Positions 1 to 56,223 of a stretch of DNA of 56,223 nt are shown piece after piece. Below the pieces are notes generated by a model. It saw nothing but the letters and a program-made list of their open reading frames with translations, was not told where the DNA came from and ran no database searches. Both the position numbers and the translations under genes were made by a program. The stretch is from an uncultured bacterium (lineage in GTDB: Bacteria; Vulcanimicrobiota; CADAWZ01), in the NCBI GenBank assembly GCA_949288455.1, contig CASEKF010000007.1:1-56223 (forward strand), read 5' to 3'. The first letter of the stretch is position 1. Every line of letters starts with the position of its first letter.

Positions 1-167
1 CAACAATTTGTCTAATCAAGTCCAGGCAGGTTTTCAACGATAAAATGTCTTAAAAGTTTACTAATTCTAAATATTTGTAAAAATATTTATTAAAATACAA
101 GGTATTACGTTAAGTTATAGCGAAGAATTTTTATGAATAAATTTATATCTAAGTAGGGTTTTAAATT

Positions 168-938
168 ATGTTTAAAAAATTTTTGCAAGCTCTTTGGAAA
201 TCTATAATTAAATCTTTAGATAAATTTTTCGCTATTTTCAGAGACCCGATAAAAACTGCCGAGAAAAAAATCGTCGAGCTTAACAAATTTCAGCAGGAAG
301 CTACTACAAGCCTAGGAAACATAAAGGCAATGTCGATAGAAACAAAACGAAATTTAGAAAAAAAACTTCAAGAAATAAAAATATATGAAGAAAGCGCCGC
401 GGCGGCTATTCGTAAAGCTAAACGGGGCGAAATATCTTCTCAAGAAGCCGATAGGAAAGCGGCAGAGGCTTTAAGTCAAAAAAATACGGCCGTAAAAGAA
501 GCAAAACACTTTAAAGTTATATTAGCCAATTACGGAGCTGCGGTGAAAAAGACTGAAGCTTCAGTCTCTGCTACAGAGCATCAAATTAGAACTCTTGAAA
601 ATGAAATATTAACGCTTAAAGCCAGAAAGAAAATGGTAGACTCCACCAAAAAAATAACAAAAAGTCTTGAGGATATGTCTTCGGGAGCGACCGGAGAAAG
701 CTTAAAAAGCTTGAAGTCGGAATTGAAAAAAGACGAACAATCTATAGCTCTTACTACATCGACGTATTCCGATATGTTAGATTTAGAAAGCGATTTTGAA
801 AGCAGTATTGAATCTGACGCGCTTTTATACGATACGGATATACAATCCGAACTTAATATGCTTAAAAGCAAAGTGGACGCTGACAACGAGGAATTTCAAA
901 GCGATATTGAAAATATAAGGACGCCTATAAAAAATTAA
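168..938 (+). CDS. pspA: PspA/IM30 (Vipp1)-family coiled-coil protein
   Basis: The 256-residue protein is almost entirely charged heptad-rich helix with no membrane segment. It starts with an amphipathic stretch (MFKKFLQALWKSIIKSLDKF), as in PspA/IM30 proteins, which bind stressed membranes and polymerise on the inner face. The central helix (about residues 40-190) matches the family's long hairpin; the acidic tail (about 200-256) is longer and more Asp/Ser-rich than in E. coli PspA. It heads a tight run of six same-strand genes (DUF4178, DUF350, two membrane proteins, SpeE-like), an arrangement resembling the E. coli yjfIJKLMC locus, where YjfJ is the PspA paralog. The Shine-Dalgarno is weak (GTAGGG about 12 nt upstream). 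The family call is good; specific PspA versus YjfJ orthology is not resolved. Confidence 0.8.
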   Translation: MFKKFLQALWKSIIKSLDKFFAIFRDPIKTAEKKIVELNKFQQEATTSLGNIKAMSIETKRNLEKKLQEIKIYEESAAAAIRKAKRGEISSQEADRKAAEALSQKNTAVKEAKHFKVILANYGAAVKKTEASVSATEHQIRTLENEILTLKARKKMVDSTKKITKSLEDMSSGATGESLKSLKSELKKDEQSIALTTSTYSDMLDLESDFESSIESDALLYDTDIQSELNMLKSKVDADNEEFQSDIENIRTPIKN

Positions 939-960
939 TATATAAGGAGAATAAAAAAAT

Positions 961-1590
961 ATGATTTTAGTAATGGTTTTTTGCATTTTAGCTATAATTT
1001 TGCTTATAGTAATTATAGCGCGAAATTCAGTTATTCCTAAAGGCAGCGTAAAGGGTACCGGAGGCCGCAGACCCAAAGGTTTGCATATTTTAAATCTTGA
1101 TCAGGGCGGAGTATTTCGCATAGCCGGAATCGGGCAAGATTCCGAAACTATGGAATTAAAAGTATTAGCTAAACACTTATACCGTCAACATGATTATTCT
1201 TGGTTCGAATTGGAATGCGATCAGGGAACAGGCGATAAAATATGGATGGAAGTAGAAGACGACGACGAGCTGCTTGTCAGTCTTGTATTAAAAAAATTGA
1301 CTTTAGCCGATTTGAACGTTACTCCTTCTTTTTTGCATAAAGCAGACGACGACGAAACCGGTTCAATAACTTACGACGGCAAGACTTTTCGATATGAAGA
1401 TTCCGACGAAGCTACTTTCTATAAATATTGCGATAGAGATAAGTCTGAAAAGTTTTATTATTGGGAATTTAAAAGCGGCAAATACAGCGTAAGCGTAGAA
1501 AAGTGGGGCGTAGGAGAATATACCGCGTTCTATTCCCAGCTTCTATCTCCAAATCAAATTACGGTATACAAAAATTCCGACGCTGAATAA
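961..1590 (+). CDS. DUF4178-domain protein with N-terminal membrane anchor
   Basis: A protein of 209 residues. Residues 1-20 form one hydrophobic helix (probable signal anchor), followed by a soluble beta-rich region with the DUF4178 pattern: a GGVFRIAGIG strand pair, a YSWFELEC segment and a later FYYWEFKSGKYSVSVEKWG core. DUF4178 proteins are recurrent neighbours of PspA, DUF350 and spermidine-synthase-like genes. The biochemical role is unknown. A clear AAGGAG site lies 11 nt before the ATG, and the gene begins 22 nt after pspA, so the two are probably cotranscribed. The E. coli positional counterpart is YjfK (DUF2491). Domain recognition is by pattern, not by search. Confidence 0.7.
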   Translation: MILVMVFCILAIILLIVIIARNSVIPKGSVKGTGGRRPKGLHILNLDQGGVFRIAGIGQDSETMELKVLAKHLYRQHDYSWFELECDQGTGDKIWMEVEDDDELLVSLVLKKLTLADLNVTPSFLHKADDDETGSITYDGKTFRYEDSDEATFYKYCDRDKSEKFYYWEFKSGKYSVSVEKWGVGEYTAFYSQLLSPNQITVYKNSDAE

Positions 1591-1606
1591 CAAGGAGAGT
1601 TCATAT

Positions 1607-2500
1607 ATGCAGGGACTTTTTGCAAATCCGATTTTTATAAGTTTATTTTACGTGCTTATTTCTTGTTTGATAATTCTATTGTCAAGAGTTGTATTTGATC
1701 AGTTCGCTTTATTTAAAGTAGGCAAAGAAATAAAAAAGAAAGCTCATACTCCCGTGATAGCTTTCGGAGGCTACCTGTTTGGAATAGTATGCATATTAGT
1801 CGGAGCATATGGAGGTCAGTCGTCTAATAATTTTATTCTCGATTTTGCTTATTATGTTTTATATTGCATTTTAGGCTTAATTCTTATGACAATATCTGGT
1901 CTTGTCGCTCAAAAAGTTATATTAAGAAAATTCGATAACGCAAAAGAATTGCTTGAAGACGCTAATATTGGAACCGCAGCCGTTCATTTTGGAGTATATT
2001 TGTCGTCCGGTCTTATCATAGCCGGATGTATATCGGGAGAAACGTCAAGTCAAGTTTCTATTCAATGGGCAGATTTTTTATCGACAATCGTATATTATGT
2101 CTTAGGCATGGCTTTTATGTTTTTATTTACTATGCTTTATGATAAGCTTACTCCATATTCAATACATGAAGAAATAGAAAAAGATAATTTCTCGGTCGGC
2201 ATAGCTCTTTCGGGAAATATTATAGCGATAGGCATAATTTTGACGAAAGCGACAATAGGAGAAAACGCCGCCGATTTGACCATCATGCAAAACGCGGCGG
2301 CATATGCTATAGATCTTACCGCAATTTTGCTTCTTCTGCCGGTCGTAAGACTTATTTTAGGAAATTTTCTTGTTAAAACGGTAGTGATGAACGAAGAAAT
2401 AAAAAATAATAACGTGGCCGCCGGTTTAATAGAATTTATTTCTATAATAAGTTTCGCTTTGCTTATATTCTTTATGGTCGATTTTACATCGGTAGTCTGA
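1607..2500 (+). CDS. DUF350-family polytopic membrane protein (YjfL-like)
   Basis: The 297-residue protein has about eight hydrophobic helices arranged as repeated units. Each unit carries the DUF350 hallmark: a small-residue-rich helix such as AFGGYLFGIVCILVGAYGG, FGVYLSSGLIIAGCISGE and GIALSGNIIAIGIILTKA, interleaved with helices ending in charged loops (EIKKKAHTP, EELLEDANIG, EIEKDNFSVG, EIKNNNVAAG). The 'E-x-DN-x-xxG' loop recurs, so the protein looks like an internal tandem duplication of the short DUF350 unit. The E. coli homolog is YjfL. It has a good AAGGAG site and lies 16 nt downstream of the DUF4178 gene. Function is not established; a channel or stress-sensing membrane component is only an inference. 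Confidence 0.75.
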   Translation: MQGLFANPIFISLFYVLISCLIILLSRVVFDQFALFKVGKEIKKKAHTPVIAFGGYLFGIVCILVGAYGGQSSNNFILDFAYYVLYCILGLILMTISGLVAQKVILRKFDNAKELLEDANIGTAAVHFGVYLSSGLIIAGCISGETSSQVSIQWADFLSTIVYYVLGMAFMFLFTMLYDKLTPYSIHEEIEKDNFSVGIALSGNIIAIGIILTKATIGENAADLTIMQNAAAYAIDLTAILLLLPVVRLILGNFLVKTVVMNEEIKNNNVAAGLIEFISIISFALLIFFMVDFTSVV

Positions 2501-2518
2501 AAGAAAGGAAATTGCTTT

Positions 2519-3124
2519 ATGAAGATAGATCCATACGAGGAACGGGCAAATCTTATTTTTTGCAATAATTTATGTTTAATGCTGTTAATCTTTGCAATAG
2601 CCTGTTTTATAACCAGTATGTATTTAATGCAGTCCGGTTCCATGTTAAAAACATACAAATACGCGAACGGTATGATAACGGATCCCATTGTGGTTAAAGA
2701 TGCAAATTTGCAAGTTTATAGAGTAAAAATTATAAACTCTTCTTATAATCAAAATACATATATCACCGGAGAAGTGCTGAACGATAAGAACGAATCTGTT
2801 TATAAATTTGGTAAAGAACTTTGGCATGAATCCGGGAGTGATATGGACGGTTATTGGTCTGAAAGCGATCGGGAAATGCAAACTGAATTGACTTTTAAAG
2901 AAAAAGGTTCTTATAGAATTAAATTTACTCATACCGGTTCCTTATCCCAACCTTCAATTTCTATTACGATATTTAATAAGGTAAAAAGCTATGTGGCTTT
3001 TGTTCAGGCCGGTTTTGCCGCTTTTATTTTAGCCGCGATAGCGTTTTATATCTTAAATATACAATGGATTCATGCCGCAATAGCCGGAGGCTTTAACGCT
3101 GTCAGCGAAGGAGTTGATGATTGA
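2519..3124 (+). CDS. Unknown protein with two membrane helices around an extracytoplasmic beta domain
   Basis: A 201-residue protein. One hydrophobic helix lies at about 20-40 (CLMLLIFAIACFITSMYLM) and another at about 160-180 (FAAFILAAIAFYILNI). Between them is a ~115-residue polar region with alternating strands (YRVKIINSSYNQNTYITGEV; ELTFKEKGSYRIKFTH), suggesting a beta-sandwich on the outer face. I do not recognise the family. A DUF4247-type or comparable accessory protein of the PspA/DUF350 module is possible from position only. An AAAGGA site precedes the start, and the 3' end overlaps the next gene by 11 nt, consistent with translational coupling. Confidence 0.6.
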   Translation: MKIDPYEERANLIFCNNLCLMLLIFAIACFITSMYLMQSGSMLKTYKYANGMITDPIVVKDANLQVYRVKIINSSYNQNTYITGEVLNDKNESVYKFGKELWHESGSDMDGYWSESDREMQTELTFKEKGSYRIKFTHTGSLSQPSISITIFNKVKSYVAFVQAGFAAFILAAIAFYILNIQWIHAAIAGGFNAVSEGVDD

Positions 3125-3371
3125 GATGACAAGAGATATTATAGGCTATACGATTATGGGGATATTTCTAATCGCAATATATTTTCTGTGTTTTAATCTG
3201 GCTGAAACAGGATACGGTTATCCCGGATACAGAGGCTATACTAATCATAGGGCATATTATATAGGGTATGGTTATTTCGGAAATTACGACGTATATCGTT
3301 CTCCCAGCAACAGAGAGACAAGTTCCGGAGGCTCAAGGTTCTCAAGAAAAGGCATAAACGGTGGAAAATAA
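3114..3371 (+). CDS. Small Gly/Tyr-rich single-pass membrane protein
   Basis: This 85-residue protein has one N-terminal helix (IIGYTIMGIFLIAIYFLCFNL) followed by a low-complexity tail rich in Tyr, Gly, Asn and Ser (YGYPGYRGYTNHRAYYIGYG), ending basic. The start is supported by AAGGAG upstream and by overlap with both neighbours (11 nt each side). No family is recognised. Its position between the beta-domain membrane protein and the SpeE-like gene matches that of E. coli yjfM, but homology is not shown. It could anchor a complex or self-associate through the aromatic tail; this is inference. Confidence 0.55.
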   Translation: MMIEMTRDIIGYTIMGIFLIAIYFLCFNLAETGYGYPGYRGYTNHRAYYIGYGYFGNYDVYRSPSNRETSSGGSRFSRKGINGGK

Positions 3372-4905
3372 CAATAATCTGAGACAGTTAAATTCTAAAG
3401 AAGCCGGAATTTTGCTAATTTCAGTTTTTATAGTCGGATTTTGCACCATTATTTACGAACTGTTAATAGGAGCCGTTTCTTCTTACTTCTTAGGAGATAG
3501 CATTAAGCAATTCTCTTTAGTAATAGGCTTGTCTATGACGGCTATGGGAATAGGCACGCTAATTTCCAGATTCATTAATAAAAATCTTATACTAAATTTC
3601 ATAATAGTAGAGACTTTGCTGGCTATAGTAGGAGGAGTAAGCGTACCCGCTCTTTACTTCGCATATATGCTCGCAGACGCCTACTATTTCGTAATGTGTT
3701 TGATCATTATTGTCATAGGAAGTTTAATAGGCTTAGAAATTCCGCTTTTGACGAGAATAATGGAAAAATATTACGAACTGAAAAGCAATATTTCCAACGT
3801 TCTTTCCCTTGATTATCTTGGATCTTTTGCGGCAACGCTGGTATTTCCATTTATTCTGATTCCTTTTGTAGGAATATTTAATACTTCCGTTTTAGCCGGT
3901 ATTTTAAATTTGGGAGTCGGCATCCTCAATTTAGCATGGTTCTATAAGAGACTTTCGTTGAGACAAACAAGACTGCTTTCAGCTCTATCCGGCATATCCG
4001 GAATAGTTCTTTTAGCGTTATTTATATGTTCGGTCGGAATTACAAAATATTGGGAAAAGTCTATATATGAAGATAAGGTTTTTTATTCTAAAAGAAGCCA
4101 TTATCAACATATAGTAATGACAAGGCATAAAGACGATTTAAGGCTTTTTCTCGACGGAAACGTTCAATTTTCGTCAATTGACGAATACAGATATCATGAA
4201 CTTTTAACGCATATTCCCCTGTCTCTCTCCGCTCATAGAGAAAATGTGATAATTTTAGGCGGAGGCGACGGGCTAGCCGTTAGGGAATTATTAAAATATC
4301 CCGAGATAAAAAAAATTACCGTAGTTGATCTTGATCCGGCTATTACGGAACTGGCTAAAACAAATCCGCGAATAAAAGATTTAAATAAAAATAGTCTTTT
4401 AAATGAAAAAGTAAACGTGATAAATACCGACGCTTATAAATATCTTGAGGAATCCAGCGATATTTACGACGTCATAATAATCGACTTTCCTGATCCGAAT
4501 AATACGTCTTTGGCCAGATTATATAGCGCCGAATTTTACAAACTTGTAAACAAACGATTAGCTAAAACCGGAATAACCGTAACGCAGGCTACAAGCCCTT
4601 ACTTTTCTCCCGAAGCGTTTTGGTGTATTAAGGAGACAATGAAAGCGGCAGGCTTTAATTATGTATATCCTTATCATGGATATATCCCTTCGTTTGGAGA
4701 CTGGGGATTTATGATGGCCTCGAAGATAAAATACGAAGTTTCTGATATCAAATTGCAAGTTGAAACAAGATATTTAGATAAAGATACTATAAATAGCTCT
4801 TTTGTTTTTCCAAAAGATCAACTTAGAGAGAATATACGCGCTTCCAGGCTTAATAATCCGACAATTTCAGAGTATTATTTAAAAGGATGGCAGTATTGGA
4901 AATAA
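3361..4905 (+). CDS. Membrane-anchored spermidine-synthase-like aminopropyltransferase
   Basis: A protein of 514 residues. Residues about 15-225 hold roughly seven membrane helices. Residues about 240-470 form a spermidine-synthase-like Rossmann fold with GGGDGLAVRELLKYP (SAM/dcSAM binding), VVDLDPAI (acidic residue after strand 2) and YDVIIIDFPDP at the site of the catalytic Asp motif. Multi-pass SpeE proteins of this size are known in bacteria, but their product has not been established for most. No S-adenosylmethionine decarboxylase is visible in the window, so the aminopropyl donor would have to be made elsewhere. The GTG start overlaps the preceding gene by 11 nt. It closes the six-gene module; no strong terminator is seen in the 268 bp that follow, only a T8 tract near 4965. 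Confidence 0.8.
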   Translation: MENNNNLRQLNSKEAGILLISVFIVGFCTIIYELLIGAVSSYFLGDSIKQFSLVIGLSMTAMGIGTLISRFINKNLILNFIIVETLLAIVGGVSVPALYFAYMLADAYYFVMCLIIIVIGSLIGLEIPLLTRIMEKYYELKSNISNVLSLDYLGSFAATLVFPFILIPFVGIFNTSVLAGILNLGVGILNLAWFYKRLSLRQTRLLSALSGISGIVLLALFICSVGITKYWEKSIYEDKVFYSKRSHYQHIVMTRHKDDLRLFLDGNVQFSSIDEYRYHELLTHIPLSLSAHRENVIILGGGDGLAVRELLKYPEIKKITVVDLDPAITELAKTNPRIKDLNKNSLLNEKVNVINTDAYKYLEESSDIYDVIIIDFPDPNNTSLARLYSAEFYKLVNKRLAKTGITVTQATSPYFSPEAFWCIKETMKAAGFNYVYPYHGYIPSFGDWGFMMASKIKYEVSDIKLQVETRYLDKDTINSSFVFPKDQLRENIRASRLNNPTISEYYLKGWQYWK

Positions 4906-5173
4906 GTTTTATAAAATGATATTTAAGACTAAAAGCGTCTCTTATTCAGCCGTTAAGCGGAGGAGTTTTTTTTAGTATCCGTAATAATTATGTTATATAC
5001 ATACGCATTTTTTGCTCTTTCTAACGTTATCATGTTTTAAGATTATACTATAGATTTAAATATAGATTTAAAACTTGTTTAGCTTTAAGACTAAAAGCAG
5101 GATAAAAAAAATAAAATGAATGTAAGAAATTTACTTTAATATAAATATATAATGAAAGAAGGATTAATCCGTA

Positions 5174-7153
5174 ATGGAGAAAGTTTATACGGCTCCTGAT
5201 AATATAAAAAACGATTATAATTTGTTTATAAAATGGTGTTTGCAGAATAATATCAAGGAAGTAGGTCATGCTGTCGCTCCACTTGCAAGCTCTAAATTGA
5301 GATGTAAACCCGTCAATATAGAAGAGTTTTCTAAAAAACTTTTTGAAAACGGAAGCGAACTTGACGGATCAAGCTTCTCGACAGGAGGAGGAAGAGTCGT
5401 CCATCGTTCGATGGTTATGGCTAAACCTGATAGTGAAGGACGATGGTTTGTATTGCCTGATGAAATCAGAAAATCTACCTTGTTCATAATGTCTGATATG
5501 GAATCTCCTCAAGGAAGCGCAATGTGCGCTCGTAAACCTTTGGCTGATTCGGTTAGATATTTGGAAAATTCGCTTGATAGATTAATAAAAGCCGCAGGGG
5601 GCGAAAAACGACTTCCCATAGAACGTTATGCTTTAACGGTAGGATATGAAAAAGAATTCTTTATAGTTCCGAAAGATCAGTCTTCCAGAACAGATATAAA
5701 ATATTTAGGACAGACGATAACAGGAGGTCCCGGGCCTATAAATCAAAATTTAAGAGGAGTTTACCTTACTATTCCCAAAAGGGATGAAGAAGCTTTATTG
5801 TCAGATATAGTGACAGATTTGGCAAAACTAGGAATAACTGCCGTTCAGAAACATCTTGAGGTAGGTCAAACCGGAAATGAAATAAGAGGAAGACAATGTG
5901 AAATTGTCTTGAAATATTCTGACGCGATTACGGCTACCGATAACGATCTTATCGCTCGCCAAATTATTGAGGACGCTTGCGACAGACATGGATTCAAAGC
6001 CCTGTTCGGAAGCAAGCCTTTTACCGACGATACTGAAGGAGAAGGCATTAATGGAAGCGGTAAACATACTAATTTAAGTTTAGGCAGATACAATCTTGCT
6101 TCAAAAGAATTTACGGAGAATTTCTTTGAAAGTAAGCTTTTTTATCCATCAGCTGCCGGCGAAAACATATCTCTTATAGGTATAGCCATGCTTGCGGCTA
6201 TGGGAAGAAAATGGCAAGTTCTGGACGCTTCTATTTCTTCTAGAGGAAACGATCAGCGAAGACGTCCCGGTTTTGAAGCTCCTGTGTATCTCTCCGCGTT
6301 TATAGGAAATACCTCTGAATTTAGAGACTCTCTTGCTCAGGACAGAAATAGATCCGTTTCTATAGGTATTTCGGGCGATAAACTAGAATGGAGAACTCCC
6401 GGAGCGAATACTCCGATGTATTACCCGCTTGCTTTTCTTTCTTTAGCTATAGCCGAAGTTTTAGACGAAATTACTTTAAATATAGAAGCGTCAAAAAAAT
6501 CCTCTAAAACTATTCAAGAAGCTATAGATTTGGAATATGCCAGACTTAGACAGGAAACCGATTATTTTGTAGTCTCGGAAGACGTTTACGAACTGTCGCA
6601 ACAGGAAGCTGAAGAACGTTTTAGATGCAAAGTTCCTAAAAATACCCCCGACGCTTTAAAAATTTTTGACGAACAAGAAAAAATAGACTTCTTGATAAAA
6701 AGCGGAATTTTTACGGAAGAGATGGTTAAAGCTTTTAAAATGGTACAGCTGGAAACATATGTTCAAAGAGTTATCGCGGAAGCGATGGTTCTTTCAGATA
6801 TGGCTAAAGCTCTTGGAAACAAAACTTTTCAAAGCAGTATAATGAAGATGAACGTTCTAGAACTTAACGATATGGATCCAAGATTGGAGCAGAGAAAGAA
6901 AAATCTTGGAAAGCTGAACGCGGAACTTCTTATCTGCGCCGATTCCTCTTATATCGACGGAGAAGAATCTGAAGATAAGACTAAAGCAAAAGATCTCTCG
7001 GGGTTGGTAAGACGCATAAAAAATATAAATAACGCAGAGGAAGCAGCATGTGTTATTACTGAAGATTTGCTTCAAGCAATGTATAAAACACGGAAAATTT
7101 ATGAAAAAATGGTCGATTTAATGGGAGGAAGCGAAGAGGTCGCTAAACTGTAA
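5174..7153 (+). CDS. glnN: Glutamine synthetase, type III (GlnN-like)
   Basis: The 659-residue protein has the large size of type III glutamine synthetases (about 700 residues) rather than the ~450 of GlnA. Catalytic-domain motifs are visible: GYEKEFFIVP (metal-binding Glu), HLEVGQTGNEIRGRQCEIVL, NGSGKHTNLSLGRY (the GSGKH-type ATP/substrate signature) and LEWRTPGANTPMYYPLAF. The long helical C-terminal region (about 480-650) fits the type III extension. It would assimilate ammonium as ATP + Glu + NH3 to Gln in the cytosol. The gene is monocistronic, with its own 5' region and a strong terminator just downstream. The N-terminal third diverges from textbook GlnN, so subfamily certainty is moderate. 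Confidence 0.82.
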   Translation: MEKVYTAPDNIKNDYNLFIKWCLQNNIKEVGHAVAPLASSKLRCKPVNIEEFSKKLFENGSELDGSSFSTGGGRVVHRSMVMAKPDSEGRWFVLPDEIRKSTLFIMSDMESPQGSAMCARKPLADSVRYLENSLDRLIKAAGGEKRLPIERYALTVGYEKEFFIVPKDQSSRTDIKYLGQTITGGPGPINQNLRGVYLTIPKRDEEALLSDIVTDLAKLGITAVQKHLEVGQTGNEIRGRQCEIVLKYSDAITATDNDLIARQIIEDACDRHGFKALFGSKPFTDDTEGEGINGSGKHTNLSLGRYNLASKEFTENFFESKLFYPSAAGENISLIGIAMLAAMGRKWQVLDASISSRGNDQRRRPGFEAPVYLSAFIGNTSEFRDSLAQDRNRSVSIGISGDKLEWRTPGANTPMYYPLAFLSLAIAEVLDEITLNIEASKKSSKTIQEAIDLEYARLRQETDYFVVSEDVYELSQQEAEERFRCKVPKNTPDALKIFDEQEKIDFLIKSGIFTEEMVKAFKMVQLETYVQRVIAEAMVLSDMAKALGNKTFQSSIMKMNVLELNDMDPRLEQRKKNLGKLNAELLICADSSYIDGEESEDKTKAKDLSGLVRRIKNINNAEEAACVITEDLLQAMYKTRKIYEKMVDLMGGSEEVAKL

Positions 7154-7214
7154 CCTCGGCGCGCAACTATTGCTCTTAACAAATTAGAGAAAGATTTGAG
7201 GTTCTTCCACTTAA

Positions 7215-7272
7215 TTTTTTTTTAATAAGAAAACAGACGCTTAAAAAGCGTCTGTTTTCTTATTAAAAAAAA
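7215..7272. terminator. Bidirectional intrinsic terminator
   Basis: The arms at 7224-7242 and 7246-7264 are perfectly complementary over 19 bp with a 3-nt loop, and are flanked by a T run on the left and an A run on the right. It can therefore end both glnN (+) and the convergent nitroreductase operon (-). Confidence 0.92.
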
Positions 7273-7311
7273 ATTATAAGACAGGTTGAGTTCTTTTTAA
7301 TTCGATTAGAT

Positions 7312-8103
7312 TTATCTTCTCACTATATCGGCCGGTTTTCTTGGAGCGGTTCTGCTATATTTAACGGCAGAATATCCTAACAATAACGTCGTTATTATTT
7401 TTTTATTAGAAATGCCTAGCCACTCTCTGGCCTCGGCGGAATTTTCCAGAGCGTACGTTATAAACCCGTTATATAACGCTCCTAAACCCAAAGCGTAGGC
7501 GGCCATCTCCATGTTACAAGCCGCAAGACTTCCGTTTATAGGATAATCGCAAGCTATAGCGACGAGTATCGGAGCGTTGAAAAATAATCTGTCTTCAAGA
7601 GGATTGGCCATATGACGATTATAATATTCGATAAATACGTCGCTTCTCTTTTTATCGGATTCTTTTAAAGATTCCGCATATCTTTTCCAACCTTCCCATA
7701 TTAATTGTTTAGCTTCGTCAAGTTTATCTTTCACTATGACAAATCTAACGTCCTGAAAATTACATGCCGTAGGAGTATATCTTCCGGCTTCGATTATAAG
7801 CGATAGTTTGTCTTCTTCTACGTCCTTTTTTTCAAAATCTCTTACGCTTCTTCTGAATTTAATCGCGTTTATAAAAATTTTAGGATCTAAAGAAAAATTT
7901 TTCTCGTCATATTCTTGCACTCCGGACATATCCAGATCAGGAATCGTCACTGCGGCTTCAGGACATATGGCCACGCAATGACCGCATGAAATACATCCGG
8001 ATTCGGAAACGGCTTTCCCGTTTTCAAGACTAATGCACTTCATAACGCAGTCTGAAACGCAAAGACCGCATCCTACGCATTTATTTTCGTCTATAATAAC
8101 CAT
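7312..8103 (-). CDS. Nitroreductase with N-terminal 2x[4Fe-4S] ferredoxin domain
   Basis: A protein of 263 residues. The first ~60 carry two cluster motifs, CVGCGLCVSDCVMKC and CISCGHCVAICPEA. The remainder is an FMN nitroreductase fold (RRSVRDF near 85, NAPILVAIACDYP, the helix AACNMEMAAYALGLGALYNGF, and TLLLGYSAVKY at the end). Such fusions occur in strict anaerobes and pass ferredoxin electrons to an FMN active site; the physiological acceptor is usually unknown. It is the last gene of the minus-strand run from 13541 and ends just before the terminator at 7215-7272. Confidence 0.88.
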   Translation of the reverse strand: MVIIDENKCVGCGLCVSDCVMKCISLENGKAVSESGCISCGHCVAICPEAAVTIPDLDMSGVQEYDEKNFSLDPKIFINAIKFRRSVRDFEKKDVEEDKLSLIIEAGRYTPTACNFQDVRFVIVKDKLDEAKQLIWEGWKRYAESLKESDKKRSDVFIEYYNRHMANPLEDRLFFNAPILVAIACDYPINGSLAACNMEMAAYALGLGALYNGFITYALENSAEAREWLGISNKKIITTLLLGYSAVKYSRTAPRKPADIVRR

Positions 8104-8162
8104 TTTTTATTTAATCTCCCCGACAAAATTTTTTCAGAAATTTGTTAATAATTTTATAAGCG

Positions 8163-8810
8163 TTACTCTTTTTTATCGACAGGCGTTTCTTTGGAAATTT
8201 CTCGTTGTTCTGTCTGAATTATAATAGAAGAATTACGAAGAAAAGCCTGTTGAGATAAAAAAGTTTCTTCGATTTTCTCTAAATAGCCTATCGCCGTTAT
8301 ATTATCGCCTTTTTTCAAATTAATAGCTAGACTTTCTTGATTTTTTACTAAATCGACTACAAGAGTTTTCCCTATTCCTCCAAATACCTTTATATGAGGA
8401 ACGTTCTTTTCGTCTGCTTCTACTTCTTGTACAGAACCTGAAATTTTTAAATATTTGTTTTTATATTTAAGATTAAAAGCGTATTTATTCTCGTTATAAA
8501 CTTTAAAAAGCTCGTCCAGACTAACTTCGAATGCGTTATTTAAATTTTTTCCTACTTCAGATTTATTATTTTTATTTTGTTTGGAATCGGTTTCTTGCTT
8601 ATTTGTTTTATGTTGAGAACTTGTATGAACCGGCTTAATTTTTGCTTCAAAATTTCGGCCTGAAGGAGTGTCAAAATATGAATTTCCTCCTTTATAAAAA
8701 TACAGAAAAAAAACGGTCCCTACTACTAAGATAAATAAAAGAAAACTAAATAAACATCCTATAGTTTTAAAAATACAAGACCCCGACTGAATAAAATTTT
8801 TGTGAGTCAT
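8163..8810 (-). CDS. Membrane-anchored OB-fold (tRNA_anti-like) protein
   Basis: The 215-residue protein has one hydrophobic helix (about 14-34, TIGCLFSFLLFILVVGTVFFLYF), a Lys/Asn/Ser-rich linker to about 90, and a C-terminal beta domain. That domain contains YKNKYLKISGSVQEVEAD, VFGGIGKTLVVDLV and LKKGDNITAIGYLEKIEETFL, the strand pattern of the tRNA_anti-like OB fold found in uncharacterised exported proteins. Nucleic-acid binding should not be assumed from that domain name. The gene follows yraN by 14 nt and is probably cotranscribed with the mutL run. Confidence 0.6.
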   Translation of the reverse strand: MTHKNFIQSGSCIFKTIGCLFSFLLFILVVGTVFFLYFYKGGNSYFDTPSGRNFEAKIKPVHTSSQHKTNKQETDSKQNKNNKSEVGKNLNNAFEVSLDELFKVYNENKYAFNLKYKNKYLKISGSVQEVEADEKNVPHIKVFGGIGKTLVVDLVKNQESLAINLKKGDNITAIGYLEKIEETFLSQQAFLRNSSIIIQTEQREISKETPVDKKE

Positions 8811-8824
8811 AGTAAAGCTTCGCC

Positions 8825-9190
8825 TTAAAAAGCATTTCGGATATGGTTGACGACTTCTTTCTTTTTAAGATCTACCGATATAATATCAATACGACAACAA
8901 AGCCCTTTTTCATTGTTTTTATATAAATAATACTCCGCCGTTTTTTTTATATGTTCTTGTTTAATAAAGTTTACGGATTCTTCCGGACGTCCAAAACTAA
9001 AATTTTTTCTTGCTTTAACCTCGACGAAAATAATGAACGAATCGTATGAAGCGACGATATCTATCTCTCCAAAAGGGCTTCTGAAGTTCCGTTCTATAAT
9101 ATTGTAGCCTTCGTTTTTTAAAAATGCAACGGCTATATTCTCCCCTTCTTTTCCTTTGGCTAAATTATTTGTTTCTTCGGCATTCCTCAA
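8825..9190 (-). CDS. YraN/UPF0102-family endonuclease-like protein
   Basis: A protein of 121 residues, the usual size. It shows the family order: LAKGKEGENIAVAFLKNEGYNIIERNFR, GEIDIVA and FVEVKARKNFSFG, which correspond to the E-x(n)-D-x(n)-E-x-K active-site layout of the Holliday-junction-resolvase-like PD-(D/E)XK fold. The start is TTG, just 6 nt after the mutL stop, with no strong Shine-Dalgarno, so expression probably depends on mutL translation. Biological function in bacteria is unresolved. Confidence 0.85.
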   Translation of the reverse strand: MRNAEETNNLAKGKEGENIAVAFLKNEGYNIIERNFRSPFGEIDIVASYDSFIIFVEVKARKNFSFGRPEESVNFIKQEHIKKTAEYYLYKNNEKGLCCRIDIISVDLKKKEVVNHIRNAF

Positions 9191-9196
9191 TGTAAT

Positions 9197-11227
9197 TCAT
9201 TCCGATCTTTTAAAAATTTTTTCCAGTTCTAGTTTAGAAAATTTATGTACTACCGGACGCCCATGAGGGCAAAAAAAAGGCTCGTTTAAAGTTGTAAGCG
9301 CATTAAACAACGAGCGCATTTCATCCGTAGTTAACTTTTTACCTGCTTTCAGAGCGCTTTTACAAGCAATCATATGTCTTAGTATCTCCAAAGGCAAAAT
9401 ATCTGAAGACGCCGTTTCGGATATTATCGAATCGATAATATCTATAAAAAACAGAACAAGATTTTCTTTTTCCATAAAAAAAGGCATAGCGTTTACTTTA
9501 AAAGCGTTTCTGCCAAATTCAGATATACTGAATCCCAGTTTTTGAAAATAAGGTAAATATTTTAACATTACCATTGCTTTTTCCGGCGAAAATTCAAGTA
9601 TCTCAGGAAAAAGCAACATTTGTATAGAACCGTCGTCTCCTTTTGCTTTTAGATTTTCATAAATTATTTTTTCATGAGCGGCATGTTGATCTATTAATAT
9701 AAATTCTCCGTTTAATTCCGCAGCTATGTATGTGTTAAAAATTTGACAAAACGGCTTAAATTCATAAATTTCGTCAAAATTAAATTCATTATTATTCGAA
9801 CTACGATTATTTTCACGTCTAAAGGCAGTCTCTAGTTTGCAATTTTGCGAAGTTTCGCTAAGATTATCAGAAATTTTCTTGCTTTGAATCTCCGAATTTT
9901 TAAAAAGAACGTCTTCCTCCTTTTGTTTTTGTAAGTCAGAGTCTATTTCATTTATAGAAGAAAATACATTTTTTATATTGTTAGACTCCGCTATATTTTT
10001 ATCTAAGGATATTTTGGCAATCGGTTCTAAAATATAATCGTTATATAAACGAATATTTTTTCCCGAAGGTTTATCCTTACGATAAGAATCAAAAGAATAA
10101 AAATTATTGTCGGAACGAGAGTTTTTTATGTTTTGTCGAATTGCCTTTACGTCCTTTGAATCCTCAAAAATTTCGCCTGTAACTGCGTCGTAAATTAAAC
10201 CTTCTTCAGTATGAGCTATACTTAAAAATTCCGGTTCCATGAATTTTTTAACGTTCGAAGAAACGGCGTTCCTAATAAAACCGAAAATTTTTTGTTGTTC
10301 GGCAAAATTTATCTCAGTCTTTGCCGGATGTACGTTAACGTCTATTTTTTCAGGCGATATCTTAAGAGAGATTAAGACTAAAGGATATCTTTTGCCGGCA
10401 AGGAACGGCGAATAACCTTCTATAGCCGCCTGAGCAAGCTGCGTATTTTTTACGATGCGCCCGTTTACCGAAAACATCATGTCATTTCTAGAAGATCTGG
10501 TTATCTCCGGAGAACATAAAATGCCCTCGGCAACGGCTGCGTCGCTTTCGGCCTGAAAAAAAACTAATTTATCTAATTCCGATAATCCCCATATATGTCT
10601 TAAACAATCTTCAGCCTTCATGGCCTGAGGATAACTAAATAAAATTTTGCCGTTATTTTTCAGGCGAAAATGTATATCTCGCCTTAGAACAGCCATATGC
10701 GAAAGAAATCTTATAATATGAGACATCTCGTTGGAGGCTGTTTTTTGAAATTTTTTTCTAGCGGGGGTATTGTAAAATAATTTTGTGACTGATACGCAAG
10801 TTCCCTTACTTCCGGCAGACTCTCCAAGATCTATAATTTCCGAGCCTTCTACTACAATACGTCTGGCAAAGTCGTCGTCGCTGACGCTAGAAGTAATTTC
10901 CAATCTTGAAACAGACGCTATGCTCGGCAAAGCTTCTCCTCTAAAACCTAACGAAGATAGAGAATATAAATCCTCAAAACTATTTATTTTGCTCGTCGCA
11001 AATCGTTTAACGGCTAAGGGAAGATCTTCTTCGGATATGCCGCAGCCGTTATCAATAATTCTTATTAACGAATGACCGCCGTCTTCAAGATCAACAAAAA
11101 TAGAAGAAGCTTCCGCGTCGACGGAGTTTTCCACTAATTCTTTCACCACCGAAGCCGGTCTTTCGACAACTTCTCCGGCGGCAATTTTATCGGAGATATC
11201 GCTAGTTAGAAGCCGTATATGTTTCAT
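9197..11227 (-). CDS. mutL: DNA mismatch repair protein MutL, endonuclease type
   Basis: The 676-residue protein has an N-terminal GHKL ATPase with GEVVERPASVVKELVENSVDA, IDNGCGI and LGFRGEALPSIASVS. A poorly conserved linker spans about 340-500. The C-terminal dimerisation domain carries DQHAAHEKIIYE, matching the DQHA-x2-E-x4-E metal site of nicking MutL proteins, plus ACKSALKAGKKL and CPHGRPVVH. It is therefore predicted to nick DNA itself, as in bacteria without MutH. No mutS is in the window. It lies between a methyltransferase gene (5 nt upstream) and yraN. Confidence 0.95.
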   Translation of the reverse strand: MKHIRLLTSDISDKIAAGEVVERPASVVKELVENSVDAEASSIFVDLEDGGHSLIRIIDNGCGISEEDLPLAVKRFATSKINSFEDLYSLSSLGFRGEALPSIASVSRLEITSSVSDDDFARRIVVEGSEIIDLGESAGSKGTCVSVTKLFYNTPARKKFQKTASNEMSHIIRFLSHMAVLRRDIHFRLKNNGKILFSYPQAMKAEDCLRHIWGLSELDKLVFFQAESDAAVAEGILCSPEITRSSRNDMMFSVNGRIVKNTQLAQAAIEGYSPFLAGKRYPLVLISLKISPEKIDVNVHPAKTEINFAEQQKIFGFIRNAVSSNVKKFMEPEFLSIAHTEEGLIYDAVTGEIFEDSKDVKAIRQNIKNSRSDNNFYSFDSYRKDKPSGKNIRLYNDYILEPIAKISLDKNIAESNNIKNVFSSINEIDSDLQKQKEEDVLFKNSEIQSKKISDNLSETSQNCKLETAFRRENNRSSNNNEFNFDEIYEFKPFCQIFNTYIAAELNGEFILIDQHAAHEKIIYENLKAKGDDGSIQMLLFPEILEFSPEKAMVMLKYLPYFQKLGFSISEFGRNAFKVNAMPFFMEKENLVLFFIDIIDSIISETASSDILPLEILRHMIACKSALKAGKKLTTDEMRSLFNALTTLNEPFFCPHGRPVVHKFSKLELEKIFKRSE

Positions 11228-11232
11228 ATAAG

Positions 11233-12213
11233 TTATTCCTTGACAGCCGTAATGACAGCATGTATTTCGTAAAAACCTTTTAAGGAAATCTGTTTAAATC
11301 CATAAGTTGATAAAAAATTAAACCAAGTAGAAGTTCTTTTTAATTTTCCCTTGCCTTTTACATACCAAGATAATTCATTTAAAGAGTTAGAAAGAGTTTT
11401 AGGATAATCCGAAACTCTGACGTCGACTATAATTTTGCCTCCTTGACGTAAAGCGGCGTAAGTTTTTTTTAAGACGCAATCTTTTTTATCTTCATGCAAA
11501 ATATTCGCGCAAAGTATATAATCGTAAAGTCCTTCGATATTATGTTTCATAAAATCAATGGGCAAAAGCTTAATTCTATCGGCATAATTATACTTCGTCA
11601 ACATATGCTTTATAATCGGCAAAACGCTTTCCAGATCGGCGGCGTAAACGTCGAGAAACGGATATTTCTCCAAAAAAGCAGCGCCGTAAAGACCATGACC
11701 GGCTCCTAAATCAAGGAATTTTTCATTTGAACCGGGAGTTAAGGAAGCTAAACGCGCGACCGCTTCTATTTCGCCTAAAATAGCGGAAAGCGCGATTCTT
11801 TCCAGACGGCTTTGATTCCACTCAGGTTCAGGAGAAGGAATTTTAGTTCCGTCTGTCGGAACGGATAAAGTTTTCAAAATATCGCTTTTTAACGAGTTGC
11901 CGTCTTGAAAAAGATGAGATAATACGTCTTTCTTTGTAGCGAAAGGAAAACAAGGAACGCCGTCGCTCAGCGTAAATTCCTCATTTTCCCGGTTTATAAC
12001 GCCGCCTGCTTCTAAAACGTTAAACAATAAAAAAATAACGTGCCTATCAAAATTTGTTTGACGCTCAATTTCCAATATTGAAACCGGAGATTCGAGTAAA
12101 TTTAATATGCCCGCTTCGGAAGCCGCCGTTATAACGGAAGCAAAATCGGCTAAAGACGCGATTTGCCGTAAGTTAAGATGATCGGAAATTTTTCCGTTTA
12201 CAATCCCATTCAT
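11233..12213 (-). CDS. SAM-dependent O-methyltransferase-like protein
   Basis: A protein of 326 residues in two parts. The first is an N-terminal helical/winged-helix dimerisation region (about 1-100, IERQTNFDRHVIFLLFNVLEAGGVINRE). The second is a Rossmann methyltransferase domain with LDLGAGHGLYGAAFLEKYP (motif I), YAADLESVLP (motif II) and YDYILCANILHE (motif IV). This layout matches class I small-molecule O-methyltransferases of the plant/antibiotic type. The substrate is unknown. The start overlaps the glycosyltransferase stop by 4 nt (ATGA), so the two products may act on the same small molecule or glycoconjugate. Confidence 0.72.
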   Translation of the reverse strand: MNGIVNGKISDHLNLRQIASLADFASVITAASEAGILNLLESPVSILEIERQTNFDRHVIFLLFNVLEAGGVINRENEEFTLSDGVPCFPFATKKDVLSHLFQDGNSLKSDILKTLSVPTDGTKIPSPEPEWNQSRLERIALSAILGEIEAVARLASLTPGSNEKFLDLGAGHGLYGAAFLEKYPFLDVYAADLESVLPIIKHMLTKYNYADRIKLLPIDFMKHNIEGLYDYILCANILHEDKKDCVLKKTYAALRQGGKIIVDVRVSDYPKTLSNSLNELSWYVKGKGKLKRTSTWFNFLSTYGFKQISLKGFYEIHAVITAVKE

Positions 12214-13541
12214 ATCGCCGCCTTTTTAAAAAGAAAATCTTCGGCCGAATCAGAACCGGTCTTAGGATAATTGTAAGCGTTTATTATCGCGTCTATATTC
12301 TGTCGAAGAATAGAAAAAGCTTTGTCCCAAGTAAAACTTTTTGCCGTTTGAATTCCGGCTTCACGTATATCTGAATTTAATTGTTTGTCTTTCATAATCT
12401 TAGATATAATTTCCTCTAATTCCTCAGGACTTTCCGAATCTGTTCTCAAAGAATTTTTAAGGTTAACCGCGTAATCTTCTCCCGTTTTGCCTACAATAGC
12501 TATGCCTTTTTTTGCCATAACCTCTAATCCTACTATGCCGAAAGGCTCATAAGTAGAATTAGCAAAAACCATATCTGCGGCTCCGTACAGCAACATAAGA
12601 AAATCTTCCGGAATAAAAAAATCTAATTCTATAATATCAAAATTTTTGTATCTTATAAAAGACTCTATGATGGATTCAAAAGTCGGATTTTTTAAACTTA
12701 CGGTCACATATTTTAAATTTAAATCTAATATTTTACATATGACTTCAGTTCTATAGGACTGCGCTCCTCCTCTCATTAAAAAATGAGGAGCGAATCCTTT
12801 CTGTTTCAATAATGCTATTGTTTCTATCGCGCAGATCCAATTTTTATCAGAGTCATATCTGGCGACTTTTTGCAATATCATTCCTTGAAAACAGCTTCGA
12901 ATTATATCTTTTAACTTCTGATCGGGCTCTCCTATTATTCTGGAAGGAATACCGTTAGGTATAGCCGCGGCGTCGATAGAATATATTTGTCTGATGCGTT
13001 TTTTCATAAATTCGCTTACGGTTGTGACGGTACATATAGAAGCTAATTTTTTTAAATTTACGGCGCTCAAACCGTATTCGTTATTTATATTCCAAAAAAT
13101 AACGCAGTATTCTCTTAAATTTTTTTCTCTTAAGAGCTGATCTAATCGTATTACGCTTTCAGAAGTATGCCAATCTTCCGCTAAAATAACCGTCATAATT
13201 CCCTTCCTAGCCGAAGGTATTACCACTTGTTCTATTACGCTTTCAGGAGCCGTTTTATTCCATTCGTCTAATTTTTCAAGTTCTCCGGAATAAACGTTGT
13301 CCGGATATTTCATACTTATACGCCTGCAAAATCGGCGGCGCCAAGTATTTTTGATTTTACTTACTTCAGGCATATAGGGAGCCCCAATAAAAAAAATATG
13401 ATTTTCAAAGCCGTTAAAATCTATAATGTTCGACAACTCTGAAACTCTTGTCCCTAAACCTCCGACAAGAGAATATTTATCCGGTCCTTCGAAAGACAGC
13501 AGAACAAAGGTAGTATTATTTGGCGATATTCGCTGAAACAA
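12210..13541 (-). CDS. Glycosyltransferase of GT-B fold (glycogen-synthase/GT4-like)
   Basis: The 443-residue protein has SLVGGLGTRVSEL near the N-terminus (counterpart of the sugar-nucleotide loop KTGGL in glycogen synthases), IPNGIP at the domain junction, and STYEPFGIVGLEVMAKKG (the E-x7-E donor-binding motif). The two-domain GT-B architecture is complete. It lacks the rest of a glycogen operon, so GT5 versus GT4 and the acceptor are open. It heads a six-gene minus-strand run and has about 130 nt of free upstream sequence after the vor terminator, a likely promoter region. Confidence 0.72.
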   Translation of the reverse strand: MFQRISPNNTTFVLLSFEGPDKYSLVGGLGTRVSELSNIIDFNGFENHIFFIGAPYMPEVSKIKNTWRRRFCRRISMKYPDNVYSGELEKLDEWNKTAPESVIEQVVIPSARKGIMTVILAEDWHTSESVIRLDQLLREKNLREYCVIFWNINNEYGLSAVNLKKLASICTVTTVSEFMKKRIRQIYSIDAAAIPNGIPSRIIGEPDQKLKDIIRSCFQGMILQKVARYDSDKNWICAIETIALLKQKGFAPHFLMRGGAQSYRTEVICKILDLNLKYVTVSLKNPTFESIIESFIRYKNFDIIELDFFIPEDFLMLLYGAADMVFANSTYEPFGIVGLEVMAKKGIAIVGKTGEDYAVNLKNSLRTDSESPEELEEIISKIMKDKQLNSDIREAGIQTAKSFTWDKAFSILRQNIDAIINAYNYPKTGSDSAEDFLFKKAAI

Positions 13542-13666
13542 AATTATTCACAACCCCTTATTTTTATATTAACTTAAAATATAAAATTTCAAGAGTTAAT
13601 CTTCACGATTAACGAAATATTTGTTTATATGTTATATATTAGCGATTAAAACTCTCTTCCTCCATT

Positions 13667-13705
13667 AAAACGGCTTAAGCGAATGATTTTCGCTTAAGCC
13701 GTTTT
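13667..13705 (-). terminator. Intrinsic terminator after the 2-oxoacid oxidoreductase operon
   Basis: Arms 13667-13683 and 13689-13705 pair perfectly over 17 bp (AAAACGGCTTAAGCGAA), with a 5-nt loop and T-rich sequence on the minus-strand exit side. It lies 9 nt beyond the stop of the gamma subunit gene. Confidence 0.88.
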
Positions 13706-13713
13706 AAATTATA

Positions 13714-14253
13714 TTATAAATTCTTTACGAATTCAGCTCCCTGTATTAAAGCTTTTTCGTTTAAAGGAATAAGTTTTTCTTTTCCTTTAAAAATTTTGGG
13801 AAGAAGATTTATCAACGTTTCAAATTTTACGGTTTTGCGTCTTTCTATATAAGCTCCCAGCGCGACCATATTCGCCGCTTTTACGTTTCCTAATTCAGTT
13901 GCTATTTCGGTAGCCGGAACGACGACTTTGTCTATATCTCCTCTGAACACCTCTCTATTCACAAGAGATTTATTTACGACGATTAAACCGCCCTCTTCTA
14001 CGCTTCTTTCAAACTTATCCAGAGAAGGAAGATTCATTACTATAACTGAAGAGGGAGAAGTGGTCACTGGAGAATATAATTCTTTATCGGAAACCATAAC
14101 TGTACAGTTCGCAAAGCCTCCCCTAGTCTCAGGGCCGTAAGCTGGCATCCAAAGAACATGCTTATTTTCCGCAAGACCTGCGTAAGCTATCATTTGACCA
14201 ATCAAAAGCACCCCTTGGCCTCCGAACCCGGCGATAATCAATTCTTCATGCAC
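13714..14253 (-). CDS. 2-oxoacid:ferredoxin oxidoreductase, gamma subunit
   Basis: A protein of 179 residues with the family signature at the N-terminus (ELIIAGFGGQGVLLIGQMIAYAG), MPAYGPETRGGFANCTVMVSD and a C-terminal helix bundle. It is the gamma chain of the pyruvate/2-oxoisovalerate/2-oxoglutarate:ferredoxin oxidoreductase family. It acts in the cytosol with the alpha, beta and delta chains encoded immediately upstream. It is the last gene of the operon, followed by a strong hairpin. Confidence 0.9.
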   Translation of the reverse strand: MHEELIIAGFGGQGVLLIGQMIAYAGLAENKHVLWMPAYGPETRGGFANCTVMVSDKELYSPVTTSPSSVIVMNLPSLDKFERSVEEGGLIVVNKSLVNREVFRGDIDKVVVPATEIATELGNVKAANMVALGAYIERRKTVKFETLINLLPKIFKGKEKLIPLNEKALIQGAEFVKNL

Positions 14254-14273
14254 GGCTGAAACCTCCTATTTAT

Positions 14274-15020
14274 TCATTCTGTTTTAGCTCCGTCTTTATA
14301 GACGCCGAGCGGATAATGGGGAATCATATTTGCCTTAAGCCACTCTATTGCTTTAATCGGAGACATCCCCCAGCAGGAAGGACAAGTAGACAAAACTTCG
14401 ATAAGATTAAATCCTTTTCCCTCAATTTGATACTGGAATGCTTTTTTTATCGCGGCTTTCGCTTTATTGACATGAGCGGGTGAAATAACGGTAACTCTTT
14501 CTATATAGTTAGCTCCTTCCAGAGTAGAAAGCATTTCGGCTACTTTTATTGGATAACCCTGATTTTCTACTTTTCTTCCGTAAGGAGTAGTATCTGTTTT
14601 TTGCCCTACGAGCGTAGTGGGGGCCATTTGTCCGCCGGTCATACCATATATAGCGTTATTTACAAAAATAGTCGTAATTTTTTCGGCTCTCGCCGCGGCA
14701 TGAACAATCTCAGCCGTTCCTATGGCCGCCAGATCTCCATCTCCCTGGTATGTAAATACAATATTTTCAGGACGCGCTCTCTTTATTCCGGTAGCTACCG
14801 CCGGAGCTCTTCCATGAGCCGCGCTGCACATATCAAAATTAAAAAATTCGTAAGCGAAAACGCTGCAGCCTACCGGGGCTACGCCTATGACTTTTTCTCT
14901 TATGCCCAGCTCGTCTATACTTTCGGCTACAAGTCGATGAATAATTCCATGCGTACATCCGGCGCAATAGCTAAACGGCTTTTCATCTATTGACACAGGT
15001 TTTTCAAAAACCTTTTGCAT
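14274..15020 (-). CDS. 2-oxoacid:ferredoxin oxidoreductase, beta (TPP-binding) subunit
   Basis: With the preferred start at 15020 the protein has 248 residues. That ATG follows a strong AAAGGAGGAG site, while a longer in-frame form from 15062 would overlap the alpha gene and has no such site. Motifs are YCAGCTHGIIHRL, VAPVGCSVFAYEFFN, TYQGDGDLAAIGTAEIVHAAAR (TPP/Mg site GDGD) and the later FNLIEVLSTCPSCWGMSP. Thiamine diphosphate and a [4Fe-4S] cluster would be bound here, with the alpha chain supplying the rest of the site. The substrate (2-oxoisovalerate, 2-oxoglutarate or other) cannot be settled from sequence alone. Confidence 0.92.
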   Translation of the reverse strand: MQKVFEKPVSIDEKPFSYCAGCTHGIIHRLVAESIDELGIREKVIGVAPVGCSVFAYEFFNFDMCSAAHGRAPAVATGIKRARPENIVFTYQGDGDLAAIGTAEIVHAAARAEKITTIFVNNAIYGMTGGQMAPTTLVGQKTDTTPYGRKVENQGYPIKVAEMLSTLEGANYIERVTVISPAHVNKAKAAIKKAFQYQIEGKGFNLIEVLSTCPSCWGMSPIKAIEWLKANMIPHYPLGVYKDGAKTE

Positions 15021-15033
15021 TGCTTCTCCTCCT

Positions 15034-16083
15034 TTATTTAATAAGTCCTCTGATTTTGCCAAGAGTCTGTTCTACCGTCGGGAACATGCCGCCGGCTCTT
15101 CCGAAAAATTCAACCGGAATTCGCCCGTTTACTACGAGACGAACGTCTTCGACCATTTGTCCCATATTCATTTCTACTACAAGAATTTTCTTGAGACTTT
15201 TTAAAGAAGAAAAAGCGTTTTCAGGAAAAGGCCATAAAGTTATGGGACGAATCAAACTCGCTTTTATTCCTTCTTCCCTAGCTTTTATAACCGCCGATTT
15301 AGCTATTCTTGCCATAGAACCATGAGCTACTACAAGAAATTCTGCTTCGTCGTCAAAATGAAAATTTTCCCATCTCTGTTCATTTTTCTTAATTTCGGCA
15401 TATTTTTCCTGAAGATGGATATTATGGCGTTCCATCTCTTCCGGATTAATCCAAATAGACGTTACGGTATTTTTTGCTCGCCCTTCACAACCGGATAAAG
15501 CCCAAGGCTTTTCTTTTATTTCCGATTTATATTCTCCTAAGTCTACCGGTTCCATAAGCTGCCCCAACATGCCGTCGGCAAGAAACATAGCCGGAGTTTT
15601 ATATTTATCGGCAAGATCAAAACCGAGTCTTATTAAATCGATGATTTCTTGTACCGAAGAAGGAGACAACGTTATGAGCCTGTAATCTCCATGCCCTCCG
15701 CCCTTAACGGCTTGAAAATAATCTGCCTGACTAGGTTGGATAGTCCCTAATCCCGGGCCGGCTCTCTGAACGTTGCAAACCAAAACTGGGAGTTCTGCTC
15801 CGGCTAAATAAGATATGCCTTCCTGCTTTAAACTAACTCCCGGACTAGACGACGAAGTCATTACCCTAACTCCGGCGCAAGCGGCTCCATAAACCATATT
15901 TATCGCGGAAATTTCGCTCTCGGCTTGTAAAAAAACGCCGCCGACTAACGGCATCTTTTTTGCTAAATAAGCCGGCAATTCGCTCTGAGGAGTGATAGGA
16001 TAACCGAAAAAATGACGACATCCTGCAGATACGGCGGCCTCGCCTATAGCTTCATTTCCTTTCATCAAAACTTTTTCACCCAT
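15034..16083 (-). CDS. 2-oxoacid:ferredoxin oxidoreductase, alpha subunit (VorB/KorA type)
   Basis: The 349-residue protein has MKGNEAIGEAAVSAGCRHFFGYPITPQSEL at the N-terminus, FLQAESEISAINMVYGAACAG, SSSPGVSLKQEGISYLAGAELP and NVQRAGPGLGTIQPSQADYFQ, the usual alpha-chain series. Length and the DABC gene order match the branched-chain (Vor) or 2-oxoglutarate (Kor) enzymes of anaerobes. The reaction is 2-oxoacid + CoA + oxidised ferredoxin to acyl-CoA + CO2 + reduced ferredoxin. It is preceded by the ferredoxin-like delta gene (21 nt gap) and followed by beta (13 nt gap). Confidence 0.92.
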   Translation of the reverse strand: MGEKVLMKGNEAIGEAAVSAGCRHFFGYPITPQSELPAYLAKKMPLVGGVFLQAESEISAINMVYGAACAGVRVMTSSSSPGVSLKQEGISYLAGAELPVLVCNVQRAGPGLGTIQPSQADYFQAVKGGGHGDYRLITLSPSSVQEIIDLIRLGFDLADKYKTPAMFLADGMLGQLMEPVDLGEYKSEIKEKPWALSGCEGRAKNTVTSIWINPEEMERHNIHLQEKYAEIKKNEQRWENFHFDDEAEFLVVAHGSMARIAKSAVIKAREEGIKASLIRPITLWPFPENAFSSLKSLKKILVVEMNMGQMVEDVRLVVNGRIPVEFFGRAGGMFPTVEQTLGKIRGLIK

Positions 16084-16104
16084 TCTTGCTTCACACCTTC
16101 TTTC

Positions 16105-16308
16105 TTATCTGTAAACTGTAATGGCCACGTCCGGACACATTTTAGCGCATGCCGCGCATCCCACGCATTTTTCAGGTTCCGTCTGCATGGCCGGATAATA
16201 TCCTTTAGAATTCAAAACATCCGATTGTTTGATAATTTTTTTTGGACAAAACTCCGCGCAAAGAAGACATCCTTTGCATCTATCAGCGTTAACTTCAATT
16301 TTTGCCAT
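16105..16308 (-). CDS. 2-oxoacid:ferredoxin oxidoreductase, delta (2x[4Fe-4S]) subunit
   Basis: A 67-residue protein with two ferredoxin motifs, CKGCLLCAEFCPK and CVGCAACAKMCPD, separated by about 35 residues, as in VorD/PorD/KorD. It would carry electrons from the TPP site to soluble ferredoxin. It is the first oxidoreductase gene after the P-loop ATPase gene. Confidence 0.92.
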   Translation of the reverse strand: MAKIEVNADRCKGCLLCAEFCPKKIIKQSDVLNSKGYYPAMQTEPEKCVGCAACAKMCPDVAITVYR

Positions 16309-16376
16309 AAGCCGGTTCCTCCAATTTTTATGATATTTTGATTAACGTTAACATTCGCAGGTTTTTTATTAAATAT

Positions 16377-17108
16377 TTAAACGCTAAATTTTTTTGGACG
16401 AGCTAAGTTCGCCGCTTGTAAGGTATCTCTATTTAAAAAATATAAATCTAGCTTGAAAACGGGCTCTAAGGTAGGTTTTAAGTCAATTCCGCCGTGAACG
16501 CATGTAAACGCAAAAGGCACGCCTAACTCCAGGGCCGTTTCCATAGCAACTCTTCTGCCGTTTTCTATAATTTTTTCATCGGTATCCCACATAAGATGAG
16601 TATTATTTATAAGACCCGTAACTTTAAGTCCGGATTGATTTTCAACTTCAGAGATCATATTGATAACGGCGGCCGTATGTTTTAAATAAGGCCTTGAAAT
16701 GTTAATTACGAAAAATAAATTATAATCGCGAGGCGATATATCCTCCGCATATCCTCCAAGAATTCTGGCTCCGGCTTCGTCTCCTCCTACGTCCACAATT
16801 ACTGACGAATTACCGGATTTTATAACGGAACGAGCTTCGGGAGGAAGTATCGGCAAATCTGCGTCGGAATATCCCGCTTCCGGAGCTATAATTCGTATAT
16901 CAGAAATTCTATATTTGTCATCGAGATTTCTCGCTTTGAGATACGGTTTTATATTATCCAAATCTATTATAGAAACCGGTCTATTTTTAAGTCGAAATAT
17001 ACTAAAAGCTAAATTTACGGCTATTTCGGTCTTGCCGCATCCAAGGCCTCCGGTTAAAACGGTTAATCCGGTTTCGTCAAAAGGCAAAACGCTCGATAAC
17101 TGACTCAT
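16377..17108 (-). CDS. P-loop ATPase associated with the 2-oxoacid oxidoreductase operon
   Basis: The 243-residue protein starts with a Walker A loop (LTVLTGGLGCGKTEIAVNLAFS), an acidic strand (SIIDLDNIKPYLKARN), a Walker-B-like VIVDVGGDEAGARIL and FFVINISRP, a MinD/ParA-like deviant layout. No transmembrane segment is present. It sits between dapF (4-nt overlap) and the oxidoreductase delta gene (68 nt). The context suggests an accessory or maturation role for the iron-sulfur enzyme complex, but this is inference only. Other readings are a general SIMIBI-class NTPase unrelated to the complex. Confidence 0.65.
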   Translation of the reverse strand: MSQLSSVLPFDETGLTVLTGGLGCGKTEIAVNLAFSIFRLKNRPVSIIDLDNIKPYLKARNLDDKYRISDIRIIAPEAGYSDADLPILPPEARSVIKSGNSSVIVDVGGDEAGARILGGYAEDISPRDYNLFFVINISRPYLKHTAAVINMISEVENQSGLKVTGLINNTHLMWDTDEKIIENGRRVAMETALELGVPFAFTCVHGGIDLKPTLEPVFKLDLYFLNRDTLQAANLARPKKFSV

Positions 17109-17929
17109 AAATAGTATTGTCCTTTGAAAACTATATCCGCCGGGCCTCTCATCTGGATATTGCCTTTATTGCCCGAAGAAATTTTTAAAACTCCTCCGGG
17201 AAGAAGAACGTCCGCATATAAAACGCATTTGCCAATTTTACAAGCCGCGGCATATGCGGCGCATGCGCCGGTGCCGCATGCAGGAGTAGCTCCGACTCCG
17301 CGTTCCCAAACGTATACTTTTAAATTATGAGGGGAAGACGCTAACGCGAATTCTACGTTTGTTCCTTTGGGAAAAATATTATGTTTTTCAATAGCGGAAC
17401 CGTATTTTAAACAATTTTCAGGTTCATTTGTAAAAATGACTACATGAGGATTTCCCATGCCTACGGCAATTCCTTTCCAGGTTTTGCCTCCTGCCTCAAA
17501 TTCTTGTTCAATAAAAAATTCGCTTTCTGAAATCGCTGGAATTTTAGACGCTGAGAACTCCGGCGTACCCATATCTACGCCTACGTCTCCGGTTTTATCG
17601 TCTACAAAAACTTCTTTAATGCCGGCGTCGGTTTTTACGTTAAAATGATTGGAAGTCTGGTAATTTTCTTTAACTAAAAGTTTTGCCAGACACCTGATTC
17701 CGTTTCCGCACATTTCCGCTTTAGAACCGTCCGCATTCCAAAGTTTCATTACAGGCGCGCCGTCTTCTCCTTTTCTATATAAAATAAGTCCGTCGGCTCC
17801 TATGCCATAACGCCTGTCACATATTTTTATTGCGGCGGAAGATAATTCTGAATCGTTATAATTTTCAAAATAATAATAATCGGCTAGAACAAAATCATTG
17901 CCCAAACCATGCATTTTTACAAAATCCAT
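17105..17929 (-). CDS. dapF: Diaminopimelate epimerase
   Basis: The protein has 274 residues, the usual size. It has KMHGLGNDFVLAD at the N-terminus, AEMCGNGIRCLAK (first catalytic Cys), GNPHVVIF and ATPACGTGACAAYAA (second catalytic Cys). It interconverts LL- and meso-diaminopimelate for lysine and peptidoglycan. It lies 5 nt downstream of hfq and overlaps the P-loop gene by 4 nt, so all three are likely cotranscribed. Confidence 0.96.
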   Translation of the reverse strand: MDFVKMHGLGNDFVLADYYYFENYNDSELSSAAIKICDRRYGIGADGLILYRKGEDGAPVMKLWNADGSKAEMCGNGIRCLAKLLVKENYQTSNHFNVKTDAGIKEVFVDDKTGDVGVDMGTPEFSASKIPAISESEFFIEQEFEAGGKTWKGIAVGMGNPHVVIFTNEPENCLKYGSAIEKHNIFPKGTNVEFALASSPHNLKVYVWERGVGATPACGTGACAAYAAACKIGKCVLYADVLLPGGVLKISSGNKGNIQMRGPADIVFKGQYYL

Positions 17930-17934
17930 ACTTT

Positions 17935-18210
17935 TTAAACGCCTTTCGTTTCAACTTCTTTTACGGCGGTCTGCTCGCGCAAAATATTAAAAATCGAAAC
18001 GGCGGATATATTTTTCCCCGCGTTTAAAGTGCTTATAGCATGTTTAAAGATTAATTGAACGCCTCCCTCAGGAAGTTCTACGAGTATAGTGAAGGTATCG
18101 AAGCCTTTTATAATTCCTCTTATTTGGAAACCGTTTACAAGATAAATAACGACCTGACAACCTTCCTTTTTAGCTTTCTGAAAGAAAGCGTCCTGTAAAT
18201 TATAGGCCAT
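17935..18210 (-). CDS. hfq: RNA chaperone Hfq
   Basis: A 91-residue protein with Sm1 (LQDAFFQKAKKEGCQVVIYLVNGFQIRGIIKGFDTFTILVE) and Sm2 (QLIFKHAISTL, the YKHAIST-type RNA-binding signature with F for Y). The short C-terminal tail of about 25 residues is typical outside Gammaproteobacteria. It heads the operon hfq-dapF-ATPase-oxidoreductase. The upstream AT-rich palindrome at 18284-18317 lies in its probable leader. Confidence 0.94.
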   Translation of the reverse strand: MAYNLQDAFFQKAKKEGCQVVIYLVNGFQIRGIIKGFDTFTILVELPEGGVQLIFKHAISTLNAGKNISAVSIFNILREQTAVKEVETKGV

Positions 18211-18283
18211 GATGAAACCTCCATAATAAGATTAATAATTTAAAAATTTTTGAATTAATTAAAGAGTTAAAGACTTTAAAGGT

Positions 18284-18317
18284 TTTTTCCTTTTTTATTA
18301 TTTTAAAAAAGGAAAAA
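18284..18317. repeat. Perfect AT-rich inverted repeat between divergent genes
   Basis: Arms 18284-18297 and 18304-18317 (TTTTTCCTTTTTTA and complement) pair over 14 bp with a 6-nt spacer. It lies between hfq (-) and the antiporter-like gene (+), which diverge, so it does not follow the end of any gene. It may be a leader hairpin, attenuator or operator. Confidence 0.6.
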
Positions 18318-18397
18318 GATTCAATCTTTATAGAAATTAGACAATTATAGCGTTATCCTTATAAATATATTATTCATAGCCATATATAAAGTAATTT

Positions 18398-19972
18398 ATG
18401 TCAGAAATAAGCGTTCTTTTAATCTATATAATACTTATTCCAATAATGCCGCTTTTAGGCGGTATTATAATTTTAGCTATGGCGGAAAAATCGAATACGG
18501 AAATAAATATAGTTTCGATAGCCATAAAGCTAACGACTCTTTTTATTGCTATAACGGCGGCAAAAAGCCTTTTTTTCTCCGCATCTGACGATCAAAACAG
18601 AATAAATTACGTAGTTAAATGGCTAAATATTTCAAACGGGGATCTTTTCATTTTTTTCAGCATAAATAAAACGACGATTATGATTTTAATTTTTTTAATT
18701 ATAATATCGTTAATCATCTTTGTAGACAACGCATTCGATTTAACAAGCTCAAATATGCCCAAAGACGCAAAGTCTGCCGGTATTTCTTCTATATTCGACG
18801 CCTGCGTTTTTTTCTCTTTAATTTCAGGCTCTTTAGCTCAGATAGCCATATTTGTTATAACCGCAACTTTTGCCGGTTACGTAATGCTCTTAGAAAAATG
18901 CGAGGACGAAGAAGAACGGAAAGGAATGAATATAGCCCTTATAACTAATATGGCGGCCGATTACATGATTTTATGCGCCGCAATGCTGCTAACCTCTTCG
19001 TCTTACGATAAAATTTTCGGTTCTAACGCCGTTCTGGCGGTGCATTCGATAAAACCCTCCTATACTAATTTGGCGGCGTTCGGCATGCTTTTAAGCGGTT
19101 TAGCTGTTAAAATGAACTTTGTTCCTTTTTGTTTTATATACTTTATACAAAAAAAAAAATTAGGAGCAGAAGCGGCTAAAATAATTTCTTTTTTATCGGC
19201 AGCCCTGCCTCTTTACGTCTTATACGCTATAAATCCTTTAACTATTCATATGCCTAAAACATATTTAATATTCTTTGCTTCCGGAGCTGTTATTACCGGT
19301 ATAATTTTATGCGTCTACGCGATATATATATTCGATATTTTTAAAATAACTTTAGCTTTGTCTTTTTGTAACATATCTTTAACGGCGCTTTGCCTTATTC
19401 AAGGCAAAGCGGATTTTATCGAATGTTTGATATCGTCTTCTACCGGCATCATCGCTATTAGTTTATTGCTTGCGTCGAAAATACGCGCTGAATTTAGACG
19501 GAACGTTCTCGTTTTTTTAAACGCTAAAACCTCTAAAATTATCATAGCTCTTTATAGCGCGTATATTTTAGCTGTATCCGGCGTTCCTCCGTTTTCAAGT
19601 TATATAAGAAATATGTTGACGATTCAGACAAATTTAAATTTTATTTTTATATCCTTAATATGTTTTTCAGCTTTTTTAACGTCTTTTGCGGTTTCTAAAG
19701 TGATAATGTTGATAAGCAGTAATTTTTTCAATAAACGAACAACGTTTACGTCGTCGTTTTCTACCGGAAATATTATATCGATCGTATGTATAGCGGCATT
19801 TTTTATAATTTCTGAATTAAACGCGTTCGGGGTGTATTTCGGATATATTAACTTTACCTGGACTAATTATTTATGCATAGGCTTTTCTTTAGCAGGTTTT
19901 ATATCCGCGGCGCCAATATATTTTAGAATCAGAAAAAAATCTAGCGTTAAAAGTTATTTCCGAAATATTTAA
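18398..19972 (+). CDS. Divergent complex-I/Mrp antiporter-like membrane subunit (NuoL/MrpA family)
   Basis: The 524-residue protein has about 13-14 membrane helices. The proton-translocating domain pattern is visible: an ATFAGYVMLLEK segment followed by ALITNMAADYMIL (NuoL: LIxRVGD) and AVKMNFVPFCFIYFIQ (NuoL: KSAQxPLHxWLP), then an AAKIISFLSAALP helix. The lysine of the latter motif is kept (AVKMN), but the WE of the 'WEGVGLCSY' motif is replaced by uncharged residues. An A11 run at 19149-19159 lies in the coding frame. No catalytic complex I or hydrogenase genes adjoin it. It is cotranscribed with a second such protein. Proton or Na+ translocation is possible but unproven. Confidence 0.6.
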   Translation: MSEISVLLIYIILIPIMPLLGGIIILAMAEKSNTEINIVSIAIKLTTLFIAITAAKSLFFSASDDQNRINYVVKWLNISNGDLFIFFSINKTTIMILIFLIIISLIIFVDNAFDLTSSNMPKDAKSAGISSIFDACVFFSLISGSLAQIAIFVITATFAGYVMLLEKCEDEEERKGMNIALITNMAADYMILCAAMLLTSSSYDKIFGSNAVLAVHSIKPSYTNLAAFGMLLSGLAVKMNFVPFCFIYFIQKKKLGAEAAKIISFLSAALPLYVLYAINPLTIHMPKTYLIFFASGAVITGIILCVYAIYIFDIFKITLALSFCNISLTALCLIQGKADFIECLISSSTGIIAISLLLASKIRAEFRRNVLVFLNAKTSKIIIALYSAYILAVSGVPPFSSYIRNMLTIQTNLNFIFISLICFSAFLTSFAVSKVIMLISSNFFNKRTTFTSSFSTGNIISIVCIAAFFIISELNAFGVYFGYINFTWTNYLCIGFSLAGFISAAPIYFRIRKKSSVKSYFRNI

Positions 19973-20000
19973 ATATTATATAATTAAGGTATTCGTCCGA

Positions 20001-21347
20001 ATGGAACTAATTTTAAGTCTTTTAATAATAATTATTCCTCTTGTTGCCGGGCTTTTTATTAAATTCAACCGTAATTTAGTAAACGACGACATAAATCTTA
20101 TTAAAATTTTCACATCGTTAGTCATTTTAATTTTTTCGATTTATTTATTATATGTTTATTACGTGACTTCGGAATCTATTTTGTTAGATTTATCATTAGA
20201 TATACCAACTCGTTATGAAAATTTATCGAACGGCAAAATTCAATTTGTCGGAGTAAATAGCTGCAACTTAATAATTTTAATCGCGGTTGCGGTAGCGTCT
20301 TTCTGTCTTTCTCTGTACCCGTCTTTTTATATCGATCCAAATAAACTAGCGAAAGCGATGTTTATGAAAAGCTCGGCTCTTGCTCTTATCTTAAGTATGA
20401 ATTTTCTGCTTTTCAGCGTAGCTTTAATATGTTTTATATATTGTTTTTGTATTATGGAAACCGATTTGCAGGCTAGAAAACGCAAGTTTATTTTCCCCGG
20501 AATCTCTATAGCATGTATAATTATAGCTTCTATTTTATTCTATTTTGGAAATTCGTTTTTAAAAAATTCTAGTTTATATTCAACAATATTTTTTTTTATT
20601 ATAGCCGCATCTATAATTCTTACGGGCGTTCCTTACGCCGATTCTTGGATTATAGATTCGGACGTTAAAGACGGCGAAGATATTTTCAAAATTTCTATAG
20701 CTATAAAGCTCGGCTTAATTATCGTTATTAAACTTATCGCCGCATATCCTTTAGAATTTCGAACTTTCTACCCTTTGATTATAATAGTCTGCGTGGTAGC
20801 CCTTTTATTTAAAATAATCGAAGTATTCAAAGATAAAAATCATATAAAAACATGCGTAAATTATTCGATAATACATTCGTATGCGATCATAATTTCTTTT
20901 TCTATCCCTTCGGAAACTATTTATATAAGCTCTATAATTTCGTTATTTGCCTGCATAATTACGGTATCGGCTCTTATGTATGCTTTTCTATTGGAAAATC
21001 ACTATAAAGCGGAAAATTTCAATATTGCTCCTCTTATTATTACAAGCGCGTTATCCGCTATTTTTCTTCCTGGAACGGCGTCGTTTGTGCCTTATCTTTT
21101 AATATTATATTCGGCTATGTATAAAGCGTCTTTTTTCCCTTTAATTCTTTTTCTGCTGATGCCTATCTTGACTGAGTTATATCTTTATAAGCTCATATCT
21201 CCTTTAATCTCTTACAAACTTACGGACGATATGCCTAAAAAAGAAATTCCATTTATGGATAAAACGGGACTAATTCTTCTTAATTTCGTCTCGATAGCCG
21301 TTGGAATCGCTCCTGCTCTTATTATGCGGCCGTTAAGCTTGTTGTAA
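20001..21347 (+). CDS. Second divergent antiporter-like membrane subunit (NuoM/MrpD-like)
   Basis: A protein of 448 residues with about 13-14 membrane helices. It aligns by eye with the NuoM/MrpD core: LLFSVALICFIYCFCIMETD corresponds to the 'WExxxxPxYxLI' helix (Glu absent), and GVPYADSWIIDSD followed by FKISIAIKLGLIIVIKL corresponds to 'PFHTWLPDAH...LLKMGxYGLLR', with the lysine of the second motif retained. Low sequence conservation together with a plausible topology suggests a specialised paralog. The gene starts 28 nt after the first antiporter-like gene, so they are a pair. Other hydrophobic proteins (flippase-like) cannot be excluded. Confidence 0.5.
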   Translation: MELILSLLIIIIPLVAGLFIKFNRNLVNDDINLIKIFTSLVILIFSIYLLYVYYVTSESILLDLSLDIPTRYENLSNGKIQFVGVNSCNLIILIAVAVASFCLSLYPSFYIDPNKLAKAMFMKSSALALILSMNFLLFSVALICFIYCFCIMETDLQARKRKFIFPGISIACIIIASILFYFGNSFLKNSSLYSTIFFFIIAASIILTGVPYADSWIIDSDVKDGEDIFKISIAIKLGLIIVIKLIAAYPLEFRTFYPLIIIVCVVALLFKIIEVFKDKNHIKTCVNYSIIHSYAIIISFSIPSETIYISSIISLFACIITVSALMYAFLLENHYKAENFNIAPLIITSALSAIFLPGTASFVPYLLILYSAMYKASFFPLILFLLMPILTELYLYKLISPLISYKLTDDMPKKEIPFMDKTGLILLNFVSIAVGIAPALIMRPLSLL

Positions 21348-21392
21348 GCCGTAGCGGTCGAGATTAAAATATAAAGTTCGGTCGTAAAAAAA

Positions 21393-22328
21393 ATGTATGA
21401 TAAATATTGTAATTTTGAAAAAAATAATATGACTAAAATTCTCGCGGCCAAACTGGCGAAAACTACGACGGATAAATTTCCCGTTTTTTCGCAGCGCGAA
21501 TTTGATTTTTTTCTTCCGTCAAAACAAATGATTTTAGAGCTTGTAGAACTTATACGAAGCATGCTCTTTCCCGGGTTCTTTACTCAAGAGTCAATACCCA
21601 TAAGTCTAATTTCCGATAACTTATCAGTTATAAGCGATAAAGTTTATAGAAAGTTGGCTAGAGAGATACAAAGAGGATTTTGTTTTATGAAATCCGTAAG
21701 CAAAAATAATTGTTCTTTGGATGCATGCCGCTTTGACCAATGTGAAGAAAAAGCCAAGAATACGGCAGCCATGTTTATGCAGGCTCTTCCGTCCATACAG
21801 GACAAGCTTATGGAAGACGCCGAAGCCGCTTATGAAGGCGATCCTGCCGCAACGAGCGCTGAAGAATGCATATTTTCATATCCGGGAATTTTCGCGATTA
21901 CAAATTATAGGATAGCTCATGAGTTATATTTATTGAACGTACCCGTTATTCCTAGGATAATAACCGAGTACGCGCACAGTTTAACCGGTATAGATATACA
22001 CCCCGGAGCCGATATAGGCAAAAAATTTTTTATAGACCATGGCACCGGAGTGGTAATAGGAGAAACATGTATAATAGGCTCCGGCTGCCGAATATATCAA
22101 GGAGTCACTTTAGGAGCGAAAAGTTTTAAAAACGACGAAAATGGAAATCCAATCAAAGGAATGCCAAGACACCCTATCATTGAAGACGGAGTTATAATAT
22201 ATGCCGGCACGACCGTTTTAGGGAGAATAACTATTGGGAAAAATTCAGTTATAGGAGGCAATTTGTGGATAACAAAAAGCATCCCTGCAAATACGGAAGT
22301 AACTTTCAAAAAACAATCGAGTTTATAA
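21393..22328 (+). CDS. cysE: Serine O-acetyltransferase (CysE/EpsC type)
   Basis: The protein has 311 residues from the first ATG; an in-frame ATG at 21429 matches the N-terminus of related proteins better, and neither has a clear Shine-Dalgarno. The C-terminal half is a left-handed beta helix with EYAHSLTGIDIHPGADIGKKFFIDHGTGVVIGETCIIG (catalytic His in DHGTG), IYQGVTLGAKS and VIGGNLWITKSIPANT. The helical N-terminal domain fits the long EpsC-like bacterial form. It makes O-acetylserine for cysteine synthesis. Its 3' end overlaps the next gene by 64 nt in another frame. Confidence 0.92.
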   Translation: MYDKYCNFEKNNMTKILAAKLAKTTTDKFPVFSQREFDFFLPSKQMILELVELIRSMLFPGFFTQESIPISLISDNLSVISDKVYRKLAREIQRGFCFMKSVSKNNCSLDACRFDQCEEKAKNTAAMFMQALPSIQDKLMEDAEAAYEGDPAATSAEECIFSYPGIFAITNYRIAHELYLLNVPVIPRIITEYAHSLTGIDIHPGADIGKKFFIDHGTGVVIGETCIIGSGCRIYQGVTLGAKSFKNDENGNPIKGMPRHPIIEDGVIIYAGTTVLGRITIGKNSVIGGNLWITKSIPANTEVTFKKQSSL

Positions 22329-23200
22329 AAAATTTTTTTTTAATAAATTGCTTGCTATTTCTATTTGTTTTATCTGCCTGTCACGGAATAGATATTTTTT
22401 CGGGGCAACAAGCGTATGAAACTTGTAAGGCTATTCTTTCGTTCGGACCCAGGCCTAGCGGTTCCAAGAATTTAGAAAGAGTTAAAAATTATATAAAAAC
22501 TCGCTTATCTAAAAATGGAATAAGAATAACGGAAGACAATTTTTTATCTTCTACCCCTATAGGCAAGATACAGATGACGAATATCTCCGGACATATCGAG
22601 GGATCAGGCAAAACAGGCAAAAAAATCATTATTGCTGCGCATTACGAATCTAAATTTTTTAAAGATTTTACTTTTCAAGGAGCAAACGATAACGCTTCCG
22701 GAACCGCAGTGCTTTTAGAGCTTGCGGAAATTTTAAAAACTAAAAAGTATAAAGACGACTTAGAATTGCTCTTTTTAGACGGCGAAGAGGCGTTTAACGC
22801 GTGGTCTATCAACGACGGACTTTACGGAAGCAAAAGATATGTTTCTCAAATTGAAAAACCTGAAAATATAAGAGCTTTAATTCTCTTGGATATGATTGGC
22901 AAAAAAAACGTTAAAATTGATTTTGAAGGTTTTTCCAATCCAAAATTAACTGAGCTGCTGACTAGAGCGGCGAAAGAAACGGGCAACGAACAATCTTTAT
23001 CGTATTCTACCATTTTTGTTGAAGACGACCATGTACCTTTTTTAGCTAAAGGAATACCCGCAATAGACATCATAGATTTTTCCTTTCCTCAATGGCATAC
23101 AAAAGACGACGACATAAATATTATATCGTCGGAAAGTCTAAAAAAGATAGGGATTATAGTTTTAAAAATGACGGACTTAATAAATGAAAATATTCGTTAA
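22265..23200 (+). CDS. M28-family lipoprotein resembling glutaminyl-peptide cyclotransferase
   Basis: A protein of 311 residues. The N-terminus has a hydrophobic stretch ending LSAC (lipobox-like, Cys about residue 39). The catalytic domain carries HYESK, GANDNASGTAVLLELAE (Zn Asp), LLFLDGEEAFNAWSINDGLYGSKRY and PQWHTKDDD (Zn His). The DGEEAF-x-W-x-x-x-D-x-LYGS order is that of animal and bacterial-type glutaminyl cyclases rather than ordinary M28 aminopeptidases. It would act outside the cytoplasmic membrane, cyclising N-terminal Gln or clipping peptides. The reading frame overlaps cysE by 64 nt and the following amidohydrolase by 17 nt. Confidence 0.75.
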   Translation: MDNKKHPCKYGSNFQKTIEFIKNFFLINCLLFLFVLSACHGIDIFSGQQAYETCKAILSFGPRPSGSKNLERVKNYIKTRLSKNGIRITEDNFLSSTPIGKIQMTNISGHIEGSGKTGKKIIIAAHYESKFFKDFTFQGANDNASGTAVLLELAEILKTKKYKDDLELLFLDGEEAFNAWSINDGLYGSKRYVSQIEKPENIRALILLDMIGKKNVKIDFEGFSNPKLTELLTRAAKETGNEQSLSYSTIFVEDDHVPFLAKGIPAIDIIDFSFPQWHTKDDDINIISSESLKKIGIIVLKMTDLINENIR

Positions 23201-24644
23201 TTTTGACTCTGATAACAAAGATATACGTTCCATAGCTGTTGAAAACGGAATTATAAGAAGGTTCAACATAAATCCGGAACTATATTCAAACTGCGAGACA
23301 ATAAATTTAAATCGCTGTTTCTTAAGTCCTGGGTTTATAGATATACATACGCATTTTTTGCATAGCGCGCTGGAACTCGATGGAACGGATTTAAAAAAAG
23401 TCGAAAATATCGACGATATCATTGCCATAATGCGAACTGAAGGCAAAAATAAAGGATACGGCTACGACGACGGACTTTGGAAAATTAAACCTAATCGATA
23501 TGCGCTCGACGTTATTTCTAAAACTGAACCTATCTTTATAGTAAGAGCTGATCGCCATTCTATTATTGTCAATTCATATGCTTTAGGCCTGTTAAAAATA
23601 CCTGAAAATTTAAAAAATAAGTATACGGAAAACGGTATATTTCAAGATAAGTCTTTGATATGGATAAACAAAAAAATATTCGAAACATATACCGAGAGCG
23701 ACAGACAAAGAGCTTTTGAAACGGCCGAAAAGTTAGCGTTTAAAAATGGAATAACGACCGTTCATGCCCTTGAAGGAGGAGACGGTTGGGGCATGGAAGA
23801 TCCTGAGTTTATGCTGAAAAAAGAAAAAGAAGGAGCTTCCGAATCTATCTTAGGCATAATTTTGTATCCTCAAACCGTAAATATAAATTGGGTAAAAGAA
23901 AGAGGGCTTAAAAGAATAGGAGGCTGCATTTTGCTGGACGGCTCTATCGGCGGCTCTACGGCGGCTCTATCGGAGCCATATTGCGACGATCCTTCTAATA
24001 ACGGCAAACTTTATTTTTCCGACAAAGCCTTGTTTAGTTTAGTTAAAAGAGCTCATCTTGCCGAACTCCAAATGTCTTTTCATGCCATAGGAGATCGAGC
24101 TGTCGAACAAATATCCAGAATTTATAATGAAATTTTAACAAAATATCCAAATGAAAATTCGAGACATAGAATAGAGCATTGCGAACTGCTTTCTCAAAAA
24201 AGCCTTAATTTAATATATAAAAATAAAATTTATCTATCAGTTCAGCCCATTTTTGAATATTTATGGGGAGACGAACTTTATAAAGTTAGACTGGGTAACC
24301 GAAAAACAAACGTTTATAAAACGATGTTGGAAAAAGGGATCGTTTTAGGAGGAGGCTCCGACTTTAACGTAACCGACATGAATCCTATTCTCGGCATTCA
24401 TGCGGCCGTAAACCGTCTCGATTCCGACCAAAAACTGACAAAGAAAGAAGCTTTCGACTTATTCACGGCTAACGCCGCTAAATTTTCATTCGGCGAAAAT
24501 AAAATAGGAACCTTAAAAGAAGGTTCCTACGCTGATTTTGCTGTGCTTTCAAGCAATCCTTATAAATGCCCCGACGAAAAAATTAAAAATCTAACAATAC
24601 AAGCGACCTATAAAAAAGGAATATTAAAATACAGTAATTATTAA
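23184..24644 (+). CDS. YtcJ-type metal-dependent amidohydrolase
   Basis: The 486-residue protein contains PGFIDIHTHFLHS (HxH metal site), VRADRHSIIVNS, LDGSIGGSTAALSEPY (LDGS signature of the amidohydrolase_3/YtcJ family), SFHAIGDRAVEQ (H-x-x-GD), HRIEHCELL, LGGGSDFNVTDMNPILGI (metal Asp) and a C-terminal GTLKEGSYADFAVL beta-sandwich. The substrate of most YtcJ proteins is unknown. It starts 17 nt inside the M28-like gene, so a coupled role in peptide or amide scavenging is plausible. Confidence 0.87.
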   Translation: MKIFVNFDSDNKDIRSIAVENGIIRRFNINPELYSNCETINLNRCFLSPGFIDIHTHFLHSALELDGTDLKKVENIDDIIAIMRTEGKNKGYGYDDGLWKIKPNRYALDVISKTEPIFIVRADRHSIIVNSYALGLLKIPENLKNKYTENGIFQDKSLIWINKKIFETYTESDRQRAFETAEKLAFKNGITTVHALEGGDGWGMEDPEFMLKKEKEGASESILGIILYPQTVNINWVKERGLKRIGGCILLDGSIGGSTAALSEPYCDDPSNNGKLYFSDKALFSLVKRAHLAELQMSFHAIGDRAVEQISRIYNEILTKYPNENSRHRIEHCELLSQKSLNLIYKNKIYLSVQPIFEYLWGDELYKVRLGNRKTNVYKTMLEKGIVLGGGSDFNVTDMNPILGIHAAVNRLDSDQKLTKKEAFDLFTANAAKFSFGENKIGTLKEGSYADFAVLSSNPYKCPDEKIKNLTIQATYKKGILKYSNY

Positions 24645-26197
24645 TTTTCTAAAGCTTTTTTAATGTCTAAGACATATTCTCCTTCCGGCTCAAGTCTCAA
24701 ATAAGCGTTAAAATATCTCTCGGCTTCGGCTCTGTCGCCTCCCTTCAAGCTGACGACGCCTAAATTATAATATATAGGGGCATATGTTCCGTCCATAGCT
24801 AAACCATCCATCCAGGCTTGTATTGCGGCGGCAGAATTCCCCATTTTTAAATAAATTTGACCTAACGAGCAATAAAGACTAGGGCTGGACGGATTTTTTT
24901 CTATCGCTTCAGACAAAATTTGAGTAGACCGTTTAAAATTTCCTAATTCTCCATAAATATCGGCTAATTTTTCGGCAGACAAATTAAAATATGGACATGC
25001 TTTCAGAGATAAATCAAAACATTCCATAGCTTGTTTAGTTTGTCCTTGCTTTAAATAGGCTTCTCCTTTTAAATAAAGCGCGTTAAATTCCGAAGGGTTT
25101 TTAGAAAGAACGGATTGAACGTCGTTAAGAGCGGAAGAGTAATCGCCTTTAGAGATATAATACTCTGCCCTCGCAAGGGTTACCGGCTCGCTAAATCCTA
25201 TTTTGGCAATGGAAGACGACCAAAGAGAAATAGCTTGATTTTCAAGCTTCATATCTGCGTATAAAGTCCCCAACCAAGCCGCCAATTCCGGGTCTTTATC
25301 GTTAAGTTTCATCGCCTTTAAATAATGTTCTAAAGCCCTGTCGTCGTCTCCCTTAAGTTGACAAACCCTTCCGAACGCTTTTTCATATCCAAAGGCAGAG
25401 CCTTTAAGCTCAAAAGACGACGACAATTTCTCTTCCGCAGAATCAAAATCTCCAGCGTAGGCGTAAGCAAGGGCTGCGGCATTGTAAAAATCGGGAATAT
25501 CGTTTCTTTTTTCCAAAGCTTTTTCAAAAAAATTTACAGCCGTGTCATAATTATGCCAATTCATCGAAAATTCTGCGTAATTATAAAGAGAATAAGGGTC
25601 ATAAGCAAAAGCCAAAGCGTTTTTATGCAGCTGATTATTAGCTTCCGCATAATGTCCAATTTTAAAAAGCGCAAAACCTCTATTTTTAGATGCTCCAAGA
25701 AAAAGAGGTTTCAAATCCAAAGCTCTGTCGAAATATTTAATAGCTTCGTCATATTTATTTTGCATTATAGCCGCAAGTCCCAAATTATTAAAAACGTCCG
25801 CTTGAGTCGGATTAAATTTCAAACTCATTTTCCAATTTTTTATAGCTTCTTCCGGATTTCCGTCTCTATATTCCGCGATTCCTAAATTATTATAAGCCAG
25901 ATAGAAAGATTCATTATTCGCTATAATCTGTTTATATAATTCTTTTGATTTTTTAAAATCGCGTTTTATGTCGTAAATCGAAGCTAGTCTGAAAATGGCC
26001 GCATTTAACGTAGGATCCGCTTTTATCGCAAGTTCATAAGATTCTAAAGCTTTGTCCAGCATTCCAAATCTTTCGTAAGTACAACCTTGCTGGTAATATT
26101 CTACGGCTTTGCCCGAGGCTTTTTTCGCCGCTTCCGCAACTGAGAAACTGACCGAGGCTAAAATTATACAAAATATCGTTAAATATTTTCTTAACAA
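24641..26197 (-). CDS. Exported tetratricopeptide-repeat protein
   Basis: The 518-residue protein has a signal peptide (YLTIFCIILASVSFSVAEA) and then about twelve TPR units in series with the A8-G8-Y11-A20-P32 pattern (for example YNNLGIAEYRDGNPEEAIKNW, VFNNLGLAAIMQNKYDEAIK). It would be a periplasmic or surface scaffold for protein contacts; the partner is unknown. It converges on the amidohydrolase gene, overlapping it by 4 nt at the 3' ends. It stands alone on this strand; the 259 bp upstream of it show no recognisable gene. Confidence 0.85.
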   Translation of the reverse strand: MLRKYLTIFCIILASVSFSVAEAAKKASGKAVEYYQQGCTYERFGMLDKALESYELAIKADPTLNAAIFRLASIYDIKRDFKKSKELYKQIIANNESFYLAYNNLGIAEYRDGNPEEAIKNWKMSLKFNPTQADVFNNLGLAAIMQNKYDEAIKYFDRALDLKPLFLGASKNRGFALFKIGHYAEANNQLHKNALAFAYDPYSLYNYAEFSMNWHNYDTAVNFFEKALEKRNDIPDFYNAAALAYAYAGDFDSAEEKLSSSFELKGSAFGYEKAFGRVCQLKGDDDRALEHYLKAMKLNDKDPELAAWLGTLYADMKLENQAISLWSSSIAKIGFSEPVTLARAEYYISKGDYSSALNDVQSVLSKNPSEFNALYLKGEAYLKQGQTKQAMECFDLSLKACPYFNLSAEKLADIYGELGNFKRSTQILSEAIEKNPSSPSLYCSLGQIYLKMGNSAAAIQAWMDGLAMDGTYAPIYYNLGVVSLKGGDRAEAERYFNAYLRLEPEGEYVLDIKKALEN

Positions 26198-26456
26198 AAT
26201 GCTTCCTCCCTAGTTAAAAGGATTTAAATATACACAGGAGAATAAGTTCTTAATTAAAGAAAAAAAAACCTTTAAAATCTTAGCGACAAAGGACTAAAGA
26301 CTAAACGGCGCTAGAACCTTATCTTTAAAATATATCGACGAAACAAAAGATTTTTATAATTCGAAATAGAATAAAACAGTTTAACGGAAAAGAACTTACA
26401 AACTAGACATTTTATTAAATTAGTTAATTTTTATATTTGGATTTGGAGTTTCGTTA

Positions 26457-27482
26457 ATGAAAATAGCAATAGACGCGATGGGCGGGGATCATGCCCCCGG
26501 AGAAATAATAAAAGGAGCCGCTGAGGCGTCGGCAAATAAGAAAATTCACATTATTTTAGTCGGAGACGAAAAACAAATTAAACGTCATTTACCTGACGGA
26601 ATCAAAAATATATCTATTGAGCATACTGACGAATACGTTGAAATGCATGAAAGTCCGTCTATGGCATTAAGAAAAAAAAGAAGAGCGTCTATTATAGTGG
26701 CTTCGGAGTTAGTTAAACAAAAAAAAGCCGACGCTTTAATTTCGGCAGGAAACACGGGAGCTCTATTAGAAGCGGTGGTATTGCATGTAGGGCGTATAAA
26801 AACGGCTAAAATAAAACGGCCTGCTTTAGCCGTAGTACTTCCCACTTTTAATAAGCCTACTATTTTGCTTGACGCAGGAGCTAATCCGGAATGCAAACCC
26901 GAATATCTTTTGCAATTTGCAAAAATGGGCTGTACTTACGGAAAAAACATACTCAATATCAAAAAACCTAGCGTTGGGCTGTTGAATATCGGTTCGGAAG
27001 ACAATAAAGGAAACTCTTTTATTCAGTCTACGTACGAACTGCTTAGTTCTTCGGATTTGAACTTTAAGGGAAACGTCGAGCCCGGCACAATTATGAACGG
27101 AATAGTCGACGTAGCGGTTGCGGACGGATTCGTCGGAAATATGATCTTAAAAACGGCCGAAGGCACCGGAGAACTTATGACAAAATTAATAAAACGATAT
27201 GTAGCCGAAAGTTTTACGGCGAAACTTGGGGCTCTTCTTATGTCAGGCGTATTTAATAAATTGAAAATAAATATGGATCATTCGGAACATGGAGGAGCTC
27301 TGTTGTTCGGAGTCGACGGCATATGTATAAAAGTTCATGGAAGAGCTAAGTCAGACGCGGTTTTTAACGCTATTAAGCTGGCCGAAAGAATGATAGCTCG
27401 CGATATCATAAAACGTTTTGCCGAAGACATGCTAGCTCAATCTTCCGGGAAAAACATTCTATCGGTCGCGGCGGAAGGTTAA
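26457..27482 (+). CDS. plsX: Phosphate acyltransferase PlsX
   Basis: A protein of 341 residues beginning MKIAIDAMGGDHAPGEIIKGA, the family signature, with SAGNTGALLEAVVLHVGRI and FVGNMILKTAEGTGELM further on. It makes acyl-phosphate from acyl-ACP for phosphatidic acid synthesis at the membrane. It begins a closely spaced run plsX-recG-rsmD-coaD. The ATG follows TTTGGAG 6 nt upstream. Confidence 0.95.
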   Translation: MKIAIDAMGGDHAPGEIIKGAAEASANKKIHIILVGDEKQIKRHLPDGIKNISIEHTDEYVEMHESPSMALRKKRRASIIVASELVKQKKADALISAGNTGALLEAVVLHVGRIKTAKIKRPALAVVLPTFNKPTILLDAGANPECKPEYLLQFAKMGCTYGKNILNIKKPSVGLLNIGSEDNKGNSFIQSTYELLSSSDLNFKGNVEPGTIMNGIVDVAVADGFVGNMILKTAEGTGELMTKLIKRYVAESFTAKLGALLMSGVFNKLKINMDHSEHGGALLFGVDGICIKVHGRAKSDAVFNAIKLAERMIARDIIKRFAEDMLAQSSGKNILSVAAEG

Positions 27483-27488
27483 AATTTT

Positions 27489-29870
27489 ATGACGAGTTAT
27501 ATCGACATGCTTGCGAAACCGATTGCTCTTGAAGAGAAAACAGGTTTCAAAAATCTAGCTGTAATGGGCGGAATAGATAAATATATTTTATCTTTTCTGT
27601 CTAAGGCTTTCCAAGCTGGAGAAATTAATAGAGACTCTTATTTAAAAGCCGCCGAATCTGTCGGACGATACGAAAACTCCGGAACGTCAGAAAGAAAAAC
27701 AATTATAGAATCGGTAAAGGCTCGATTTTTATCTGACGAACGTAATCCCGACGTTCAAAAAACGGCTTTGCAAAAACAAAAACTTAGAGATGCAAAAGCC
27801 GGGTTATCAATGAAAGTCTCCCCTTCTCTTGCAAGCGACGCGCGATATTTGAAAGGCGTCGGCTCAGGATTAGGCAGCAAATTAAAATCCCTTGGAATAA
27901 ACACCGCAGGCGATCTATTTTCTCATTATCCTAGAAGATATGAAGACAGGAGCAATTTAAAAAAGATTATAGACTTGTCTCCGGGAGAATATGAAACCGT
28001 ATTGGTAAAAATTATATCAAAAAAAGAGCGGAAAATAAGGAGAAACCTAAGTATCAGCAATATTATTGCTTCTGACGACACCGGAACAGTTGCGCTAACC
28101 TGGTTCAACCAATCATATAGAACTAAAGCAATGGCGATTGGAGACTTAATTTATGCCTCCGGTAAGCCTGAGCTGAAAACCGGAGGCTTCGAAATAGCCT
28201 CTCCGGAAATAGAAGCCGTATCTGAAGTCAGCATTCATACAAATAGAATCGTTCCAATATACCCTCTTTCAGAAACTATAAGTCAAAGAACGATAAGAAA
28301 AATAGTTAAAACGAATATCGACGTTTTTTACGAAAAATTTTACGATGTAATTCCGCTTCATATAAGGTTAAAACGCGAGTTAATGGATTATAGAGAAGCC
28401 GTAAAAAATATCCATTTTCCGGCTTCAATCGAATCCTTGACGTCTGCGCGAACGCGTTTAAAATATGAGGAACTTTTTTTTTACCAGCTTAGAGCTCTTT
28501 ATTTTAAATTAAGTAAAGAGAAAACTTTAAAAAACAGAACGTATAATTTAGATAAAAATCTTCTTGAACAATTCAAATTAGGACTTCCATTTTCTCTAAC
28601 TTCCGCTCAATCCAGAGTTATTAAGGAGATAATTTTAGATCTTGCCTCTCCTAGTCCAATGAACAGGATGATACAAGGAGACGTAGGCTCAGGCAAAACA
28701 ATCGTAGCCGCGGCGGCGACATACATTGCGGCTAAAAGCGGCTTTCAAGTAGCCGTTATGGCCCCTACTGAAATTCTTGCTATTCAACATTTTAAAAAAT
28801 TTTCGCAATATTTATCTAAATACGGTTTAACTCTGACTTTGCTTACCGGCAGCGCAAAAAAGAAAGAAAGAGAGGACGCTTATCAGAATATAGCTTTAGG
28901 AAACGCGCAAATCGTTATAGGGACTCATGCTTTAATACAAGAAGGCGTAACTTTCGCCAATTTGGGGCTTGTAGTCATAGACGAGCAACATCGATTCGGA
29001 GTATTGCAGAGAACCGAACTTCAGAAAAAAGGATCGAATCCTGATATGCTTGTTATGACCGCTACCCCTATTCCCAGGACTTTGTCTCTGACGTTGTATG
29101 GCGATCTTGAGTCGTCGGCGATCAACGAACTTCCGCCGGGCAGAAAAAAAATAAAATCGTACTGCGTTCCCTTAAACAAACTGTTAGACGCTTGCAAATA
29201 TATAAAACGGGAAATAAAAGAAGGCAGACAAGCATATATAGTTTGCCCTTTAATCGACGAATCTGATAAAATAGAAGCTAAAGCGGCTCTTACCGCCGCG
29301 GAAGAACTTAAAAACGGAGTATTTTCAGACGTTAGAGTAAATTTGATTCATGGTAAAATGAAAAATACCGAAAAAGAACAAATAATGACCGCATTCCTTT
29401 CCCATCAAATTGACGTTCTGATTTCAACTACGGTAATAGAAGTAGGAGTCGACGTTCCAAACGCTACGATTATGGTCATTATGAACGCCGAAAGATTCGG
29501 ATTAGCTCAGCTCCATCAACTGAGAGGACGAATAGGAAGGGGTATTTACGAATCGAAATGTTTTTTTGTAACAGGCTCGTTAAGTTTGGAAGGACGCGCC
29601 AGAATGAACGTTATAGTCTCGGAAAGCGACGGTTTCAAAATAGCGGAAAAAGATTTAGAGCTCAGAGGGCCGGGCGAATTTTACGGAACAAGGCAGCATG
29701 GACTTCCTGAGTTTCAAATAGCCGACCTTTCAAGCGACGGACAAATTGCGGAATATGCGCGTGAAGACGCTTTGGCTATATTAAAATCTAATCCCGAATA
29801 TATCGAACAACCTGAAGTCAAGACAAAAATGCGTCTAATATCAGAAAAACCGTCTGAAATGATTCATTAA
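27489..29870 (+). CDS. recG: ATP-dependent DNA helicase RecG
   Basis: The 793-residue protein has a wedge/OB domain (YLKGVGSGLGSKLKSLGI, DRSNLKKI), Walker A GDVGSGKTIVAAAATYIA, a DEQHRFGVLQR box, TATPIPRTLSLTLYGDLESS, and helicase C-terminal motifs (STTVIEVGVDVPNATIMVI, QLHQLRGRIGRG). It carries a ~110-residue N-terminal extension ahead of the wedge domain, seen in RecG of some phyla but not in E. coli. It regresses stalled forks. It starts 6 nt after plsX. Confidence 0.95.
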   Translation: MTSYIDMLAKPIALEEKTGFKNLAVMGGIDKYILSFLSKAFQAGEINRDSYLKAAESVGRYENSGTSERKTIIESVKARFLSDERNPDVQKTALQKQKLRDAKAGLSMKVSPSLASDARYLKGVGSGLGSKLKSLGINTAGDLFSHYPRRYEDRSNLKKIIDLSPGEYETVLVKIISKKERKIRRNLSISNIIASDDTGTVALTWFNQSYRTKAMAIGDLIYASGKPELKTGGFEIASPEIEAVSEVSIHTNRIVPIYPLSETISQRTIRKIVKTNIDVFYEKFYDVIPLHIRLKRELMDYREAVKNIHFPASIESLTSARTRLKYEELFFYQLRALYFKLSKEKTLKNRTYNLDKNLLEQFKLGLPFSLTSAQSRVIKEIILDLASPSPMNRMIQGDVGSGKTIVAAAATYIAAKSGFQVAVMAPTEILAIQHFKKFSQYLSKYGLTLTLLTGSAKKKEREDAYQNIALGNAQIVIGTHALIQEGVTFANLGLVVIDEQHRFGVLQRTELQKKGSNPDMLVMTATPIPRTLSLTLYGDLESSAINELPPGRKKIKSYCVPLNKLLDACKYIKREIKEGRQAYIVCPLIDESDKIEAKAALTAAEELKNGVFSDVRVNLIHGKMKNTEKEQIMTAFLSHQIDVLISTTVIEVGVDVPNATIMVIMNAERFGLAQLHQLRGRIGRGIYESKCFFVTGSLSLEGRARMNVIVSESDGFKIAEKDLELRGPGEFYGTRQHGLPEFQIADLSSDGQIAEYAREDALAILKSNPEYIEQPEVKTKMRLISEKPSEMIH

Positions 29871-29886
29871 AAAGGAGGGCAAAAAC

Positions 29887-30438
29887 GTGCGGATACAAGG
29901 AGGAAGCTTAAGGGGAAGAAAGATAAAAGCTCCTTCTGCAAAAGATATAAGACCTACCTCTCAGATGATAAAAGAGGCTTTGTTCGACATACTTGGAGAT
30001 AAAATCCACGGGGCTAGATTTCTCGATTTATTTGCAGGTTTTGGAACTATAGGCATAGAAGCGGTAAGCAGAAACGCTGAAAGCGTCGTTTTCGTCGATA
30101 AAAATAAATATGCTCTTTCGATAATAAGAGAAAATCTTTATAATATAGGTCTGAATTCTTTATGTAAAACTATCAATTCTGAAGCGATAAAAGCTATAAA
30201 AGAAAGACTAAGCGACTCCTTCGACGTTATTTTTATAGATCCGCCTTATAACTACGAATATTACGACGAAGTTATTCGGGGTATATTTGAGAAACGTATT
30301 TTAAAACCTGACGGCCTTATCATAATAGAACATTATCATAAGACGAAGCTTACGTCGGAAGTTTTTGAAATATTAAAAATAAGAAAATACGGCCAAACGA
30401 CTTTAACATTTTTAAAAAATCATACTCAAGAGGTTTAA
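29887..30438 (+). CDS. rsmD: 16S rRNA (guanine(966)-N(2))-methyltransferase RsmD
   Basis: A 183-residue protein with MRIQGGSLRGRKIKAPS at the N-terminus, RPTSQMIKEALFDIL, LDLFAGFGTIGIEAVSR (SAM motif I) and FIDPPYNYEYYD (catalytic DPPY). The GTG start has a strong AGGAGGG site 7 nt upstream. It lies directly before coaD, a common pairing. Confidence 0.94.
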   Translation: MRIQGGSLRGRKIKAPSAKDIRPTSQMIKEALFDILGDKIHGARFLDLFAGFGTIGIEAVSRNAESVVFVDKNKYALSIIRENLYNIGLNSLCKTINSEAIKAIKERLSDSFDVIFIDPPYNYEYYDEVIRGIFEKRILKPDGLIIIEHYHKTKLTSEVFEILKIRKYGQTTLTFLKNHTQEV

Positions 30439-30440
30439 AA

Positions 30441-30944
30441 ATGAAAACGGCAGTTTATCCAGGCAGCTTTGATCCCGTGACTATGGGACATATGAATATA
30501 ATAGAACGCTCCGCCGGTCTTTTTGACGAAGTTATAATAGCAGTGTTAAGAAATTCCAGTAAAATTCCTCTTTTCACTATTGAAGAAAGAGTTAAACTCT
30601 TAAAAATAGCTACGAAAAAGTTCCCTACGGTTCGCGTAGAAACGTTTTCGGGGCTACTAGTCAATTATCTTGAAACTAAAAAAGTAAATATAATAATAAG
30701 AGGATTAAGAGCTGTGTCAGATTTTGAAAACGAATATTCTATGGCTCTTATGAATAAAAAATTAAAACATAATATAGAAACCGTTTTTATGATTACAGAA
30801 GATAAATACGCTTTTCTAAGTTCTAGCAAAATTAAAGAAATATATAGACATGGAGGCAGAGCAAAAGATCTTCTTCCCGAAAACACCGAGCAGTTTCTTA
30901 TTAAAAAGATAGAATCAAAGTTAGAATCCCGAGAAAAATTTTAA
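30441..30944 (+). CDS. coaD: Pantetheine-phosphate adenylyltransferase
   Basis: A 167-residue protein with YPGSFDPVTMGHMNIIERS (the T/HxGH nucleotidyltransferase motif), IIRGLRAVSDFENEYSMALMN and FLSSSKIKEIYRHGG. It makes dephospho-CoA. It starts 2 nt after the rsmD stop. Confidence 0.96.
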   Translation: MKTAVYPGSFDPVTMGHMNIIERSAGLFDEVIIAVLRNSSKIPLFTIEERVKLLKIATKKFPTVRVETFSGLLVNYLETKKVNIIIRGLRAVSDFENEYSMALMNKKLKHNIETVFMITEDKYAFLSSSKIKEIYRHGGRAKDLLPENTEQFLIKKIESKLESREKF

Positions 30945-30970
30945 ACGTGGAAAGAACGGGAATTTTAAAA

Positions 30971-31537
30971 ATGAGCATATTCAGAATTTTGGATAAAATG
31001 GAAAATGCGCTTGTAAACGCTCCGGCTTTAATATGGCCTTTTGAAGAGCGAGCTTTTATCAATAGATATAAATTTATCAGTTTGATAGAAAACTGCAGAT
31101 CAGCTATTCCGGATGAAATGAAAAGGGCGCGATCAATTTCTCAGGAAAGCGATAAAATCTTTAAAGAAGCTAAATTAAAAGCGGACAAACATCTAAGGCA
31201 AGCGCAAGAAGCGGCGGATGAAATATTAAGAAACGCTCAAGCTGAAGCGGCAAAAAAAATTGCGGAAAACGAAATAGTTTTAAGAGCTAAAGAACAAGCT
31301 CAAAATATACTAAAACAAGCTAATGGAGAATCGCTCAAAGTTAAAGAAGACGCCGAACGGTATTGCTTGGAATTGAAAAATTCAGCGGAAGCGGAAGCTA
31401 TGAAAATTACTTCGGACGCTAAAAACCAGGCGAAAGAAATTCAAGACGCGGCTGATAAATATATGGACGGCATATTTTCGCGTTTAGAAAGCGACGCTAA
31501 GAAAATACTGAAAATTATAGAAGAAAATAAACGTTGA
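30971..31537 (+). CDS. Coiled-coil protein linked to coaD (ATPase-like/DivIVA-like small protein)
   Basis: The protein has about 188 residues from ATG 30971; an in-frame GTG at 30947 would add eight. The N-terminus (MSIFRILDKMENALVNAP, then FISLIENCRSAIPDEMKRA) matches proteins encoded after coaD in many Clostridia, often labelled ATPase or ATP synthase subunit B-like. The rest is one long Ala/Glu/Lys coiled coil. No catalytic motif is seen, so 'ATPase' is not supported. Function unknown; polar or division-site scaffolding is speculative. Confidence 0.7.
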   Translation: MSIFRILDKMENALVNAPALIWPFEERAFINRYKFISLIENCRSAIPDEMKRARSISQESDKIFKEAKLKADKHLRQAQEAADEILRNAQAEAAKKIAENEIVLRAKEQAQNILKQANGESLKVKEDAERYCLELKNSAEAEAMKITSDAKNQAKEIQDAADKYMDGIFSRLESDAKKILKIIEENKR

Positions 31538-31618
31538 CAAAATCAACCGCAAATATTATTTTGTTCAGAGCAAACTATTTATCTATCGCTTCATTATTTT
31601 TATAACGCGGTTTGAATC

Positions 31619-31628
31619 GGGGGGGGGG
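31619..31628 (+). repeat. G10 homopolymer overlapping a ribosome-binding site
   Basis: Ten consecutive G residues precede AGTAATTAT-ATG. The 3' end of the run (GGGAG) is the only Shine-Dalgarno candidate of the gene at 31638. Such a tract is out of character in this AT-rich sequence. Confidence 0.85.
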
Positions 31629-31637
31629 AGTAATTAT

Positions 31638-32687
31638 ATGAAATTAAAGTTATTTGCAATCATATTAACGCTTACGCTTCTCCTGATTTTAGGAGAAACT
31701 TTAGAAGCCGGCTCTGTCCGTTCGAAAGAAAGCGATCTTGAGTCTTATCTAAAAAAAATAAAGACGATGGATCCTTACGCCGTAATAACAGGTTGGTTTA
31801 ACGATTGGAGAGACGTTTCCATATATAGGTCAAAAGCCGGTTATCATCTTGGTTACGATATTGGACTTTTAAAAGATTTTCCGGTTCCTTCAGGGTGGAA
31901 AGGCGTCGTAACCTCGATAGTTCCTTGGAGCGATAAAGAATGGGGAATCACAGTTCTGACGCCCGAAGGATATTTTATAACGTTTGGACATCTTTGCCCT
32001 TTCCCTTCCGTAAAAGTAGGAACGATAGTCGAGCCTGGTATGACAATAGGTACGATAGCGGTAGATCATGTAGATATAAAAGTAACCGACGGAAAAGGAA
32101 GGTATATAGATATAGGAAAAACTTCGGGCTTGCTCGCTATAGATCCAAACGTATCTTTTTATTTCGACCCTTTAACGTTAAACAATTCCTCAATAAATAT
32201 AGAAAGCGTAGCAAAAGCGAAACAAAAAGAACTTTCTATGTTGACCGGCAGCGTCAAAATCTTAAATGACTATCTTAAAACTGAAACCGATATATTGCAA
32301 GAAACGCATAAAAAAGCTCGGAAAAGCGAAAAATTTTATAAAGATAACCTTATAAGCAAACACGAATACGACTTGAATATAAATAAAGAGAAAAATCAAA
32401 AAGAGAAAGTTCTTAACCTTAAGAAAAGATTGGATATTCAGACTGGAAAAATACAAGAATTGAGATCCTTTCTTTCCAAGCATGGATATAAAGAACTTCC
32501 GCAAAATAAAAGTAAAAAAGTTATAGCCAATTCTGATCAAGAACGTCTTAAAAAAGCGGAAAATGAGATGAAGAAGTATCAAAATTTATATTATGAGGGA
32601 GCGGTATCTAAAAAGGAAGCTGAAAACAAGGAATTAGAATATAAAAGATTAAAGCTGGAAATAATGCTTAAAACCGAAGAAAACTAA
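31638..32687 (+). CDS. Exported protein with degenerate M23 (LytM-like) domain and C-terminal coiled coil
   Basis: The protein has 349 residues, with a signal peptide at 1-24 (LFAIILTLTLLLILGETLEAG). Residues about 45-165 resemble a LytM/M23 fold: HLGYDIGL (counterpart of HxGxD), GYFITFGHLCP (counterpart of YxHLS) and VDHVDIKVTD where HLHFE is expected. The last His motif is changed, so hydrolase activity is doubtful and an activator role, as for EnvC/NlpD, is more likely. Residues about 190-349 are coiled coil. The start lies just after a G10 tract. Confidence 0.65.
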   Translation: MKLKLFAIILTLTLLLILGETLEAGSVRSKESDLESYLKKIKTMDPYAVITGWFNDWRDVSIYRSKAGYHLGYDIGLLKDFPVPSGWKGVVTSIVPWSDKEWGITVLTPEGYFITFGHLCPFPSVKVGTIVEPGMTIGTIAVDHVDIKVTDGKGRYIDIGKTSGLLAIDPNVSFYFDPLTLNNSSINIESVAKAKQKELSMLTGSVKILNDYLKTETDILQETHKKARKSEKFYKDNLISKHEYDLNINKEKNQKEKVLNLKKRLDIQTGKIQELRSFLSKHGYKELPQNKSKKVIANSDQERLKKAENEMKKYQNLYYEGAVSKKEAENKELEYKRLKLEIMLKTEEN

Positions 32688-32754
32688 AATTTATACGCGG
32701 CAGTTATATGCCATTCCAATAATTCTGAGCATTCTATAAATACCCGTTTAAATT

Positions 32755-33552
32755 ATGCAGAATATAAAAATGATTATAGAATACGACGGTTCTTTTTTTC
32801 ATGGCTTTCAGAAACAAAAGAGACTTCGTTTACCTACGGTTCAAGATTTACTAGAGCAAACTTTATCCGAAATATTAAGCGAAAATATTCTTACTATAGG
32901 CGCAGGACGTACAGATACCGGGGTTCATGCGTTAAATCAAACGGTTTCTTTTAAATATTCAGGTAAGATGCCGCCAAATGAAATTAAACGAGCTTTAAAC
33001 GCGATTTTGAGAGAGAAAATTATAATAAAATCTTGCGTATATGTTCCCGACTCTTTTCACGCGCGTTTTTCGGCAAAAAAAAGAACTTACAGGTATTATA
33101 TACTTAATTTAAAAGACTTTCCGGCAATAGGGAAAGAATACGTTTACAATATACGAGAAAAACTTAATATAGACTCTATGAAATCAGCGGCTAATTTATT
33201 CATAGGAGAAAAAGATTTTAAAGGTTTTTCGTCATGCGTAGAAGACAACAGATCTACGATTAGAAGAGTATTCTCTTCAAATATTTATACCGGACAAGAA
33301 TTTGTAAACTTATACGGAGGAATTGAAATACCCATAAAATCTTCTTGGATAGAATACTTAATAATTTACGAAACTGCGGCCAACGGGTTTTTAAGAAGTA
33401 TGGTGCGTATGATGACTGGGATGTTAATACGCATCGGCAGAGGAAAATGCAAGGAAAACGAAATACTAAAAATAATAGCGACTAAGGATTCGTCTTTAGT
33501 ACATTCCCCCGCCCCGCCCCACGCTTTATTCTTATCAGAAGTGGACTATTAA
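32755..33552 (+). CDS. truA: tRNA pseudouridine(38-40) synthase TruA
   Basis: A 265-residue protein with IIEYDGSFFHGFQKQ, GAGRTDTGVHALNQTVSF (catalytic Asp in RTDTGVHA), FHARFSAKKRTYRYYI and FLRSMVRMMTGMLIRIGRG. Length and motif order are standard. It stands 67 nt after the M23-like gene. Confidence 0.95.
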   Translation: MQNIKMIIEYDGSFFHGFQKQKRLRLPTVQDLLEQTLSEILSENILTIGAGRTDTGVHALNQTVSFKYSGKMPPNEIKRALNAILREKIIIKSCVYVPDSFHARFSAKKRTYRYYILNLKDFPAIGKEYVYNIREKLNIDSMKSAANLFIGEKDFKGFSSCVEDNRSTIRRVFSSNIYTGQEFVNLYGGIEIPIKSSWIEYLIIYETAANGFLRSMVRMMTGMLIRIGRGKCKENEILKIIATKDSSLVHSPAPPHALFLSEVDY

Positions 33553-33633
33553 ATTTAAGCAGGTTTTTTTATCGCTTCCGAAGAATCTGCATAAATAACT
33601 TAAAAATAAATATTGTAATTTAGGAGGAATCTT

Positions 33634-33924
33634 ATGAGCGAACTGACAGGCGTCGATTATGAAAAAAAACTGGAGGAAATCGGAGAAAAATTGGGCCTTC
33701 TTATAAATAAAGCTTCCAGCGAAGAAAAGGCTAAAATGAAAGAGATGATGGCAGAAGTAGACGCGTTCGTAAAAGAAGAAAATAAAAACGGAAAATATTA
33801 CGATAAAAGCGCTCTCTTTGCGGCGGCGCTCATTGCGGAACCTTCGTTTCCGGATGAAATTAAAGACGTAGCGAAAGAATATATAGAAGCCGATTATTTG
33901 TTTTTAAAATCAAAAGAGAACTGA
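33634..33924 (+). CDS. Small acidic helical protein of unknown function
   Basis: A 96-residue cytosolic protein rich in Glu and Lys, with predicted helices (VDYEKKLEEIGEKLGLLINKA; KAKMKEMMAEVDAFVKEENK) and no Cys or membrane segment. A strong AGGAGG precedes the ATG. I do not recognise the family. It precedes the three paralogous membrane proteins by about 100 nt, so a functional link is possible but not shown. Confidence 0.5.
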   Translation: MSELTGVDYEKKLEEIGEKLGLLINKASSEEKAKMKEMMAEVDAFVKEENKNGKYYDKSALFAAALIAEPSFPDEIKDVAKEYIEADYLFLKSKEN

Positions 33925-34026
33925 TTTTATCTTTTTATGGGGTTATTAGCGGTCAATTATTAAGCGTTCAAGATTCTATAAATTTTCTTAACGATAATTC
34001 TCGTAGAGGAGGTTTATTCATATCGT

Positions 34027-34683
34027 ATGGACTCTTTTAATAATAGCGAAAGACAGCGTGAAAAATATAATTCTCAGGGGCTTTTTAATAAACAATCTGC
34101 CTCAGGAGCTTTTATAAAAGCCGATCAATCGAAAAGCCAAAGCGATTCGGAACAAATGCAAAACGCTCCCAATGTCGAAATTACGTCAGTCGAACCTCCG
34201 AAAATTGCATCGGCTAAGACTTTAGAGCCGGAACGGACTAGCAATTCAATAGCGGAAGATCCTACGGGTAAAGCCTCAAGAGAGAAATATAAGCATATTT
34301 CTATATATTCGGCTTTTCCATCCGGAAACGATCCAAGTTATCTAACTTGTATGCCTCCGTTAAATTGGGGAGCTTTCGGCTTTTCTTGGCTATGGTTATT
34401 TTTCAACGTTAATAAACTATGGGGATTAATATCAGGTCTGGCAATATTAATTTTAAGTCTTTTAGGTTGTTATCCTCTAACTCTAGTTATAAATTTATAT
34501 CTTTTATATAAAGGAAACGAGCTTACTTGGAAATATAAGAAATACGAGAATTATATAGAATTTAAAAATCTTCAAAGAACTTGGAATACGTATTTCTTTA
34601 TCATTGCCGGAACTATTGTAATCTTAAATTTTATTTACAGAATTCTAGGTATTATAGGGATTATAGAGATAAGTAGACTTTAG
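34027..34683 (+). CDS. NWGAF-motif small membrane protein, paralog 1 (DUF2628-like)
   Basis: The 218-residue protein has a disordered, Ser/Gln/Glu-rich N-terminal 95 residues followed by the motif FPSGNDPSYLTCMPPLNWGAFGFSWLWLFFNVNKLWG. Next come a hydrophobic hairpin, LYLLYKGNELTWKYKKYENYIEFKNLQRTWN and a last hydrophobic helix. The shared core recalls the DUF2628 type of short membrane protein; Trp-rich helices point inward to the bilayer. First of three tandem paralogs. Preceded by AGAGGAGG. Function unknown. Confidence 0.6.
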   Translation: MDSFNNSERQREKYNSQGLFNKQSASGAFIKADQSKSQSDSEQMQNAPNVEITSVEPPKIASAKTLEPERTSNSIAEDPTGKASREKYKHISIYSAFPSGNDPSYLTCMPPLNWGAFGFSWLWLFFNVNKLWGLISGLAILILSLLGCYPLTLVINLYLLYKGNELTWKYKKYENYIEFKNLQRTWNTYFFIIAGTIVILNFIYRILGIIGIIEISRL

Positions 34684-34709
34684 ATATTATTTAGGAGGTT
34701 AACTAAACA

Positions 34710-35249
34710 ATGGATAACAACCCAAACAATATGGGTCAGGATCCTTTTCAATTTAATTATACGGATCATACGCCTATGAATAATAACGGCTATATGACTC
34801 AGTCGGCTCAGCAAACTTCTACGATATTCAATGAGCTGTATCAAGAGACTTTGCCTTCAGGAAATAATCCTTATGATCTTGATAAATTGCCTAAATTTAA
34901 TTGGGGAGCCTGTATTTTCACCTGGTTTTGGGCAATTTTTAATATTAATCCGGCTTGGGGCATTATTAGTTTGATTGCGATAACCGTATTATCCTTAGTT
35001 CTCTCTTTGCTTATTACTCCTATAGGATCCTTTTTGGTCTCTATAGGAGCTATGGTCTTCTTCGGTCTGAAAGGTAACGAACTGTCTTGGAAATATAGGA
35101 AATATGAAAGTATAAGGTTACTTGTAGAAATTCAAAAAAAATGGACTATCGCAGGAATAATTTACATCTGCGTATCTCTACTGTTTTTTATAGCTTTTGT
35201 AACGATAGGAGGAGTTCTTTTCGCTTCATTGCTATCGGACGTTTTTTAA
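34710..35249 (+). CDS. NWGAF-motif small membrane protein, paralog 2 (DUF2628-like)
   Basis: A 179-residue protein with the same core as its neighbours: LPSGNNPYDLDKLPKFNWGACIFTWFWAIFNINPAWG, a hydrophobic hairpin, GLKGNELSWKYRKYESIRLLVEIQKKW and a terminal hydrophobic helix. The N-terminal 40 residues are Asn/Gln-rich and differ from the other two. AGGAGG precedes the start, 26 nt after paralog 1. Confidence 0.6.
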   Translation: MDNNPNNMGQDPFQFNYTDHTPMNNNGYMTQSAQQTSTIFNELYQETLPSGNNPYDLDKLPKFNWGACIFTWFWAIFNINPAWGIISLIAITVLSLVLSLLITPIGSFLVSIGAMVFFGLKGNELSWKYRKYESIRLLVEIQKKWTIAGIIYICVSLLFFIAFVTIGGVLFASLLSDVF

Positions 35250-35321
35250 AGTCTGACAACTTGCAATAGACAAAAACAAAAGCAAAATTAAAAATTATCA
35301 TTAACGGGCGAATTTATATAA

Positions 35322-35876
35322 ATGAACGATCTAACTAAATATGCGTTAAATACAACTAACGCTTTAATAAATACCCAAGATAAAAGCGAAACTGCGGCAA
35401 AAGCGGAAAGCGCGATAGGAAGCGAAACTGCGGCAAAAGCGGAAAACGCGATAGGAAGCGAAATTCAAGAATTTGGACAATCTAACTATCAAACTCAATA
35501 CGATACGCTTCCTTCAGGAAATGATCCGGCTTTAATGGAACATATAAAAGGATGGAATTGGGGAGCTTTTTTCTTTAATTGGATTTGGCTTATTCCTATT
35601 AATATAGGCTTGGCAATCGTAATATTCTTTGCCAACATGTTTACATGCGGACTGGCCAACTTAATATTTTCTATATATTTAGGAATAAAAGGAAATGAAT
35701 TGGCTTGGACAAACGTCCATTTTAGAGACGTGGAAGAATTTAAAGAAATCCAAAAGAGATGGTCTATAGCAGGTTTAGTATGCGTATTTTTACCTATGAT
35801 AGGGGCCTCGATATTCGTAATATTATGCGCAGCCGTTTTTTTCTCGAGCTTAGTTTCAGCAATACAAGGAAAGTAA
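35322..35876 (+). CDS. NWGAF-motif small membrane protein, paralog 3, with duplicated 12-residue N-terminal repeat
   Basis: A 184-residue protein with DTLPSGNDPALMEHIKGWNWGAFFFNWIWLIPINIG, a hairpin, GIKGNELAWTNVHFRDVEEFKEIQKRWSIAG and a terminal hydrophobic helix. The soluble N-terminus contains SETAAKAESAIG twice in tandem, encoded by the 36-bp DNA repeat at 35385-35456. Third of three paralogs; followed by a hairpin terminator. Confidence 0.6.
   Translation: MNDLTKYALNTTNALINTQDKSETAAKAESAIGSETAAKAENAIGSEIQEFGQSNYQTQYDTLPSGNDPALMEHIKGWNWGAFFFNWIWLIPINIGLAIVIFFANMFTCGLANLIFSIYLGIKGNELAWTNVHFRDVEEFKEIQKRWSIAGLVCVFLPMIGASIFVILCAAVFFSSLVSAIQGK
35385..35456 (+). repeat. Two tandem 36-bp units inside paralog 3
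   Basis: Units 35385-35420 and 35421-35456 differ at one base (AGCGCG versus AACGCG). They encode SETAAKAESAIG and SETAAKAENAIG, and partial unit sequence (AGCGAAA) follows. Confidence 0.9.
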
Positions 35877-35919
35877 AAAAAACCGTAAGCAAGGATACGC
35901 ATATATAAAAAGGATTTCC

Positions 35920-35966
35920 TGGTCTATAAAAAGAAGTACTTTAACAGGTATTTTTTTTATAGACCA
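35920..35966 (+). terminator. Intrinsic terminator after the three-paralog cluster
   Basis: Arms 35920-35932 (TGGTCTATAAAAA) and 35954-35966 pair perfectly over 13 bp across a 21-nt loop. A T8 run lies in the right arm rather than after it. It stands 44 nt after paralog 3 and 20 nt before the next start codon, so an attenuator role for the P-loop gene is also possible. Confidence 0.6.
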
Positions 35967-35986
35967 TTCTCATATAGGAGGCTGCT

Positions 35987-36961
35987 ATGTCCGAAGTATT
36001 CGATATTATTCTTTTATTGGCTCTTCCTGCGTCAGGAAAGTCTGAAACAAGAAAATTTATCCGCATGCAGGACGCGGATAAAAAGAAAAATATTTTCCAT
36101 CTTGGGAAAAACGCTCAAATGGACGATTTCCCTTATGTGCATATAATGCATTTAATAGATATAGAATTAAAAAAACAAGGATATGATTACTTATTCTATC
36201 ATGCTCCGGACGCCAATTTTAAAGAATCTATCACCTGGGGCGTTCTAACTTTAATGTTAAATCAAGATTACGATATGCTGGTCAAAAAATCGAAACCGAT
36301 AGATACCGATATCTACGGTCTTTTCCATAGAATTGACGAAGCTAGAATAGAGCTTGGAGCGGAACCTTTCTTCTATAAAGACGGAAAATGTCTTTATGAC
36401 GAAACCAAATTCAAAGCGGTTGCGGACGCTCTAAAATCGGAATATGAAACAATGCAAACAGAACGTAGAGATCAAATGCCTGAAAATACTGACGGAGCTA
36501 CCATTATCGTAGAATTTGCAAGAGGAGGAGCCGACGGTTCCACGCCTCCTCTTACTTGGGGATATGAGAAAAATCTCGCTCTTCTTTCGCCCGATATTCT
36601 GGAAAAAGCGGCTATTCTTTACGTTTGGGTTACTCCTGAAGAATCTAGGCGTAAAAATCGCGAACGCGAAGATCCTAACGATCCCGGAAGCATTCTCGCT
36701 CATTGCGTGCCTGACGTAGTTATGTACAAAGAATACGGCTGCGACGATATGGCTTATCTTATAGAAAAATCAGATAAACCCGGATATATCAAAGTAGAAA
36801 GGCCTGAGAAGACATATTATCTTCCAATCGCGCGAGTCGACAATAGAGACGATAAAACTTCGTTCGTACGTCAGGAACCTTGGGACCCGGAAAAAGAAAA
36901 AGCTCTATACAAACTTCTCAGCGAAGGCTTTATCGAATTATGGAAAAAATATAAGGCGTAA
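35987..36961 (+). CDS. P-loop kinase-like NTPase of unfamiliar family
   Basis: The 324-residue protein begins with a strand plus Walker A loop (DIILLLALPASGKSETRKF). A later acidic strand (ATIIVEFARGG) and the ILYVWVTPEESRRKNRERED helix with paired Arg resemble the LID/arginine region of small-molecule kinases such as uridine or gluconate kinases. HIMHLIDIELKKQGYDYLFYH could line the substrate site. I cannot name the family or substrate. AGGAGG precedes the start. The GIDE-type gene follows 2 nt downstream. Confidence 0.55.
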   Translation: MSEVFDIILLLALPASGKSETRKFIRMQDADKKKNIFHLGKNAQMDDFPYVHIMHLIDIELKKQGYDYLFYHAPDANFKESITWGVLTLMLNQDYDMLVKKSKPIDTDIYGLFHRIDEARIELGAEPFFYKDGKCLYDETKFKAVADALKSEYETMQTERRDQMPENTDGATIIVEFARGGADGSTPPLTWGYEKNLALLSPDILEKAAILYVWVTPEESRRKNREREDPNDPGSILAHCVPDVVMYKEYGCDDMAYLIEKSDKPGYIKVERPEKTYYLPIARVDNRDDKTSFVRQEPWDPEKEKALYKLLSEGFIELWKKYKA

Positions 36962-36963
36962 CA

Positions 36964-37686
36964 ATGGAATGGATCACGGCGGTTATCGGTCTATCTGGAA
37001 CTCTTTTTATAACATATTCTATACCTCTTATAATAAGAGCTTTGAATATATGGAAATTGAGAAAAGACTATATCAACCTTCCTGTGACCCCCATCTATGC
37101 GTTAAAAAACGCCGCTGAAGGCAGATATGTAATAAAGGGAGTCACAGCGGAAAGCGGCGACTCCCTTAGTAGTTTATTCGACGATACGAAAGGCGTATTT
37201 TTCAGAACGAAAATATACCCTCGCACAAGAAAAAAATTTGCTAAATCGTGGTTGGACAAAAGAGCGATTAATTTTAAAATAAAAGATAAAAAAAACCGAT
37301 GCGTATATATAAACGCGGAGACTGCCTTGTCAGAATATGGAAGATTTCTCATATTTCATAGAGAAATTCAACAAAGTTTCCTGGTCTTTGCAAAAAAAGA
37401 ACTACTTCCCGAAAGATGGAGAGATAAACTTGAATATGCATGCGCGTTAGAAGAATATCTTACCGTCGGAAAATCAATATCAATAATAGGACACTTTAAG
37501 ACGATTAACGGAAAAATAGAACTTGTAGCGAGCAAAAATAAACCGTTTGTCATAGCGGAATGTTCGGACGAAGCGTTTGCTCTTCTTCACCTTAGATTCT
37601 TTGTAAGAATAGCTCTTCTGGCTTTGTCTATGGCTTTAACCGGACTTTTACAGCTTTATATGCTTTTCTTCGCAATGCAAAACTAA
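36964..37686 (+). CDS. GIDE-domain membrane protein (bacterial MULAN-like, no RING)
   Basis: The 240-residue protein has membrane helices at about 5-25 and 210-235 around a soluble beta-rich domain: EGRYVIKGVTAE, GVFFRTKIYPR, INFKIKDKKNRCVYINAETA, EEYLTVGKSISIIGHFKTINGKIELVASKNKPFVIAECS. The order of blocks and the flanking helices match the GIDE (E3 ubiquitin ligase, MULAN-type) domain found in bacteria, archaea and eukaryotic MUL1. There is no RING finger, as in other prokaryotic versions. Its first ATG lies 2 nt after the P-loop gene. Role unknown; membrane-stress sensing is a guess. Confidence 0.6.
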   Translation: MEWITAVIGLSGTLFITYSIPLIIRALNIWKLRKDYINLPVTPIYALKNAAEGRYVIKGVTAESGDSLSSLFDDTKGVFFRTKIYPRTRKKFAKSWLDKRAINFKIKDKKNRCVYINAETALSEYGRFLIFHREIQQSFLVFAKKELLPERWRDKLEYACALEEYLTVGKSISIIGHFKTINGKIELVASKNKPFVIAECSDEAFALLHLRFFVRIALLALSMALTGLLQLYMLFFAMQN

Positions 37687-37820
37687 TATATCTCAAATAA
37701 ACTTTTATAACCTACAAAGCGTATGAAAATTCATACGCTTTTTAGGTTATAATTAATAGAAAAGGCGAGCCAATTCATATAAAAAAGTTAAAAATAAATT
37801 ATATAAGCGTTATCTTTTAG
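37686..37820 (+). repeat. Left copy of ~132-bp direct repeat flanking the foreign block
   Basis: This stretch, starting at the last base of the GIDE gene stop codon, recurs at 42958-43091 in the same orientation with only about six differences. Both copies contain the palindromic terminator. The match stops after TATCTTTTAG; sequence to the right is GC-richer and unlike the surroundings. Confidence 0.9.
37706..37752. terminator. Bidirectional hairpin terminator after the GIDE gene
   Basis: Arms 37706-37726 and 37730-37752 (TTATAACCTA-CAAAGCGTATGAA and near-complement) form a stem of about 20 bp with small bulges and AT-rich flanks. The second copy is at 42979-43022. Confidence 0.8.
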
Positions 37821-38368
37821 GAGGCCGTGAGGAAGTATCTTTAAGCCCCCTGCAGTTACCGCGACCCGACGTGCCACCTTTGGGTTTCAGGCTGGCGTTG
37901 ATCGCTCAGGACAGCCCGTTCATCACCTCCTTGGCTTGTCCTTCTTGGCGGCGCAGCCGGGGCGGTAAAGAGAACCGTCCGGCCTGCGTTCCAGCGGCGG
38001 CAAGTTTTTGTAAGGGTTATTTTTTATGCGTTCCCTCCGTTTTGCTTTCCGCTGCCGTTCTTCCCGAAAAGGTTTCCTGCCCCATTTCTGCGGCGTGTTC
38101 CGGCGTTGGCACGCTCCCCATAACTTCGGGACAACTTGTCTAGAAGTCCGGCTCCTTGAGGCGCTTCCCCAGCCGGGGTATTCCTTTTCTGACGGTCATT
38201 TGGTTTTCAAAGTGCTGTCCATCGATGAACTAATCTAAGTCTACGCCTAAATGACCGCCCCCGTATATCCAGGTGGTAAATCGGCCTAAAAAACAGCCTG
38301 TTTCCACGCTCTCTGAATTGTAGCACAATGATAAGTACAGAGTGATAAATCGGAATTTGCAGGCGTGA
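37821..38368. other. 548-bp stretch without a recognisable gene (left end of foreign block)
   Basis: GC-rich sequence with several stop-free runs but no convincing start, Shine-Dalgarno or family match on either strand. It has a CATAACTTCGGGACA motif near 38119 that returns near 40273. It looks like decayed intergenic or mobile-element DNA. Confidence 0.4.
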
Positions 38369-38866
38369 ATGATGAAAACCTTATATATGATTGGTGGCAC
38401 TATGGGGGTTGGAAAAACAACTGTATGCCAACAACTTAAACGAGATTTACAGAATAGCGTATTTCTTGACGGGGATTGGTGCTGGGACGCAAGTCCCTTC
38501 CAAGTAACCGATGAAACCAAAGCTATGGCGATTGATAATATTTGCTATTTGTTAAACAACTTTCTAAAATGTTCGGTATATGAAAATATTATTTTCTGCT
38601 GGGTTATGCATGAGCAGAGTATTATCAATTCAATTATTGAAAAATTAGATACAAAGAACTGTGCTGTGAACTGTATCTCACTTGTCGCAAACGAAAAGAG
38701 CCTGCGGGACAGATTATCAAATGATGTTGAAAGAGGTATTCGCACTGCGGATATTATTGAGAGAAGCCGCTCAAGAATACCGTTATATCAAGCGCTCAAC
38801 ACAATTAGAATTGATACCAATGAAAAAACTGTGGCTATGATTGTTGATGAAATCAAGCGACTGTGA
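38369..38866 (+). CDS. AAA/P-loop kinase-like protein (foreign block)
   Basis: The 165-residue protein starts LYMIGGTMGVGKTTVCQQL (Walker A) and continues with FLDGDWCWDASPFQV. It has conserved Arg positions in LRDRLSNDVERGIRTADIIERS, the pattern of small AAA_33-type kinases common in gut Firmicutes. Length and ends look complete. Substrate unknown. Codon use is richer in GC than the host genes beyond the flanking repeats. Confidence 0.7.
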   Translation: MMKTLYMIGGTMGVGKTTVCQQLKRDLQNSVFLDGDWCWDASPFQVTDETKAMAIDNICYLLNNFLKCSVYENIIFCWVMHEQSIINSIIEKLDTKNCAVNCISLVANEKSLRDRLSNDVERGIRTADIIERSRSRIPLYQALNTIRIDTNEKTVAMIVDEIKRL

Positions 38867-38914
38867 TATTGACAACTCAACTTCCCATTTATCGAGCAGA
38901 CAAGGAGAGAGAAC

Positions 38915-39302
38915 ATGGAACTATCTATACAGGAACGCCTGAAAGACCTGCGTGTAGAGCGCGGCCGGACGCTGGAACAGCTTGCGGAAGAACCCCATCT
39001 CTCCAAGTCTGCTTTAGGCGCAGCTATGAGGGGGACAAGTTTAAGGATATCAGCCACTATGCCCTTATCCAGCCGGCGAAGTTTTACGAAGTATCCGTCG
39101 ATTATCTGCTGTGCCGTTACAGGGGGCAAGCGCCATTGTGGACGCTGTGAGCGCAACCATTATGAAGCAGCACAATCCCGGTCTGACTGCCCCGCAGTTA
39201 AGGCAACTGATCGCTGCCCACATTGACGATGACAGCCAGCCAAACAGCGACCCGGAACATGCGGCTATGGCCTTTATCCGCAAGCGGCTCAAGCTAAACT
39301 AA
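38915..39302 (+). pseudogene. Broken XRE-type HTH regulator
   Basis: A good AAGGAGAG site precedes MELSIQERLKDLRVERGRTLEQLAEE-HLSKSALG, the N-terminus of the helix-turn-helix regulators found on Clostridial conjugative elements. The frame then shifts near 39020: the expected continuation (DKFKDISHYALIQPAKFYEVSVDYLL) is read in the next frame, and a C-terminal piece (VDAVSATIMKQHNPG...IAAHIDDD) in a third. The central part appears deleted. It is no longer a functional regulator, unless the frameshifts are sequencing errors. Confidence 0.75.
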
Positions 39303-39431
39303 AACTATGAGAAGCTGTCAGACGAGGAAAAGAAATGGGCTGAAAAAAGATCGCGCAGAAATCGGACTTGCTGAAAAATCCAAACCCACAGCGAGGAAGA
39401 AAATGAGAACTTGGATATACAAAGAGGAAAA

Positions 39432-39884
39432 ATGAAAATCATTGAAGTAGAAACAAAAAACAGGACAGCGGATTTCATAAATCGGCTGCTGACGGTATGG
39501 GAAAGTTCTGTAAGAGCGACACACCTGTTCCTGTCGGACAGTGAAATCAAAAAGATAAAAGAATATGTGCCGCAGGCGCTCAGTGGAATTGCTCATTTAA
39601 TGATTGCCGAAGATGATATGGGCTGCCTCGTGGCTTTTATGGGGATTGAGGACGGCACATTGGAAATGCTGTTCATTTCCCCGGAAGAACGAGGAAAGGG
39701 GCTGGGAAAGCGACTGGTCCAATATGGGATTAAAACCTATGCCGTAGAGCGGGTGGCTGTGAATGAGCAGAATCCGCAGGCCAAGGGCTTTTATGAACAC
39801 ATGGGCTTTCAGGTTTACAAAAGGACAGAGCTTGACGAACAGGGCAATCCTTATCCGCTTTTATACATGAGCCTTAACATCTAA
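39432..39884 (+). CDS. GNAT-family N-acetyltransferase (foreign block)
   Basis: A protein of about 150 residues from ATG 39432 (after GAGGAAAA); a TTG at 39411 is less likely. It has the LEMLFISPEERGKGLGKRLVQYG acetyl-CoA loop (R-x-x-G-x-G/A), VNEQNPQAKGFYEHMGFQVYKR and a typical beta-bulge. It would acetylate an amine; the substrate is unknown. Intact at both ends. Confidence 0.85.
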   Translation: MKIIEVETKNRTADFINRLLTVWESSVRATHLFLSDSEIKKIKEYVPQALSGIAHLMIAEDDMGCLVAFMGIEDGTLEMLFISPEERGKGLGKRLVQYGIKTYAVERVAVNEQNPQAKGFYEHMGFQVYKRTELDEQGNPYPLLYMSLNI

Positions 39885-40806
39885 ATCGGATTTTACGAAA
39901 TCTCATATCCCGCAGAAAAGCAAAAAAACAGAAAGTACCTTGCCTTATACTCATTATCATCATTGCCCTTTTCCTTGACTGGCTTGTATCTTTGGGATAT
40001 ACCAACACACATAAAATTAGAGGCGAGGCGAAAAGATGATTAACTTTTGTCTGGTCAGACCGAATTGAAGCGTAAATATGGGAACGGCCCGGTTGACCGA
40101 GGGTATATCGGTCACAAATATTCTCGAATGCAAATTGAAAATCTGATTAGAGAATTTTCTCCTACAATGATCTTCGCAGAACATTATCGCGCTTTCAGAA
40201 ATACGATTGCTACAAAACAGTATATATTGACAGCCCTGCCCGCCGTCACGCTAATTTTCCGGGAGTGTGGCCACAACTTCGGGACATTTTGTCCATAAGT
40301 CGGAGCGTAGGACGAGGGACGGGGGCTTTATATACCTGCCGCCGTTCTCTGAAAACAGGCCGATTTTTTGTTCATTCCCATTCACAAAAAGTCAGCCTGT
40401 TTTCCTGCCGGAGCAAGCGGGGCGCATACCGCCTTTTCTTGTTATCCAGCCCTCGGCGTATCGGTTGAGCAAAAGTCAGCGTGGGATTAGCGTGGTATCT
40501 TTAACTATGTGAAACTTTATATCACACTATGGCATTAGTTTTTCACCCCTAAAGCACGAAAATATCTATAATGCTCCTATTTTATCACATGATTTTTGAA
40601 AAGTTTGTCGTATGGAGGATACTTCATGCTTTATTTTCCAAAATCCGAAGTATTTTGCCTTTTATCAAATACTTTGCGCAATGTTTTTCAAATAATGCCT
40701 ATATCGTTCTATACGCTAACAGATTGTTTGCAATATCTCTAGGTACATAAGCCTCACTTACTACAACAATCGGCAGGGATCAAAATGGCTGGGAACGGAG
40801 CAGGAC
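39885..40806. other. Gene-poor stretch of the foreign block
   Basis: No complete gene is evident. A short frame near 39930-40035 encodes a hydrophobic segment (VPCLILIIIIALFLDWLVSLG) with no good start codon. Another at about 40047-40298 (RKYGNGPVDRGYIGHKYSRM) looks like a gene fragment of unknown family. From 40300 to 40800 I see nothing coding. Confidence 0.4.
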
Positions 40807-40810
40807 AACA

Positions 40811-40848
40811 AAAAAGCAGTAAATCTTTTTTTCAAGACTTACTGCTTT
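40811..40848 (-). terminator. Intrinsic terminator of the mutM operon
   Basis: Arms 40813-40822 (AAAGCAGTAA) and 40839-40848 pair perfectly; on the minus strand the stem is followed by TTTTTTG. It lies 33 nt beyond the mutM stop. Confidence 0.8.
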
Positions 40849-40880
40849 CGCTGGCCGCAGTCGGATGGCTGGTATTCAGT

Positions 40881-41705
40881 TTATTTTTGACAATTTGAAC
40901 AGAATGTACTGCTTCTTCCTCCGATTACAGTTCGACAAAGAAATTTGCCACATATGGGACAAGGCTTTCCCTCATGTCCGTAGACTTGTAAATAAGGTGT
41001 GTTGCGATAATCCTGACCTTTTGTTTCCCAATATTCTTCCGGAGTGATTTCATTTTTCTGGATAAAGAACGACAGCCTTTCTGGGATAACCTCGGCAAGT
41101 CGTTTCCATTCTTCTCCGGTCAAACTGTTTGCGGGTCGCGATGGATGTATTCTTGCCGTAAACAGGATTTCATCTGAATAGATATTCCCAATTCCGGCAA
41201 TCACGCTTTGCTCCATTAAACATTCTTTAATCGCTTTTTCCCGTTTCCCTAATCTGGCAGACAGATGTTCCTCAGTAAAGTTCGGGGCAAGCGGCTCTTT
41301 GCCTAACTTTTCAATTCCGCTGTATATATCCGTTTCGCCTTTCCTAATCAGACAGAGGCGTCCGAAACGGCGCGTGTCCGAAAAGCGCAGTTCTTTGCCG
41401 TTATTCAGCCGGAAAGTGATATGCGTATGCCTTTCTTCTGGGTAGACAGCCGGTGTTACCAGCAGGCAGCCGGTCATTCGCAGATGAATAATAATTTTAT
41501 CGCTGCTTTTAAGCCGGATAACAAGGAATTTCCCCCGGCGTGTCATACTGTCAAAAAACTGTCCCGTAAGGCAACGACAAAATTCATCGGCGGTAGGGTG
41601 GGCAATCACTTCCGGGCGGCTGACTGTAATCTGCTCAATCGCAAGTCCTTGTATCTGCGGCTCTATCACTCGTCTTATGGCTTCTACTTCCGGCAATTCC
41701 GGCAT
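40881..41705 (-). CDS. mutM: Formamidopyrimidine-DNA glycosylase MutM/Fpg (foreign block)
   Basis: With the start at 41705 (CAT on the plus strand, preceded by AAAGGCGG) the protein has 274 residues and begins MPELPEVEAIRR, supplying the catalytic N-terminal Pro and Glu. It has the H2TH region (EQSVIAGIGNIYSDEILFTA) and a C-terminal zinc finger CPICG...CSNCQ. It removes oxidised purines from DNA. It overlaps the radical SAM gene by 71 nt. Host mutL lies elsewhere and is not linked. Confidence 0.93.
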   Translation of the reverse strand: MPELPEVEAIRRVIEPQIQGLAIEQITVSRPEVIAHPTADEFCRCLTGQFFDSMTRRGKFLVIRLKSSDKIIIHLRMTGCLLVTPAVYPEERHTHITFRLNNGKELRFSDTRRFGRLCLIRKGETDIYSGIEKLGKEPLAPNFTEEHLSARLGKREKAIKECLMEQSVIAGIGNIYSDEILFTARIHPSRPANSLTGEEWKRLAEVIPERLSFFIQKNEITPEEYWETKGQDYRNTPYLQVYGHEGKPCPICGKFLCRTVIGGRSSTFCSNCQK

Positions 41706-42594
41706 GGTTGTCACCGCCTTTCCTTGCTGATTTTTTAATTTGTTCGTGATAAAAATAATTGACAACAACAGGTGGCGCCTCAAAGGGGCGCGTCATACTG
41801 TCATCGTTTGTCACATAGTCAAGGCCAATCGATGCGGCATAGGCTTTTAATTCTGCGTCCAGAAGTTCCCAATAGCCGCGGTTTCCTTTCTGGTAAATCT
41901 CTTGGTAGAGAGACAGCAGTTCCGGGTGTGTTTTCTGTATGTACTCCATAATCTCCGTTTTATAGCTGCCCCGCAGATTGAGGTTTTCAAGCCAGATCAA
42001 GTTGCATTGTCCCTTGGCTCGGTCAATAATAGCCTTTACATCGGTAATGCCGGGGAATATTGGGGAAACAAAACAGGTTGTACGAACACCCGCTCGGTGC
42101 AATACTTCCATAGCCGCAAACCTTCGCTCAATGCTGACGGCATTGTCCATATCTTTTTTGAAATTCTCGTCCAGCGTATTGATAGACCACAAAACACGAG
42201 CGTATGGGAAAGTCTGTATCAGCTCCAAATCGCGCAGTATCAGGTCACTTTTTGTAGCAATGCTGATTTTTGCGCCGCTTCCTTTCAGCTGTTCCAGCAA
42301 GGTGCGGGTGCGCCGGTACTGTTCTTCTTGTGGCAAATATGGGTCTGTGACGGAACCGATAAAAAGTTCCTTGACTGCGTATTTTTTCGGATTTTTAATT
42401 TCCGGCCAGATCTTGACATCCAAAAAGGTTCCCCACGTCTCTGTATGGCCTGTAAAACGCTTCATAAAGGATGCGTAACAATACCGACACCCATGGGTAC
42501 AGCCCACATAAGGATTGACGGAATACTCACACACGGGCAGGTTGGATTTTGTGATGACATTTGTTACTTCAATTTCCTTTATAATCATTTTCAT
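41635..42594 (-). CDS. Radical SAM protein of the SPL/Rv2578c type (foreign block)
   Basis: The 319-residue protein has YVGCTHGCRYCYASFMKRF (CxxxCxxC cluster site), KELFIGSVTDPYLPQEE, ISIATKSDLILRDLELI and VSPIFPGITDV, as in spore-photoproduct-lyase-related radical SAM proteins of gut Clostridia. The last ~30 residues (after VVNYFYHEQIKKSARKG) run into the start of mutM in another frame and may be a read-through extension. Function unknown. It starts with an ATGA overlap after the nitroreductase stop. Confidence 0.82.
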   Translation of the reverse strand: MKMIIKEIEVTNVITKSNLPVCEYSVNPYVGCTHGCRYCYASFMKRFTGHTETWGTFLDVKIWPEIKNPKKYAVKELFIGSVTDPYLPQEEQYRRTRTLLEQLKGSGAKISIATKSDLILRDLELIQTFPYARVLWSINTLDENFKKDMDNAVSIERRFAAMEVLHRAGVRTTCFVSPIFPGITDVKAIIDRAKGQCNLIWLENLNLRGSYKTEIMEYIQKTHPELLSLYQEIYQKGNRGYWELLDAELKAYAASIGLDYVTNDDSMTRPFEAPPVVVNYFYHEQIKKSARKGGDNHAGIAGSRSHKTSDRAADTRTCD

Positions 42595-42957
42595 TTCCCA
42601 AAGCGAATTTGCTTGTCGATATCCGGTTCATACTGTTCCAATTGCGGCTCTTTTGGATTGGCATAGCCGATGCCGATAAACACGGGAATCATATAGGCGG
42701 GCGGCACTTTTAGCCGTTTATTGACGGTATCGTGCTCTTTGTTCAACGGAATGCGCATAGAGCATGACAGGCCTTCCGCCGTCGCTGCCAGAAAGAGATT
42801 TTCAATCACACGCCAGATGGCCGCAAAGGGATTCAGCTTTGAGACATACTCACCGTATAATTCTTTTGCTTTGAACAGAGGAATAACGACATAGGGAGCC
42901 TCTTTGAGCATGGCATATTGTTTTGGCATCGCGTAGCCGTACATCTTTTCAAAACCG
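42591..42957 (-). pseudogene. C-terminal half of a nitroreductase, cut at the block boundary
   Basis: The remaining frame encodes about 120 residues of a nitroreductase-like fold (PYVVIPLFKAKELYGEYV, FAAIWRVIENLFLAATAEGLSCSMRIP, PVFIGIGYANP). The usual N-terminal FMN-binding half is missing because the frame runs straight into the right-hand repeat at 42958, where only a chance TTG start exists. The truncation marks the exact edge of the foreign block. Confidence 0.75.
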
Positions 42958-43091
42958 ATATATCTCAAATAAACTTTTATAACCTAAAAGCGTATGAATT
43001 TTCATACGCTTTTAGGTTATAATTAATAAAAAAGGCGAGCCAATTCATATAAAAAAGTTAAAAATAAATTATATAAGCGTTATCTTTTTAG
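42958..43091 (-). repeat. Right copy of the ~132-bp direct repeat, with hairpin terminator
   Basis: Same sequence and orientation as 37686-37820. The palindrome at 42979-43022 is cleaner here (CCTAAAAGCGTATGAA and perfect complement). It ends the minus-strand gene at 43100 and, in an uninterrupted ancestor, would have ended the convergent GIDE gene too. Confidence 0.9.
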
Positions 43092-43099
43092 ATCTTTCG

Positions 43100-44122
43100 T
43101 TACTCTCCTTTTTCCTTAGCTGAAAAATAAGATTTTTCAGCTTCTTGTATTTGCTTATGAATTTTTGCGGCTTCGGCAAAATTTCTAGTTATAACCATAA
43201 AATATTTATCAATATATTTTTTAGAAATATTGCCCGGAATAGTTCCTTTTTCCGTAAGAATCGCGCAAAATTTATTTAAATCGTCGTCGCTGCAAAAAGG
43301 CGGATTCAAATATTTTATTCTATAAATATCTTCGACGATAGCTATAGCTTCGTTTGTTTTAGCGAGTTTTTTCCTCATTTCTTCTCTTAGGATATCAAGC
43401 CTATTCAAAATAAATAAAGAAGACAGCTCTTCTTCAAATTCAAAAACTTCGGTTTGTGAAGAGCTTTCATTTTCTTTTATAAGACGTTCTTTATAAAGAC
43501 TCACGATTCTATCGGCAATTTTGCCTTTTCTATCCGCAGCTTGCATAAAAGACTCAAAATCCGCTTCCGTCTCAAGGCGATATTTATTTAAGCTTATTAA
43601 ATCTTTCTCAATAACTTCTCCCGAATCTTTATTTACAAGATCTTCCCTGATTTTGTCGACCGCTTCTAAAAACTTTTTTAGCCTTTCCTGCGAAGAAGCT
43701 CGTTTTAATTTTTTCTTTATATTTTCAAAGTCGACGTCGACCACATTTTTTGAAGCCATATCTTTTTGCTTTTCCTGCAGTTGCACTAAATGAGCTATAA
43801 GGGCTTGAAGATATTCTCCTAACGCTTTTTTCATTCTTGCTCGTATTGATTTTACGGTAGTTCTGCCGCAGTCCACTATAGCCGCGTTTCTTTCTCTAGC
43901 GTCGCTTATTATTTTTTCAATATTAGAACAAGGAAGAGGTTCATGAACCATAATGGGAAAACTAAAATTAACGCTTTCGTCCTGGAAATGAAGATCTTGT
44001 ATATCCATTTCAACCGGAGATATTGTGAAAAACGACGCGTAATATATTTTTCCTTTATCGGAAGTATTGTCAGTCCAGAAAAAAAGCGCCGAACTTTTTG
44101 GCGGTCCTTGAATTTTTATCAT
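43100..44122 (-). CDS. Unknown cytosolic helical protein linked to FHA and pseudokinase genes
   Basis: A protein of 340 residues, with no signal or membrane segment. The first ~80 residues are beta-rich (MIKIQGPPKSSALFFWTDN; FPIMVHEPLPCSNIEKI). The rest is mostly charged helix with coiled-coil character (QEKQKDMASKNVVDVDFENIKKKLKRA). No family recognised. It is the last gene of a three-gene minus-strand run (pseudokinase, FHA, this), 24 nt after the FHA gene, and could be an effector or scaffold for that pair. Confidence 0.6.
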   Translation of the reverse strand: MIKIQGPPKSSALFFWTDNTSDKGKIYYASFFTISPVEMDIQDLHFQDESVNFSFPIMVHEPLPCSNIEKIISDARERNAAIVDCGRTTVKSIRARMKKALGEYLQALIAHLVQLQEKQKDMASKNVVDVDFENIKKKLKRASSQERLKKFLEAVDKIREDLVNKDSGEVIEKDLISLNKYRLETEADFESFMQAADRKGKIADRIVSLYKERLIKENESSSQTEVFEFEEELSSLFILNRLDILREEMRKKLAKTNEAIAIVEDIYRIKYLNPPFCSDDDLNKFCAILTEKGTIPGNISKKYIDKYFMVITRNFAEAAKIHKQIQEAEKSYFSAKEKGE

Positions 44123-44146
44123 AGAAAAAACTACCTCCTTACTATT

Positions 44147-44788
44147 TTACATGCCAACGTCAGTATCATCTATAGGTAAATTAGTTTTATCCCCCGGATC
44201 AAGCCTAGCGGTAGCGAAATCGGACTGTAGAATTTCAGGTTCCGGAGGATAAATTGGCTGAAGTATCTTTATCGTAAAATTTCTATTTCCTATTATAATC
44301 AAATCGGAATCTTGAAGATAAGCCTGAGAAATTCTTTGATTATTAACAAAGATTCCGTTTTTGCTGTTCATATCAGTAAGTTTATAGCCGAATTCCGTTT
44401 TCATAATCTCGGCATGCTGACGCGATACCGACTCGTCGTTTATCATTATATCGCATTTTACGTCTCTGCCTATAATGACTCTCTCTTTTTTTAAAGGATA
44501 ACCGCTTTTAAGTCTTCCTTCTTCAGGCATAAGCCATCCCCAATTTCCGTCGGCTAAAATTTTATTTTCTATCGGAGGAACCTCAGATACTTCAGGAAGA
44601 ACAGGTTCTTCAGAAAATTTTACGGTAAAAACATGTCCCGCTACCGTAAACAAGACTACGGTAACGGCAAAAGCCATCATGCAAAGCTCATTAGACGCGA
44701 AATGCTCATGTCTTAAATATCTTACGAGATAAAAAGCGCAAGCCAGGCCTATGACAACCGATAAAGCGTAAAAGAAAAAATTTTTCAT
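44147..44788 (-). CDS. Membrane-anchored FHA-domain protein
   Basis: The 213-residue protein has two N-terminal membrane helices (about 4-24 and 35-55), a linker, and a complete FHA domain at about 95-170: VIIGRDVKCDIMINDESVSRQHAEI and LTDMNSKNGIFVNNQRI. The phosphothreonine-contact residues (Gly-Arg, Ser-x-x-His, Asn-x-x-Asn-Gly) are all present, so pThr binding is expected at the cytosolic face. It lies 9 nt downstream of the pseudokinase gene. No active kinase or PP2C phosphatase is seen in the window. Confidence 0.88.
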   Translation of the reverse strand: MKNFFFYALSVVIGLACAFYLVRYLRHEHFASNELCMMAFAVTVVLFTVAGHVFTVKFSEEPVLPEVSEVPPIENKILADGNWGWLMPEEGRLKSGYPLKKERVIIGRDVKCDIMINDESVSRQHAEIMKTEFGYKLTDMNSKNGIFVNNQRISQAYLQDSDLIIIGNRNFTIKILQPIYPPEPEILQSDFATARLDPGDKTNLPIDDTDVGM

Positions 44789-44797
44789 TATTAACCG

Positions 44798-45760
44798 CTA
44801 CCTGATAAAAAAATAATACCCTAAAAAAATAATTATCCCCATTAAAAGAATAGTCGCTGAAATGAATAACAAATTATTAGACGAAGAAGATTCCGAATCA
44901 TAAGCTTTTGTTTGAACTGGGCCGCTCTGCTTTTTAGTTTTTAAGCTTGAAGAAAGAGCTTTTCTCATGTCGGCTATAGTTTGATATCGTTTTTGAGGAT
45001 TCTTCTCTACGGCCTTTTTTATTATTAGCGACATCGCGCTTGAGACCGACGGATTTAAAATATTCGCCGGATGAGGCTCGTCAGACTCCGCAGATGGATT
45101 TACGTTCGTTAAAGCGTGATACATAAACGCTCCCAAGGTATAAACTAAAGTTCTTGAATCGAAAGACGGATGTTCGGCATATTGTTCCGGAGCCGCATAT
45201 TCGCAAGCTCCCATACGTCCTATAGCGGACAAACCCGTGTCTCCGTAAAAAATCTTAGCCAATCCTATGTCAGTCAATTTTATTTCTGACTTTTGATTAA
45301 CTATTATATTGCCCATATTAAATTCTCGGAAAAATATCGGAGGAAGCTTTTTCAGAGAGAAATATTGAAATAATTCAGAAATTTGAGCGGCCCATCCGGC
45401 GACTTGTTCTTCCGTGAAAGGTTCATGTCTGCTTTCGAGCAAAGACGCGAGATCCGCTCCGGGTACAAACTCTCTAATGATGTAAAGGTAAGTCCCATCC
45501 GCAAAAAAATCCATAACTTTAGCGATATATGGATGAGAAATTTGAGACAGAAAAGACGCGTCTTTTAAAAAGCCATTAATTACGGCAGATTTTTCGGCGG
45601 GATCCGCCGCGACTATCTGCATCTCTCGAACAGCCCAAAATCTGCCGGACATATGGAGATCTCTGCAATAATATATATTTACTAAGGGAGCCTCGTAAAT
45701 AAGCTTATCTATTTTATATCTCCCTCGTAAAACTGCTCCTGTGTTTAAAACTGAAGACAT
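44798..45760 (-). CDS. Ser/Thr protein kinase-like membrane protein, probably a pseudokinase
   Basis: The 320-residue protein has a kinase fold (about 12-270) and one C-terminal membrane helix (LLFISATILLMGIIIFLGYYFF). The glycine-rich loop is lost (LIYEAPLVNIYYC). The ATP-anchoring Lys is Arg45 (WAVREM), the helix-C Glu appears to be Asp67, and the catalytic HRD is FRE (Glu146). The Asn of the catalytic loop (Asn151) and a DIG (Asp164) for DFG remain. The C-lobe markers EYAAPEQY and YTLGAFMYHALT are clear. Phosphotransfer is doubtful; a scaffold for the adjacent FHA protein is plausible. This is read from residues, not measured. Confidence 0.8.
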   Translation of the reverse strand: MSSVLNTGAVLRGRYKIDKLIYEAPLVNIYYCRDLHMSGRFWAVREMQIVAADPAEKSAVINGFLKDASFLSQISHPYIAKVMDFFADGTYLYIIREFVPGADLASLLESRHEPFTEEQVAGWAAQISELFQYFSLKKLPPIFFREFNMGNIIVNQKSEIKLTDIGLAKIFYGDTGLSAIGRMGACEYAAPEQYAEHPSFDSRTLVYTLGAFMYHALTNVNPSAESDEPHPANILNPSVSSAMSLIIKKAVEKNPQKRYQTIADMRKALSSSLKTKKQSGPVQTKAYDSESSSSNNLLFISATILLMGIIIFLGYYFFIR

Positions 45761-45998
45761 CTTTCACGCGTTTCTGAATTATACTTTAAATTATTAATTA
45801 TTAGAAAATATTTCTATTCATATTATAAAAAACCTTTAAAAGAAACGCGACCATATAAAACTAGACGCTGCGTACAAAGTCAATTGAGCTAAAAAGAAGG
45901 ATACTTCGAGTTTACCCGCTAATTTTCCAAAAGAAAGAAAAGCATAACGACATAAAATTGCCAAAAATTCATTACTATACTTTACAAAGAGGATTACT

Positions 45999-48158
45999 TT
46001 GGATTTAAATTTTGATTTGTCACTCAACGATAAACAAAAAGAAGCCGTTTTTAACAACGACAAACCTATGCTTATTTTAGCCGGAGCCGGCAGCGGAAAA
46101 ACTAGAACCCTAACGTATAAAATAGCTTGGTTAATCAAAACTTCAGCGGCCAAACCGCATGAAATACTCGCCGTCACCTTTACGAACAAAGCCGCAAAAG
46201 AAATGAAAGACAGAATAACCGCCATGCTTCCGGACTGTTATTTTCCGTTCGTAAATACGTTTCATGCATTTTGCGCGCGATATCTTAGAATAGAATCGGA
46301 AACCGAAACCGGATCCAACTTCATTATATACGACGAAGCGGACAAGAGAAGCTTAATAAAAGAAATATTAAAACAAACTGCCCTTAACGACGAATCTTTT
46401 TCTCCCGTAAAAATTTCCGCTATAATATCAAAATTCAAAAATCGATTGCAAGGCCCGGAATCGATAGCGGCTAAAACGTTTGAAAGCAAAGCTTTAGCTT
46501 CTATATTTACTCTGTATAACGAAAAGATGAAAATAAACAAAGCTTTAGATTTCGACGATCTCCTGGTCAAAGCCTATAAAGCTTTTAGAGACGACAAACC
46601 TTACGCTGATAAGCTCAGAAAACAATTGAAATATATATTGATAGACGAATATCAAGATATAAATTTCGTACAATATATGTTAATGAAAGAAATTTGCCGA
46701 AACAACAATCATATTACCGTAGTTGGGGACGACGATCAAAGCATATATAAATTTAGAGGCGCGGATATTTCTATAATTTTGCGTTTTGAAGAAGATTTTC
46801 CCGACGCTCAAATAGTTCGTCTGGAGCAAAATTACAGATCTACGTCTACTATTTTAGACGCGGCGAATGCCCTTATGTCTCATAATAAAAACCGAAAAGG
46901 AAAAATTCTCTGGACAAAAAGCGAAAAGGGCGAAAAAATATCTCTTTCAATCCATAAGGACGGGAGATCAGAAGCCAGGTTCGTTATCTGTAAAATAAAA
47001 GAACTAATAGAAAAAGAAAAATTAACTTATAAAGACTTTGTAATCATATACAGAACAAACGCGCAATCAAGACTTTTTGAAGAAGTATGCATGCAAGAAG
47101 GAGTTCCATATCGTTTAATAGGCTCTCACGACTTTTATAAACGAACGGAAATAAAAGATATAATAGCCTACCTTAATCTTTCTACAAACCAAAAAGACAA
47201 CATATCGTTTAAAAGGATCATAAATACTCCTCCAAGAGGCATAGGAGAAGCGGCGTTAAAAAAAATTGAGGATAAGGCTCTTCAAGATGGAATAAGCTAT
47301 TTTGAAGCTTGTTCGTTATTAGTTGATTCTCAAGAATTTTCAGGAAAGCGCCTGGCCGCTTTTAAACATTTTATAAATATAATCGAGAACGCTTCAAAAA
47401 AAGCCGAGACGGAAACGGCTTACGACGTCGTAAATTATATAATTGAAGCTTCGGCTTTTCGAGAATATCTGCTAACTCCTTCCAAAACGGCCGAAGGCGT
47501 CTCAAGAGAGGAAAATTTAAACGAGTTTATAAACGTTATTAAAGAGTTTCAAGACAGTTCCGACAACGCTTCTTTATATGAATTTTTAAATCATATAGCT
47601 TTAATATCCGATTTGGATTCTTGGGACGACGAAGATGGCAAAATCAGTCTTATGACGTTTCACCTTACTAAAGGGCTGGAATTTCCGGCGGTTTTCCTTA
47701 CGGGACTAGAAGAAAAGCTTCTCCCTCATTCCATGTCTCTCGGAGATCCCGAAGGAATAGAGGAAGAAAGAAGGCTTTTTTACGTAGGCATAACTAGAGC
47801 CGAAAAACTTCTTTTTATGACATACGCTACGAAAAGACTCGATAAAGGAATTGCAGAATCTATGGTTCCTTCTCGTTTTTTGAAAGAGTTGCCTCAGTCA
47901 TGTATTGAAAGAAAATCCGAGGCTCTGCACAAACTATCGCCATTTTACGGTTTTCATAAACAACGCCGCGACGTCTTAGCCGGTTTTTCTCCTTCGGGAG
48001 AAAGCGAATCTCCCGATACTTTCAAAAAAGGAGACGTCGTGACTCACGCTATATTTGGTCGAGGACAAATTATATCTTGTACCGAACACGCCGCGAAAGT
48101 AGATTTTCTAAAAAAAGGGATTAAAACCGTCGTTTGTTCATTTTTAAAAAAAGAATAA
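45999..48158 (+). CDS. pcrA: UvrD/PcrA-type DNA helicase
   Basis: A 719-residue protein with LNDKQKEAV, Walker A LAGAGSGKTRTLTYKIAWL, VTFTNKAAKEMKDRI, DEYQDINFVQY, VGDDDQSIYKFRGAD, LEQNYRST, LMTFHLTKGLEFPAVFLTGLEE and YVGITRAEKLLFM. A C-terminal Tudor-like region (VTHAIFGRGQIISC) is typical of PcrA and binds RNA polymerase in Firmicutes. The start is TTG after AGAGGATTAC. It heads a run with ligA, rarA and a pseudokinase gene. Confidence 0.95.
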   Translation: MDLNFDLSLNDKQKEAVFNNDKPMLILAGAGSGKTRTLTYKIAWLIKTSAAKPHEILAVTFTNKAAKEMKDRITAMLPDCYFPFVNTFHAFCARYLRIESETETGSNFIIYDEADKRSLIKEILKQTALNDESFSPVKISAIISKFKNRLQGPESIAAKTFESKALASIFTLYNEKMKINKALDFDDLLVKAYKAFRDDKPYADKLRKQLKYILIDEYQDINFVQYMLMKEICRNNNHITVVGDDDQSIYKFRGADISIILRFEEDFPDAQIVRLEQNYRSTSTILDAANALMSHNKNRKGKILWTKSEKGEKISLSIHKDGRSEARFVICKIKELIEKEKLTYKDFVIIYRTNAQSRLFEEVCMQEGVPYRLIGSHDFYKRTEIKDIIAYLNLSTNQKDNISFKRIINTPPRGIGEAALKKIEDKALQDGISYFEACSLLVDSQEFSGKRLAAFKHFINIIENASKKAETETAYDVVNYIIEASAFREYLLTPSKTAEGVSREENLNEFINVIKEFQDSSDNASLYEFLNHIALISDLDSWDDEDGKISLMTFHLTKGLEFPAVFLTGLEEKLLPHSMSLGDPEGIEEERRLFYVGITRAEKLLFMTYATKRLDKGIAESMVPSRFLKELPQSCIERKSEALHKLSPFYGFHKQRRDVLAGFSPSGESESPDTFKKGDVVTHAIFGRGQIISCTEHAAKVDFLKKGIKTVVCSFLKKE

Positions 48159-48195
48159 AAATATTAAAACGCTTAATTAAAATACAATATAATAG

Positions 48196-50448
<2,253 letters not shown>

Positions 50449-50509
50449 TATTTATTATTATACTAAATAATAAACGCAGATTGGTAAAAATCTAAAGGCG
50501 GAATAGATA

Positions 50510-51793
50510 GTGAAAAATCAGGGAGAACTTTTTGATTATTCCTTAAAACAAAATCTTGCCAGAACTGCGCCTTTAGCCGCAAGAATGCGACCGTCTTCTC
50601 TCGACGGCTTTATAGGACAAAAAAAAACCGTAGGCCAGGGAACGGCTCTTAGAAACGCAATTAAAAATGATATGGCAGGCTCGATTATATTATGGGGGCC
50701 TCCCGGCTGCGGAAAGACGACCTTGGCAAGAATAATAGCCAGAGAAAGCAAAGCTAAATTTTATCCTATCAGCGCAGTCGCTTCAGGCGTCGCAGATTTG
50801 CGGAAAATAGTCGCAGAGGCCAAAGAGTTGAGAGCGACCTCTTCAATTAAAACGATATTGTTTATCGACGAAATACATAGATTCAACAAAGCTCAGCAAG
50901 ACGCAATACTGCCTTTCGTCGAAAACGGACTGATAACGCTTATTGGAGCGACTACGGAAAATCCGTCGTTCGAAGTAAATAACGCTCTTCTTTCGCGATG
51001 CCGCGTATATGTCATGGAGCCTTTATCGCAAGAGGAAATGACTCTGACAATAAAAAGAGCGATTGAAAATAGAGAAAAAGGATTGGCCGCATATAATCCA
51101 ATAATCGATAAAGAGGCGGAAGATTTCCTGATATCAACGGCAAGAGGCGACGCCAGAATCGCTCTAAACGCTCTGGAATATGCGGTTTTGTCTACTACTC
51201 CCAACGCCGACGGAGTAAGATATGTGACAATTGAAACTATGCGGGAGGCGTTAGCTTACAGAACTTCGGACTACGACAAAAAAGGCGAAAACCATTACGA
51301 TATAATATCGGCTTTTATAAAAAGCATGAGAAATTCAGATCCTAACGCGGCGTCATACTGGTTAGCGAGAATGTTGGAAGGAGGCGAGGATCCTCTATTC
51401 ATAGCGAGAAGAATGATTATATTCGCCTCAGAAGACATAGGGCTAGCCGATCCAAACGCTCTTCCTTTAGCGGTCAATATTTTTCAGGGAGTTCATTCAA
51501 TAGGTATGCCGGAAGGCAGAATTCTTCTTGCTCACGGAGCTTGCTATCTTGCTTTGGCAAAAAAGAATAATTCGGCTTATATGGCTCTTGAAGCCGCCGT
51601 AAAAGACGTTAAGGAAGGTAAACTTTTTCCTCCTCCCAAACATCTTAGAAACGCTCCGACGCAATTAATGAAAGAACAAGGATATGGGCTGGGATATAAG
51701 TACGCTCATAATTATGAAAATGGAATAACAGATATGCAATGCCTGCCCGATCAATTAAAAGATAAAGTATACTTTAAATCCGGTAAGCTATAA
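50510..51793 (+). CDS. rarA: Replication-associated recombination protein RarA/MgsA (AAA+ ATPase)
   Basis: A 427-residue protein with MRPSSLDGFIGQ, LWGPPGCGKTTLARIIA (Walker A), LFIDEIHRFNKAQQDAILPF (Walker B/helix), LIGATTENPSFEVNNALLSRC and the C-terminal helical domain (SDPNAASYWLARMLEGGEDP). It works at stalled forks, interacting with SSB and polymerase. GTG start 61 nt after ligA. Confidence 0.95.
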   Translation: MKNQGELFDYSLKQNLARTAPLAARMRPSSLDGFIGQKKTVGQGTALRNAIKNDMAGSIILWGPPGCGKTTLARIIARESKAKFYPISAVASGVADLRKIVAEAKELRATSSIKTILFIDEIHRFNKAQQDAILPFVENGLITLIGATTENPSFEVNNALLSRCRVYVMEPLSQEEMTLTIKRAIENREKGLAAYNPIIDKEAEDFLISTARGDARIALNALEYAVLSTTPNADGVRYVTIETMREALAYRTSDYDKKGENHYDIISAFIKSMRNSDPNAASYWLARMLEGGEDPLFIARRMIIFASEDIGLADPNALPLAVNIFQGVHSIGMPEGRILLAHGACYLALAKKNNSAYMALEAAVKDVKEGKLFPPPKHLRNAPTQLMKEQGYGLGYKYAHNYENGITDMQCLPDQLKDKVYFKSGKL

Positions 51794-51797
51794 TCCT

Positions 51798-54053
51798 ATG
51801 CAAAAGCCAAATAAAGAATCAAAAACAATTAAAATAAACGGACGTTTTTTTGAAAAGAAGAAAACGTTCTATAAAAATATTGCGGACGAACTCCATATAG
51901 TTAAAAGCGTCCATGGCGGTTTTACCGCTATGCTTCACATAGTAAAAAAACCGGATATAAGACTAGTATCTACGTTTCTTAAATCAAAAGCTAAATATTT
52001 TAAGGCTGTATTTCTCTCGACTCCGGAATTAAAACGCAGATATGCCCATGTATCTGAAACTGCGGCTTACGATATATATGCTAAAGCTCTAGAAGCTCAA
52101 ATATACATATATAAGCTCTTATTAAAAAAAAAATATGCTCCAAAATTGGTTGAATACGAAAACGGAGAACAAGATTGGCGGTTTCTCTTTGCTTTGTCGC
52201 CATGCGGCAATATAAAATCATTTTTTCAAAACCCTTCGAATCATTCAGATAAAACGCTTAAAACGGTATTCAGCAATATTATCGAGACTCTTTGCGATCT
52301 TTATACTTCATGCGAATTTGGGGAACTCCTATACCCTATTTCTTCGCCCGACGACATATTAATTTATCCGGACGGCGGCATATGTTTAACTAATCTTTTT
52401 TCTTGCAGATTTGAAAAAATTTACCTGGAAACAAATGATCCCGATATAAATTGGCAAAGCGTTCTTGAACGAAAAATACCTTCTGATCCTTATATTCCGA
52501 TAGAAGGCTTCAAAGATATAAAATCAGAGTTTTACGGTATAGGAGCGTTATTTTATGAAACTACTACAAACTCCAGTCTTCAAGCGGCTTCAGAACGCGT
52601 TAAATCAGATAAATATATACCTCCTAACGATTTGGACGTATCTTGTCCCTATAGCGTTAACTATTTAATTTCTTTTTGTTTGGAAATAACCCCTGGCAGA
52701 CGCTTTCAATCTTTTCAAGATATTATGTCGGCGGTAAACTCTGAATATTTTGGAGAAATAGCCTGTATCGGCAAAAACGACAAAGAAGAACAGAACGAAT
52801 TTCATTTAGGCCGGATCAAAAGGAACGACGATAGAATAATTCCAATTTCTCTTATAAAAAAACTTAATATAGAAACAGTTCCGTTTCTGCTTGAAAATTT
52901 ATCTATCCAATGGTCTATGTCGCCTTCTCCCGAAACTCCTAATGTTTCGTTTCAGCCGGAAAATGCTTCAAATCGACAGATAGACGGAAATATTATATTC
53001 GAATTTCCTAAAATTCTGCCTCCGGGAAGATATGAAGGCGTTATAAAAATAAAAACTACCTATGGAATTAAGTATTTAAAAACGTCCGCCGAAGTATATT
53101 CGGCTTCGATTTTTACTCTGCCTTTTATGGGAGCGGTATACGCCGCGGCATTCGCGCTGATAATGTTGGCATTAAGAGTTCCGGAACCTTATACCAAAAC
53201 AGATAGAGCCATTTGGAATAAATATTTATGGACATACGTGTCAAGAGAGACTTTAGTCGATTCTTCAATAACTTTTTCATCCTTTAACGGCTCTGATTGG
53301 ATCGTTCATCCCAAAAATCAAATTAAAGTCTCTACCATGAAAAACAAGATTGAAATAGAAGGGAAAAATATAAAAAAATTTGAGAAATCAGGAATTACCT
53401 CTTCTTTTTATATTCCGGCTTCGGCTTCTTTATCACTAGCTTTTTCCATTACAAAAACCGCCTCGGATAAGTCTTCTAAGGCAGAAGCGAAATTTTTTTC
53501 GTCAAACTCGGCGTATATCTCCTGCATAATTAACGAAAAAGGCGACATACTATTTTTAGCTTATACGCCAAATAAATCTTATGAACCGGCTAAAGCCTGT
53601 ATTGAAAACGGCAAAGCAAACGTAAAAATGATATATTCCGCTTCGGACTATACTTTGAAATGTTTTGTTTCAGATAAAGAAATCGCAGTATTCAAGGAAT
53701 TTGAATTAGACGATTTTGCTCCCTATTTTTCTGGAGCGGCTTTAGAAAACAAAGCTTCCTTTAAATGGATATTTGACAATATATCTTTTAAAATGGGGGC
53801 GGCTTTAAAAAAGATTCCGCCTTACATGATGGTTGCTTCCGGAAAATACAGCGTTTATGATAGTCCTAACGCAGAGACTAAAAAACGGATTTACACTATA
53901 GTAAAAGGAGAAAAAGCCGAAGTAATAGAAGAACGCGGAAAATATGTCAGAATCAAGCTTCCTAATATCAAAAATCAGCTATTAGAAGGATGGATTGAAA
54001 AAAAATTACTGAGATTTCCGGAACCCAAAGAAACTATTCCTATAACAAAATAG
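51798..54053 (+). CDS. Membrane pseudokinase with extracytoplasmic LamG-like and SH3-like domains
   Basis: A protein of 751 residues. Residues about 40-315 follow a kinase fold without its chemistry: SSPDDILIYPDGGICLTNL (182 onward) stands where HRDxKPxNILI...KLTDFG is expected, while C-lobe markers remain (GIGALFYETTT, CLEITPGRRFQSFQDIMSAV). Then come a beta region, one membrane helix at about 440-460 (LPFMGAVYAAAFALIMLAL), a concanavalin/LamG-like beta sandwich (about 490-670), and a C-terminal SH3b-like domain (about 682-740: YSVYDSPNAETKKRIYTIVKGEKAEVIEERGKYVRIKLP). The latter two would face outside and may bind wall or glycan. Starts 4 nt after rarA. Confidence 0.65.
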   Translation: MQKPNKESKTIKINGRFFEKKKTFYKNIADELHIVKSVHGGFTAMLHIVKKPDIRLVSTFLKSKAKYFKAVFLSTPELKRRYAHVSETAAYDIYAKALEAQIYIYKLLLKKKYAPKLVEYENGEQDWRFLFALSPCGNIKSFFQNPSNHSDKTLKTVFSNIIETLCDLYTSCEFGELLYPISSPDDILIYPDGGICLTNLFSCRFEKIYLETNDPDINWQSVLERKIPSDPYIPIEGFKDIKSEFYGIGALFYETTTNSSLQAASERVKSDKYIPPNDLDVSCPYSVNYLISFCLEITPGRRFQSFQDIMSAVNSEYFGEIACIGKNDKEEQNEFHLGRIKRNDDRIIPISLIKKLNIETVPFLLENLSIQWSMSPSPETPNVSFQPENASNRQIDGNIIFEFPKILPPGRYEGVIKIKTTYGIKYLKTSAEVYSASIFTLPFMGAVYAAAFALIMLALRVPEPYTKTDRAIWNKYLWTYVSRETLVDSSITFSSFNGSDWIVHPKNQIKVSTMKNKIEIEGKNIKKFEKSGITSSFYIPASASLSLAFSITKTASDKSSKAEAKFFSSNSAYISCIINEKGDILFLAYTPNKSYEPAKACIENGKANVKMIYSASDYTLKCFVSDKEIAVFKEFELDDFAPYFSGAALENKASFKWIFDNISFKMGAALKKIPPYMMVASGKYSVYDSPNAETKKRIYTIVKGEKAEVIEERGKYVRIKLPNIKNQLLEGWIEKKLLRFPEPKETIPITK

Positions 54054-54124
54054 TAAAATTTAAGGCCAATTTAAGTTTAAGTTAAAAATGAAAAACAAAA
54101 CGCAATAAAGAGGAACAAAATAAA

Positions 54125-54745
54125 ATGGAAATAGACGTAAGAGGACTCAATTGTCCGCAGCCTTTAATTAAAGTAAAAAACTACATAGAAGAAAACTCAG
54201 ACTCGCCGTTCGGCGTAATTTATTCTAATAATGACGAAGGTAAAGCGTCCTTAGAAAACGTAGGTCGATTTTTAAAGAAATTTTCGAGAACTTTTACGGT
54301 AAAAACAGAAGAAGACATAATAATCATGTATGTAGACGGTAAAAATCTCCATAAAGCTCCGAAATCTCAAGATCAGACAACCGATTGCAAACTTAACCGG
54401 CATTTTTCTTCCTTAACCGCAATAATAAAATCCGATTCTATAGGAGCCGACGAAAAAGAACTTGGAAGAATTCTGATGCATTCGTTTTTAAGAACTCTTC
54501 CGGAAATCGCTTTAACTAATAATAGGGTAATATTTATGAACTGCGGCGTTAAATTAACTTGCGGCAACTCTGAATTTTTATCCGTACTTAAAGAACTGGA
54601 GAGTAAAAATTTTGACATATATGTCTGCGGAACATGTCTCGATTATTTCAAATTGAAAAGCGAGTTAAAAATAGGCAAAATATCGAATATGCTTGAAATA
54701 ATGACTTTAATAAAAGAAGCGGATAAAACGATATGCCTTTCTTGA
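54125..54745 (+). CDS. yedF: Selenium metabolism protein YedF (TusA plus DsrE-like domains)
   Basis: The 206-residue protein starts with a TusA/SirA domain (DVRGLNCPQPLIKVKNYIEE with the active CPQP). It continues with a C-terminal half (about 95-206) resembling the DsrE fold and carrying VIFMNCGVKLTCGNSEFLSVLKEL and VCGTCLDYFKLKSEL. This architecture is that of YedF, which co-occurs with selenium traits such as SelD. It overlaps the cysteine desulfurase gene by 13 nt. No selD lies inside the window. Confidence 0.85.
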   Translation: MEIDVRGLNCPQPLIKVKNYIEENSDSPFGVIYSNNDEGKASLENVGRFLKKFSRTFTVKTEEDIIIMYVDGKNLHKAPKSQDQTTDCKLNRHFSSLTAIIKSDSIGADEKELGRILMHSFLRTLPEIALTNNRVIFMNCGVKLTCGNSEFLSVLKELESKNFDIYVCGTCLDYFKLKSELKIGKISNMLEIMTLIKEADKTICLS

Positions 54746-55893
54746 CCGACAAAAAAATGATATATCTGGATCAAGCGGCGACTTCATTTCCAAAAAATAA
54801 AGAATCCATAGAAGCGCAATATTCATTTTTAAAAAATATTAGCGGAAATCCTTCGAGAACTTTTTCTTACAAACCGGCCGAAGCAGTTTTTACGGCTAGG
54901 GAGTCTCTGGCTAAATTTCTAAAAGTACGAAACAGTTCGTCCATAATTTTTACTCCGGGAGCCACTTACGGGGCTAATATAGCTATTTTTGGAATATTGT
55001 CAAACGGCGATCACGCGGTAGTTTCGTCAATGGAACATAACGCCGTAATGCGTCCTTTATTTCATTTAGCGAAAAAAGGCGTAATACGATTAGATATTGC
55101 GAAATCTAAAAACGGAGTTATACGGCCGGAAGATTTCAGAGGAAAAATCACTAACAAAACAAAACTTATCGTATGTCTCCATGGATCAAACGTAACGGGA
55201 AAAATTTTTAATCCGGAAGACATTGCGAATATCAAAAAAAAAGCCTTGTTTTTATGCGACGCCTCTCAAACGATTGGACATGTTGAAGTTTTTCCCGAAA
55301 AAATGGGAATAGACCTTCTTTTTTTCTCCGGACATAAAGGTCTCAAAGCTCCTTTTGGAACCGGAGCGCTATATAAAAATGAAAATATAGATATTAACCC
55401 CTTAATTTACGGAGGAACCGGCATGCATTCAGAAACTGAGGACATGCCCGACGTTTATCCGGACAAATTGGAAGCCGGAACTCTAAACGTGTCCGGAATA
55501 GCGGCCTTGGGAACTGCCGCGAACGCAATATCAACACAAAAAACAAATTTTCAAAAACTTATTGAACAAAGGGTTAAATTTATTGAAAAATTATCCGCAA
55601 TACAAGGAATTACAATATATTCAGACGTTAAAAGTTATTACGATTTACCTATAATATCGCTGAATATCGATAAAATATCTTGTTCCGACATAGCTTTCCT
55701 ATTAAAGGAAAAATTTGGGATTTTATCAAGAGCAGGATTGCATTGCGCGCCTTACGCTCATAAAAGCATAGGCGCTTATCCTTGCGGAACTTTAAGATTG
55801 TCTTTCAATTCGGACAATACGACAGAAGAATTGGATTACGCCGCGTACGCTTTAAATGAAATTGAAAAGAATGAACGTTTACATACTATTTGA
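54733..55893 (+). CDS. Aminotransferase class V cysteine desulfurase/selenocysteine lyase
   Basis: A 386-residue protein with IYLDQAATSFPKN, TPGATYGANIAIFG, VSSMEHNAVMRPLFHLAK, LFLCDASQTIGHVEVF (PLP-binding Asp), FFSGHKGLKAPFGTGALY (PLP Lys in SGHK) and GILSRAGLHCAPYAHKSIG (active-site Cys in LHCAP). It is a group-II-like desulfurase that extracts S or Se from cysteine/selenocysteine. Linked to YedF and DUF3343, it probably feeds sulfur or selenium transfer. Confidence 0.9.
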   Translation: MPFLTDKKMIYLDQAATSFPKNKESIEAQYSFLKNISGNPSRTFSYKPAEAVFTARESLAKFLKVRNSSSIIFTPGATYGANIAIFGILSNGDHAVVSSMEHNAVMRPLFHLAKKGVIRLDIAKSKNGVIRPEDFRGKITNKTKLIVCLHGSNVTGKIFNPEDIANIKKKALFLCDASQTIGHVEVFPEKMGIDLLFFSGHKGLKAPFGTGALYKNENIDINPLIYGGTGMHSETEDMPDVYPDKLEAGTLNVSGIAALGTAANAISTQKTNFQKLIEQRVKFIEKLSAIQGITIYSDVKSYYDLPIISLNIDKISCSDIAFLLKEKFGILSRAGLHCAPYAHKSIGAYPCGTLRLSFNSDNTTEELDYAAYALNEIEKNERLHTI

Positions 55894-56134
55894 ATCTATC
55901 CATTTTTTATTATCGGCAGAAAAACGATTACGCGAATTAGGGAAAGAATTTGAACTTAGGCCAAACCCTGCGGAGCTTAATTCTGCTTGCGGCATGTGCG
56001 CGATTATCAATGAAGAAGAATTAAAAGAAGTCGAACATGAAATATTGAAAAATTTTAAAGACTCAGATTACTCGTTGTACATAAGAGAAAAAAATACTTT
56101 TAAAGTTCTAAAAAAACGCCGTATTCAACATTAG
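55871..56134 (+). CDS. DUF3343 (selenium-linked small protein)
   Basis: The protein has 87 residues from ATG 55871, a better start than 55856 because MNVYILFESIHFLLSAEKRL matches the family N-terminus. It contains the conserved NSACGMCAII (CxxC-like Cys pair). DUF3343 proteins accompany YedF and SelD-type selenium genes. The start overlaps the desulfurase end by 23 nt. Confidence 0.8.
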   Translation: MNVYILFESIHFLLSAEKRLRELGKEFELRPNPAELNSACGMCAIINEEELKEVEHEILKNFKDSDYSLYIREKNTFKVLKKRRIQH

Positions 56135-56158
56135 AAAATTCAGACAATTTCTAATGTT
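56127..56158 (+). other. Stem-loop at the end of the selenium trio
   Basis: Arms 56127-56137 (AACATTAGAAA) and 56148-56158 pair over 11 bp with a 10-nt loop, spanning the DUF3343 stop. There is no T run after it, so terminator activity is uncertain. Confidence 0.5.
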
Positions 56159-56223
56159 CTCAACTATTTGCCGACAATTAATATTTTCAGACGAAAACTA
56201 TTTACAAAATAAATAAATTTTGA

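Follow-up and report, generated by a model that had tools for sequence, protein, structure and literature searches.

Across many phyla, a small envelope protein encoded beside a membrane-bound relative of spermidine synthase (SpeE) almost always has one exact end, a C-terminal lysine. The pair is present in a 56,223-nt stretch of DNA from an uncultured bacterium of the Vulcanimicrobiota (contig CASEKF010000007.1; the window denotes this whole stretch), as genes 5 and 6 of a six-gene operon. Our findings suggest that the membrane SpeE fusion decorates the Lys-ended envelope protein with polyamine-type groups rather than producing free spermidine. The same operon type was described earlier by Ravi et al. 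2024 (PMC11237479), in a PspA operon group with a 7TM-spermidine synthase, so the novelty lies in the Lys-ended gene 5 product and its counterparts rather than in the gene set.

Organization of the operon

ORF calls on the window gave six real genes at positions 168-4905, all on the + strand. The first (168-938) encodes a PspA/IM30-family protein of 256 aa (Pfam PF04012, PspA_IM30, 1.8e-15). It is followed by genes for a DUF4178 protein of 209 aa with an N-terminal transmembrane (TM) helix (961-1590; PF13785, 1.3e-16) and for an internally duplicated, YjfL-type DUF350 membrane protein of 297 aa (1607-2500; PF03994, 8.9e-47, in two stretches). Gene 4 (2519-3124) encodes a TM-beta sandwich-TM protein of 201 aa, assigned by its AlphaFold (AF2) model and a gene-4 profile. 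Gene 5 (3117-3371) encodes a small one-TM peptide of 84 aa, rich in Gly, Tyr and Arg, which was recognized from its translation and from counterparts at the same operon position; TTG at 3114 is an alternative start. Gene 6 (3361-4905, GTG start) encodes the fusion, of 514 aa. No Pfam family matched genes 4 and 5.

Gene content and protein types thus agreed, by ORF calls, Pfam and AlphaFold, with an earlier reading made from the sequence only. That reading had also called the genes tightly packed and mostly overlapping. The packing was confirmed (gaps of 22, 16 and 18 nt), but only two of the five junctions overlap: gene 5 shares 8 nt with gene 4 and 11 nt with gene 6. Base 1 of the contig is the start of the window, and the upstream region of pspA lies beyond the sequence. 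A promoter and terminator scan of the window performed no better than on shuffles, and Rfam and tRNA scans were empty.

Gene 6 belongs to the aminopropyltransferases by several measures: Pfam PF01564 (Spermine_synth, 2.5e-39), the NCBIfam model PRK03612 'polyamine aminopropyltransferase' (626 bits; cut-off 472) and a Foldseek match (E 1e-16) all point to this family. Its AlphaFold model (pLDDT 93.6) consists of seven TM helices and a SpeE domain. The catalytic residues Asp375 and Asp378 are invariant in 55 fusions, and the GGGDG motif, which binds decarboxylated S-adenosylmethionine (dcAdoMet), is present in the window protein. On the acceptor side, the fusions have invariant R277 and F445, a near-invariant H439 and a DxPDP motif. 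Elsewhere in the genome of the window, SpeD is encoded beside a separate, ordinary SpeE, which could make free spermidine.

A lysine at the very end of the gene 5 product

The translation of gene 5 ends in ...INGGK, with the lysine encoded by AAA at 3366-3368 directly before the stop codon; this lysine is the proposed modification site. The protein has a TM helix and lacks an obvious lipobox. In the sequence-only reading it was one of two unknown partners, and the terminal lysine, its most informative feature, was overlooked.

We chose the counterparts of gene 5 blind to their C-termini and then completed the set by inspection. Among 95 core loci, defined as fusion loci with a DUF350/DUF4178-SpeE core, a membrane or exported operon protein had Lys as its very last residue in 94. 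The terminal dipeptide was mostly GK and sometimes HK, and a Lys end was rare among the SpeE, DUF350, gene-4, SpeD and PspA proteins of these loci. The remaining locus (L123) has no Lys-ended protein among its operon products. Of the 25 fusion loci that lack the DUF350/DUF4178 core, no Lys-tailed neighbour was recognized in approximately 16. Both observations weigh against the interpretation that we favour.

In most phyla the tail is carried by a small peptide. These peptides fall into 35 clusters at <50% identity and have a conserved motif, SxRxGS / SVRDNPGxYRS, upstream of the tail. Spurious small ORFs were ruled out by a median pN/pS of 0.34 and by the small peptide of a Novosphingobium locus, which is an NCBI-annotated gene. 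The lysine is encoded by AAA in 49 and by AAG in 28 peptides, followed by all three stop codons. We rejected the possibility that the GGK end merely results from a ribosome-binding site or from overlap with the next start codon: none of 77 peptide genes has a Shine-Dalgarno core within its final 9 nt, some peptides have HK ends, and 17 stop >12 nt before the following start.

The lysine tail follows the fusion enzyme

The tail also occurs on other proteins. Clostridia-type loci have it on a DUF4178-TM protein (GGGxSxGK), and further loci on a DUF4247 lipoprotein. We compared the DUF4247 proteins of 121 genomes of one order (Paenibacillus-type). All three proteins linked to the fusion end in GK (GGGPGVGK, GGGISAGK and GGGPDEGK), compared with 0 of 31 encoded away from it (Fisher p 1.7e-4, uncorrected for kinship). 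Two of the three genomes with a linked DUF4247 gene hold an additional, non-linked paralogue without GK. DUF4247 proteins encoded beside PspA, DUF350 and DUF4178 in the absence of the fusion have no GK end either. We conclude that the GK tail follows the fusion enzyme and not PspA, DUF350 or DUF4178. Actinobacteria were not represented in the named locus set, and plasmid searches gave none. A cloning primer hints that the mycobacterial DUF4247 protein Rv2599 has no Lys end (PMC3726780), a hint that counts against our interpretation.

Partner genes of the fusion

We surveyed the neighbours of the full-length fusion in 80 named loci. DUF350 was nearby in 54, DUF4178 or gene-4 relatives in 54, SpeD in 35 and PspA in six. 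PspA is retained in close kin of the window and in some Firmicutes, and it was rejected as a general core of the system. The proposal of PspA control over the module, for which the sequence-only reading had looked to linkage with pspA across related genomes, was therefore not borne out, as this linkage is mostly absent. DUF350 is missing from the operon in two genomes of the same family (G002 and G003; loci L034 and L046). A PF01593 flavin amine oxidoreductase gene lies downstream in some Acidobacteria-type loci (e.g. L091, 1.5e-19), and the Novosphingobium locus has an FAD-dependent oxidoreductase.

The AF2 model of gene 4 (pLDDT 92.9) has helices at residues 5-39 and 159-198 enclosing a beta sandwich with strands at 42-153. 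Foldseek returned only weak jelly-roll/GOLD-like matches for it (TM-score ≤0.4 by query length). The gene-4 profile, in turn, matched the C-terminal part of DUF4178 proteins of 400-700 aa in other phyla, and in most phyla the domain forms the C-terminal part of a zinc-ribbon DUF4178 protein. The two-helix beta-domain form noticed from the sequence is supported by the model, but gene 4 is not a separate mystery, as its domain is normally fused to DUF4178. Neither gene 4 nor gene 5 is a lineage orphan, since both have counterparts across phyla. The gene-4/DUF4178 proteins of these operons often end acidic, e.g. in GEDDDE.

A proposed protein modification and its alternatives

On balance, we consider it somewhat more probable than not that the operon is an envelope protein-modification system in which gene 6 aminopropylates the C-terminal Lys of gene 5. 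Gene 6 would move aminopropyl groups from dcAdoMet, supplied by the SpeD encoded elsewhere in the genome, to the epsilon-amine of the lysine. Since the side chain of lysine is chemically a butylamine, the product would resemble a membrane-tethered spermidine. The DUF4178 and gene-4 proteins may be the two parts of a split sensor or assembly factor, DUF350 may be a membrane partner that possibly handles donor or product, and PspA could serve as an optional membrane-stress adaptor. The earlier suggestion of polyamine-type chemistry at the membrane is supported in these general terms, with the chemistry itself putative.

Positive-inside counts and the 7-TM model point to an extracytoplasmic location of both the gene 6 catalytic domain and the gene 5 tail. 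If the catalytic domain is really outside, the supply of dcAdoMet there counts against our explanation. A version in which an outside domain adds at least one aminopropyl group to the C-terminal Lys of the envelope peptide, generating tethered polyamines, with dcAdoMet crossing via the 7-TM or DUF350 part, appears doubtful to us.

The fusion might instead be a membrane-bound synthase of spermidine or other free polyamines, with the Lys-ended peptide merely a small regulatory or anchoring subunit. The NCBIfam family name, the intact catalytic residues and the neighbouring SpeD in 35 of 80 loci agree with such a synthase, yet we regard it as unlikely: a separate soluble SpeE exists in the genome of the window and in several genomes with related loci, the acceptor side is unlike that of ordinary SpeE, and the invariant final Lys would be left without a reason. 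Spermidine-synthase fusions are reported from thousands of bacterial genomes (Li et al. 2019, cited by Ravi et al. 2024); according to Li et al. 2019, such fusions reportedly fail to complement a spermidine synthase deletion and occur in hosts without spermidine, which also speaks against free-polyamine synthesis. Alternatively, the lysine could be a signal that DUF4178, DUF350, a protease or a transporter recognizes or binds, and not a substrate of gene 6. The acidic gene-4/DUF4178 tails could pair with a basic tail, and the motif upstream of it resembles a binding element. However, the fusion-less DUF4247 proteins with PspA, DUF350 and DUF4178 as neighbours do not end in GK, and the very last position is stricter than most binding motifs require; this too we consider improbable. 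Modification by another partner, either an unseen ligase to cell wall or polyamine or a flavin amine oxidase oxidizing the tail, would fit the oxidoreductase genes described above. The window has no such flavin enzyme, however, and neither do many of the Lys-tailed loci, in which the fusion is the constant partner; the flavin enzyme could equally act after aminopropylation, so that we assign this possibility a very low probability.

Aminopropylation by the fusion names a candidate acceptor protein and a single residue, which makes the acceptor question of spermidine-synthase fusions testable. If true, it would add a protein modification that ties polyamine chemistry to the envelope-stress proteins PspA and DUF350, and many database 'spermidine synthase' genes would be misnamed.

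Comparison with known systems

Soluble SpeE has the catalytic domain and catalytic aspartates in common with the fusion, which in addition has the 7-TM N-terminal domain, the constant Lys-tailed neighbour in core loci and a different acceptor side (R277, F445, H439, DxPDP). Polyamine-type groups are attached to protein lysines in silaffins and hypusine, but by unrelated enzymes or in eukaryotic settings; neither is known to involve the C-terminal Lys of a membrane peptide.

The operon type of Ravi et al. (PMC11237479; e.g. Shewanella AAN56744-AAN56747) shares PspA, DUF4178, a YjfL-type DUF350 protein, an extra small or lipoprotein gene and the 7TM-SpeE with the window, which encodes an N-terminal 7TM domain and a spermidine synthase domain in one protein, together with DUF4178 and an 8TM DUF350. 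It differs in having DUF2170, the CesT/Tir-like partner of PspA, for which we found no ORF from the contig start to 5.2 kb. The small gene is called a novel lipoprotein there (Ctha_1186), and lysine is not mentioned. The DUF4247/DUF2617 operons of the same study (mycobacterial Rv2598-Rv2601) are similar in their DUF350 and exported DUF4247 proteins; Firmicutes members next to the fusion end in GK, whereas actinobacterial members may not end in Lys.

The parallel with E. coli yjfIJKLMC drawn by the sequence-only reading was confirmed in the gene order DUF2170-PspA-DUF2491-DUF350-DUF1190-ligase, although a relationship of DUF4178 to YjfK/DUF2491 was not supported, with no detectable homology between the two families. 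Both yjfIJKLMC and ygiBC combine an exported protein of fixed end with a polyamine enzyme, and yjf also includes PspA and DUF350. Their enzyme, however, is an ATP-grasp ligase, which Pfam did not find among the six genes of the window, and their exported DUF1190 protein ends in GG and not GK. Of 11 lipoproteins inspected beside YgiC/YjfC-type peptide-spermidine ligases, 10 end in GG. By analogy, this suggests that the end residue fits the chemistry of the partner enzyme in both systems. If aminopropylation holds true, the fusion loci and E. coli YgiBC/YjfMC may share one logic, with a terminal G for the ligase and a terminal K for the transferase.

Layout, prior description and distribution of the operon

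All six genes that a sequence-only reading had placed at 168-4905 (forward strand) are present there. Of the 'mostly overlapping' junctions that it described, two of five do overlap and the other three are separated by 16-22 nt. Domain searches with all six proteins recovered PspA, DUF4178, a doubled DUF350 and, for gene 6, a PRK03612-type aminopropyltransferase (7-TM plus SpeE-like domain; here, the fusion); genes 4 and 5 had no match. The window starts at base 1 of contig C7 and the operon is readable only downstream of that end. The host assembly is 2.13 Mb and 99% complete. Downstream lies a separate transcription unit with a large, type III-like glutamine synthetase (5174-7153; 659 aa).

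Ravi et al. 2024 (PMC11237479) had described a PspA operon of six to seven genes in which DUF350, DUF4178 and a novel lipoprotein accompany a 7TM-spermidine synthase fusion, and the gene set is therefore already known. Its authors raise 'aminopropylation of other substrates' as a speculation, with reference to Li et al. 2019, and the word 'lysine' is absent from their text. In the literature read, no acceptor for the fusion is named.

Relatives sought in one genome per species numbered at least 570; from these we took the 80 best, each a full-length fusion, with flanks of up to 9 kb per side. Within 6 kb of the fusion, these best 80 of at least 570 loci contained DUF350 (54), DUF4178 or the gene-4 domain (54), SpeD (35), PspA (6) and a YjfC-like ligase (5). 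Contig ends and the use of profiles derived from window proteins make these counts minimum values. The closest named relatives by locus, among the same 80, are metagenome-derived uncultured bacteria, the top one from sheep ileum. The system comes with PspA among the window's kin (loci L034, L046, L048-L050, L053) and also among some Firmicutes (L078, L168-L170, L206); two same-family genomes have the operon without DUF350 (L034, L046). At the operon head of a Novosphingobium locus, an annotated SPFH (band-7) gene occupies the position of the window's pspA (L160:2583-3578), and an unclassified 485 aa membrane protein lies upstream of pspA in L206 (6782-8239). A ferritin-like protein (PF12902, 4×10−65) immediately precedes SpeD in one Chitinophaga locus (L104:5699-6763). 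In Campylobacterota-type loci, a carboxynorspermidine decarboxylase-like PLP decarboxylase, another polyamine gene, comes next after the fusion (L067:3780-4838; L105).

The gene-4 profile matched the final 150 residues in proteins of 400-700 aa whose N-terminal part holds a zinc ribbon plus DUF4178 in one or two copies. Genes 2 and 4 thus correspond to one protein, split. The AlphaFold model of gene 4 (pLDDT 92.9) has a beta sandwich set between one TM helix and further TM helices at the C-terminus. Proteins of this family (e.g. L125, L083, L126) frequently carry acidic C-terminal runs (GDDDDDD, GEDDDE), possibly an electrostatic partner for a basic tail.

A terminal lysine beside the fusion

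In other loci the gap between DUF4178/gene 4 and the fusion encodes short one-TM proteins (47-137 aa), alike in little but the final residue and a motif, either SxRxGS or SVRDNPGxYRS. Taking 95 loci that carry the DUF350/DUF4178 core, the window among them, we chose in each the most hydrophobic small gap ORF, ignoring its C-terminus. This pick ended in Lys in 79 of 95, two of these ORFs being spurious (L075, L123). In nine further loci the DUF4178 protein itself carries a GGGxSxGK end, and inspection located a Lys-ended protein in L049, L064, L072, L075, L081, L089, L105 and L146. Overall, 94 of 95 core loci have such a protein, the exception being L123; no Lys-tailed neighbour was seen in about 16 fusion loci lacking the core. 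Of 77 small peptides, 63 have Gly ahead of the final Lys, 13 have His and one has Val. Some loci are near-duplicates, so the fairer figure is the cluster count: final Lys occurs in all 35 peptide clusters (<50% identity).

A final Lys was found in 7/120 SpeE, 0/86 DUF350, 2/77 gene-4 and 0/6 PspA proteins from the same loci, and in 10/28 DUF4178 proteins, chiefly of the tail-bearing architecture. Among the small-peptide genes each of the two Lys codons and each of the three stops is used, the median pN/pS is 0.34 (52 pairs), and no Shine-Dalgarno core was found in the last 9 nt; the Lys signal therefore lies at the protein level. On a Novosphingobium plasmid the small-peptide gene is independently annotated by NCBI (L160:5527-5673; PSHK end).

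The 121 genomes in the order of G303 offered a natural comparison, with DUF4247 proteins in 75 and a full-length fusion in only three. Those read were mostly lipoproteins within PspA-DUF350-DUF4178 operons. Away from the fusion, 0/31 had a GK end (RRR, RGRR, KKR and similar instead), whereas all three genomes with a fusion link it to an exported or membrane protein ending GGGPGVGK, GGGISAGK or GGGPDEGK (Fisher's exact p=1.7×10−4, uncorrected for kinship). Non-linked DUF4247 paralogues in two of these three end KRRK and SKKR. Four more fusion-linked DUF4247 genes have the GK end (L167-L170). The loci were sampled outside Actinobacteria; the reverse cloning primer in PMC3726780 suggests, as we read it, that Rv2599 (DUF4247) ends in Arg.

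Catalysis and site of action

Across 55 fusions, four residues are invariant: Asp375 and Asp378, which correspond to the spermidine synthase catalytic aspartates, plus R277 and F445. H439 is conserved in at least 90%. Fusions of this kind reportedly fail to restore spermidine synthesis and are said to occur near SpeD and DUF350. The window's genome has adjacent SpeD and ordinary SpeE genes on another contig (G000:C66:53957-55103; L001, L003), which makes the fusion unnecessary for free spermidine. We propose that it would instead aminopropylate the C-terminal Lys of gene 5. A flavin amine oxidoreductase-like protein, often downstream of the fusion (L091:10473-12002, PF01593; L160:7442-9058; L095, L113, L125), might oxidise the aminopropylated product.

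The AlphaFold model of gene 6 places seven long helices ahead of the catalytic domain, and Lys and Arg are enriched at the N-terminal end and in the even-numbered loops 2, 4 and 6 (120 fusions). By the positive-inside rule the N-terminus would be inside; seven helices then predict an outside catalytic domain. The small peptides average a net charge of +1.1 ahead of the TM segment and −0.1 behind it (56 against 3), which likewise predicts an outside tail. These predictions for fusion and tails agree on the extracytoplasmic side. Several DUF4247 tails are parts of lipoproteins, and the amine oxidase has an apparent N-terminal Tat signal in some loci. Decarboxylated S-adenosylmethionine, however, is synthesized intracellularly, and ligases with the same logic require ATP; the Lys may be modified ahead of export.

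Parallel with peptide-spermidine ligases

YgiC and YjfC are annotated as peptide-spermidine ligases, and their E. coli neighbours (L128, L211) end SMGG (YgiB) and HWGG (YjfM). A GG end also occurs on relatives in Rhodobacter, Falsirhodobacter, Photobacterium and Proteus, and on lipoproteins adjoining YjfC-like genes in four Saprospiraceae (L055, L068, L100, L117); one Vibrio protein ends GS. Among lipoproteins adjoining such ATP-grasp ligases, including L218, L219, L221 and L222, the ends SMGG, HWGG, SFGG and RSYGG were seen. For these ligases, GG is a candidate for the natural substrate end.

The final Lys could be a substrate of the fusion or, alternatively, a binding signal. By analogy we favour a substrate, because ligase and transferase neighbours each show a matching end. 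The ligases, which would amidate a glycine carboxylate, adjoin a GG-ended exported protein, whereas the fusion, a transferase that needs an amine, adjoins a Lys-ended one; in both systems the end would fit the chemistry of the partner.
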